The translations under genes and the position numbers were made by a program. The notes beneath the pieces were generated by a model, which worked only from the letters and a program-made list of their open reading frames with translations, was not told the origin of the DNA and did not search any database. Positions 1 through 36,183 of a stretch of 36,183 nucleotides of DNA are shown here, in pieces. How positions within the stretch are numbered: position 1 is the first letter of the stretch; each line of letters begins with the position of its first letter. Origin of the DNA: Candidatus Mediterraneibacter vanvlietii (GTDB lineage Bacteria; Bacillota; Clostridia; Lachnospirales; Lachnospiraceae); the NCBI GenBank assembly GCA_019113645.1, contig DXGZ01000096.1:1-36183 (forward strand), given 5' to 3'.

Positions 1-78
1 CAGGCAACGACTGCATCATAGCTTTCGTCGTCCAGTCCGTAATTGGTGTACAGCCCGTAACAGACGGCGTCCGGGTAT
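1..78 (-). pseudogene. possible minus-strand coding remnant, unknown family
   Basis: Read on the minus strand this stretch is open and gives a protein-like string beginning YPDAVCYGLYTNYG and rich in Asp and Tyr. It runs off the left edge of the window and ends where the plus-strand DUF4143 remnant begins, so it is probably a fragment left at a rearrangement junction. I do not recognise the family and the piece is too short to be sure that it is coding. Confidence 0.2.
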
Positions 79-384
79 AAGAGTTATCTGAACGCAGGAA
101 AAGAGCCGCCCATTTTCTATTACCGGGATAAAGACCAGAAAGAAATAGACCTGTTGCTTTATCAGAATGGTGTGCTTTCTCCGATAGAGATCAAAAAATC
201 GGCGTCGCCGGGCAAGACCGCCATTAAAAACTTCAAGGTATTGGAACCCGTTACCAGGGAATCAGTTTTCGGAGGTTCAGAGTCTTTGAAGGTCGAGATT
301 GGAACCGGAAGCGTGGTCTGTATGGCAAACGATCTGTTGCCTGTGGACGACAAGAACTGGTACGTACCAGTTTGGCTCATTTAA
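76..384 (+). pseudogene. C-terminal remnant of an AAA ATPase with DUF4143 domain
   Basis: This frame is open from just after a stop at 58-60 and reads SYLNAGKEPPIFYYRDKDQK, continuing with EIDLLLYQNG and IEIKKSASPGKTAIKNF before ending in YVPVWLI. That is the typical C-terminal DUF4143 nuclease-like segment of bacterial ATP-binding proteins of the AAA_14/DUF4143 type. The ATPase part is missing, no start codon with a ribosome binding site is present, and the upstream sequence belongs to another reading direction, so this is a decayed tail. A complete relative of the same family lies at 6160-7620 on the other strand. Confidence 0.7.
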
Positions 385-399
385 TCAGTATTTTGCAGA

Positions 400-510
400 A
401 TGAACGAGGACTGAACACCCCCAGGTATCATCAAGTATCCGTTCTGGCAGGTGACATACCGGAATCCGGAGGCAACATATGCGTGCATCAATTACGGGGA
501 TGCCATTATG
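400..510 (+). pseudogene. C-terminal remnant of a sirtuin-like protein
   Basis: The sequence reads GLNTP and, after a one-base slip in a run of C, GIIKYPFWQVTYRNPEATYA followed by CINYGDA. This matches the C-terminal segment of the sirtuin-like proteins elsewhere in the window: the intact gene at 23483-24448 has MTPMFIQEPFWNLTMNLPDA, and the minus-strand remnant near 25400 has MTPGVIKLPFWSMTEKNPQ. No upstream catalytic part remains. It is best read as the frameshifted end of a third or fourth family member. The assignment rests only on this internal comparison. Confidence 0.55.
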
Positions 511-606
511 ATTTTCTGCTTGACCCGGAGTGTCTTGAAAAATAAAGAAGTAAGCCGAAATGCCGAAAAAATAATTGACAGATTACCGAAAAAGGAGCGT
601 AAAAAT

Positions 607-1482
607 ATGCATGATATCTGGAATCCGTGGCACGGCTGCAGGAAGTGCTCGGAGGGCTGTGAAAACTGTTATATGTATTTTCTTGACCGGATGCGGGAGC
701 AGGACGGAAGCCGGATCTACCGGACGAAGAACGGCTTCCGCTATCCGCTGTCTAAGGATCGGCAGGGGAAGTACAAAGTAAAGAGCGGAGAGATGATCCG
801 GGTCTGCATGACTTCGGATTTTTTCCTTGAAGAGGCGGATGAATGGCGGGATGATGCGTGGTCTGTCATGCGGGAGAGGAAGGATGTCAAGTTCTTCCTA
901 TTGACGAAGCGGCCTGAGCGCGTTTCTTCCTGTCTGCCCTATGACTGGGGAGATGGATGGGAGAATGTCTTTTTTAATGTGACCTGCGAGAACCAGAGGC
1001 GGGCGGACGAGAGAATCCCGATCCTGTTTGAGCTGCCTTTTAAGCACAAGGGAATTATGACCGCCCCTTTGATCGGTCCGGTAGATATTGAAAAATATCT
1101 GGCGGCAGGGCAGATTGAACAGGTGATATGCGGCGGGGAAAACTATGACGGTTCCCGTCTCTGCCGCTATGAGTGGGTGAAGCTTTTAAGTGACCAGTGC
1201 AGAAAATATGGCGTTACTTTTAACTTTATCGAGACAGGCACCTGTTTCGCGGTCGGGGAAAAGGTATACCGTATTCCGGATAAGCGGACACAGTCGCAGC
1301 AGGCATTCCGGTCCGGGCTGAATTATAAAGGGAAAGAGATCCGTTTCCACCTGACGGATGAATGGGGATATGACATTCCGGAGGGAGAACTCTATGTTCC
1401 CCATTATCATCCGGTCACATGTGTGGAATGTTCCAACCGTCTGACGTGCAACGGATGCTCAGACTGTGGAAAGTGTTCCTAG
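607..1482 (+). CDS. DUF5131 (phage Gp37/Gp68-like) family protein
   Basis: The 291-residue product begins MHDIWNPWHGCRKCSEGCEN followed by CYMY, the hallmark N terminus of the DUF5131/Gp37 family. Its C-x3-C-x2-C-like cluster resembles a radical SAM iron-sulfur motif, and the later FFLLTKRPERV strand motif is also typical. ATG 607 is chosen because AAGGAGCG lies 7-10 bases upstream; the longer frame from 451 runs through the sirtuin remnant and is not believed. The C terminus carries several cysteines (VTCVECSNRLTCNGCSDCG), perhaps another metal site. The enzymatic role is unknown. The related but distinct radical SAM mobile pair protein A lies at 26978-27670. Confidence 0.85.
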   Translation: MHDIWNPWHGCRKCSEGCENCYMYFLDRMREQDGSRIYRTKNGFRYPLSKDRQGKYKVKSGEMIRVCMTSDFFLEEADEWRDDAWSVMRERKDVKFFLLTKRPERVSSCLPYDWGDGWENVFFNVTCENQRRADERIPILFELPFKHKGIMTAPLIGPVDIEKYLAAGQIEQVICGGENYDGSRLCRYEWVKLLSDQCRKYGVTFNFIETGTCFAVGEKVYRIPDKRTQSQQAFRSGLNYKGKEIRFHLTDEWGYDIPEGELYVPHYHPVTCVECSNRLTCNGCSDCGKCS

Positions 1483-1488
1483 TGCATT

Positions 1489-1519
1489 AGCCGCAGTAAG
1501 CACGTTAGTGCGCCTTTGC
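1489..1519 (+). repeat. structured intergenic repeat, copy A (upstream of azlC)
   Basis: AGCCGCAGTAAGCAC followed by a GTTA loop and GTGC forms the conserved GCAC/GTGC hairpin core, with flanking AAG/CTT and GCA/TGC pairing. The same core occurs on the minus strand at 12535-12564 and 23241-23271. In all three places it is oriented in the sense direction of the following gene, here azlC. Confidence 0.5.
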
Positions 1520-1582
1520 AAGCAGTACGGAGCAAGCTGCAGCGATTACAGTTATATAAGTTATTACGAGGGAAGGATGGCT

Positions 1583-2386
1583 ATGCAGTCAAGATCTAAA
1601 ATGTTAAAAAAAGCTTTCACCACGGCATTCCCCTATACGATACCGATATTTGCCGGATTCTGGTTTCTGGGTATTACATATGGGATATACATGAATGTGT
1701 CAGGATTCAGTTTCTGGTATCCGATGCTCATGAGTGTGACGATATTTGCCGGCTCGATCGAATTTGTGACCGTGAATATGCTCCTTGGGGCGTTTAATCC
1801 GCTGCAGGCGTTTGTCATGACGCTGATGATCAATGCGAGACACCTGTTCTACGGGATTTCCATGCTGGACAAGTTCCGGGGAGTGGGCAGAAAGAAGTTT
1901 TATCTTATATTCGGGATGTGTGATGAGACGTTTTCTATCAATTATACGGCGGACATCCCGGAAGATGTGGACCGCGGATGGTTTATGTTTTTTGTGACTC
2001 TGCTGAATCATTTTTACTGGTTCTCAGGGGCAACGCTTGGCGGTATCTTCGGATCGCTGATCAACTTTAATACAGAAGGTCTCGAGTTTGTCATGACGGC
2101 GATGTTCGTTGTGATCTTTCTGGAGCAGTGGCTTAAAGAAAAAGACCACATGAGTTCTCTCATCGGACTGGGGATTTCGATCCTCTGCCTGATCGCATTC
2201 GGAGCGGACAACTTTATTATCCCGGCAATGCTGGCGATCCTCGGAGTGCTGACGCTTATGCGGCGACCGCTTGAGAATACCGGGACCGGAGAGGACGAGG
2301 TGCAGGAGGATGCGAGCGAAAGTAAAAAGACAGAAAGAGCCTCAATTGGGACGGGCAATATAGAGAAGGGAGGAGAAGTACAATGA
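1583..2386 (+). CDS. azlC: AzlC family branched-chain amino acid permease, large subunit
   Basis: The 267-residue product is a polytopic inner-membrane protein. Motifs such as [18 protein letters not shown] and INARHLFYG are characteristic of AzlC, the large subunit of the AzlCD exporter for branched-chain amino acids and some analogues. ATG 1583 is preferred because GAGGGAAGG at 1568-1576 gives workable spacing, whereas the in-frame ATG at 1577 directly abuts it. The last ~35 residues form a charged, non-conserved cytoplasmic tail rich in Glu, Ser and Lys. The stop overlaps the azlD start in an ATGA, which indicates translational coupling. A copy of the structured repeat precedes the gene. 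Confidence 0.9.
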
Positions 2387-2709
2387 CACTGACACAACAG
2401 ATCATCACAGTTGCAATGGTTGTCCTGGGAACGGCGGTCACCCGTTTCCTCCCATTCCTTATCTTCCCGGCAGGAAAGCCGACGCCGAAATATGTACAGT
2501 ATCTGGGAAAGGTGCTTCCGGCGGCAGTATTCGGACTGCTCGTCGTTTACAGCCTGAAAGACGTGAGTATCCTCACCGGAAGCCACGGTATCCCAGAGTT
2601 GATCTCGATATTACTGGTAATCATACTGCATGTGTGGAAGCGGCAGATGCTTCTCTCCATTGCCGGGGGTACGGTGTGCTATATGCTGCTGGTGCAGCTG
2701 GTTTTCTGA
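2383..2709 (+). CDS. azlD: AzlD family branched-chain amino acid transporter, small subunit
   Basis: This 108-residue protein has about four hydrophobic segments and the AzlD signature [10 protein letters not shown] near residues 21-30, followed by [17 protein letters not shown]. It forms the AzlCD export complex with the upstream protein. The ATG overlaps the azlC stop by four bases, and GGGAGGAG at 2370-2377 supplies the ribosome binding site. The length is normal for the family and nothing appears broken. Confidence 0.9.
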
Positions 2710-2830
2710 TTCGCCGCAGGCTGTAAATTTATAAAACAGAAACGATTCATAAACAATAGAGCAACAGACTTCGTTTATTATACTTGTCAGATGAAAACAA
2801 AAACGAGATAAGAAAGCGAGGTCTTTTTCA

Positions 2831-2956
2831 ATGGGAAAAGCATTTATCTGGTAACAGGTGCGGCAGCCAGTCCAAAGCGTTGGCGATCCAGGCAGTACTT
2901 GACGCATGTAAGGAAAGAGACTTAAAAGCATGCGTGGTACATCCGAGCGGGCGATG
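2831..2956 (+). pseudogene. remnant of an NAD-dependent epimerase/SDR protein
   Basis: One frame reads IYLVTGAA, the start of the Rossmann fold of an extended SDR/NAD-dependent epimerase. A second frame directly after it reads QSKALAIQAVLDACKERDLK followed by ACVVHPSG, the region after the catalytic Tyr-x3-Lys of the same family. The ~130 residues between them are deleted and the two parts are out of frame, so the gene is dead. The stretch from 2957 to 3096 shows a further short open frame (VTVPISDEAAHITYYLACLK) that I cannot assign. Confidence 0.6.
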
Positions 2957-3096
2957 AAAGAGAAAGATAACGCGGATGGGAGAGTGACTGTGCCGATTTC
3001 GGATGAGGCGGCACATATTACGTATTATCTGGCATGTCTGAAAGGAGAGGAGAGATATTACGGAATACAGTCATTGCTTTTGCGACAAATTTCACG

Positions 3097-3125
3097 TTGA
3101 ATTTTACAGCATGATTGTATATAAT
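3097..3125 (+). promoter_or_regulatory. promoter of the toxin-antitoxin operon
   Basis: TTGAAT at 3097-3102 and a perfect TATAAT at 3120-3125 are separated by 17 bases and lie about 45 bases upstream of the antitoxin start. The AT-rich repeated TATA around the -10 could be the autoregulatory operator bound by the antitoxin, which is inference from how such operons usually work. Confidence 0.6.
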
Positions 3126-3170
3126 ATAGACAGTATAAAGGACATAAAAATGTGAAAGGACAGTGGGGCT

Positions 3171-3419
3171 ATGGCAACTATTTTACCGGTATCTGATTTA
3201 AGAAATTATACGGATGTATTAAAAAACTGTCATCAGGGAGAGCCTGTATTTTTAACAAAAAATGGAAGAGGCCGGTTTGTTGTCCTTGATATCGAAGATT
3301 ATGAACGCGACCGGGCAGAAAGAAAACTTCTTGTGAAGCTTCAGGAAGCGGAAGAAGCAGTTAAAGATGGTAAAGGCTGGCTTGATTTGGATGAATTGAA
3401 AGCTCTCATGGAGAAATAA
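3171..3419 (+). CDS. type II antitoxin, Phd/YefM family
   Basis: The 82-residue protein begins MATILPVSDLRNYTDVL and contains GEPVFLTKNGRGRFVVLDIE, the compact DNA-binding fold typical of Phd/YefM/RelB antitoxins. A charged helical C terminus probably wraps the toxin. It should neutralise the downstream RelE/ParE-like protein and repress their shared promoter. AAAGGACAG lies upstream of the ATG, and the toxin gene follows after one base. Length and organisation are normal, so the module is likely functional. Confidence 0.88.
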   Translation: MATILPVSDLRNYTDVLKNCHQGEPVFLTKNGRGRFVVLDIEDYERDRAERKLLVKLQEAEEAVKDGKGWLDLDELKALMEK

Positions 3420-3420
3420 G

Positions 3421-3720
3421 ATGTTGAAGTTACGAATTAATCCTGTTGTTGCGGATGATCTAAAGAGTATTCGGGATTATATCGCAGAAGATAATGAAGA
3501 GTATGCATTAAAGACAATTAAGGAAATTTACGAAAAATTTCAGAATATCCAGTTATTTCCCGAGATAGGTTCGGATCTTTCAAAGAGGGTAAGCTTCCGA
3601 ACTGATTATAAATATGCAGTCTGGGAGGACTACGTAATTATATATAAGATAAGTAATGAATTTGTTGAGATTTACCGTGTGATTAATCGATATCAGGATA
3701 TTACAAGACTTTTTGACTAA
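3421..3720 (+). CDS. type II toxin, RelE/ParE family
   Basis: The 99-residue basic protein has the RelE/ParE fold signature: an N-terminal strand (LKLRINPVVADDLKSIRDYI), two helices, then YAVWEDYVIIYKI and the terminal VINRYQDITRLF. The NRYQDITRLF ending is common in ParE/RelE toxins of Clostridia. RelE members cleave mRNA on the ribosome and ParE members poison gyrase; the sequence alone does not tell me which applies. It begins one base after the antitoxin stop and is followed by a very strong terminator. Confidence 0.87.
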   Translation: MLKLRINPVVADDLKSIRDYIAEDNEEYALKTIKEIYEKFQNIQLFPEIGSDLSKRVSFRTDYKYAVWEDYVIIYKISNEFVEIYRVINRYQDITRLFD

Positions 3721-3726
3721 TACATA

Positions 3727-3777
3727 GGGCGGCAGCACATTCCGTGATAAATCTACGGAATGTGCTGCCGCCCTTTT
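3727..3777 (+). terminator. intrinsic terminator of the toxin-antitoxin operon
   Basis: A perfect 19-bp stem (GGGCGGCAGCACATTCCGT, 3727-3745, with its complement at 3755-3773) with a 9-base loop is followed by TTTT. The hairpin begins six bases after the toxin stop codon. It runs directly into the decayed GH3 gene that follows. Confidence 0.85.
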
Positions 3778-3780
3778 GAG

Positions 3781-4557
3781 GTTATGGAAATAACATCCTT
3801 AAAAGATGAAGATCTGATCCGTATGAATGTGGGAACCTTTACTCCGTCAAACGAAGCTGCCAGTGTGATCGGAAATGCGTCGATATCCATGGCAGGAGCG
3901 GCTGGCGAGACTGCAAAAGCAGAAGGGATACCTGCTATTGTTATGGCGGACGGTCCGGCAGGGCTTCGGCTCAGCCAGAAATATTTCAAGGATGAGACAG
4001 GTGTACATGGTTTTGGAAGTTCTATGCCGGAGTCCATGGTAAAGCTGCTCACAGAAGAGGAAGCAGCGTATATGGACAGTGTGCAGCCAAAACCAAAAGA
4101 AGGAACGGAAATCCTGGAACAGTACGCAACGGCTATCCCGATTGGAACAGCTATCGCGCAAAGCTGGAACCTGAAACTGGCAGAATGCTGTGGAGATATT
4201 GTGGCAAGCGAAATGGAGCGGTTCGGTATCCATCTGTGGCTCGCACCGGCTCTTAATATCCAGCGTTCGATCCGCTGCGGAAGAAATTTTGAATATTTTT
4301 CGGAGGATCCTCTGATCAGCGGAATGTTTGCAGCGGCTATCACAAAAGGCGTCCAGAAACATCCGGGATGCGGCGTCACCATCAAACATTTTGCAGCTAA
4401 TAATCAGGAGACAAACCGGTCTGACAATAACAGCATAGTCAGTGAGCGTGCAATGCGGGAGATATACCTGAAAGGATTTGAAATCTGTATTCGCATGGCG
4501 CAGCCAAAAGCATTGATGACATCCTATAATCTGCTAAATGGAATACATACTAGATAA
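3781..4557 (+). pseudogene. truncated GH3 glycosidase, fragment 1
   Basis: The frame encodes the first part of a glycoside hydrolase family 3 N-terminal barrel: DGPAGL, GIHLWLAPALNIQRS, GRNFEYFSEDP, IKHFAANNQETNR, SERAMREIYLKGFE and MTSYNLLNG. It stops right after NGIHT, before the V/LTDW segment that would carry the catalytic nucleophile Asp. It also lacks an upstream GH3 C-terminal domain and a plausible start, because it begins inside the TA terminator. The cut falls at the boundary of the transposase remnant, which suggests disruption by that insertion or a recombination at it. Confidence 0.8.
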
Positions 4558-5057
4558 TTGCGAAACTCGCGAAGCTTGGTCGTAATCTTGAACCAAAGCA
4601 AAGAAGACTTCGTGTAGAGCATGAATTCTGGAATGAAAAGTGGATAATCGGACATTTTAGGCGCACTTTAATAAGCTATTGGCTTTATGAAAGTGGTAAG
4701 TCCTATGCTATGAGTGGTTTTAAGCTTCGAATGTATTCATGATGTTTGATTTTATCGGCGAGAACAACAGTAATGAGCTGTGTGATACCCGCAAGGATCA
4801 GATCAGCATGCAGCGTCTTCTCATTTTGTGTTCGGCGGCCTGCAAGACAGAGATTATCTTTGATGTGGTTGATATCTCTTTCGACAACAGTCCTTGTTTT
4901 ATAGGTGTTATCCCATTCTTCGGTTCCGCGGATCGTTCCGGGATAAGCGCGCAGATCCTTGTTGCGAAAACCCTTGTACCACTTCAAGATGCGGTCGTAT
5001 GGTTTATGTCTATCCGGAGGATAAAAACCGGGGAGGGACAGGATAAAGCTGTTTCAC
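4554..5057 (-). mobile_element. insertion sequence remnant with 3' end of a DDE transposase
   Basis: On the minus strand, 4703 to about 5057 is open and reads FYPPDRHKPYDRILKWYKGF, later TRTVVERDINHIKDNLCLAG and LILAGITQLITVVLADKI. This is the C-terminal DDE-domain end of a transposase (IS1182/IS4-like in style); the N-terminal two thirds are missing. 4554-4742 is open on the plus strand (…RVEHEFWNEKWIIGHFRRTL…), which I cannot assign. The element separates two GH3 fragments that lie in the same direction. I could not define terminal inverted repeats. Confidence 0.6.
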
Positions 5058-6052
5058 GGAAAGATACAGACTGTTTCAAAGCTGAGGATAAATCCGTACT
5101 GTCAGATCTGTCTGTGGAGGAACTTGCAGCTCTCTGCGGAGGATATGGTCCGGGAACACCCTTTGCCGCTGTGGGAGACAGGAGCGATCCGTCTACGATT
5201 TTTGATGATAAGGGGAATCCGCTGACGACAAACAGTCATCCGGCAGGCTATCCCGGATATGTCTCTCCTGCAATTGAAAAAAAGAACATTCGGTCAGTAT
5301 TTTATAAAGACGGACCTGCCGGAATCGGCGGCATTGCCTGGACCACAGAGATGCTGCTTGCCTGTTCTTTTGACCGAGAGCTGTGGCAGGAGTTCGGAGA
5401 TGCCGTGGGTGCAGAATGTGAAGAGCAGCAGGTGGACGTCTGGCTCGCACCGGCGGTAAATCTCCACAGAAATCCCCTGTGCGGCAGAAACTTTGAATAT
5501 TTCTCCGAAGATCCGTATCTGACAGGAGTCTGTGCCTGCGAGATCACGAAAGGAGTGCAGACAGGACGAAATGTAATCGTTTGCCCGAAACATTTCGCTG
5601 TGAACGAACAGGAGACTTTCCGCCGGGGAAATACAGGGAAGAATGTAGATGCTGTTGACTCGATCCTGACAGAGCGCGCAGCCCGGGAGCTGTATCTGAA
5701 ACCTTTTGAAATGTTAGTAAGAGAGGCGCATATTGCGTGTATCATGACATCATTTAATAAGATCAATGGAAAATTCGCCGCAGGAAATCAGGATCTGTGC
5801 ACACATATCCTCCGTGAAGAATGGGGATTTGACGGAGCGGTAGTGACGGACTGGGGCGATATGGATATCGTTGTGGATGGAGCAGACGCTGTGGCTGCGG
5901 GAAATGATGTCGTTATGCCGGGAGGACCGCCGGTGATCCGACAGATTTTAAAAGGATATCAGGAAGGCAGAGTGACAAGAGCGGATATGGAGCTGGCAGT
6001 TTCGCATCTGTTGGCAATGGTCAGGAAAACAAGGAGAACTGGGAGCAGATAG
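5058..6052 (+). pseudogene. truncated GH3 glycosidase, fragment 2 (N-domain of a domain-swapped enzyme)
   Basis: From LSDLSVEELAALCGG onward this is a nearly complete GH3 N-terminal barrel: KDGPAGIGG, WLAPAVNLHRNPLCGRNFE, YFSEDPYLTG, CPKHFAVNEQE, TERAARELYLKPFE, MTSFNKING and VVTDWGDMD, where the Asp is the predicted nucleophile. The end is typical of the domain-swapped GH3 proteins in which the C-terminal domain comes first, as in the gene at 29529-32395, but that first half is missing here. The apparent start at 4739 lies in antisense transposase sequence and is an artefact. 6053-6159 continues as a decayed tail with no recognised gene. Confidence 0.78.
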
Positions 6053-6159
6053 TCTTTGAAAATACGGCAGCCTCCATGAACAGGAATCCGGAAGACCCTG
6101 CTATGGTTGAGGCTGCCATGAAGTGGAAAAAGGAGAAAAATGCACAGTGTCCGGGAATT

Positions 6160-7620
6160 TTATAGTTTCCCATTATGTCCCTCTGCTTCTGATTTCCCCA
6201 GGATATAGAGAAAAGCTATGGCAGGAACGCGCAGAATGGGAACGATTGTTTCATGCCTGGTAATGCCGAAATCGTCCAGGCGTTTTGTGATTATAAAAGC
6301 ATCTGTTACTTTCGATTTTTCATCCCTGCACAGCTCGATAATGGCATCTGTCGCCGCAACGCGGGAATGATTCCGGTATTTCACCTCGCACAGGATCTTC
6401 TGACGGGGAAGCTCTGCCACAACGTCAACTTCCTTCTGATTGTCCTTTGCCTTTCTGAAATAGCCAAGTCTCGCCGGACTGCCCTGATAGAAGGAAACCA
6501 TATGCTTGTAGACGGTTGTTTCCACCATTGCGCCGAGTTCCTTTTCGTCTGAAAGTACATCATCGATCATCAGCACCGCATTGCGGATCGCTGCATCGGC
6601 AACAAAGATTTTCGGTTTTCCCTTTAGAGAGCCTTTGCGTCCGACATCCATTGGTTTTGCCAGATAAATGAGATTGGACATTTCCAGCGCCTTAATATAA
6701 TTGTCAATCGTTGTGATCGAGGTATTCTCCAATTCCTTTGCCGCAGTCGTTGCATTAAAAATTTCCGTTGAATTCATACATAAGTAGAGAAACAGCTTTT
6801 CCATAAGCAGTGGACTTCGGATATTAAAAAGCGACAGCACATCACGCTTGATAACCTTGTCCACCACGTCCTCCCGCAGCATTCTTTGGGCATAGGCGTC
6901 ATCATCCGATAATACAAGCTCTGGAAAACCTCCGGTCATAAGATATCGGTTAAAATGATTTTGCAGCGGGGTAAATTTATCCATCAGATCACCAAGTTCC
7001 GCCAGATCCATACTTTCAAGCTCCGATAAACGTAAATTTTCCGGCAGGAGAGGCAGATCCAGTTCAAGCAGCCTGCAATATTCGTAAAAGGACATAGTAG
7101 GTATTTTGAGAACGCTCCATCGGCCTGTACCGCTGTCTGTGGAGCCCTTTTCCAGGACAGGGCTGGCAGATCTGGTGGCGATCAGCCGGATATCTTTTCT
7201 GCTGTCGTAGATTACCTTCATCCAGAGTTCCCAGTTTTCGGTGTACTGCACTTCATCAAAAAGGATATACCTAATGCCTTCAATAGGGTACATCGTTTCA
7301 TAGATAGACAGTACATTTTCCACATTGACAAGTTTCAGGATCGGATTATCGAAGGTGGCATATAAAATATTTTTGGGATTGACGCCCTCATCGATCAGAT
7401 GCTCGATAATCTGATACAGGATGGTCGTCTTACCCACGCGTCTCATGCCGGATAAAACGGCAAACCTTCGAATGCTCGTATGCATGAGTATCTTCAAAGC
7501 TTCGTAATAAGCCAGCCTCTTCTGCGGTTTGCTTTCCTCCTTGATGGCAGAAGGTGTGCGCCACCACGGATTATACTGCCGCAATACTTTCATAACTTGT
7601 TCATCATTTACGATTGCCAT
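6160..7620 (-). CDS. ATP-binding protein, AAA_14 with C-terminal DUF4143
   Basis: The 486-residue protein has a Walker A-like loop SGMRRVGKTTIL near residue 57, a Walker B YILFDEVQ near residue 117, the sensor region LIATRSASPVLEKG, and a C-terminal DUF4143 domain (GYFRKAKDNQKEVDVV…KILCEVKYRN) resembling a PD-(D/E)XK nuclease core. Such proteins are widespread and often mobile; their cellular role is not established. ATG 7620 is chosen because GGAGGTG lies 5 bases upstream, which discards 13 residues of a longer frame. Sensor 1 reads ATRSAS where relatives usually have ATGSAS. The upstream AT-rich region contains an ATAGTAT/ATACTAT inverted pair that could serve regulation. Confidence 0.85.
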   Translation of the reverse strand: MAIVNDEQVMKVLRQYNPWWRTPSAIKEESKPQKRLAYYEALKILMHTSIRRFAVLSGMRRVGKTTILYQIIEHLIDEGVNPKNILYATFDNPILKLVNVENVLSIYETMYPIEGIRYILFDEVQYTENWELWMKVIYDSRKDIRLIATRSASPVLEKGSTDSGTGRWSVLKIPTMSFYEYCRLLELDLPLLPENLRLSELESMDLAELGDLMDKFTPLQNHFNRYLMTGGFPELVLSDDDAYAQRMLREDVVDKVIKRDVLSLFNIRSPLLMEKLFLYLCMNSTEIFNATTAAKELENTSITTIDNYIKALEMSNLIYLAKPMDVGRKGSLKGKPKIFVADAAIRNAVLMIDDVLSDEKELGAMVETTVYKHMVSFYQGSPARLGYFRKAKDNQKEVDVVAELPRQKILCEVKYRNHSRVAATDAIIELCRDEKSKVTDAFIITKRLDDFGITRHETIVPILRVPAIAFLYILGKSEAEGHNGKL

Positions 7621-7769
7621 AATACACCTCCATAATAGTATTATTCCAACGGAGTTCAACTATTATACTATTTGTTTTCCGCAACTATTTACAAAGTATA
7701 TTATAATAATAGTCAATTTGGATTGCAAGCTGTTTTAGTAATGCGATCATCTGCATGTGTAACAAGGAA

Positions 7770-8040
7770 TCTCATATTTTTTCCGCCAGCTTCTTGTCCA
7801 GATCATAGAGTATCTCCACCATCTGTGCGGGTGTTTCTTTATACCCGCGCAGAATCCACGCATTGATGATGCCATAAAGAGCATAGGCAGTTCCGTATTG
7901 TCTATAATAGGCAGGTATATCTTTCTCCTGTTTGTCAGGAGCTAATACTTTCAAATAAACATCCAGGATAACTTTCTGATGTCCGGTCTCATATGTGCTG
8001 TCAATATAATGGGTTAAGACGGTATATAATAAGGAGATAG
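7770..8040 (-). pseudogene. C-terminal remnant of a TetR/AcrR regulator
   Basis: On the minus strand the frame is open back to about 8040 and reads LLYTVLTHYIDSTYETGHQK, then YGTAYALYGIINAWILRGYK and ETPAQMVEILYDL. This is the ligand-binding C-terminal helix bundle typical of Firmicutes TetR proteins. The N-terminal helix-turn-helix is absent, replaced by the start of the plsY-like remnant on the other strand, so it cannot bind DNA. Confidence 0.6.
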
Positions 8041-8043
8041 TTA

Positions 8044-8320
8044 GTGGAAAAAATGGGGGTGCTACAAATGCTTCAAACGATGTTATTTATTTGTATGGGG
8101 TATTTATCCGGAAGTGTATTATATGCTTTGATTATAATCCCGGAACGGCGAACGCCTTTATGTACGGTGGATTCTGGTGCGGTTTATTTACGCTGCTGTT
8201 CGATCTGCTCAAAGGATTCATCCCGGTATATCAGTTTATGCATTATGGAAATGCAGTTAAAGTTGACCCTTTTATGGCGGCTCTCGTTATAGCCGCGCCG
8301 GTCATCGGGCAATGCTGCTC
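8044..8320 (+). pseudogene. plsY: frameshifted remnant of glycerol-3-phosphate acyltransferase PlsY
   Basis: The first frame reads MLQTMLFICMGYLSGSVLYA; a second frame picks up YNPGTANAFMYGGFWCG followed by LFTLLFDLLKGFIPVY. Together they match the start of PlsY, the membrane acyl-phosphate:glycerol-3-phosphate acyltransferase, whose hallmarks are GSIPF-like, NPGATN-like and DLLKG segments. The frames are out of register near 8130 and the C-terminal half is lost, so this is a dead copy. A functional plsY is presumably elsewhere. Confidence 0.65.
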
Positions 8321-8794
8321 AATCCCTACACGCTGTACAGCGAGGGACTGGCAGAAAAGATCAACAACTTCTATATAAAGCCGGTTCAAAAAGCGCCGAC
8401 TGCATTTGGAGCGGTCTACAGTGCAGGACAGTTATACAGACGTCTGCCTGTTCACTCTCCCGTGTATTATCGCAATGGTAAAGAACCAAAGGAAGACCGG
8501 TCACCCTTGTGATCGATATTATGCTGACAGACGAGAATAGTCTGTATTTTATCACGGCAAAAGGCAAGGCGTTTTATGCCCAGCTCATGGAGAATCCGTA
8601 CATGGCGGAGATCTATCCACAGGAAGAGAGCCGGACAGCGCTGGAGGTCTTTCGTGTGTCAGAGGGAACGGGGGGAGTTCTTCGACTTATCCGTTAAGCC
8701 GATTTTCAGAGACACCTTTGTGTTGGGCGGCCATGATCCGGAAGCTCCGGGTGTGGCGGAGATGCTGCTGGCAAATTATAAAATACATGACTGA
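8320..8794 (+). pseudogene. decayed PPOX-type flavin-binding protein
   Basis: Across two or three frames the sequence reads GRPVTLVIDIMLTDENSLYF, ITAKGKAFYAQLMENPYMAE and, after a frameshift near 8670, EFFDLSVKPIFRDTFVLGG. This fits a pyridoxamine 5'-phosphate oxidase-like split barrel, possibly the group fused to a 4Fe-4S domain, since the last motif occurs just before the ferredoxin part there. The preceding stretch (LYSEGLAEKINNFYIKPVQK) is open but unassigned. No intact start or full domain remains. Confidence 0.5.
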
Positions 8795-8839
8795 GTTATC
8801 GGTCCTCCCTTATATTCTGATGATATGGATGATATGAAC

Positions 8840-8881
8840 AAAGATACAGCCCCGCCGGGTCAATGGCGGGGCTGTATCTTT
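8840..8881. terminator. perfect hairpin, probable bidirectional terminator
   Basis: A perfect 17-bp stem (AAAGATACAGCCCCGCC and its complement) with an 8-base loop lies between the plus-strand PPOX remnant and the minus-strand Rpn-like remnant. The T runs on either side are short, so termination is plausible but not certain. Confidence 0.6.
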
Positions 8882-8895
8882 GCCGGAATCGAAAA

Positions 8896-9115
8896 TTATT
8901 TTTCCTGCTCGAGCAGCTCCCTTATCTGATCTGCCGGGAGATTGCAGCTGGCTGCTATTTCCTCTGTAGTTTTACCCTCCCGAAAGAGCCTGAAAATCGT
9001 CTCCGCAAGCTTCAGTCCGGAAGCCTGACCTTCTTTTAGTCCGGAAGCTCGCCCTTCCTTCAATCCGGAAGCTCTGCCTTCTGCATTGCCTTTTGGGGCA
9101 GAATTTGACTGTACA
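8896..9115 (-). pseudogene. C-terminal remnant of an Rpn/PD-(D/E)XK-type transposase-related protein
   Basis: The frame reads GNAEGRASGLKEGRASGLKE followed by GQASGLKLAETIFRLFREGK and TTEEIAASCNLPADQIRELL. A Gly/Glu-rich coil followed by a small TEEIA helical element is the usual C-terminal tail of Rpn-like recombination-promoting nucleases. Three near-identical 24-base units at 9010-9081 encode the coil. The catalytic N-terminal domain is missing; the remnant abuts the stop codon of the aldo/keto reductase, so the two were joined by a deletion. Confidence 0.55.
9010..9081. repeat. three 24-bp tandem repeats
   Basis: Three consecutive 24-base units sharing AGTCCGGAAGC (AATCCGGAAGC in the third) encode, on the minus strand, the repeated eight-residue unit EGRASGLK or close variants of the Rpn-like tail. 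Repeat number variation is expected in such tails. Confidence 0.7.
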
Positions 9116-9119
9116 ATAC

Positions 9120-9959
9120 CTATACAAGCGACATAAACCACTCAACAGTCGCCGGATCATAGTGTGAGAAGAACAGGCTGTTTCCTGTATCCAGCGCCTC
9201 GATCTCTTTCATCTCCTCACCGGTCAGGGAGAAGTCAAAGATATTAAAGTTTTCTTCCATGCGGTTCTTGTGTGTAGACTTCGGGATCAGCACTACATCG
9301 CTCTGAAGAAGGAAACGAAGCGCTGTCTGAGCTACGGATTTGCCGTATTTTTCACCGATCTTTTTCAGTACCGGATTGTTGAAATAGTCGTTCTTGCCTT
9401 CTGCAAAAGGCCCCCATGACATGATCTGGGTTCCATTCTTTTTCATGTATTCTTTTGCGACTTTCTGCTGCTGGAACACATGAGTCTCCACCTGATTTAC
9501 AGCCGGTTTGATCCGGGAGAAATGGAAGAGATCCAGATAACGGTCCGGATAGAAGTTGGATACACCGATGGCACGTACTTTGCCCTCATCGTAAGCCTCT
9601 TCCATTGCACGGTAAGTTCCGTAGTAATCGCCAAATGGCTGATGGATCAGGAGCAGATCGATATAACCTGTCTGCAGCTTTTTCAGAGACTCTTCGATAG
9701 AAGCTTTCGCTTTTTCGTATCCTGCGTTTGTGATCCATACTTTTGTCGTGATGAAAAACTCTTCTCTCGGAAGTCCGCTCTTTTTCAGGGCGTTTCCGAC
9801 CCCTTCTTCGTTGCCGTACGCCTGAGCGGTATCAATGCTGCGGTAGCCTGTCTCAATTGCTTCCAGCACGCAGCGCTCTGTCTCTTCCGGCGGAGTCTGA
9901 TATACTCCGTATCCTAATTTCGGCATCTTGACGCCATTGTTTAATGTAACATATTCCAT
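9120..9959 (-). CDS. aldo/keto reductase
   Basis: The 279-residue protein carries the full catalytic tetrad of the aldo/keto reductase family: Asp43 and Tyr48 (SIDTAQAYGNE), Lys73 (TTKVW) and His106 (LLLIHQPFG). The late IPKSTHKNRMEEN segment binds the NADPH 2'-phosphate. It is a cytosolic, monomeric (beta/alpha)8 barrel reducing small aldehydes or ketones; the physiological substrate cannot be inferred. ATG 9959 is chosen because GGAGGA lies 7 bases upstream. It is divergent from the LysR-type gene at 10093, and this arrangement usually means control by that regulator. The protein is complete. Confidence 0.9.
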   Translation of the reverse strand: MEYVTLNNGVKMPKLGYGVYQTPPEETERCVLEAIETGYRSIDTAQAYGNEEGVGNALKKSGLPREEFFITTKVWITNAGYEKAKASIEESLKKLQTGYIDLLLIHQPFGDYYGTYRAMEEAYDEGKVRAIGVSNFYPDRYLDLFHFSRIKPAVNQVETHVFQQQKVAKEYMKKNGTQIMSWGPFAEGKNDYFNNPVLKKIGEKYGKSVAQTALRFLLQSDVVLIPKSTHKNRMEENFNIFDFSLTGEEMKEIEALDTGNSLFFSHYDPATVEWFMSLV

Positions 9960-10010
9960 GATAAATTCCTCCGTTCTTTTGAATATTGATTTCCTGTTTC
10001 CAATTACAAG

Positions 10011-10064
10011 TTTACATCCGAAGAGAAAAAAAGTACAATAAGAATACAGGAATTCAGATTCCTG
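10011..10064 (+). promoter_or_regulatory. LysR gene promoter and adjacent inverted repeat
   Basis: TTTACA (10011-10016) and TACAAT (10034-10039) with a 17-base spacer form a good promoter for the regulator. CAGGAAT-TCAG-ATTCCTG at 10047-10064 is a perfect 7-bp inverted repeat just downstream, and ATTCA/TGAAT pairs overlap it. This is a reasonable binding site for the LysR-type protein controlling both divergent genes. Confidence 0.55.
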
Positions 10065-10092
10065 AAAATGAATAGTGAAAGGAAAGAAGAAA

Positions 10093-10950
10093 ATGTTGAA
10101 TCTGCTGGAGCTGGAGCAGCTTGCTGCATTTGCAGAATACGGGACACTATCGAAAGCCGCTGAAAAACTGAATATTTCACAGCCTACGATCACAAGGACG
10201 ATGCAGCATCTTGAAGATGAATTCGGAGTGCCGTTGTTTGAACGAAGTAAGAATCACATTGCACTGAATGAAACGGGAAGACGGGCTGTCGATTATGCCG
10301 CCCAACTTTTAAAGGACGCAGAAAAAGCAGTGGAATACGTCCGGGCGTTTGACCGGAGCCTGCATACGATCACAGTCAGCTCCTGTGCGCCCGCCCCACT
10401 GTGGAGGCTGCTTCCGGTACTGTCGGATGCATTTCCGGATATGACACTATCCTCCTCTATTAAAAGTAACGCATCGGTACTGGAAGATGTGAGATCCGGC
10501 CGCTGCCTTCTGGCGGTATTGCCGGGGATGCCGGAAGAGGGGAGCATTCCAGAAACATATTGCTGCCGGCCCTTTATGAAAGAAAATCTGGCGGTGTGCG
10601 TGCCTCCTGACCATATGCTTGCCGGGTATAAAGAGGTGTCTTTTGAAGTGCTAAACGGATATAATTTCCTGCTGGGTACAAGGCTCGGGTTCTGGGACGA
10701 CATGTGCCGGGAAAAAATGCCGGCTTCAAGGTTTCTGGTACAGACGGATCAGTTTACAATGGAGGAACTGATCAGGGAATCTTCCCTGCCCTGCTTTGTG
10801 ACAGACGTTGCTGAGTATGGCGGAGAAATATACGGAGACAGAATTGTCATACCCATCTCAGACCAGGAGGCGAAGATAACATTTCATATAGTATATGACG
10901 GGACAGATAAAAAATATGCCCCGGCGTTTGCACAACTTTTTGATTCCTGA
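10093..10950 (+). CDS. LysR family transcriptional regulator
   Basis: The 285-residue protein starts with the LysR winged helix-turn-helix (LLELEQLAAFAEYGTLSKAA, EKLNISQPTITRTMQHLEDE, PLFERSKNHIALNETGR). A periplasmic-binding-like effector domain follows (ITVSSCAPAPLWRLLPVLSD). ATG 10093 is preferred over the in-frame GTG at 10075 because AGGAAAG lies 7 bases upstream. It is divergently transcribed from the aldo/keto reductase and probably regulates it together with itself. The effector is unknown. Length is near the usual 290-300 residues and the gene looks intact. Confidence 0.9.
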   Translation: MLNLLELEQLAAFAEYGTLSKAAEKLNISQPTITRTMQHLEDEFGVPLFERSKNHIALNETGRRAVDYAAQLLKDAEKAVEYVRAFDRSLHTITVSSCAPAPLWRLLPVLSDAFPDMTLSSSIKSNASVLEDVRSGRCLLAVLPGMPEEGSIPETYCCRPFMKENLAVCVPPDHMLAGYKEVSFEVLNGYNFLLGTRLGFWDDMCREKMPASRFLVQTDQFTMEELIRESSLPCFVTDVAEYGGEIYGDRIVIPISDQEAKITFHIVYDGTDKKYAPAFAQLFDS

Positions 10951-11074
10951 CCATGGCAGATGCCGCTTTTAATATTTCAGAAACGAAACGGAAACGCCTT
11001 GTCAATAAAACCGGGTTATCTTTATATCATCGAACGGAAATAAAGACCATATAAAGAAAGAAGGAGCAAGGTAA

Positions 11075-11305
11075 ATGGCAAAATCAAAGCTTGTAAAAGC
11101 AAATCAGAAAATCGCCGATGCAGTGGCCGGCGGTTACAAGAAAATTGAGAGAGGTGTAGTCGGTGGATATAAAAAGATTGAAAATGGCGCGGTAGACGGA
11201 TTTACAAAAATTTCCGATTCCTTTGTAGACCGGTTCCTGACAAAAGACGGGGAAACCGTTGAGGAAGCAAAAGCGAGACTGGAAGCAGAGCAGAAAGAGA
11301 AGTAA
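11075..11305 (+). CDS. small conserved protein with GGYKKIE repeats
   Basis: The 76-residue, lysine-rich protein contains two GGYKKIE units (residues 19-25 and 30-36) and a related DGFTKI, followed by FVDRFLTKDGETVEEAKARL. The repeats and alternating pattern predict amphipathic helices, somewhat phasin-like, with no membrane segment or signal peptide. Similar short proteins occur in Firmicutes but I know no assigned function. GAAGGAGCAAG precedes the ATG at good spacing. The gene stands alone between the LysR gene and the minus-strand DAHP synthase. Confidence 0.75.
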   Translation: MAKSKLVKANQKIADAVAGGYKKIERGVVGGYKKIENGAVDGFTKISDSFVDRFLTKDGETVEEAKARLEAEQKEK

Positions 11306-11363
11306 AGAAAATGGCAAAGACGGGGGGATTGAAATAATACGGATAGGGACAGGGCAAAACACG

Positions 11364-11404
11364 ATTGGGGACGTAGTAAAACCGCATTTTACTACGTCCC
11401 CAAT
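11364..11404. repeat. 18-bp perfect inverted repeat (terminator or palindromic unit)
   Basis: ATTGGGGACGTAGTAAAA at 11364-11381 is exactly complementary to 11387-11404 around a CCGCA loop. It lies directly after the DAHP synthase stop codon (minus strand). The paired A/T ends could make it a bidirectional terminator, but its unusual perfect form also fits a dispersed REP-like unit. Confidence 0.65.
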
Positions 11405-11406
11405 AA

Positions 11407-12438
11407 TTAACATTGCTCAGCTATTGTATACAGCAGTTTCTCCGTATCCTCCCAGCCAAGACACGGGTCGGTGATGGATTTTCCGTATACATGGTCAGTT
11501 CCGATCTGCTGGCATCCTTCCACGAGGTAGCTCTCGATCATGACGCCCTTGACGAGCCTCCGGATATCATCATCGATCCGGCGGCTGTGCAGGATCTCTT
11601 TTACGATGCGGATCTGCTGCTTATATTTCTTGCCGGAGTTGGAATGATTAGCATCAATGAGGACGGCCGGGTTTTCCAGATTCCTTTCCTCGTACTTTTC
11701 AAGAAGAAGCTGGATATCTTCATAGTGGTAGTTGGGGATCGTGTTTCCGTGCTTGTTTACGGCTCCTCTGAGGATCGTGTGGGTGAGCGGATTCCCTTCT
11801 GTCCGTACTTCCCAGCCTCTGGAGATAAAATCATGTCCTCCCTGTGCTGCAACGACAGAGTTGAGCATGACAGAGAAGTCTCCGCTGGTGGGATTCTTCA
11901 TGCCTACAGGGATGTCCAGCCCGCTGACCATAAGGCGGTGCTCCTGATTCTCTACGGAGCGGGCTCCGATGGCTACATAGGAGAGAATATCGGAGAGATA
12001 GTGCCAGTTGTCCGGGTAGAGCATCTCATCCGCGGCAGTAAGTCCGGTTTCTGAGATGGAGCGGATATGCATATGGCGGATAGCAAGGATTCCTGCAAGT
12101 ATATCCGGTTTTGCCTCGGGGTCCGGCTGATGGAGCATCCCCTTGTATCCCTCGCCCGTAGTACGGGGCTTATTTGTATAGATGCGGGGCACAAGTACAA
12201 GACGGTCCGAAACCTTTTCCTGTACCTTTGCCAGACGGTTTGTATATTCGCATACGGAGTCTTCATTGTCGGCCGAGCAGGGTCCCACGATCACGAGAAA
12301 TTTATCGGATTCGCCTGTGATCACGTCACGTATAAGCTTGTCGCGCCCGGCTTTTATTTTTTTTATTTCTTCGGACAGGGGCTCCAGCGCTTTGACCTCG
12401 TCCGGAGAAGGCAGTTGTCTGATAAATGTAAAACTCAT
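11407..12438 (-). CDS. aroF: 3-deoxy-7-phosphoheptulonate (DAHP) synthase, class I
   Basis: The 343-residue protein shows class I (AroF/G/H) motifs: VGPCSADNEDS near residue 52, PRIYTNKPRTTGEGYKG near residue 84, GARSVENQEHRLMVSGLDIP, VGMKNPTSGDFS, and the metal-binding DANHSNSGKK. It condenses phosphoenolpyruvate and erythrose 4-phosphate as the first step of aromatic amino acid synthesis. The N-terminal feedback region is present; which amino acid inhibits it is not readable, so the letter of the symbol is tentative. A promoter at 12621-12649 predicts a ~175-base leader holding the structured repeat B. Confidence 0.9.
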   Translation of the reverse strand: MSFTFIRQLPSPDEVKALEPLSEEIKKIKAGRDKLIRDVITGESDKFLVIVGPCSADNEDSVCEYTNRLAKVQEKVSDRLVLVPRIYTNKPRTTGEGYKGMLHQPDPEAKPDILAGILAIRHMHIRSISETGLTAADEMLYPDNWHYLSDILSYVAIGARSVENQEHRLMVSGLDIPVGMKNPTSGDFSVMLNSVVAAQGGHDFISRGWEVRTEGNPLTHTILRGAVNKHGNTIPNYHYEDIQLLLEKYEERNLENPAVLIDANHSNSGKKYKQQIRIVKEILHSRRIDDDIRRLVKGVMIESYLVEGCQQIGTDHVYGKSITDPCLGWEDTEKLLYTIAEQC

Positions 12439-12514
12439 TGTATTTTCCCTCTGTGATTTTTATTTTAGTTCGTCGGCGGATCGGCTGATTCCACCGGATA
12501 TTCTACCGGATGTA

Positions 12515-12584
12515 ACAGTTCAGCCGCGCCATTCGTAAAACCGCACTTCGTGCTTATTGCGGCTGACGCCACTGTTTTACTCAT
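12515..12584 (-). repeat. structured intergenic repeat, copy B (leader of DAHP synthase)
   Basis: This 70-base segment matches copy C at 23221-23290 closely (CAGTTCAGCC, GCGCCATTCG, CCGCACT, CGTGCTTA, TTTACTCAT or close variants) and shares the 31-base core with copy A. In the mRNA sense it contains the GCAC-GAA-GTGC hairpin enclosed by a perfect TCAGCCGC/GCGGCTGA stem. It sits inside the predicted leader of DAHP synthase. Confidence 0.55.
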
Positions 12585-12620
12585 TGACAGGCAATCAACT
12601 CATCTGATTCCAACGGACAA

Positions 12621-12649
12621 ATTATAATACAGAGAAGGGAAATTGTCGA
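12621..12649 (-). promoter_or_regulatory. promoter of DAHP synthase
   Basis: On the minus strand TCGACA (12644-12649) and a perfect TATAAT (12621-12626) are separated by 17 bases. The start of transcription would fall near 12614, about 175 bases ahead of the coding region. Confidence 0.6.
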
Positions 12650-12668
12650 TACTTCCGCATAAAAAGTC

Positions 12669-12697
12669 TTGACAGATGAGAAAAAAACGTTTATATT
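12669..12697 (+). promoter_or_regulatory. promoter of the ATP-grasp operon
   Basis: A perfect TTGACA at 12669-12674 and TATATT at 12692-12697 are 17 bases apart. Transcription would begin near 12704, leaving a leader of about 310 bases before the first gene. Confidence 0.65.
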
Positions 12698-12709
12698 ATC
12701 ACCCATAGC

Positions 12710-12744
12710 AAGGGCGCTTGATCATTTGGTCAGGTGTCCTTTTT
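12710..12744 (+). promoter_or_regulatory. leader hairpin 1 with U tract
   Basis: AAGGGCGCTTGATC (12710-12723) pairs along all 14 bases, using G-U wobbles, with GGTCAGGTGTCCTT (12728-12741) around an ATTT loop, followed by TTT. It starts only a few bases after the predicted transcription start. The shape is terminator-like, but its closeness to the promoter makes a regulatory or RNA-stabilising role equally possible. A small GACCGT/GCGGTC hairpin follows at 12761-12778. Confidence 0.5.
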
Positions 12745-12789
12745 ACATATATGAATACAGGACCGTCCTCAGGCGGTCGGGAGACAAAG

Positions 12790-12829
12790 GCGTTTCTTCT
12801 GTTATATAGTGCAGAGGAAGGCTTTTTTT
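12790..12829 (+). terminator. intrinsic terminator inside the operon leader
   Basis: GC(G)TTTCTTCTG at 12790-12801 pairs with CAGAGGAAGGC at 12812-12822 (11 pairs, one bulged G, two G-U), followed by seven T residues. It stands between the promoter and the first gene, 185 bases ahead of the start codon, so it should act as an attenuator unless the upstream leader RNA or an antiterminator changes the fold. Confidence 0.65.
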
Positions 12830-12830
12830 G

Positions 12831-12975
12831 TTTAATAGGAAACTTCGTTCCCTATCAAACAAAAACGCTCCGCGGGATGCGCACTCGCGCGAAGTGGATA
12901 TTTGTCGCTAAAGCGACCGCGCTCGGCGCGAGAGTTCCGCAAGCGGAACTCTTTGCTCTTTCCGCGGGCAGCGGA
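12831..12975. repeat. GC-rich hairpin cluster (palindromic intergenic element)
   Basis: Consecutive inverted repeats fill the segment: TTTGTTT-ATAGG…CCTAT-AAACAAA (about 12826-12862), GTCGCT-AA-AGCGAC (12904-12917) and a perfect 10-bp AGAGTTCCGC-AA-GCGGAACTCT (12931-12952), bounded by CCGCGG copies near 12872 and 12962. It looks like an inserted palindromic repeat element rather than gene sequence; ribosome access to the gene downstream could depend on its folding. Confidence 0.55.
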
Positions 12976-13014
12976 CCGGGCGGAGATTTGATTTATGTCA
13001 GGAGGAAACACAGC

Positions 13015-14337
13015 ATGAAAGAACTGGTAGAACACACAGAAGGGATCAACCGGCTGATGGCGCGGTACGGCGTCAAATTCGGGATTTATAAAGGCGGTGA
13101 ATTCCACGAGCAGCTCTTTCCGTTCGATGCGATCCCAAGGGTCATCACCCATGATGATTTTCAGCAGCTTGAAAAAGGTCTGATCCAGCGGGTAAATGCG
13201 CTGAATCTGTTCCTGAATGATATATACAGTGAGAAGAAAATCATAAAAGACGGCGTCATACCGGAAGAATTTGTATTTATTTCCTCCGGTTATCTGCCGC
13301 AGTGTGAGGGCATCATGCCGACGAAAAACATATACAGCCACATATCAGGCATCGATCTGGTGCTTGGAAAAGACGGAGAATGGTACATACTAGAGGACAA
13401 CTTACGGATTCCTTCCGGCGCGTCTTATCCCATGATTGCCAGAGAGATATGCAGAAGAGTATCGCCCGCAACATTCAGCAACAACTCTGTTGTAGATAAC
13501 AGGAACTATGCAGCAATGCTGCGGCAGACCATGGACTGGGTGAATACCGGCGGGATTCCGGTCATCATGACGCCGGGGCGCTACAATGCGGCATACTTTG
13601 AGCACTCTTATCTGGCGGAGAGAACGGGCAGCGAGCTTGCCACCTGCACGGATCTGTTTGTGGAAGACAATTTCTTATATTACAGGGATTACCGGGAAAA
13701 GAAGCAGAAAGTGGGCGTGATCTACCGGAGGATCTCGGACGAATATCTGGACCCCATGACATTTAATCCGGAATCGCTGATCGGCATTCCGAATATTATG
13801 GACGTGTACCGCAGCGGAAATGTGGCTATCGTGAACGCTCCGGGAAACGGAGTAGCTGACGACAAGGGCATCTATTATTTCGTCCCCAAAATGATCCGCT
13901 ATTATCTGGATCAGGAGCCGATCCTTAAAAATGCCCCGACTTATCTGCCATTCTACGATGAGGACAGAAAATATGTGCTCGACAATCTGGAGAAGCTGGT
14001 CATCAAGGATGTGGCGGAAGCCGGGGGCTACGGCGTGATCTTCGGAAATGAGCTGAGCAGTGAGAAGCTCTCGGAGATGAAGAAGCTGATCGAGAAAGAA
14101 TCCAGACGTTTTATTGCCCAGGAAGTCGTTGATTTTCAGGATATGGAGGTCATGGAGGGGGAGGACAGAGTGCTCAGGAAAGCAGATCTCCGGGCATTTG
14201 TCCTGTCTGGCGAGACTACGCAGGTATGGCCCGGCGGTCTTACCAGATTTTCGAGGAATGCGGATTCATTTGTGGTGAATTCATCACAGGGAGGAGGATT
14301 TAAAGACACATGGGTATTATCTCAATGGAAAAAGTAG
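13015..14337 (+). CDS. circularly permuted ATP-grasp amidoligase-like protein
   Basis: The 440-residue protein belongs to the circularly permuted ATP-grasp type 2 family (DUF404/DUF407). Visible motifs in order are ILEDNLRIPSGASYP (126-139), FEHSYLAERTG (195-205), GNGVADDKGIYYFVPKMIRY (278-297), VAEAGGYGVIFG (333-344), the DLRAFVLSG strand (391-399), PGGLTRFS (406-413) and SSQGGGFKDTWVL (423-435). These supply nucleotide and metal binding. ATP-grasp enzymes join a carboxylate to an amine; the substrate here is unknown. ATG 13015 is chosen because AGGAGGAA lies ~7 bases upstream, rejecting a 99-residue extension through leader hairpins. It is the first gene of a five-gene operon and overlaps the next gene by 28 bases. 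Confidence 0.9.
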   Translation: MKELVEHTEGINRLMARYGVKFGIYKGGEFHEQLFPFDAIPRVITHDDFQQLEKGLIQRVNALNLFLNDIYSEKKIIKDGVIPEEFVFISSGYLPQCEGIMPTKNIYSHISGIDLVLGKDGEWYILEDNLRIPSGASYPMIAREICRRVSPATFSNNSVVDNRNYAAMLRQTMDWVNTGGIPVIMTPGRYNAAYFEHSYLAERTGSELATCTDLFVEDNFLYYRDYREKKQKVGVIYRRISDEYLDPMTFNPESLIGIPNIMDVYRSGNVAIVNAPGNGVADDKGIYYFVPKMIRYYLDQEPILKNAPTYLPFYDEDRKYVLDNLEKLVIKDVAEAGGYGVIFGNELSSEKLSEMKKLIEKESRRFIAQEVVDFQDMEVMEGEDRVLRKADLRAFVLSGETTQVWPGGLTRFSRNADSFVVNSSQGGGFKDTWVLSQWKK

Positions 14338-14984
14338 ATCATCTGTACTGGCTCGGACGCTATACAGAGAGAGTTTATACAACGCTGCGGGTGTTCTTTC
14401 ATATCTATGACAAAATGATCGAACAGCCGGAAGGGATTTATGCGAAATACTGCGAAAGGCTGAATATCCCGAATATCTATACATCTAACCGGCAGTTTGC
14501 CATGTCATATCTTTTCGGCGAAAACAATCCGGATTCCCTGCGCTCTAATATGGAGCGTGCCTATGATAATGCAGTGGTACTCAGAGACGAACTGAGCACT
14601 ACGGTGCTTTCCTATGTACAGCTTGCATTGGACGCTTTTGAGGCTTGCAGGAAAACGACGGCCCCACTTCTCGAACTGCAGCAGGTGATCGATGATCTGC
14701 TTGCTTTCTGGGGAGGTGCAGATGATTATGTGGAACAGGAGGACTGCCGCAATATCCTGAAATGCGGGAAATATGTAGAGCGGCTTGACCTCTGTATGCG
14801 GCTTGATTATCATACGGAAAACCTGGAAAAAGAGTACAGAAAACTGTGTAACAGGCTCGGAAAAACAAATCTGGTTTACCATGAGGCAAGTCTGAACCGT
14901 CTGGAAGAGATCATACTGCGGGAGGAGCATCCGGAGCAGTACTACAGGGAAGCGCTGGGGTGCCTGGGCGCTCTGCTGGCATAG
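14310..14984 (+). CDS. alpha-E domain protein (DUF403)
   Basis: The 224-residue, mostly helical protein begins MEKVDHLYWLGRYTERVYTT within its first 25 residues, matching the RADNLYWLGRYxER opening of the alpha-E (DUF403) family. That family almost always accompanies circularly permuted ATP-grasp genes. Its role is not proven; a partner or scaffold of the ligase is the usual suggestion. At 224 residues it is shorter than the ~300-residue alpha-E proteins I know from proteobacteria and actinobacteria. ATG 14310 uses GGAGGAGG 12 bases upstream; ATG 14325 is an alternative. The 28-base overlap with the ATP-grasp gene points to translational coupling. Confidence 0.85.
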   Translation: MGIISMEKVDHLYWLGRYTERVYTTLRVFFHIYDKMIEQPEGIYAKYCERLNIPNIYTSNRQFAMSYLFGENNPDSLRSNMERAYDNAVVLRDELSTTVLSYVQLALDAFEACRKTTAPLLELQQVIDDLLAFWGGADDYVEQEDCRNILKCGKYVERLDLCMRLDYHTENLEKEYRKLCNRLGKTNLVYHEASLNRLEEIILREEHPEQYYREALGCLGALLA

Positions 14985-15022
14985 GTGGCCGATTTACAGC
15001 TGGCCAATTTAGAGGCTTGATT

Positions 15023-15907
15023 ATGAGAAAATTAAAATTTAAGTACAGTATGGAACTGAAATTTTCATCTCCGGTGAGCAGACATTATTTTGCACTGCGC
15101 TGCGTCCCCGGGGATTCTTTGCGGCAGAAGATCACGGTGGCCGAATGCCGTGTGAGTCCTGCCGATTACACAAGTGCAGATAAAGACGGATTCGGGAACC
15201 TGAAGATCAGCGGCAGCTGCCGGAGATTACATGATATGTTCAGCTATTATGTCGCGGGTACAGCCGTTGTGCAGGGAATGACCGTGCAGAAATGTCCTCT
15301 TCATCCCATGTACCGGTATCCGTCAAAGTATACTGAACCCGGACCGGGAATCACTGCATTTGCAGAGAAAGTGTCACAGAAGTGTAAAAGACAGGGGACA
15401 GAGACAGCTATGGAGAGAGCAGTGTGCGCCATGCATGATCTGTATACCCGTTTTCAATATATCCCTGGCGTGACGGATATCGGGACAACTGCAGAACAGG
15501 CGCTCATGCAGGGAAAGGGCGTATGTCAGGACTATGCCCATATCATGATCGCAGTGATGCGTCAAATGGGAATCCCGGCAAGGTATGTAAACGGTCTGAT
15601 GATCGGGGAGGGAGCCACCCATGCGTGGGTGGAAATTTATACGGACGGCGGCTGGTACGGTCTGGACCCGACAAATGACCTGCATATCGATGATTACTAT
15701 ATCAAGCTCGCTCACGGGCGGGATTACGCGGACTGCGTGGTAGACAAAGGAATCTTTCTGGGAAATGCATCTCAGGAACAGAAAATATATGTGAATGTGG
15801 AGGAAATCAGTGATGGTAGAGACAGTAGTGTCAATGGAACTGCCGGTGGACGAGAAGCTGACGATCCGGAAAAACCGGATCATGCCGACACATCCCACAG
15901 GGGATGA
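15023..15907 (+). CDS. transglutaminase-like cysteine protease domain protein
   Basis: The 294-residue protein has an N-terminal beta-rich region (about 1-110, like the bacterial transglutaminase N domain) and a transglutaminase-like core with an intact triad: Cys168 in GKGVCQDYAH, His200 in GATHAWVE and Asp215 in GLDPTND. Bacterial members usually hydrolyse or transfer amide bonds and are standard companions of the ATP-grasp/alpha-E pair. ATG 15023 has AGAGG 7 bases upstream; longer starts run back into the alpha-E gene. The last ~30 residues (from DGRDSSVNG) are Asp/Gly-rich, look unconserved and are encoded over the next gene in another frame, an overlap of 95 bases. No signal peptide, so probably cytoplasmic. 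Confidence 0.88.
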   Translation: MRKLKFKYSMELKFSSPVSRHYFALRCVPGDSLRQKITVAECRVSPADYTSADKDGFGNLKISGSCRRLHDMFSYYVAGTAVVQGMTVQKCPLHPMYRYPSKYTEPGPGITAFAEKVSQKCKRQGTETAMERAVCAMHDLYTRFQYIPGVTDIGTTAEQALMQGKGVCQDYAHIMIAVMRQMGIPARYVNGLMIGEGATHAWVEIYTDGGWYGLDPTNDLHIDDYYIKLAHGRDYADCVVDKGIFLGNASQEQKIYVNVEEISDGRDSSVNGTAGGREADDPEKPDHADTSHRG

Positions 15908-16790
15908 AAAGAGGATCGCGATCGTGACGGGGACTCACGGAGATGAGCTGGAAGGCCAGTTCGTGTGTTATGAGCTGCTCAGAAGGCTGAAGGCGGAGCC
16001 GGGATATCTGAAAGGAATTGTGGACGTCTATCCGGCGCTTAATCCTCTGGGGATCGATTCGATCACAAGGGGAATTCCCATGTTTGATCTGGATATGAAC
16101 CGGATTTTCCCGGGCAATGAGGAAGGCCCCATGATGGAGTCTGTCGTGTACGGGCTCATGGAAGACCTGAAAGGCGCAGATCTGTGCGTGGATATCCATG
16201 CCAGCAATATTTTTCTGATGGAGCTGCCTCAGGTGCGGATCAATGAGCTCACGGCGGAAACCCTTGTCCCCCTTGCAAAGAAGATCAATGTGGACTTTGT
16301 CTGGGTTCATGCATCGGCCACAGTTCTTGAGTCCACTCTTGCTTACAGTCTGAACAGTATCGGAACCCCCACACTGGTCGTTGAGATGGGTGTAGGTATG
16401 CGGATCACAAAAGAATACGGATATCAGCTCGTGGAAGGAATCCTGAATGTGATGAAGGAACTGGGTGTCTGGGAAGGCGATGTGGGAGAAGTGCGGACTC
16501 CCATCGTATCTACGGACCGGGAGGTGGGATACCTGAACGCGGACAGTGCAGGGATCTATGTGCCCCATGTAAAGATCGGCGAACAGGTAGAAGAGGGAAC
16601 GCTTCTTGGAGAGATCTTAAATCCTCTGACCGGGGACGTGGAGCAGTCGGTGACAGCGCCGATCTCAGGACTGGTATTTACAAGGCGAGAGTATCCGGTT
16701 GTCTACAGCGGCTCACTGCTGGGAAGAATACTGGGAAGCAGCGACAAAGAAAAGGAGGCGGATGACAATGCGGAAGACGGAAATATATAA
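15813..16790 (+). CDS. M14 family AstE/AspA-like zinc deacylase (predicted active)
   Basis: The 325-residue protein is a succinylglutamate desuccinylase/aspartoacylase-type M14 metallohydrolase. Zinc ligands are His42 and Glu45 (GTHGDELEG) and His129 (VDIHAS); Glu191 (VVEMG) is the predicted catalytic base. Arg and Asn of DLDMNRIFPG would bind the substrate carboxylate. The C-terminal ~90 residues (GYLNADSAGIYVPHVKIGEQ, GEILNPLTGDV) form a lipoyl-like barrel. It should cleave an amide bond of a small acylated amino acid or peptide. ATG 15813 has GGAGGAA 7 bases upstream; ATG 15795 is an alternative. It overlaps the transglutaminase gene and the following M14 gene, so the operon is tightly coupled. 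Confidence 0.88.
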   Translation: MVETVVSMELPVDEKLTIRKNRIMPTHPTGDEKRIAIVTGTHGDELEGQFVCYELLRRLKAEPGYLKGIVDVYPALNPLGIDSITRGIPMFDLDMNRIFPGNEEGPMMESVVYGLMEDLKGADLCVDIHASNIFLMELPQVRINELTAETLVPLAKKINVDFVWVHASATVLESTLAYSLNSIGTPTLVVEMGVGMRITKEYGYQLVEGILNVMKELGVWEGDVGEVRTPIVSTDREVGYLNADSAGIYVPHVKIGEQVEEGTLLGEILNPLTGDVEQSVTAPISGLVFTRREYPVVYSGSLLGRILGSSDKEKEADDNAEDGNI

Positions 16791-17703
16791 GCTGGGATCA
16801 CCGTACCGGGAGGATCTCACCATCAGCGGCTACACTTTCGGACATGGGCGCAAATCAGCGTGTATCGTGGGAAGCATCCGGGGAAATGAAATACAGCAGC
16901 TCTACGTCTGCTCCCAGATCGTAAGGAAGCTGGAAGAGCTTGAGGCGTCCCACGCCATCGCCTCCGGCAAGGAGATCCTTGTGGTGCCTTCTGTCAATCA
17001 TCATGCCATGAACATAGGCAAGCGGTTCTGGCCGGTGGACAATACGGATATCAACCGGATGTTCCCGGGATACGATCAGGGAGAGACGACGCAGAGGATT
17101 GCGGACGGCGTATTCCGGACGGTAAAAGATTATGACTACGGCATACAGTTTGCAAGCTTTTACATGCCGGGAGACTTTATCCCACACGTCCGTATGATGG
17201 ACACGGGCAGGCAGAACACCAGCCTTGCCGGGCTGTTCGGACTTCCCTATGTAGTGGTGAGAAAGCCAAAGCCTATAGATACGACCACATTGAACTATAA
17301 CTGGCAGATCTGGGATACCAACGCATTCTCCCTGTATACGATGGAGACAGACTTTATCGATGAAGCATCTGCCCAGCAGGCAGTATCCGCAGTGCTGCGT
17401 TTCCTGACCAGAATGGGTATTCTGAAATACAACAGCCATAACGGATACATCTCTACGGTGATCGGCGAGGAAGAACTGGCATCCGTGCGGACGGCTTCAG
17501 GCGGCATATACAGAAGACTGTGCCATCCCGGAGACGAAGTGCGGATGGGAACACCCCTTGCAGAGATTGTCCATCCCTACGAGGGGAATGTGATCTCCAC
17601 GGTGCTTTCTCCGACAGAAGGGATCGTGTTCTTCACACATAAGAAACCCCTCGTGACGGAGAATGAAGTGATATGTAAGATCATACGCAGGCTGCATGCA
17701 TAA
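16768..17703 (+). CDS. M14 family AstE/AspA-like protein, degenerate zinc site
   Basis: The 311-residue protein is a paralogue of the preceding gene: NTDINRMFPG matches DLDMNRIFPG, and the C-terminal GIYRRLCHPGDEVRMGTPLA matches its barrel domain. The metal site is altered, however: GTHGDE becomes GSIRGNE (Arg38 for the first His) and VDIHAS becomes YGIQFAS (Gln127 for the third ligand), while Glu41 is kept. It may be a non-catalytic partner or use a different chemistry. ATG 16768 has AGGAGG 9 bases upstream and lies inside the previous gene. It ends the operon, with a terminator-like hairpin right after. Confidence 0.87.
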   Translation: MRKTEIYKLGSPYREDLTISGYTFGHGRKSACIVGSIRGNEIQQLYVCSQIVRKLEELEASHAIASGKEILVVPSVNHHAMNIGKRFWPVDNTDINRMFPGYDQGETTQRIADGVFRTVKDYDYGIQFASFYMPGDFIPHVRMMDTGRQNTSLAGLFGLPYVVVRKPKPIDTTTLNYNWQIWDTNAFSLYTMETDFIDEASAQQAVSAVLRFLTRMGILKYNSHNGYISTVIGEEELASVRTASGGIYRRLCHPGDEVRMGTPLAEIVHPYEGNVISTVLSPTEGIVFFTHKKPLVTENEVICKIIRRLHA

Positions 17704-17706
17704 CGA

Positions 17707-17743
17707 AAAAAGTGGGGCTGTCGGAAAATAGATAGTCCCTTTT
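17707..17743 (+). terminator. terminator of the ATP-grasp operon
   Basis: AAAAAG(T)GGGGCT pairs with AGTCCCTTTTT across a 14-base loop, with one bulged base and one G-U pair, ending in five T. It begins a few bases after the last gene of the operon. The stem is imperfect but positioned as expected. Confidence 0.55.
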
Positions 17744-17800
17744 TCGGTCACGGTGATGATCCGTATTGCATGTCCCCGGGAAGAATTGAGAAATTCAGAG

Positions 17801-17995
17801 TTACAGACAGCATTCGCATAGATATTCCAGGATCGTATCAATTCCCATAAGATCAAAATTGCGATAGAGATTATTTAATTCATTCTCGTCTAACAGGGAC
17901 AGACGCCGGCTTAGTCTGTCACGCTCTTCTTTTGTCGGAGTAAACAGGATTTCAATTCGGTCCATGATTTCCAGATAACAGGCTTCTTTACTCAT
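17801..17995 (-). CDS. small acidic hypothetical protein
   Basis: The 64-residue product (starting MSKEACYLEIMDRIEILFTP) is helical, acidic and ends in a cysteine pair (EYLCECCL). I do not recognise a family. ATG 17995 is chosen because ACGGAGAAA lies about 9 bases upstream; a longer frame from 18058 has no better signal. An inverted repeat TGTATT-GAT-AATACA at 18026-18040 lies just upstream and could be an operator. It is convergent with the ATP-grasp operon and divergent from the XRE-Uma2 gene. Confidence 0.5.
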   Translation of the reverse strand: MSKEACYLEIMDRIEILFTPTKEERDRLSRRLSLLDENELNNLYRNFDLMGIDTILEYLCECCL

Positions 17996-18119
17996 TTTTG
18001 TTTTCTCCGTTTCCTTCCTTAATACTGTATTGATAATACAAAAGAACTGTGTCAGCAATATGATGCTTTAATGAAAATTGAAAGAAGCAATTGAAATTTA
18101 CCGTAAACGGATGAAAAGG

Positions 18120-18148
18120 TTGACAATTATCAAAAACGGGTATATCCT
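18120..18148 (+). promoter_or_regulatory. probable promoter of the XRE-Uma2 gene
   Basis: TTGACA at 18120-18125 is followed after 17 bases by TATCCT at 18143-18148, about 30 bases upstream of the start codon. The -35 is perfect and the -10 only fair. Confidence 0.45.
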
Positions 18149-18179
18149 AAATGCAGAATAGGAAGGGGGGAACCGCTTT

Positions 18180-19064
18180 ATGCTTTATGAGAACCTGAAT
18201 CAGCGGAAGAAAGAACTGGGACTTACAACAGAACAGCTCTCCCAGCTGTCGGGAGTGCCGGTGGGAACGATCAATAAGATCTTAAGCGGGGAGACGCGTT
18301 CTCCGCGATATGATACGCTTCGTGCTCTTGAGGATGTCTTGTATGGCGCTGCAGGCAGCGGGAACCTGGAACCTGATCCCGGCAGAAGCATCTATGATAC
18401 AGCTTATGACCGGACAGACAGTTTATGGGCAAAAGCCGGCGATGAGGCATATCGGAATCTGCCGGATGCTGTCAGAGAAGCGGCTGCTCCGTATGTTACG
18501 AAAAGACAGGGAGAATATACGGCAGACGATTACAGGAAGCTGCCCGAAGATGTCCGGGCGGAGCTGATCGACGGCGTGCTTATTTTTCTCGAAGCTCCTA
18601 CATTTACTCATCAGGAGCTGGTGACAGAAATTTTGCTGGATTTTGGGCTTTATATCCGAAAAAACAAGGGCCCCTGCCGTGTGCTTGCGTCGCCTCTGGA
18701 TGTGCAGATTGACTGCGATGACAGAACGATCGTGCAGCCGGATATCGCTCTGATCTGCAATGAGGAAAGGATCACGCGGAAAGGAATCTACGGGGCACCG
18801 GACTTCTGCATTGAGATCGTTTCGGATCCCAGCCGGAAGAGGGACTACGGGATTAAGGTGCAGAAGTATATGAATGCCGGCGTGCGGGAATACTGGATCG
18901 TGGACCGAAAGAGAGAAAAGATCGTATGCTATTGGTTCGAGGGTGAGGATGCTCCGGAAATCTCGATGTATACGTTCCGTGATAAAGTGCCTGTGAGGAT
19001 TTATGACGGACAGCTTGAGATCGACTTCCCGGGAATCATGCAGCGCTTGTGGAAAGAAGAGTAA
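18180..19064 (+). CDS. XRE helix-turn-helix fused to a Uma2-type endonuclease-like domain
   Basis: Residues 1-60 form a Cro/CI-type helix-turn-helix (TTEQLSQLSGVPVGTINKIL, SGETRSPRYDTLRALEDVL). After a linker, residues ~105-290 form a Uma2/DUF820 domain of the PD-(D/E)XK superfamily: ELIDGVLIFLEAPTFTHQ, IVQPDIALIC, GAPDFCIEIVSDPSRKRDYG and VREYWIVD. The Asp of QPD and the Glu of IEIVS are the expected metal ligands. Uma2 proteins are numerous, often in multicopy, without firm function. Fusion to a DNA-binding domain suggests a site-directed nuclease or a regulator. GGAAGGGGGG precedes the ATG. The 294-residue protein looks intact and is monocistronic. Confidence 0.85.
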   Translation: MLYENLNQRKKELGLTTEQLSQLSGVPVGTINKILSGETRSPRYDTLRALEDVLYGAAGSGNLEPDPGRSIYDTAYDRTDSLWAKAGDEAYRNLPDAVREAAAPYVTKRQGEYTADDYRKLPEDVRAELIDGVLIFLEAPTFTHQELVTEILLDFGLYIRKNKGPCRVLASPLDVQIDCDDRTIVQPDIALICNEERITRKGIYGAPDFCIEIVSDPSRKRDYGIKVQKYMNAGVREYWIVDRKREKIVCYWFEGEDAPEISMYTFRDKVPVRIYDGQLEIDFPGIMQRLWKEE

Positions 19065-19088
19065 AAGGGGGCCGCAAAGCCCCTTTTT
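19063..19088. terminator. bidirectional terminator between XRE-Uma2 and hcp
   Basis: AAAAGGGG and CCCCTTTT(T) form an 8-bp stem around a 9-base loop, with T runs on both strands. It sits between two convergent genes, so it can stop transcription from both. Confidence 0.7.
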
Positions 19089-19097
19089 AAAATGATA

Positions 19098-20690
19098 TTA
19101 TCCGAGTATCTCCTTGAGATCCTGCTCCGGTGTTGTGGTCGGGCGGATTCCGTAATTCTTCACAAGAAAATCAAGCACGCCGGGTGACAGGAACGCCGGA
19201 AGCGTGGGTCCGAGATAAATATTCCGAATACCCAGGTGCAGGAGTGTCAACAGGATACAGACAGCTTTCTGCTCATACCAGGACAGCACCAGTGTCAGCG
19301 GCAGGTCGTTGACGCAGCAGTCAAACGCATCCGCCAGAGCAAGGGCAGCACGGATTGCACTGTATGCATCGTTGCACTGCCCCATGTCCATGATCCGTGG
19401 AAGTCCGCCGATGGTACCCAGATTAAGGTCGTTGAACCTGTATTTTCCGCAGGCGAGAGTGAGCACTGCCGTATCAGACGGTGTCTGCTTTACAAAATCT
19501 GTATAATAGCTGCGGCCTTTTCTCGCTCCGTCGCATCCGCCTACAAGGAAAATGTGCCTTAAGGCGCCGCCTTTTACTGCATCTACGATCGTACCTGCGG
19601 CGGATAATACGGTATTGCGCGCAAATCCTGTGGTGACAGTTTTTCCGCCGTTGATTCCGGTGAAGTCCTGGTCTTCCGGGTAGCCGCCCAGTTCCAGAGC
19701 TTTTTCGATGACAGGTGTGAAGTCTTTATCTTCTCCAATGTGGATAACTCCCGGATAAGAGACAACTTCTGTTGTAAACACACGGTCCGCATAACTTGCT
19801 TTCGGCGGCATCAGACAATTGGTCGTAAACAGGACCGGAGCAGGAATGTTAGCAAATTCTTTCTGCTGATTATGCCATGCGGTGCCGAAATTCCCTTTCA
19901 GATGCGGGTAAGCTTTCAGTTTCGGATATGCGTGTGCCGGAAGCATCTCGCCGTTGGTATAGATATTGATCCCTTTCCCTTCTGTCTGTTCCAGAAGAAG
20001 CTGCAGGTCTTTCAGATCGTGCCCGCTGATCACGATAAACGGTCCTTTCTCCACTGTAAGTGGCACGGTGACAGGAATCGGATCCCCGTAGCACTCAGTG
20101 TTTGCCTGATCCAGAAGCGCCATACATTTCAGATTGATCTCGCCCACTTTCATTACAATGGGAAGAAGCTGCTCCATGTTCAGATCTTCGCCGATGGCGA
20201 ACATTCCTTCATAGAAGAAAGCGTTGACTTCTTCATCAGAATAACCCAGTACCATTGCGTGGTACGCATATGCCGCCATTCCTCTGAGACCGAACAGAAT
20301 CAGGGATTTCAGAGAGCGGGTATCCTCGTCTGCATTCCAAAGCAGCCTCATATCGTAATCCTCTGTCCTGCCGCATGGCTGGGCGCAGTCTCCGCATCCG
20401 GGGAGGAGGGCGTTTTTCTCTCTTGTTACATTTTCAATCTGTTGACAGATCGTCTCCTCGTTAAAGTTTACATTGGTGATCGTTGTAAACAGCCCCTCGA
20501 TCATTGCCTGATGAGTGGACGAAGAGGGCGTATTTCCGCTGGCTGCCCGTGCAAGGCCGATCAGGGCGCCTGTAAGTTTATCCTGCAGTCCGGCCACATC
20601 TGCGCTCTTTCCGCAGACTCCGGCTTTGCCGGTGCATCCGGTACATCCTGCAGTCTGTTCACACTGAAAACAAAACATATTATCTGACAT
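19098..20690 (-). CDS. hcp: hydroxylamine reductase (hybrid cluster protein)
   Basis: The 530-residue protein begins MSDNMFCFQCEQTAG and continues with further cysteines (CTGCTGKAGVC) that bind the N-terminal iron-sulfur cluster. Hybrid-cluster ligands follow: ISGHDLKDL, TTNCLMPP, VGGCDGARKGRSYYTDF, ACGKYRFN. Hcp reduces hydroxylamine or nitric oxide and protects anaerobes against nitrosative stress; it acts in the cytoplasm. The second ATG (20690) is preferred because AGGAGG lies 8 bases from it and only 2 bases from ATG 20696. The gene is divergent from a Crp/Fnr-type regulator at 20838, a classic pairing. Length is as expected for Hcp. Confidence 0.95.
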   Translation of the reverse strand: MSDNMFCFQCEQTAGCTGCTGKAGVCGKSADVAGLQDKLTGALIGLARAASGNTPSSSTHQAMIEGLFTTITNVNFNEETICQQIENVTREKNALLPGCGDCAQPCGRTEDYDMRLLWNADEDTRSLKSLILFGLRGMAAYAYHAMVLGYSDEEVNAFFYEGMFAIGEDLNMEQLLPIVMKVGEINLKCMALLDQANTECYGDPIPVTVPLTVEKGPFIVISGHDLKDLQLLLEQTEGKGINIYTNGEMLPAHAYPKLKAYPHLKGNFGTAWHNQQKEFANIPAPVLFTTNCLMPPKASYADRVFTTEVVSYPGVIHIGEDKDFTPVIEKALELGGYPEDQDFTGINGGKTVTTGFARNTVLSAAGTIVDAVKGGALRHIFLVGGCDGARKGRSYYTDFVKQTPSDTAVLTLACGKYRFNDLNLGTIGGLPRIMDMGQCNDAYSAIRAALALADAFDCCVNDLPLTLVLSWYEQKAVCILLTLLHLGIRNIYLGPTLPAFLSPGVLDFLVKNYGIRPTTTPEQDLKEILG

Positions 20691-20762
20691 TTCCATAACC
20701 TCCTGTCAGCGCCGGCCGCATTTTTGTCTGTATACCGGCACTGTAATTGATTTCTGTATTGC

Positions 20763-20825
20763 ATCGTTTGACGATGTATTCTGAGCATAGTACAATGTTT
20801 AAAACAAGACGGTTGTAAATACAAC
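20763..20825 (+). promoter_or_regulatory. crp-type promoter and candidate operators between hcp and its regulator
   Basis: TTGACG (20768-20773) and TACAAT (20791-20796), 17 bases apart, form the promoter of the regulator. The inverted repeat CATCGT-TTG-ACGATG overlaps its -35 element. A second perfect repeat GTTGTA-AA-TACAAC at 20812-20825 lies between promoter and gene. Both are dyad sites of the size bound by Crp/Fnr dimers; which one the regulator uses is not readable. Confidence 0.5.
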
Positions 20826-20837
20826 AGAAAGGTAATT

Positions 20838-21497
20838 ATGAAAAAATATTTATCACTACTAAAAAATTCAAAGCTGTTTCAGGGAATCAGTGAAGATGAA
20901 CTTACATCTATGCTGGACTGTTTATCCGCAGTCACGCGGAGTTATCATAAGGGAGAGAACATCTTCAGTAGGGGAGAGCGCATTGACAGTGTGGCGTTGC
21001 TTCTGGAGGGATGTATCCATATTCAGAAAGAAGATTACTGGGGGAATCTGAGTATCCTCAGCGAGATTTCAGAAGGAGAAATATTCGGTGAAGTGTATGC
21101 CTGCCTCGGGAGCTATGAATTAATGAATAATGCGGTTGCTGTAAAACCGAGTAAAGTGCTCTTCCTGGATGTGAAGCGGATTCTCACCATGTGCCCGTCG
21201 GCCTGTCAGTTCCACGGGCGGCTGATCCGCAATCTGCTTACTGTGCTCGCTCAAAAGAATAAAATGCTAACCCAGAAGCTGGAGCATATGTCCAGAAGAA
21301 CGACAAGGGAAAAGCTTCTCTCTTATCTGTCAGAGCAGTCCCAGAGAGCCGGAAGCCCGGTATTTGATATCCCCTTTAACCGGCAGCAGCTCGCGGACTT
21401 TCTCTCCGTGGACCGGAGCGCCATGTCCGCAGAGCTGTGCAGGATGCGGGATGAGGGGATACTGTCCTTTGACAGAAATCACTTTGTACTGGAATGA
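20838..21497 (+). CDS. Crp/Fnr family regulator, probable HcpR-like regulator of hcp
   Basis: The 219-residue protein has an N-terminal cyclic-nucleotide-binding-type beta barrel (YHKGENIFSRGERIDSVALL, GEIFGEVYACLG) and a C-terminal Crp-type winged helix (RQQLADFLSVDRSAMSAELC followed by RMRDEGIL). It lacks the N-terminal Cys cluster of Fnr. Clostridial hcp genes are commonly preceded by such a divergent regulator responding to nitrosative stress, so control of hcp is the likely role; the effector is inference. AGAAAGGTAAT gives the ribosome binding site. Length is normal. Confidence 0.88.
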   Translation: MKKYLSLLKNSKLFQGISEDELTSMLDCLSAVTRSYHKGENIFSRGERIDSVALLLEGCIHIQKEDYWGNLSILSEISEGEIFGEVYACLGSYELMNNAVAVKPSKVLFLDVKRILTMCPSACQFHGRLIRNLLTVLAQKNKMLTQKLEHMSRRTTREKLLSYLSEQSQRAGSPVFDIPFNRQQLADFLSVDRSAMSAELCRMRDEGILSFDRNHFVLE

Positions 21498-21540
21498 CAG
21501 AACTGAAGAGCAGACAGAACAGTCAGATCGGACTGCCCGG

Positions 21541-22770
21541 TCAGAAGGATATCTGTTCTGCATATATTTTCACAAGTTCCAGTGCAACCGCACACGCTGC
21601 GTCCATACCTTCGACTGTGATATGCTCATATGGCCCGTGATATCCGTGACCACCGGTTCCCAGGTTGGGACAGGGCAGTCCTTTGAAGCTTAACTGGGCG
21701 CCGTCTGTGCCGCCCCGGATTGGGAGGATCAGCGGTGTGACGCCTGCATTCCGGCAGGCTTTTTTCGCATTCTCGATTAAGTGCATACAGCCGGAGATGA
21801 TTTCGGCCATGTTGCGGTACTGGTCTGTTATGGTGAGGGCAGCAGTGCCGCGTCCCCATTTCTGATTGATCTTTTTCTCTATATTCCGCAGTGTCTCTTT
21901 GCGCTCTTCAAATTTCGCTGCATCATGATCCCGGATGATATACCGGAGTACTGCATTTCCCACATCACCTTTCATGTCAATGAGATGATAGAAGCCCTCG
22001 TATCCGTCTGTATCACGCGGCGTTTCTCCCTCGGGCAGCATGGAGTTGATCTCCATGGCCACGAGAGAAGCATTTACCATAACATCTTTGGAAGAGCCCG
22101 GATGGACATTTACGCCATTGATCTGGAATTCCGCTTTGGCGGCGTTGAAGTTCTCATACTGGATCTCACCTTCCGTGTCGCCGTCCAGTGTATAGGCAAA
22201 GTCGGCGTCGAATTCTTCCACATCAAAATGAGCGGCACCCATGCCAATCTCCTCGTCCGGAGTAAAGGCGATGGAAATGGGACCGTGAGGGATATTTTCA
22301 TCCAGAATCCGCTCTGCCATGGTCATGATCTCGGCGATTCCCGCCTTGTCGTCTGCCCCGAGGATCGTAGTCCCGTCGCTTGTAATCAGAGTGCGGCCTT
22401 TTAGGTCTTTTAAGTGCGGGAACATATCCGGCGACAGGACGTGGCCGCTTGTGCCAAGAGGCAGTTCCCGGCCGTTGTAATCCTCGTGAATCTCGGGGAT
22501 GATCCGGTGGTCACAGAAGTCGGATACTGTGTCCAGATGTGCGATGAATCCGAGTTTCGGCCGGTCTTCATAGCCCAGTGTGGCGGGAATATGAGCGTAC
22601 AGGTAGCACTGGGTGTCCACTTTCACGTCCGTGATTCCCATTGTAAAAAGCTCCCGGTACAGATGCTGTGCCAGCTCAAACTGGCAGGCGGAGGAGGGCA
22701 CGGTGCCGCTCTCTTCGTCGCTGGGAGTTCTGATTGCTGCGTATTTTAATAATCTCTCGAATGCTTTCAT
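21541..22770 (-). CDS. pepT: peptidase T (tripeptide aminopeptidase)
   Basis: The 409-residue protein is a full-length M20B peptidase T. Visible sites are FIAHLDT (metal His and catalytic Asp), LGADDKAGIA (bridging Asp), FTPDEEIGMGA (catalytic and metal Glu), YTLDGDTEGE (metal Asp), INGVNVHPGSSK and the terminal GTGGHGYHGPYEH. It releases N-terminal residues from tripeptides in the cytoplasm using two zinc ions. Its ATG overlaps the stop of the upstream rrf2 gene by four bases, so the two are translationally coupled and share the structured leader ahead of rrf2. Confidence 0.95.
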   Translation of the reverse strand: MKAFERLLKYAAIRTPSDEESGTVPSSACQFELAQHLYRELFTMGITDVKVDTQCYLYAHIPATLGYEDRPKLGFIAHLDTVSDFCDHRIIPEIHEDYNGRELPLGTSGHVLSPDMFPHLKDLKGRTLITSDGTTILGADDKAGIAEIMTMAERILDENIPHGPISIAFTPDEEIGMGAAHFDVEEFDADFAYTLDGDTEGEIQYENFNAAKAEFQINGVNVHPGSSKDVMVNASLVAMEINSMLPEGETPRDTDGYEGFYHLIDMKGDVGNAVLRYIIRDHDAAKFEERKETLRNIEKKINQKWGRGTAALTITDQYRNMAEIISGCMHLIENAKKACRNAGVTPLILPIRGGTDGAQLSFKGLPCPNLGTGGHGYHGPYEHITVEGMDAACAVALELVKIYAEQISF

Positions 22771-23198
22771 TTTAATTGTCTGATCCTTTCCTGATAATTG
22801 TCTAATATATCCTGCAATGTAATATTCTCCATCTCTTCCTCGGCTTTTTGCTGTATCTGATCAAAATAATCCTGAAGCGCCAGCTGAATATTAACACCCA
22901 CGCCGCACTCCGGGTTTGTATGGGTATCCAGATGGAGAAGTGGTTTTTCTCCTTCCACAGCTTTGTATACGTCCAGAAGCGTAATCGCAGACGGTTCTCT
23001 GGTCAGTGCAGGTCTGGGATGGCCCTTTACACTGGAGAGGAGCCCTGATTTTCGAAGGGCGGACATCATCTGCCGCACGTAACCGGGATTGGTCCGGATG
23101 CTCTCCGCGATTTTCCCGCTGGACAGAGGACAGCCGCCGCTCAGGGCGATGTAGGCCATGATGTGGACGGCGTCACTTACCTTCGTAGAATACTTCAT
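22767..23198 (-). CDS. Rrf2 family transcriptional regulator, paralogue 1
   Basis: The 143-residue protein starts MKYSTKVSDAVHIMAYIALS and has the Rrf2 winged helix (SSGKIAESIRTNPGYVRQMM, SALRKSGLLSSVKG), then LLDVYKAVEG and HTNPECGVGVNIQ. Iron-sulfur Rrf2 proteins such as IscR and NsrR use three cysteines in the last region; here only one is present there, so cluster binding in the usual way is unlikely. ATG 23198 has GGAGG about 7 bases upstream. It is cotranscribed with pepT and divergent from the sirtuin-like gene, both candidate targets. A close paralogue lies at 25575. Confidence 0.9.
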   Translation of the reverse strand: MKYSTKVSDAVHIMAYIALSGGCPLSSGKIAESIRTNPGYVRQMMSALRKSGLLSSVKGHPRPALTREPSAITLLDVYKAVEGEKPLLHLDTHTNPECGVGVNIQLALQDYFDQIQQKAEEEMENITLQDILDNYQERIRQLK

Positions 23199-23220
23199 CT
23201 TGTTTCCTCCTTGAGAATGA

Positions 23221-23374
23221 CAGTTCAGCCCGCGCCATTCGCAAAGCCGCACTGGCGTGCTTACTGCGTCTGCGCCGCTTCTTTGCTCATATGCCGGCGC
23301 TCAGCTCATCCCGGCGAGCAGGCTGATTTTTATGCAAGCATAAATCAGCCCTTCCCTCCGGGATGGCTAAACTG
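23221..23374 (-). promoter_or_regulatory. highly structured leader of rrf2-pepT containing repeat copy C
   Basis: In the mRNA sense the segment starts CAGTTTAGCC (23365-23374) and ends GGCTGAACTG (23221-23230), which pair over 10 bp. Inside are a perfect ATCCCGG/CCGGGAT stem (23308-23314 with 23358-23364), a long GGCTGATTTATGC-type hairpin (23321-23350), a GCGCCG/CGGCGC stem (23272-23277 with 23295-23300) and the GCAC-GCCA-GTGC core hairpin. The predicted transcription start is near 23382, so the whole fold lies in the leader. It could be a regulatory RNA or a miniature inverted-repeat element. Confidence 0.55.
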
Positions 23375-23388
23375 TTAGTGTTAAAAAT

Positions 23389-23431
23389 ATTATAACAGCA
23401 CATTGACAGATATACAAGGTAATGGTAAACT
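23389..23431. promoter_or_regulatory. overlapping divergent promoters of rrf2 (minus) and the sirtuin-like gene (plus)
   Basis: On the minus strand TTGTAT (23412-23417) and a perfect TATAAT (23389-23394) are 17 bases apart and would drive rrf2-pepT. On the plus strand TTGACA (23403-23408) and a weaker TAAACT (23426-23431), also 17 apart, could drive the sirtuin-like gene. The two promoters overlap, so binding at one should affect the other. Confidence 0.55.
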
Positions 23432-23482
23432 GACAATGATGTTAGAATATAAATAACAACAAACGGAGAGGAAGTAAATATC

Positions 23483-24448
23483 ATGAGTTTTTATGAAGAT
23501 CTTGTCATGCAGACACAGATGAATTATTCCAGATATTACAGTGTTTATGCATCAGGCGGTACACCCTACGAATTATCTGATAAGAAACCGCTGCCTTATA
23601 AAGAACAGATAGAAGAGCTTGTCCGGCAGGTGAAAGAGGCAGAGTGCGTTATAGTGGGCGGTGCCTCCGGTCTGTCCGCAGCGGGCGGCGGTGATTTCTA
23701 TTATGGAGATACTCCGTCTTACCGTAAATATTTTGGAAAATTTGCGGAAAAGTATGGTTTCAAAGGCGCTTTTGACGGGATGATGCATCCGTTTACAACG
23801 AGGGAAGAATACTGGGGATACCTTGCGACTTTCCTGAATACGACTCTTCATGCACCGGTGAGAAAAACCTATCTGGATCTGGATGCGGTGCTCAAAGGAA
23901 AAGAATTTTTCATTCTGACTACGAATCAGGACACACAGTTCGTCAAGCTGTATCCGGAGGAAAAGGTCAGTGAGATCCAGGGAGACCACCGTTTCTTCCA
24001 GTGTTCAAAATGCTGCTGTGACGATACATGGGATGCGGTGAAACCAGTGGATGATATGATTCGTGCCATGGGCGACGGGACATATATTCCCACAGAGCTG
24101 ATCCCGCGCTGTCCCCACTGCGGTGCAGAGGCATTTCCGTGGGTGAGAGGGTACGGCAATTTCCTCCAGGGCAGAAAGTATAATGAAGAGTATGAAAAAA
24201 TATCAAAATACATCATGGACAATGGAAAGAAAAAGATTCTTTTTCTGGAACTGGGGGTCGGAAGAATGACTCCTATGTTTATTCAGGAGCCGTTCTGGAA
24301 TCTGACGATGAATCTGCCGGATGCAAGATATATCGCGGTAAACGATAAGTATGCTTTCCTGCCAAAGGATATAGAGGATAAAGGCATGGCTATTTGTGGA
24401 GATATTGGGAAAGTGCTGGAGGACGCGGCAAAGGGGATGGAGGAATAG
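23483..24448 (+). CDS. sirtuin-like protein with Gln in place of the catalytic His
   Basis: The 321-residue protein has the Sir2 NAD-binding start (CVIVGGASGLSAAGGGDFYY, residues 55-74), the TTNQD motif (147-151) and a four-cysteine zinc site (CSKC at 174-177, CPHC at 210-213). In place of the catalytic His-Gly it reads SEIQGDH, putting Gln166 there. Class M sirtuins (SirTM), which ADP-ribosylate proteins, also carry Gln at this place, so an ADP-ribosyltransferase rather than deacetylase activity is plausible. No macrodomain or lipoate ligase partner is in the window. GGAGAGGAAG precedes the ATG. A second family member follows after 3 bases. Confidence 0.85.
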   Translation: MSFYEDLVMQTQMNYSRYYSVYASGGTPYELSDKKPLPYKEQIEELVRQVKEAECVIVGGASGLSAAGGGDFYYGDTPSYRKYFGKFAEKYGFKGAFDGMMHPFTTREEYWGYLATFLNTTLHAPVRKTYLDLDAVLKGKEFFILTTNQDTQFVKLYPEEKVSEIQGDHRFFQCSKCCCDDTWDAVKPVDDMIRAMGDGTYIPTELIPRCPHCGAEAFPWVRGYGNFLQGRKYNEEYEKISKYIMDNGKKKILFLELGVGRMTPMFIQEPFWNLTMNLPDARYIAVNDKYAFLPKDIEDKGMAICGDIGKVLEDAAKGMEE

Positions 24449-24451
24449 ATC

Positions 24452-25300
24452 ATGAATGATAAAGATATGAAATTCAATGAGATTGCAGAAAAGATCAGAG
24501 AAGCTGACGCTATCCTGATCGGAGCCAGCAACGGCCTGTCTATCACTGAAGGGCTGCATCTTTTCGCAGACAATCAGGCGTTTGAAGAACTTTTTGGCGA
24601 CCTGAAACGAAAATACGGGCTTCAGTGCATCCTTCACGGAATGGGAGCCCACTGGCCGTCAGAAGAGGAAAAGTGGGGATTCTGGAGCCGGCTGATCCAT
24701 CACTATTGCGGGGAGTACAAGGAGACTCCGGTGATGGCAGATCTGAAAAGGGTTGTGGGAGAGAAAGATTATTTTATAGTTACATCCAACGGGGAGTGTC
24801 ATTTTGAAATGTGCGGATTCGATCCTGGGAAAATCTATGAGATCGAGGGAAACTGGCTTACCATGCAGTGTGCATCACGTTGCCATGATACCGTTTATCC
24901 GTCTTTTGAACTGACGGAGAAAATGGCAGCAGCGGAGCGGGATGGGAGAATTCCCTCAGATATGGTTCCCAGGTGCCCTGTCTGCGGCGGCCCCATGCAG
25001 ATCCATATGGAAGGAGACCGGAATCTTATTCCGGATACGGCGTCTAAGAGCCGGATGGAGGCATTTTTTCAGAAATATCACGGGAAGAAACTGGTTATTC
25101 TGGAGCTTGGTATTGGCTGGAGAAACCAGCTGATCAAAGCCCCGCTGATGAGTCTGGCCGCACAGGAACCGGAGGCGGCTTATATTACTGTGAATCTTGG
25201 AGAAATTTACATATCGGATGAGATACGGGAAAAGTCATACGGGCTGGACGGCGATCTGGCAGCAATCCTCAGAGATTTGTCTGAGGTGCTCCGGCGCTGA
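24452..25300 (+). CDS. divergent sirtuin-like protein with Glu in place of the catalytic His
   Basis: The 282-residue protein resembles its upstream neighbour: ILIGASNGLSITEG (21-34) at the NAD-binding start, YFIVTSNGECHF in place of the TTNQD strand, and a CASRC (140-144) plus CPVCGG zinc site. The catalytic His position reads YEIEGNW, i.e. Glu132, and the Asp of TTNQD is changed. It may therefore be inactive or act as a partner of the first protein. GGAGGAATAG lies upstream and the start follows the previous stop by 3 bases, so the pair is one operon. The end overlaps, antisense, a decayed third member. Confidence 0.82.
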   Translation: MNDKDMKFNEIAEKIREADAILIGASNGLSITEGLHLFADNQAFEELFGDLKRKYGLQCILHGMGAHWPSEEEKWGFWSRLIHHYCGEYKETPVMADLKRVVGEKDYFIVTSNGECHFEMCGFDPGKIYEIEGNWLTMQCASRCHDTVYPSFELTEKMAAAERDGRIPSDMVPRCPVCGGPMQIHMEGDRNLIPDTASKSRMEAFFQKYHGKKLVILELGIGWRNQLIKAPLMSLAAQEPEAAYITVNLGEIYISDEIREKSYGLDGDLAAILRDLSEVLRR

Positions 25301-25302
25301 CG

Positions 25303-25486
25303 AGGGCTTTTTATTCAGGCAGGCATAAAATACCTGTGGATTTTTTTCTGTCATACTCCAGAAAGGCAGCTTGATCACACCCGGTGTCATTTCGCCTACA
25401 CCCAGTTCCAGAAGAGTTTTTTCTACAAGTATCTCTGTATTTTTCAGATGTGTCGTATTGTCAGTTGCAGCTTGTACGGCAAACAT
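25303..25486 (-). pseudogene. C-terminal remnant of another sirtuin-like protein
   Basis: The minus-strand frame reads LLELGVGEMTPGVIKLPFWS followed by MTEKNPQVFYACLN, the C-terminal segment of the sirtuin-like family, convergent with the intact pair. Its first residues (MFAVQAATDNTTHLKNTEIL) follow an AAGGAAG sequence, as if an original start has been joined to the C terminus by a large internal deletion. The frame continues to 25235 only through antisense sequence of the neighbour. Confidence 0.6.
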
Positions 25487-25535
25487 AGTTGACTTCCTTT
25501 CTTTACGATGTTATTTTTAAAATTACATGGCGGAT

Positions 25536-25551
25536 TATAATTTATAAATTA
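25536..25551 (+). promoter_or_regulatory. -10 element and palindromic operator of rrf2 paralogue 2
   Basis: A perfect TATAAT at 25536-25541 overlaps the perfect 14-bp palindrome TAATTTATAAATTA at 25538-25551. No clear -35 is seen 17 bases upstream. A palindrome on the -10 just ahead of an Rrf2 gene suggests an autorepression site. Confidence 0.5.
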
Positions 25552-25574
25552 CAAGATGCAAATGGAGATGAAGT

Positions 25575-26045
25575 TTGTACATGAAGTATTCAACAAAGTT
25601 AAGCGATACGATCCACCTGCTTTCTTTTCTCTGCCTGGGGGAAGGGAAAAAAATGACCAGCGCAAGGATCGCAGAAAGTGTAAAGACAAATCCGGCTTAT
25701 ATCAGGCAGTTGATGTCTGCATTGAAAAAAGCCGGATTGATCTCTACTGTGCAGGGACAGGCGCAGGCTGCGCTGACGCGCTCCGCAGAACAGATAACTA
25801 TGCTCGACATCTACCGTGCGGTCGAGGGAGATAAACCGCTTCTGCATCTGGATATCCACACAAATCCGGAGTGCGGCGTAGGGGTTAATATCCAGCTTGC
25901 AGCCGGAGATTTTTACCGGGAGGTGCAGGAGGCAGCAGAGAAGAAGATGCAGGAGATCAGCCTTCAGGATATCATCGACAGATTTTATGAGAGAATCGGG
26001 ACGGAAGAAATTGATCTCGCTACAGATATAGAAAAACAGGCATGA
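25575..26045 (+). CDS. Rrf2 family transcriptional regulator, paralogue 2
   Basis: The ~155-residue protein is a close paralogue of the product at 22767-23198: MKYSTKLSDTIHLLSFLCLG, ARIAESVKTNPAYIRQLMSA, LDIYRAVEGDKPLLHLDIHT and NPECGVGVNIQL. The single Cys in the last segment again argues against a three-cysteine iron-sulfur site. The start is a choice: GGAG at 25564-25567 is 7 bases from TTG 25575 but 13 from ATG 25581, while alignment with the paralogue supports ATG 25581. It precedes the patatin-like gene by about 55 bases and may regulate that gene and the sirtuin cluster. Confidence 0.88.
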   Translation: MYMKYSTKLSDTIHLLSFLCLGEGKKMTSARIAESVKTNPAYIRQLMSALKKAGLISTVQGQAQAALTRSAEQITMLDIYRAVEGDKPLLHLDIHTNPECGVGVNIQLAAGDFYREVQEAAEKKMQEISLQDIIDRFYERIGTEEIDLATDIEKQA

Positions 26046-26100
26046 CTGCAGACAGATGACAGAACGATGACAAAAAGAGAACAAAATGGAGGAGATCAAA

Positions 26101-26964
26101 ATGGAGAAACAGAAGAAAATCGGGCTTGTAGTAGAAGGCGGCGGTATGAAATGCGCATATAATGCAGGCATTCTGGATGCTTTTCTGGATCAGGGGATCA
26201 CCTTTGACTACTGTATCGGTGTATCCGGAGGATCGGGAAATGTAGCGTCTTATGTGGCGGGGCAGAGAGGCAGGAATCTCAGGTTTTTTACAGACCATAT
26301 CCATTCACCGAAGTATTTCGGGCTGAAAAGCCTGCTCAGGACGGGTAATCTGTTCGGGCTTGAATACATTTATGCTGAACTGACGAATTCCACAGGAGAG
26401 GATCCGCTGGATTTTGCGGCGATCATGAAGAATCCCGCGGAATATGAAGTTGTGGCGACGAATGCTTTGACCGGGGAGGCTGAGTATTTCGGAAAAGAAG
26501 ATATGAAACAGGATGACTACAGGCCGATCATGGCGTCCAGCGCGATCCCTGCGGCCTGCCGCCCGGTAGAGATCAACGGTGTTCCTTATTATGATGGAGG
26601 CATTGCCGATGCTATTCCGGTGCGCCATGCGTTAGAACAAGGGTGTGATCGTCTGGTGGTGATCTTGTCCAAACGGCGGGATTATGTAAGAAAGCCTCAG
26701 GGAATGCGGTTCCTGTATTCCCGTCTCTGCCGGAAATATCCGAAGATCATAGAGGCGATCGACCAGAGACATATTACATATGCGAAAAATCAGAAAGAAG
26801 TATTTGATCTGGAAAAGGAAGGAAAGGCATTTGTCTTTGCGCCCAGTGAGCCGATCAAAGTGGGAACCTATTCCATGGATGAAGAGACAGAGCGGAAACT
26901 GTATGATCTGGGAATGAGAGATTTCGCGGATCAGCAGGAGGCTCTAAAAAAGTTTATGAGCTGA
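26101..26964 (+). CDS. patatin-like phospholipase family protein
   Basis: The 287-residue protein has the patatin oxyanion loop (VVEGGGMKCAYNAGIL, about 9-24), the nucleophile elbow GVSGGSGN with the catalytic Ser, and the catalytic Asp in YYDGGIADAIPV, so the Ser-Asp dyad is intact. Members are lipid acyl hydrolases acting at the cytoplasmic membrane face; the substrate is unknown. ATG 26101 is preferred over ATG 26086 because GGAGGAG at 26088-26094 is 6 bases upstream. It follows rrf2 paralogue 2 and precedes the radical SAM pair by 13 bases, so the four genes may form one transcript. Confidence 0.9.
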   Translation: MEKQKKIGLVVEGGGMKCAYNAGILDAFLDQGITFDYCIGVSGGSGNVASYVAGQRGRNLRFFTDHIHSPKYFGLKSLLRTGNLFGLEYIYAELTNSTGEDPLDFAAIMKNPAEYEVVATNALTGEAEYFGKEDMKQDDYRPIMASSAIPAACRPVEINGVPYYDGGIADAIPVRHALEQGCDRLVVILSKRRDYVRKPQGMRFLYSRLCRKYPKIIEAIDQRHITYAKNQKEVFDLEKEGKAFVFAPSEPIKVGTYSMDEETERKLYDLGMRDFADQQEALKKFMS

Positions 26965-26977
26965 AGGGAGATTGCAT

Positions 26978-27670
26978 ATGGCTGTTTGTATTAAAGACCA
27001 GATCCAGAATATGAATCTTGTGATCGGCTGTACCATTGGGTGCAGTTACTGTTATGCGAGAAATAATGTCCGTCGGTTTCATATGACGGAGGATTTTTCC
27101 AGACCGGAATATTTTCCCGGAAAACTGAGACTGATGGACAGAAAACGTCCACAGAATCTGCTGCTTACAGGGATGAGCGATTTTTCAGACTGGAACCCGG
27201 AATGGAGAGAAGAAGTGTTTGCCAGAATCGCACGGAATCCTCAGCATCAGTATATCTTTCTCACCAAACGGCCGGAGAAGATCCAGTTTTCCACAGAGCT
27301 TGATAATGTCTGGTTCGGAGTAACGGTGACGTCTGCGAAGGAGAAGGGACGGATTCAGGCGATGCGTGAGCATATCAGGGCGAAACACTATCAGGTCAGC
27401 TTTGAGCCCATGTTTGATGACATCGGAGAAGTGGACTTTACCGGGATCGAGTGGATCGTGGTCGGTACGGAAACCGGACGCCGGAAGGGAAAATCAGAGT
27501 CAAAGCCGGAATGGGTGTGGAATCTGACGGATCAGGCGCACAGTCTCGGCATTCCTGTGTTTATGAAGGAAGACCTTCTTCCTGTCATGGGAGAAGAGCA
27601 GATGGTCCAGGAACTGCCGCAGGTATTTTATGATGTTTTGGAGGAGCAGAAAGCATGGAAGAGCAGGTAA
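26978..27670 (+). CDS. radical SAM mobile pair protein A
   Basis: The 230-residue protein has an early cluster CTIGCSYCYARN (residues ~18-29), a CxxxCxxC-type radical SAM motif, then LLLTGMSDFSDWNPEWREE, YIFLTKRPEKI and FGVTVTSAKEKGRI. It fits the 'mobile pair A' group, which is always followed by a second radical SAM protein. Its reaction is unknown. ATG 26978 has AGGGAG 7 bases upstream; TTG 26972 is less likely. Its C terminus overlaps the next gene by 16 bases. It is distantly similar in layout to the DUF5131 protein at 607-1482. Confidence 0.85.
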   Translation: MAVCIKDQIQNMNLVIGCTIGCSYCYARNNVRRFHMTEDFSRPEYFPGKLRLMDRKRPQNLLLTGMSDFSDWNPEWREEVFARIARNPQHQYIFLTKRPEKIQFSTELDNVWFGVTVTSAKEKGRIQAMREHIRAKHYQVSFEPMFDDIGEVDFTGIEWIVVGTETGRRKGKSESKPEWVWNLTDQAHSLGIPVFMKEDLLPVMGEEQMVQELPQVFYDVLEEQKAWKSR

Positions 27671-28581
27671 AGGAAAGCAGTATTCTGATCCGGGAAGTGG
27701 AGACAAAGAATATTATGACAAAATCCACCCTGCCGGTAGGAGGATATTCCGTAAATCCGTATGTGGGATGTACCCATGGCTGTAAATACTGCTATGCCTC
27801 ATTTATGAAGCGGTTTACAGGTCATGCTGAGCAGTGGGGCACTTTCCTTGATGTGAAACGCTGGCCGACGATCAAAAATCCATGGAAATACAGAGGGCAG
27901 AGAGTGGTTATCGGTTCGGTAACCGATGGATATAATCCGCAGGAAGAGCAGTTCGGGAATACCCGTCGGATTCTGGAGCAGCTGAAAGGAAGCGGCGCAG
28001 AGATACTTATCTGCACCAAATCGGACCTGGTCGTCCGGGATCTGGAGCTGCTGAAAACACTGGGAAAGGTTACGGTATCCTGGTCTATAAATACACTGGA
28101 TGAGCAGTTCCGGGCGGATATGGATCAGGCAGTCAGCATAGAACGACGGCTCGCGGCGATGAAAAAGGTCTACGATGCCGGAATACGAACCGTCTGTTTC
28201 ATTTCTCCTGTATTTCCCGGCATCACAGATTTTGAAGCAATCTTTGAAAGAGTCAGGAATCAGTGTGATCTGGTGTGGCTGGAAAATCTGAACCTGCGGG
28301 GTGGGTTTAAAAAAGATATTATGGATTACATTCAAGAAAAATATCCGGATCTTGTACCTCTCTACGATGCCATCTATAACAAAAAAGACCGCAGTTATTT
28401 CCAGATGCTTGAAGAGAAAGCAAAACGGCTGGCAAGAAACAATAATTGTCCGTTTGTAGACAATGAGCTGCCTTACGGACGTGCGGAACAGGGGCATCCC
28501 GTAATTGTCGACTATTTCTATCATGAAGAAGTCAGAGGATCAGAGAATACCGGAAAACGGCGGAACCTGAAAAATTCTTGA
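27655..28581 (+). CDS. radical SAM mobile pair protein B
   Basis: The 308-residue protein contains VNPYVGCTHGCKYCYASFMK (about 37-56), a CxxxCxxC site that binds the 4Fe-4S cluster and S-adenosylmethionine, followed by VVIGSVTDGYNPQEEQ and a TIM-barrel-like series of strands (EILICTKSDLV, TVSWSINTLDEQ, VCFISPVFPGITD). It is the second half of the 'radical SAM mobile pair', found in varied genomic settings; the substrate is not known. Its start lies inside protein A, giving translational coupling. The family is often reported near a regulator; here a minus-strand TetR gene follows. Confidence 0.87.
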   Translation: MEEQVKESSILIREVETKNIMTKSTLPVGGYSVNPYVGCTHGCKYCYASFMKRFTGHAEQWGTFLDVKRWPTIKNPWKYRGQRVVIGSVTDGYNPQEEQFGNTRRILEQLKGSGAEILICTKSDLVVRDLELLKTLGKVTVSWSINTLDEQFRADMDQAVSIERRLAAMKKVYDAGIRTVCFISPVFPGITDFEAIFERVRNQCDLVWLENLNLRGGFKKDIMDYIQEKYPDLVPLYDAIYNKKDRSYFQMLEEKAKRLARNNNCPFVDNELPYGRAEQGHPVIVDYFYHEEVRGSENTGKRRNLKNS

Positions 28582-28620
28582 TAAAAACGGAAAAGTGTCA
28601 ACGCGCGGAGACGGCTCTTT

Positions 28621-29274
28621 TTAGAAGCCATCTTCCTCTTTTTTGTTCTGTTCGTCGAGCCTTTCGAATCCGCCGGACATGAACCTGAGCAGCATGGAGT
28701 GAACTTTATACCACGTGTCATTTTTCTTCCAGTTCAGCGCTTTGTTGACATTATATGTTCCTGTGATGATGAACAGGGTGAGAAGCTCTGCTTCCTTTTT
28801 TGAAAGATTTAAAACTTTCATAAAGACGGGGGAGAGTTTCTTTCTCTGACACTGAAAGATCCGGTTTACTACGTAGTTGGAGATCGTTTCATCGTGGAAG
28901 ATCACCTGGTATTTTGGCAGCTGTGCAACTCTATGGCAGACCGGCAGCAGAGATTCCTTTGCCTTCAGGTGATCCGGCTGCTCTCCGGCCAGGAGCGACA
29001 GCACCTGCAGCACATCATCATCTGGATTTTCGCAGTCCTCTTCGGCCATCTGCAGCGCATCGCCCAGAAGTTCGTCCAGCACTTCCGTGAGAGACTGATA
29101 GTGAAGGTAATATGTTGCTCTGGTGATCTCCGCACGGCGACAGACGTCCGTTACGGTGATCTGCTCGAAATTTTTATCTTCAAGAGCCTCCAGCAGCGCA
29201 TCTTTGATCACATTTTTTGTATATAAAGTCCGCCTGTCTGTTTTCCTGTTTTTTAGTTCTGTGCCTTTGCCCAT
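28621..29274 (-). CDS. TetR/AcrR family transcriptional regulator
   Basis: The 217-residue protein has a TetR N-terminal helix-turn-helix (TKNVIKDALLEALEDKNFEQ, ITVTDVCRRAEITRATYYLH, YQSLTEVLDELL) and a helical ligand domain ending SMLLRFMSGGFERL. GGAGAGGG lies about 7 bases upstream of ATG 29274. It is divergent from the large GH3 gene at 29529, which it probably controls; the ligand might be a sugar-related or host compound, but that is a guess. The gene looks intact and of usual length. Confidence 0.88.
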   Translation of the reverse strand: MGKGTELKNRKTDRRTLYTKNVIKDALLEALEDKNFEQITVTDVCRRAEITRATYYLHYQSLTEVLDELLGDALQMAEEDCENPDDDVLQVLSLLAGEQPDHLKAKESLLPVCHRVAQLPKYQVIFHDETISNYVVNRIFQCQRKKLSPVFMKVLNLSKKEAELLTLFIITGTYNVNKALNWKKNDTWYKVHSMLLRFMSGGFERLDEQNKKEEDGF

Positions 29275-29528
29275 AGCTGTCCCTCTCCTTCCTGAAATTT
29301 GAAATATCTTTTGAAACTTTATAATAGTTTACAAAAAATGAAAAGTGTCAATAAACGTCTGTTTTTCTAAGAACTGTACATTGTGTTTTCTCTGTAAAAA
29401 TACTATCCTAATACTAAACAATATGTCAAGAACTTTTTAAAGTGTAAAAAATTAGACACCTTGATGCCGGATTTGGAAAACGATGAAATTTTTAAAAAGT
29501 TCTAATTCTGGAATGAGGAGGAAATATT
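29275..29528. promoter_or_regulatory. TetR/GH3 divergent intergenic region
   Basis: On the minus strand TTGACA (29424-29429) and TAGTAT (29400-29405), 18 bases apart, form a promoter for the TetR gene. AGAACTTTTTAAA (29429-29441) and its exact complement TTTAAAAAGTTCT (29491-29503) form a 13-bp inverted repeat 49 bases apart; one half overlaps the TetR -35. GTGT/ACAC pairs lie between them. This is a plausible operator pair for TetR binding. A TATAAT at 29320-29325 is present on the plus strand without a well-spaced -35. GAGGAGG precedes the GH3 start. Confidence 0.45.
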
Positions 29529-29978
29529 ATGATAGCTATTCAATGGGAAGACGTTATCGGCGTTCTGCAGACTTGTCAGCCTTACCTGATTGCTCTGGCA
29601 GTGCTCTGGGTGATTGCGGTCATTGTTATGATTGCCTGCAGGAAAGCAAAGAAAAGTAAGAAGAGAATGATCCGGAAATATTCAGGGCTCAGTATGGTAC
29701 TGGCACTTGTGATTATTGTAAACATGATCATCCTCGGACCTATGTATTCCCTGATCGATATGTCGATGGGAAGCGGGACCGTAAGCGACGAGATTACGGA
29801 TGAAGCGATTGAAGTTGCAAATCAGATCGCGGAAGAAGGAATGGTTCTTCTGGAAAATGACGGACTCCTTCCGATCAGCAATCCTTCCAACATCAATCTG
29901 TTTGGCTGGTCGTCAGTAAATCCTGCGTACGGCGGAACCGGATCAGGCGGACTCAATGAGAGCTATATGATAAGGTGA
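29529..29978 (+). CDS. domain-swapped membrane GH3 enzyme, N-terminal part (before frameshift)
   Basis: The 149-residue frame starts with two membrane segments (about 19-37, IALAVLWVIAVIVMIAC, and 53-71, GLSMVLALVIIVNMIILG) separated by a basic loop. It then enters the GH3 C-terminal domain (VANQIAEEGMVLLENDGLLP, NLFGWSSVNPAYGGTGSGGL). It breaks off at SYMIR because of two extra bases in TATAT near 29968; removing them gives SYDKVTLIDSIEDAGF, continuous with the next frame. It is thus the front part of one gene. The frameshift may be a real mutation or an assembly error. The start has GAGGAGG 8 bases upstream. Confidence 0.8.
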   Translation: MIAIQWEDVIGVLQTCQPYLIALAVLWVIAVIVMIACRKAKKSKKRMIRKYSGLSMVLALVIIVNMIILGPMYSLIDMSMGSGTVSDEITDEAIEVANQIAEEGMVLLENDGLLPISNPSNINLFGWSSVNPAYGGTGSGGLNESYMIR

Positions 29979-32395
29979 CTCTGATCGACAGTATAGAGGA
30001 TGCCGGATTTACAGTAAATCAGGATCTGGTTGATTTCTATAACGATTTCTCGGCGGAACGCGCGGAGATGTCTCTTTCCGCACAGAACTGGACACTGACG
30101 GAAGTTCCGGCGGCCGACTATTCAGATGACCTGATACAGAGCGCAAAAGACTTTTCAGACACAGCGGTAATTGTCCTTTCCCGTGTTGCGGGCGAGGGAC
30201 ACAACGATATGCCGGGAGATGTGACAGAAGCGTCTTATGATAATACTATAAACGGCTATAATGATTTTGAAGCAGGCGAACATTATCTGCAGCTTTCCCA
30301 GACCGAGGAGGCCCTGGTGGATCTTGTGTGCAGCAATTTTGACAATGTAATCCTGGTATATAACGCGGCAAATCCGATGGAGCTCGGCTTTATTGATGAG
30401 TATGAACAGATCCGTGCGGCAATCTGGTGCCAGGGACCGGGACATACCGGATTCGAAGCTCTTGGCAAGATCCTGAGCGGAGAGGTCAACCCTTCCGGAA
30501 AGACAACAGATACGTTTATCTATGATATGACTGCAGCTCCATGGTGGAATAACTGGGAGGGGACCCATTATTCCAATATGGAAGATATGGCCGTAGAGGG
30601 TATGAACTCCGGTATGGCGCAGACCTACTACCCGTCCTTCACCAATTATGTGGAAGGTATCTATGTTGGCTACAAATATTACGAGACCGCCGATGACGAG
30701 GGTGTGATCGACTATGATACAACAGTACAGTATCCTTTCGGATACGGGCTGTCCTATACCACATTTACACAGGAGATGAGCGAACTTTCCGTAAACGATG
30801 GAACGATATCCTTTGATGTGACTGTAACGAATACCGGGGATGTGCCGGGTAAGGATGTTGTGGAAGTTTACTATAATCCTCCGTACACGAATGGCGGTAT
30901 TGAAAAAGCAACTGCAAATCTGATCAGATTCGAAAAGACGGAAATGCTGGAACCTGGCGCTTCTGAGACGATCAATATTACATTTAATGCAGAGGATATG
31001 GCGTCCTACGATATGTCCGGCGACGGATGTTACGTGCTGGAAGAGGGCGATTATATCATCTCCGTAAACAGTGATTCTCATACAGTACTGGATCAGCAGA
31101 CATATACACAGACCGAGACGATCCGGTATGAGGGTGCCAACAAGCGTGACAGCGATGAGACCGCGGCAACAAATCAGTTTGAGGACGCAGCGGGAGACGT
31201 GACATACCTCTCAAGAGCAGATGGATTCGCAAATTACGATGAAGCGACGGCAGCTCCGGCGTCCGATGTGATGTCGGATGAGCTTGTAGCACAGTATCAT
31301 CTGAACAGTAACTTTGATTATACTACATATATAAATGAGGATGATGAAATGCCGACTACCGGCGCGGACAACGGGATCAGGCTTTATGAGCTCCGGGGTG
31401 CGGATTATGATGACGAGCGCTGGGACGACCTGTTGGATCAGCTGACCGAGGAGGATATGACGAATATGATTGCCCTGTCCGGTTATCAGACTCCGGCGAT
31501 GGATTCTGTTGGAAAGGTGCAGACTATAGACGCGGACGGTCCGGCAGCGATCAACAATAACTTTACCGGAGAAGGCTCCATCGGATTCCCGGTGGAAGTT
31601 ATGATTGCCTGCACATGGAACAAAGATCTGGCTGAAGATTACGGCGAGATGACGGGAAAAATGTGCCGCGAGATGAATATTGCCGGCTGGTATGCGCCGG
31701 GTATGAACACCCACCGTACACCGTTCGGGGCAAGAAACTATGAGTATTTCTCAGAAGACGGAACACTGGCAGGATATATCTCCGCATCGACAGTACAGGG
31801 CGCGGCAAGCCAGGGAGTCTATGCATACATCAAGCACTTTGCGATGTATGAGATGAACGCGAAGATGGTATGTGTATGGTCCAACGAGCAGGCAATGCGT
31901 GAGATCTACCTGAAGCCGTTTGAGATCTCCGTAAAGGAAGGAGACGCTCATGCAGTTATGGTATCCTGGAGCTTTATCGGAATCAAGTGGTCCGGTGAGA
32001 ACAGCAATCTTCTTAACACAGTTCTTAGGGATGAATGGGGATTTGAAGGTTTCACCCTGACAGATTTCTTCCGGAACAATGGTCATGGATTTATGAATGC
32101 TGATGCGGCCTTGGCAAATGGTGTGGATGCAATGCTTTCCACCTATGCAGGCGGCCCCAACATGGTGCAGGATCCGGAGGCGGCTTCTTCTGTGAAGTAT
32201 ATGAGACAGGCATGCAAAAACGTGATGTACACGGTAGTTAACAGCTGGGTATATGAAGAGGATGGCGTAGATACCGGAATGCCTGCATGGGAGAAGGCAG
32301 TGATCGGTGCAGATGTGGCAGTGGGAGTGATCCTGATCGGCCTTGGAGCTCTTGTGTGGAGAAGATACAGAAAGAGCAGGGCCGAAGAAGCGTAA
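29975..32395 (+). CDS. domain-swapped membrane GH3 enzyme, main part (after frameshift)
   Basis: The 806-residue frame continues the GH3 C-terminal domain (AVIVLSRVAGEGHNDMPGDV, WCQGPGHTGFEALGKILSGE, YPFGYGLSYTTF). A fibronectin type III-like domain follows (ISFDVTVTNTGDVPGKDVVE), then the GH3 N-terminal barrel: TIDADGPAAINN, GWYAPGMNTHRTPFGARNYE, YFSEDGTLAGY, IKHFAMYEMNAK, NEQAMREIYLKPFE and FEGFTLTDFFRNN, where the Asp is the predicted nucleophile. The order C-Fn3-N is swapped relative to classical beta-glucosidases. One membrane helix (VAVGVILIGLGALVWRRY) ends the protein, so the enzyme is probably anchored with its domains outside. GTG 29975 is not a real start; the gene begins at 29529. 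If the shift is real the protein is lost. Confidence 0.85.
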   Translation: MTLIDSIEDAGFTVNQDLVDFYNDFSAERAEMSLSAQNWTLTEVPAADYSDDLIQSAKDFSDTAVIVLSRVAGEGHNDMPGDVTEASYDNTINGYNDFEAGEHYLQLSQTEEALVDLVCSNFDNVILVYNAANPMELGFIDEYEQIRAAIWCQGPGHTGFEALGKILSGEVNPSGKTTDTFIYDMTAAPWWNNWEGTHYSNMEDMAVEGMNSGMAQTYYPSFTNYVEGIYVGYKYYETADDEGVIDYDTTVQYPFGYGLSYTTFTQEMSELSVNDGTISFDVTVTNTGDVPGKDVVEVYYNPPYTNGGIEKATANLIRFEKTEMLEPGASETINITFNAEDMASYDMSGDGCYVLEEGDYIISVNSDSHTVLDQQTYTQTETIRYEGANKRDSDETAATNQFEDAAGDVTYLSRADGFANYDEATAAPASDVMSDELVAQYHLNSNFDYTTYINEDDEMPTTGADNGIRLYELRGADYDDERWDDLLDQLTEEDMTNMIALSGYQTPAMDSVGKVQTIDADGPAAINNNFTGEGSIGFPVEVMIACTWNKDLAEDYGEMTGKMCREMNIAGWYAPGMNTHRTPFGARNYEYFSEDGTLAGYISASTVQGAASQGVYAYIKHFAMYEMNAKMVCVWSNEQAMREIYLKPFEISVKEGDAHAVMVSWSFIGIKWSGENSNLLNTVLRDEWGFEGFTLTDFFRNNGHGFMNADAALANGVDAMLSTYAGGPNMVQDPEAASSVKYMRQACKNVMYTVVNSWVYEEDGVDTGMPAWEKAVIGADVAVGVILIGLGALVWRRYRKSRAEEA

Positions 32396-32429
32396 AATAG
32401 TACTGAGGTAAAACAGAAATTGAATGTGC

Positions 32430-32470
32430 AACAGGCTTCCGGAATATATAGAGCTGGAAGCCTGTTTTCA
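32430..32470 (+). terminator. intrinsic terminator after the GH3 gene
   Basis: AACAGGCTTCC (32430-32440) pairs perfectly with GGAAGCCTGTT (32456-32466) over 11 bp, followed by TT and AT-rich sequence. It lies between the plus-strand GH3 gene and the convergent, truncated MFS gene and could serve both. Confidence 0.75.
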
Positions 32471-32478
32471 TAAATTTA

Positions 32479-33260
32479 TTATACCGATAAATTCCTGCGT
32501 TTTGCCGCATACCGTATTAAAACACCGGTCGTAAGCATGATCATACACAGACCAGAAATGAAGAACCAGACATTTACACCGACTCTTTCTGCTATTGGAC
32601 TGCTGAAAAGTAAGCCGATTGGCATCGTGACAGATGAAATCAGCGTGAGAACCGAAAATGCACGTCCCATCCTGTCCGGGGATATGGTTTCCTGCATATA
32701 CGCAGTCAGTGGAATTGTATGGACATTTCCGGAAGCCCCTAAACAGATACAGCTTCCTGCAAAGAAAAACCAGCCAACATAAGCAGGCGGTATAATACCG
32801 CAGATCAGCGACATAACTCCCATTGCAAACAAACCGATAAAAGAAACTCTGATTTTCCGGTTTATCTTTAGAACACTGGAAAATAAAAGGGAGGATACCA
32901 TCATGCCGATTGCAAAAGATAACTCTACGGCACTGCCATACATTGCCGACAACTTAAAATAATCGCTTGTCATCAGCGGATAAAAGGAGGATAGTGGCGC
33001 ATAAAAGAACATACAGAGTGCCTCTGCAATCACGATGTAAAATAATTTTTTATCTTCTTTGAATACTTGCAATCCTTCTTTTATTTCTGCTGTGAAATGC
33101 TGTTCTTTTCGTTCTGCTTTTTCAAGTTTTGGGATTTTAACGACTGCTAACGCAATACTTGCTAAAATTGCCCCGGCCACATCACTCATTAAAACAATTG
33201 ACATCGGGAAAACCGCATACAAAGACGCACCGATTACCGGTCCAAGCAATAATGAGGTGT
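32479..33260 (-). pseudogene. MFS efflux transporter truncated by an integrated element
   Basis: The minus-strand frame from LLLGPVIGASLYAVFPMSIV onward encodes the second two thirds of a major facilitator family permease of the macrolide-efflux (Mef-like) type: ~8 membrane segments, a central cytoplasmic loop (KIPKLEKAERKEQHFTAEIK) and late motifs AYMQETISPDRMGRAFSVLT. The first ~130 residues (first four helices) are missing. Upstream of about 33260 the sequence changes to that of the conjugative element, and the apparent start at 33351 lies in foreign sequence. The gene was most likely cut by the integration or by a deletion at its edge. Confidence 0.75.
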
Positions 33261-33349
33261 GATAGCGATAGCGGCAAAAAGCTAATAAAATCAATGGTTT
33301 TGCGGACAGCGGATAGACAGGGAATGTGTTAAAAACTGAATACGCACAC

Positions 33350-33399
33350 AAACGGCGTTACCTTAACCCCTTTGGGGGAGAAAGTAACGCCGTTTTTTT
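33350..33399 (+). terminator. terminator-like hairpin at the left part of the element
   Basis: AAACGGCGTTAC (33350-33361) pairs perfectly with GTAACGCCGTTT (33384-33395), enclosing a nested CCCC/GGGG hairpin, and is followed by a T run. It lies about 30 bases before the first element gene and could insulate it from upstream transcription. Confidence 0.65.
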
Positions 33400-33428
33400 A
33401 TGCCCGCAGGAAAGGAGGTGCAGCCGGA

Positions 33429-33647
33429 ATGTATTTCACAAAGGGCAAGCAGCGGGCGTTTGAATTGCTCATGCAGCAGAAGCCGGGATTTGACCGCTAT
33501 CAATCCGGTTGTGCCGGAGATGATGAAGATTGCGGCACTTGCCGTTTCTACCGCCCCGGGTGGAAATATGAGTTTTGCGTTTTCAAAGAGTGTCCCTATT
33601 GCCCCGGCAAAAGGACGCGGAAAACGCACGCCAGCATGGACAAATAG
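33429..33647 (+). CDS. small cysteine-rich ICE protein
   Basis: The 72-residue protein reads MYFTKGKQRAFELLMQQKPG and then has seven cysteines (GCAGDDEDCGTCRFYRP, FCVFKECPYCPG). The pairing suggests one or two zinc sites. Similar short proteins precede the DUF6017 gene in many Clostridial conjugative elements; no function is known to me. ATG 33429 is chosen because AAGGAGGTG ends 8 bases upstream. 33648-33775 between this gene and the next shows no further gene. Confidence 0.75.
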   Translation: MYFTKGKQRAFELLMQQKPGFDRYQSGCAGDDEDCGTCRFYRPGWKYEFCVFKECPYCPGKRTRKTHASMDK

Positions 33648-33775
33648 ACGGGCAAAAGCCCTTGTGCCATGCGGCTTTGCAGACGCGAAAACGGCAAAGG
33701 GCATATTGCAATACCAAAACAGCCGAAAACGGCTTTCTAATTGTCCACGCATACCAAGAGAGGAAGTGAGGAAAT

Positions 33776-34720
33776 ATGGCAGTTTTCAGAGTGGAGCGAA
33801 ATACGGGATATACCGTTATGAGCAACCACCACTTGCGAAACAAGGAATTGTCCTTAAAGGCAAAGGGCTTGTTGTCGCAAATGCTTTCGCTGCCCGAAGA
33901 TTGGGATTATACCCTTGCGGGCTTATCCCATATCAACCGGGAGAAGATCGACGCAATCCGCGAAGCGGTAAAGGAACTCGAAAAAGCCGGATATATCGTG
34001 CGCAGCCGGGAGCGCGACGAAAAGGGACGCTTGCGGGGCGCAGATTACGTCATATACGAGCAGCCGCAGCCGCGAGAGCCGGAAGCAGCTACCAGCGGCG
34101 GACAGCCGCCTATATTGGATTTACCTACATTGGAAAATCCAACATTGGATAATCCAACGTTGGAAAAACCTACGCAGGAAAAACCTACGTTGGAAAATCC
34201 AACGCAATTAAATAAAGATATATTAAGTAAAGAACAATCAATTACTGATTTATCAAGTACCGATTCCATTCCTTTCCATTCCCTAAACCCCTTGCCCTTT
34301 GCGCATGGCGAAGCGGCTACGCCGCCGGAAAGGAAAAGAACGGAAGCGAAAAGCAATAGCGCAGTAGAGATTTACAGGGAGATTATCAAGGACAATATCG
34401 AATACGACCATCTCATTCAAAACTGCAAAATTGACAAAGACCGTTTGGACGAGATTGTTGACCTTATGCTGGAAACCGTCTGCACAGCCCGAAAGACAAT
34501 CCGTATTGCCGGGGACGACTACCCCGCCGAATTGGTGAAATCCAAGTTTTTGAAGCTGAACAGCAGCCATATTGAGTTTGTTTTGGATTGCATGAGGGAG
34601 AACACAACCAAAGTGCGCAACATCAAGCAGTATCTAAAAGCGGTGCTGTTCAACGCGCCGAGTACCATTGACAGCTACTATACCGCCCTTGTCAATCACG
34701 ACTTATACGGCGGCGAATGA
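33776..34720 (+). CDS. DUF6017 / helix-turn-helix replication-type protein of the ICE
   Basis: The 314-residue protein begins MAVFRVERNTGYTVMSNHHL followed by RNKELSLKAKGLLSQMLSLP, a winged helix domain like the N terminus of RepA-type initiators. A low-complexity linker (residues ~116-145) follows, and then a C-terminal DUF6017 domain (AVEIYREIIKDNIEYDHLIQ … NIKQYLKAVLFNAPSTIDSYY). The linker is built of six 15-base repeats. Such proteins are placed at the start of the conjugation module and may bind DNA for replication or control. AGGAAGTGAGG lies upstream of the ATG. Confidence 0.82.
   Translation: MAVFRVERNTGYTVMSNHHLRNKELSLKAKGLLSQMLSLPEDWDYTLAGLSHINREKIDAIREAVKELEKAGYIVRSRERDEKGRLRGADYVIYEQPQPREPEAATSGGQPPILDLPTLENPTLDNPTLEKPTQEKPTLENPTQLNKDILSKEQSITDLSSTDSIPFHSLNPLPFAHGEAATPPERKRTEAKSNSAVEIYREIIKDNIEYDHLIQNCKIDKDRLDEIVDLMLETVCTARKTIRIAGDDYPAELVKSKFLKLNSSHIEFVLDCMRENTTKVRNIKQYLKAVLFNAPSTIDSYYTALVNHDLYGGE
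34121..34210 (+). repeat. six 15-bp tandem repeats coding a Pro-Thr linker
   Basis: Six consecutive 15-base units of the type AATCCAACGTTGGAA or AAACCTACGTTGGAA encode NPTLE/KPTLE/KPTQE pentapeptides in the DUF6017 protein. Several units contain the palindrome CCAACGTTGG or a close variant. The count is likely to vary between copies of the element. Confidence 0.8.
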
Positions 34721-34756
34721 GCATAGCCGCACTTTACCGGGAAAGGAGTTGATACC

Positions 34757-35230
34757 TTGCAGGAGGAAGTAACCCAAAAAACGATTGCCCTATACGTCAA
34801 AGTGGGAAAAGGCGCGGCGCGGCTTACCGAACAGGCGTTACAGAAAGCAATCCAAAAGTTTTTGGAGCAGAAAAGCAAACCCGCGCATGGGAAACAGACC
34901 ATGCGGCAGCTTATGAAGCAGAACGCGGGTGTTTCCAACATCGAGATCACCGACAGCAATATTAAAGCCTTTGAGAGTACGGCGAAGAAATACAACATAG
35001 ATTTTTCGCTAAAAAAGGTTAAGGGCGAGCAGACCCGTTACCTTGTGTTTTTCAAAGGCCGGGACGCGGACGTTATGACCGCAGCGTTTCAAGAGTTTTC
35101 CGCAAAGAAGCTGAACCGGGAGAAAAAGCCCTCTATCCGCAAAGCCCTTGCCGCTGCAAAGGACAAGGCGAAGCAGCTTAACGCCGCCCGCGACAAGGTA
35201 AAGAAAATGGACAGGGGGCGCGAGATATGA
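34757..35230 (+). CDS. pcfB: PcfB family protein (DUF3801)
   Basis: The 157-residue basic protein starts MQEEVTQKTIALYVKVGKGA followed by ARLTEQALQKAIQKFLEQ, and contains the TMRQLMKQNAGVSNIEITD segment typical of PcfB/DUF3801. A Lys-rich C-terminal helix follows. In conjugative plasmids PcfB-like proteins assist the relaxase and coupling protein at the membrane. The start codon is TTG at 34757 with GAAAGGAG ~9 bases upstream. The stop overlaps the coupling protein start as ATGA. Confidence 0.85.
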   Translation: MQEEVTQKTIALYVKVGKGAARLTEQALQKAIQKFLEQKSKPAHGKQTMRQLMKQNAGVSNIEITDSNIKAFESTAKKYNIDFSLKKVKGEQTRYLVFFKGRDADVMTAAFQEFSAKKLNREKKPSIRKALAAAKDKAKQLNAARDKVKKMDRGREI

Positions 35231-36183
35231 AGCAGATCAACTACAAAAAGCTGATACTTCCGAATATCCCCTATGTGTTCTTTGTCTATCTCTTTGATAA
35301 AGTCGGACAGGCGGTGCGGCTTGCCCCCGGCGCGGATATTTCTGCAAAGATACTGAATATCACACAAGGATTTTCCGCAGCCTTTGAAAACGCCTTGCCG
35401 AGCGTTTACCCGTTGGATTTGCTTGTCGGCATTGTCGGTGCGGTGATTATCCGCTTGATAGTCTATGTCAAAGGGAAAAACGCGAAGAAATACCGCAAGG
35501 GCGCGGAGTACGGCTCTGCCCGATGGGGAAACGCCGAAGATATAAAGCCCTACATAGACCCGGATTTCCAAAACAACATCATTTTGACGCAGACGGAACG
35601 GCTTACCATGAACAGCCGCCCGAAGCAGCCGAAGTACGCGAGAAATAAGAACGTCGTCGTGATCGGCGGCAGCGGCAGCGGAAAAACAAGATTTTTTGTC
35701 AAACCTAATCTAATGCAGCTTCATTCCTCTTACGTCTTAACCGACCCGAAAGGTACGGTTTTGATTGAGTGCGGGAAGCTGCTGCAACGGGCGGGCTACC
35801 GCATTAAGGTACTGAATACGATTAACTTCAAAAAATCTATGCACTACAACCCCTTTGTGTATATCCGCAGCGAGAAAGATATTTTGAAGCTGGTAAATAC
35901 GTTGATAGCGAATACCAAAGGTGAGGGAGAAAAAAGCGCGGAGGATTTTTGGGTAAAGGCAGAACGGCTTTTGTATTGCGCGTTGGTGGGCTACATCTGG
36001 TACGAAGCCCCCGCCGAGGAAATGAACTTTATTACCCTGTTGGAACTTATCAACGCCAGCGAAGCCCGCGAGGACGACGAGGAATATCAAAGCCCCGTCG
36101 ATTTGCTGTTTGCCGACTTGGAAGAACGCGACCCCGACCATTTCGCGGTGAAGCAGTACCGAAAATATAAATTGGCGGCGGGC
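35227..36183 (+). CDS. VirD4-like type IV secretion coupling protein, CD1115 family (partial)
   Basis: The open frame of 319 residues runs off the right edge. It has two N-terminal membrane segments (PNIPYVFFVYLFDKVGQAV and LDLLVGIVGAVIIRLIVYV), the KGAEYGSARWGNAEDI motif, a Walker A loop VVVIGGSGSGKTRFFVKPNL (about residues 139-158) and SSYVLTDPKGTVLIECG. These mark the TraG/VirD4 ATPase that brings the relaxase-DNA complex to the conjugation channel. Relatives are about 600 residues, so roughly half is present. The ATG overlaps the PcfB stop by four bases. Confidence 0.92.
   Translation, partial: MKQINYKKLILPNIPYVFFVYLFDKVGQAVRLAPGADISAKILNITQGFSAAFENALPSVYPLDLLVGIVGAVIIRLIVYVKGKNAKKYRKGAEYGSARWGNAEDIKPYIDPDFQNNIILTQTERLTMNSRPKQPKYARNKNVVVIGGSGSGKTRFFVKPNLMQLHSSYVLTDPKGTVLIECGKLLQRAGYRIKVLNTINFKKSMHYNPFVYIRSEKDILKLVNTLIANTKGEGEKSAEDFWVKAERLLYCALVGYIWYEAPAEEMNFITLLELINASEAREDDEEYQSPVDLLFADLEERDPDHFAVKQYRKYKLAAG

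What the first reader, a model, noticed from the sequence alone, without database searches (positions are those of the whole stretch)
12669..17703. Five-gene permuted ATP-grasp / alpha-E / transglutaminase / double M14 operon
Seen: five same-strand genes, each overlapping or closely spaced with the next, with intact catalytic motifs in the ATP-grasp, transglutaminase and first M14 proteins. Known: permuted ATP-grasp, alpha-E and transglutaminase genes co-occur widely and have been predicted by comparative genomics to make amide or peptide products, but I know of no defined product. Inference: adding two AstE/AspA-like deacylases suggests a system that both builds and trims or removes a small amide-linked compound, such as a cytoplasmic peptide or a modification on a carboxylate. 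The absence of an export or NRPS gene suggests an intracellular product.
Basis: partly seen in the sequence, partly recalled or inferred. Interest (0 to 1): 0.8.

Follow-up and report, generated by a model that had tools for sequence, protein, structure and literature searches.

The report
Amide-making operon with inactive hydrolase twin
A conserved five-gene set in gut bacteria looks built to make and later cut a small amide compound, and one of its two cutting proteins has lost the metal-binding residues needed to cut, which hints at an unrecognised way of storing or recycling a metabolite.

Summary
The five genes are real, same-strand and tightly packed: circularly permuted ATP-grasp, alpha-E, transglutaminase-like (TG), and two AstE/AspA-type M14 proteins. 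This is no strain quirk: all five, on one strand, occur in 93 of 139 related loci, from Clostridia to Acidaminococcaceae, Bacteroidota and Sutterellaceae. Two corrections. First, the second M14 (M14b) is a conserved pseudoenzyme: one zinc histidine is Arg in 134 of 134 sequences, the other is never His, the catalytic Glu varies. M14a keeps its active site in 102 of 102 operon copies. Second, this is a distinct branch of the known ATP-grasp/alpha-E/TG system: short alpha-E, separate ATP-grasp clade, and an M14 pair where some classical operons carry proteasome-like Anbu. None of 30 classical loci shows M14. Exceptions: 9 of 21 loci in the Phascolarctobacterium order show no M14 beside the core; 28 of the 139 loci have the M14 genes without the other three. 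Best reading: ATP-grasp makes an amide or isopeptide; M14a, partnered by M14b, hydrolyses it. A nitrogen-storage role is plausible, unproven. The product is unknown.

The parts
12669..12697 (+). promoter-like site (TTGACA-17-TATATT) upstream of the operon
   Evidence: 11 of 12 matches; not more such sites in the region than in shuffles, so suggestive only
13015..14337 (+). circularly permuted ATP-grasp (ligase), probable true start 13015 (the longest ORF begins 12718)
   Evidence: PF14403 4.8e-138; 3n6x_A E 8.3e-114; AGGAGG 13000-13005
14310..14984 (+). alpha-E protein, short type (224 aa), all-helical
   Evidence: PF04168, model positions 6-164 of 294; pLDDT 93.1; no PDB match with E <= 0.001
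15023..15907 (+). transglutaminase-like cysteine enzyme with Cys189/His221/Asp236 (numbered from the ORF start 14960)
   Evidence: PF01841, PF08379; conserved residues; 3isr_A E 9.5e-16
15813..16790 (+). M14a: AstE/AspA-type zinc amidohydrolase with intact site (H48, E51, R92, N102, R103, H135, E197, numbered from the ORF start 15795)
16768..17703 (+). M14b: AstE/AspA-type pseudoenzyme (zinc His positions are R61 and A152, numbered from the ORF start 16699)
17714..17739 (+). terminator-like hairpin and T-run just after the operon
   Evidence: terminator-like sites in the region 7 found against a mean of 4.1 in shuffles

Best explanation
The operon encodes a distinct, M14-type branch of the circularly permuted ATP-grasp/alpha-E/transglutaminase system. 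Step 1 (inferred from family chemistry): the ATP-grasp protein activates a carboxylate as acyl phosphate and joins it to an amine, making a small amide or isopeptide, with alpha-E as a dedicated helical partner that holds the substrate or product. Step 2 (inferred): the TG-like Cys-His-Asp enzyme transfers or trims an acyl group of that product. Step 3 (zinc site shown by sequence, reaction inferred): M14a is an AstE/AspA-type zinc hydrolase that cleaves an amide beside a free carboxylate and so undoes or matures the product. Step 4 (loss of zinc-ligand residues shown, role inferred): M14b is a degenerate relative kept as M14a's near-constant partner, probably as a heteromer subunit that binds or gates the substrate. 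Together this is a make-and-break amide cycle. By analogy with CphZ (an M14 enzyme that cuts the cyanophycin dipeptide beta-Asp-Arg), and with the nitrogen-limitation response of the classical ATP-grasp/alpha-E/TG operon in Proteobacteria, the likeliest physiological class is storage or recycling of amino-nitrogen; that last step is the weakest.
For: Conserved set: all five genes in 93 of 139 loci examined, same strand in 93 of 93, median gaps near zero or overlapping; one 514-aa frame matching both alpha-E and TG in G451. Co-occurrence: alpha-E without M14b in 0 of 200 family genomes and 0 of 291 class genomes. M14a active site 102 of 102 in operon loci. M14b: Arg at the first zinc-His position 134 of 134; A, T, P, S, R or V at the second; catalytic Glu only 41 of 134; yet W111, S153, G158, D194, N199 and W202 are each kept in at least 132 of 134, and the M14 fold is predicted (pLDDT 86.1; best PDB matches 3cdx, 2qj8, EutE/DoeB 6twm, CphZ 8ein/8eip). 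M14a and M14b occur together in 135 of the 138 loci with M14b. Separate branch: M14-type ATP-grasp one clade of 80 rows, SH-aLRT 100, against 25 classical rows; 0 of 30 classical loci show M14. N link of the classical type: NtrC regulon in Burkholderia cenocepacia (PMC5491218, passages), the P. putida ATP-grasp gene in a table of nitrogen-sensitive genes (PMC8050072, passage), urea-linked in marine metagenomes (PMC3597751, passages). Phosphate release from ATP by the Y. bercovieri homologue is reported (PMC6376114, passages).
Against: No substrate or product is known for any member that I saw described. The nitrogen evidence is from the classical branch, separated from this one by very long branches; PMC5666114 (passages) also says expression of those operons does not change under various other conditions. 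PMC6376114 (passages) detected no specific interaction among the Yersinia operon proteins and no amidase activity of Anbu. By Pfam, 24 of the 51 family genomes with a strong M14b match have no alpha-E (two of the 24, G136 and G124, still show a weak alpha-E-like or an ATP-grasp frame at the locus), and 9 of 21 loci in the order of Phascolarctobacterium have ATP-grasp/alpha-E/TG without M14 beside them (2 of those 9 end at a contig edge), so neither half strictly needs the other. In pair-only loci M14a residues erode (R103 kept in 16 of 27, H48 in 22 of 27), but R103 is only the 11th least-kept of 80 near-invariant columns, so this is general divergence as much as active-site loss. M14a scores 61 bits against the DoeB model (cut-off 402.7), and its only CphZ sequence matches are weak and C-terminal: neither substrate can be assigned. 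No M14a-M14b complex was modelled.
Confidence: 0.5

Rival explanations
1. Protein or peptide tagging: the ATP-grasp/alpha-E/TG set attaches a small group to proteins or peptides, and M14a/M14b remove it, like a deconjugating enzyme.
For: Proposed in print for the Anbu operon (PMC6376114 passages; PMC5666114 passages). Some M14 carboxypeptidases act on protein tails (CCP5, 8v3n, appears among the distant fold matches of M14b; its role is recalled).
Against: M14a and M14b are closest to small-molecule deacylases (DoeB, AstE/AspA, CphZ). No candidate tag protein recurs in the neighbourhood: the most widespread neighbour cluster is in 13 of 80 loci and looks like ABC transporter proteins (my reading, no family search).
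Confidence: 0.15
2. Biosynthesis: M14a is a maturation step (removes a protecting acyl or amino-acid group from an ATP-grasp product), so the operon makes one finished metabolite and does not recycle it.
For: Same gene order with M14a after TG; all 102 operon copies keep the M14a site, as expected of an obligate step.
Against: The M14 genes persist alone in 28 loci, and the core persists without M14 beside it in 9 of 21 loci of the order of Phascolarctobacterium.
Confidence: 0.2
3. The M14 pair is a sensor or regulator (pseudoenzyme-led) of the product, not its hydrolase, and its catalytic residues serve binding.
For: M14b lacks the zinc ligands throughout; some pair-only M14a have lost a zinc His (5 of 27) or R103 (11 of 27) while the two genes stay together.
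Against: In operon loci M14a keeps H48, E51, R103, H135 and E197 in 102 of 102. Pfam finds no DNA-binding domain in either protein.
Confidence: 0.1

Closest known systems
Classical ATP-grasp / alpha-E / transglutaminase operon, often with Anbu (predicted peptide-synthesis or tagging system; Iyer et al. 2009, not read, cited through PMC6376114 and PMC5666114 passages)
   Same: Same three enzyme families in the same order; in the Anbu form the set also includes a hydrolase-fold protein.
   Different: Short alpha-E (model positions 6-164 of 294 against near full length), a separate ATP-grasp clade, and an active/inactive M14 pair after TG. The window's genome has no PF00227 protein; 7 of 8 other M14-type genomes have none.
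EutE/DoeB N-acetyl-2,4-diaminobutyrate deacetylase and other AstE/AspA M14 enzymes (6twl/6twm, 3cdx, 2qj8)
   Same: HxxE...H zinc site and N-R motif in M14a by alignment; fold in M14b.
   Different: Score far below the DoeB cut-off (61 against 402.7 bits). M14b lacks the zinc ligands. M14a and M14b share a P-x-V-R stretch (Q146/R148 and R165) that DoeB lacks in the alignment.
CphZ cyanophycin dipeptide hydrolase (8ein/8eip)
   Same: M14 AstE/AspA-type fold; a precedent for such an enzyme undoing an ATP-dependent isopeptide nitrogen store (PMC10206079 passages).
   Different: Only weak C-terminal sequence matches to M14a (E 7e-5 to 1e-4). CphA and CphB were not searched for.
CP ATP-grasp 3n6x (deposited as putative glutathionylspermidine synthase)
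   Same: Homology over nearly the whole protein (E 8.3e-114).
   Different: The function of 3n6x is itself marked putative by the depositors.

Membership tests
ATP-grasp/alpha-E/transglutaminase system | circularly permuted ATP-grasp | tested here: met
   PF14403 460.6 bits (cut-off 32)
ATP-grasp/alpha-E/transglutaminase system | alpha-E protein | tested here: met
   PF04168 70.9 bits (cut-off 20.8), but only about half of the model
ATP-grasp/alpha-E/transglutaminase system | TG-like protein with Cys-His-Asp | tested here: met
ATP-grasp/alpha-E/transglutaminase system | conserved same-strand gene order | tested here: met
   93 of 139 loci with all five genes, 93 of 93 same strand
Anbu-type operon (subtype) | Anbu (proteasome beta-like) gene | tested here: not met
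   no PF00227 match in the genome (98% complete); the same search finds the family in 10 of 14 control genomes
Anbu-type operon (subtype) | induction by nitrogen limitation | not testable with these tools
   reported for the classical type only
AstE/AspA M14 hydrolase (M14a) | family domain and zinc site with catalytic Glu | tested here: met
AstE/AspA M14 hydrolase (M14b) | family fold | tested here: met
AstE/AspA M14 hydrolase (M14b) | zinc ligands | tested here: not met
   first His is Arg in 134 of 134; second never His
AstE/AspA M14 hydrolase (M14b) | catalytic Glu | tested here: not met
   E in 41 of 134 (present in the window's copy)
DoeB | NCBIfam TIGR02994 cut-off | tested here: not met
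   61.1 against 402.7 bits
CphZ / cyanophycin degradation | beta-Asp-Arg specificity and cyanophycin genes | not tested
anti-phage defence | match to a PADLOC model | tested here: not met
   0 families for the five proteins at E 0.01

The most novel reading that the evidence does not exclude
Gut anaerobes make a small isopeptide nitrogen reserve with an ATP-grasp/alpha-E pair and recover it with a zinc hydrolase that works only as a heteromer with its own dead paralogue; lineages that keep the M14 pair but lost the synthetic genes are consumers of the compound made by others.
Probability: 0.12. Interest if true: 0.85.

Novelty: new variant of a known kind. Interest (0 to 1): 0.6.

Why it matters
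The ATP-grasp/alpha-E/TG system is widespread (79 genomes with near-full-length alpha-E among 150 of one order), and no product was named in the passages I saw. This branch gives two handles the Anbu branch lacks: a hydrolase from a family with known small-molecule amide chemistry, which can serve as a bait for the product, and natural variants (three-gene core alone, M14 pair alone, full set) that allow a comparative metabolomics design. A pseudoenzyme kept beside its active relative across several phyla is also a clean case for asking what dead M14 proteins do.

Tried and rejected
Defence system: no PADLOC match for any of the five proteins. RNA element in the window: no Rfam match at gathering thresholds. 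Known relative of alpha-E by fold: AlphaFold model of high confidence (pLDDT 93.1), but Foldseek against the PDB gave 0 matches at E <= 0.001, and sequence and profile searches of the PDB gave one match at E 0.51 and none at E <= 1. Conserved extra operon gene: neighbours were clustered over 80 loci; the commonest cluster is in 13, so none was added. Strict rule 'short alpha-E always has M14': rejected by 9 of 21 loci in the order of Phascolarctobacterium. A claim that pair-only M14a loses its active site specifically: weakened by the control over 80 near-invariant columns. M14a and M14b as a tandem duplicate: both form one group against 10 other Clostridia M14 proteins (97/88), but the program warns that long branches meet, so it is only suggested. 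A first reading that M14b F151 sits at the second zinc-His position was corrected to A152 from the alignments with solved structures. Papers: Iyer 2009 and the CphZ paper are not held, so I cannot say whether an M14 association is already in print; in the listings of searches I recognised no paper that describes it. Passages of PMC3710099, PMC13207237, PMC7701253, PMC8407117, PMC3610870, PMC9284123, PMC8147232 and PMC12661447 added nothing that I used, apart from single table rows naming an ATP-grasp gene.
Full report
What is there. The window holds five overlapping or abutting + strand genes: circularly permuted ATP-grasp, alpha-E, a transglutaminase-like cysteine enzyme (TG), and two AstE/AspA-type M14 proteins. 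Probable starts are 13015, 14310, 15023, 15813 and 16768; those of ATP-grasp, M14a and M14b lie behind a good ribosome site. The nearest relatives are Mediterraneibacter (Lachnospiraceae): loci with about 97% identical M14b. Across relatives, TG Cys189, His221 and Asp236 and many ATP-grasp motif columns are conserved at 97% or more (102 TG and 83 ATP-grasp rows). Order and family names below are taken from record titles of relatives; searched groups are 'family', 'class' or 'order of' a genome as the tool defines them.

Is it more than chance? Yes. One scan of 84,980 species genomes with M14b found 115 relatives, of which the best 80 were kept. With 58 further loci from unnamed family genomes and the window, 139 loci were read with profiles of the five families. 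They were chosen because they hold M14b or alpha-E, and the two sets may overlap in species. All five genes are present in 93, all 93 on one strand, with median distances of -19, +4, -8 and -23 bases from a stop codon to the start of the next homologous stretch. The other 46 are 28 pair-only loci, 7 that lie too near a contig end to tell, and 11 with some but not all of the five. In 200 genomes of the family, each of a different genus, 57 have some M14b match, 51 of them strong by my count of the listing; 27 have a Pfam alpha-E and all 27 are among the 51 (Fisher 1e-19, not corrected for kinship). In 291 genomes of the class 7 have alpha-E, all 7 with M14b; 3 more have a strong M14b match alone, and 3 only weak ones. 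The five of the seven outside the window's family all show M14a after TG; in G451 the contig ends inside M14a, and the rest with M14b is on another contig.

M14b is a pseudoenzyme by sequence. Aligned with solved AstE/AspA structures, the first zinc His of M14b is Arg61 in 134 of 134 sequences (those over 250 residues); the second position is A 90, T 29, P 11, S 2, R 1, V 1; the catalytic Glu is E in 41 of 134. Nearby columns do hold a His in a few rows (6 of 134 at column 150, 2 at 154, 6 at 155), so a displaced ligand cannot be ruled out for those. M14b is otherwise strongly conserved (W111 in 132, D194 in 133, W202 in 133 of 134), and its model (pLDDT 86.1) matches 3cdx, 2qj8, EutE/DoeB and CphZ. 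M14a has H48, E51, R92, N102, R103, H135 and E197 in 102 of 102 operon copies of at least 270 residues. M14a is seen in 135 of the 138 loci with M14b; the exceptions are L092, L163 and L177.

A separate branch of a known system. Alpha-E in this operon matches Pfam's model only at about positions 6-164, mostly 55-86 bits. In 150 genomes of the order of Duodenibacillus (Burkholderiales), 81 have alpha-E: 79 of the near-full-length kind and 2 of the short kind; both short ones carry the M14 pair (L095; L251). In 198 genomes of the order of Parabacteroides (Bacteroidales), 8 match: 6 short, all with the M14 pair (L110; L253-L257), 1 full-length without M14 (L252), and 1 weak match without an operon (L258). 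None of 30 classical loci shows M14a or M14b within the 3.5-4.0 kb held, nor do 13 larger classical loci. Anbu is not universal beside classical operons either: of 13 classical genomes, a PF00227 match lies within 2 kb of an alpha-E copy in 4 (G516, G517 just under the cut-off, G840, and G522 at a second cluster), a weak match lies elsewhere in 7, and G523 and G497 have only a strong match of the kind I take for HslV (judged from score and position; not tested). Such strong matches also occur in M14-type G200, G487 and G643. The window's genome has no PF00227 match, 7 of 8 other M14-type genomes none, and of the 11 M14-type genomes among the 24, 8 have none. In a tree of 105 ATP-grasp proteins (120 before near-copies were dropped) the 80 M14-type rows form one side of a branch with SH-aLRT 100.

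Results against a tidy story. In the order of Phascolarctobacterium (63 genomes), 21 have the short alpha-E. One (G491 = L079) was already known to have the pair; the other 20 loci were fetched and read: 11 have M14a and M14b (two with M14b cut by a contig end), 9 do not, and 2 of the 9 stop at a contig end. So the bare three-gene core exists. Conversely 28 loci have the M14 genes with more than 3.5 kb of upstream sequence and no ATP-grasp, alpha-E or TG. In the M14b tree this label needs 7 changes (6 forced by starred branches), and most pair-only rows lie among operon rows, so the state probably arose by loss more than once; deep nodes are weak and the root is a midpoint. In pair-only M14a the kept fraction is 22 of 27 for H48 and 16 of 27 for R103, against 102 of 102; but over 80 near-invariant columns the median is 0.93 and R103 is only the 11th lowest. 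In M14b the columns that differ most between the two states are Y125 (kept in 4%), W205 (15%) and Q132 (26%): candidate contact sites with operon partners or product, confounded by kinship.

How it most likely works. ATP-grasp chemistry (described in PMC6376114, passages) is acyl phosphate then amide; the Yersinia homologue releases phosphate from ATP. The same paper found no specific interactions among the Yersinia operon proteins and no Anbu amidase activity. Alpha-E is a confidently predicted helical protein with no PDB neighbour; its invariant W14, G16, R17, Y18, R21, D34, N87, R92, D128, A132, F133, G153, E157 and D160 (52 rows) lie on or next to four helices and suggest a binding site, not a carrier tail (inference). 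TG resembles a putative cysteine protease (3isr). The N-R motif of M14a corresponds to the carboxylate-binding pair of aspartoacylase (recalled, not tested), so its substrate should bear a carboxylate beside the amide. The nitrogen idea rests on three papers seen in passages about the classical branch or its families, on citations in two Anbu papers, and on the CphZ precedent.

Verdict. A real, conserved system and a new variant of a known kind, with one clear correction (one hydrolase, one pseudoenzyme) and one clear addition (an M14-type branch apart from the classical type). The product and the physiological role remain unknown.

Noticed in passing
window 12834-12986: About 150 bp of hairpin-rich sequence in the operon's 5' leader, absent from L032, L034 and L035 whose leaders align on both sides; five partial matches elsewhere in the genome. 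Looks like a small mobile or repeat element.
   Followed up: partly
L181 and L186 (G451): One 514-aa open frame carries both an alpha-E and a TG match, a likely natural fusion.
   Followed up: partly
L285, L287-L292, L294: In these M14-type loci of the order of Phascolarctobacterium the next long gene after M14b is 467-497 aa; the L292 copy matches a glutamine amidotransferase domain and, weakly, a phosphoribosyltransferase domain (PurF-like; other copies not scanned). L286 and L293 end at contig edges first. These genomes may be close kin.
   Followed up: partly
L057, L058, L120-L123, L126: Pair-only M14 loci that have a gene of the purL-like cluster downstream, some (L057, L058, L121) with a LysR-like gene upstream; some full operons (L059, L060, L062) have the purL-like gene too (Pfam on L121 and L122).
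   Followed up: partly
L063, L064, L065, L068, L070, L082, L110: A gene of the asnB-like cluster lies near the operon in 7 of 80 loci (Pfam checked on L070 only).
   Followed up: no
window 18180-19064: Uma2-family putative nuclease with an N-terminal HTH domain, downstream of the operon.
   Followed up: no
window 19098-21497: Hybrid-cluster (prismane) protein divergent from a Crp-like regulator.
   Followed up: no
G029, G031, G037, G070, G074, G151, G183: Genomes with both an operon locus and a second, pair-only M14 locus.
   Followed up: partly
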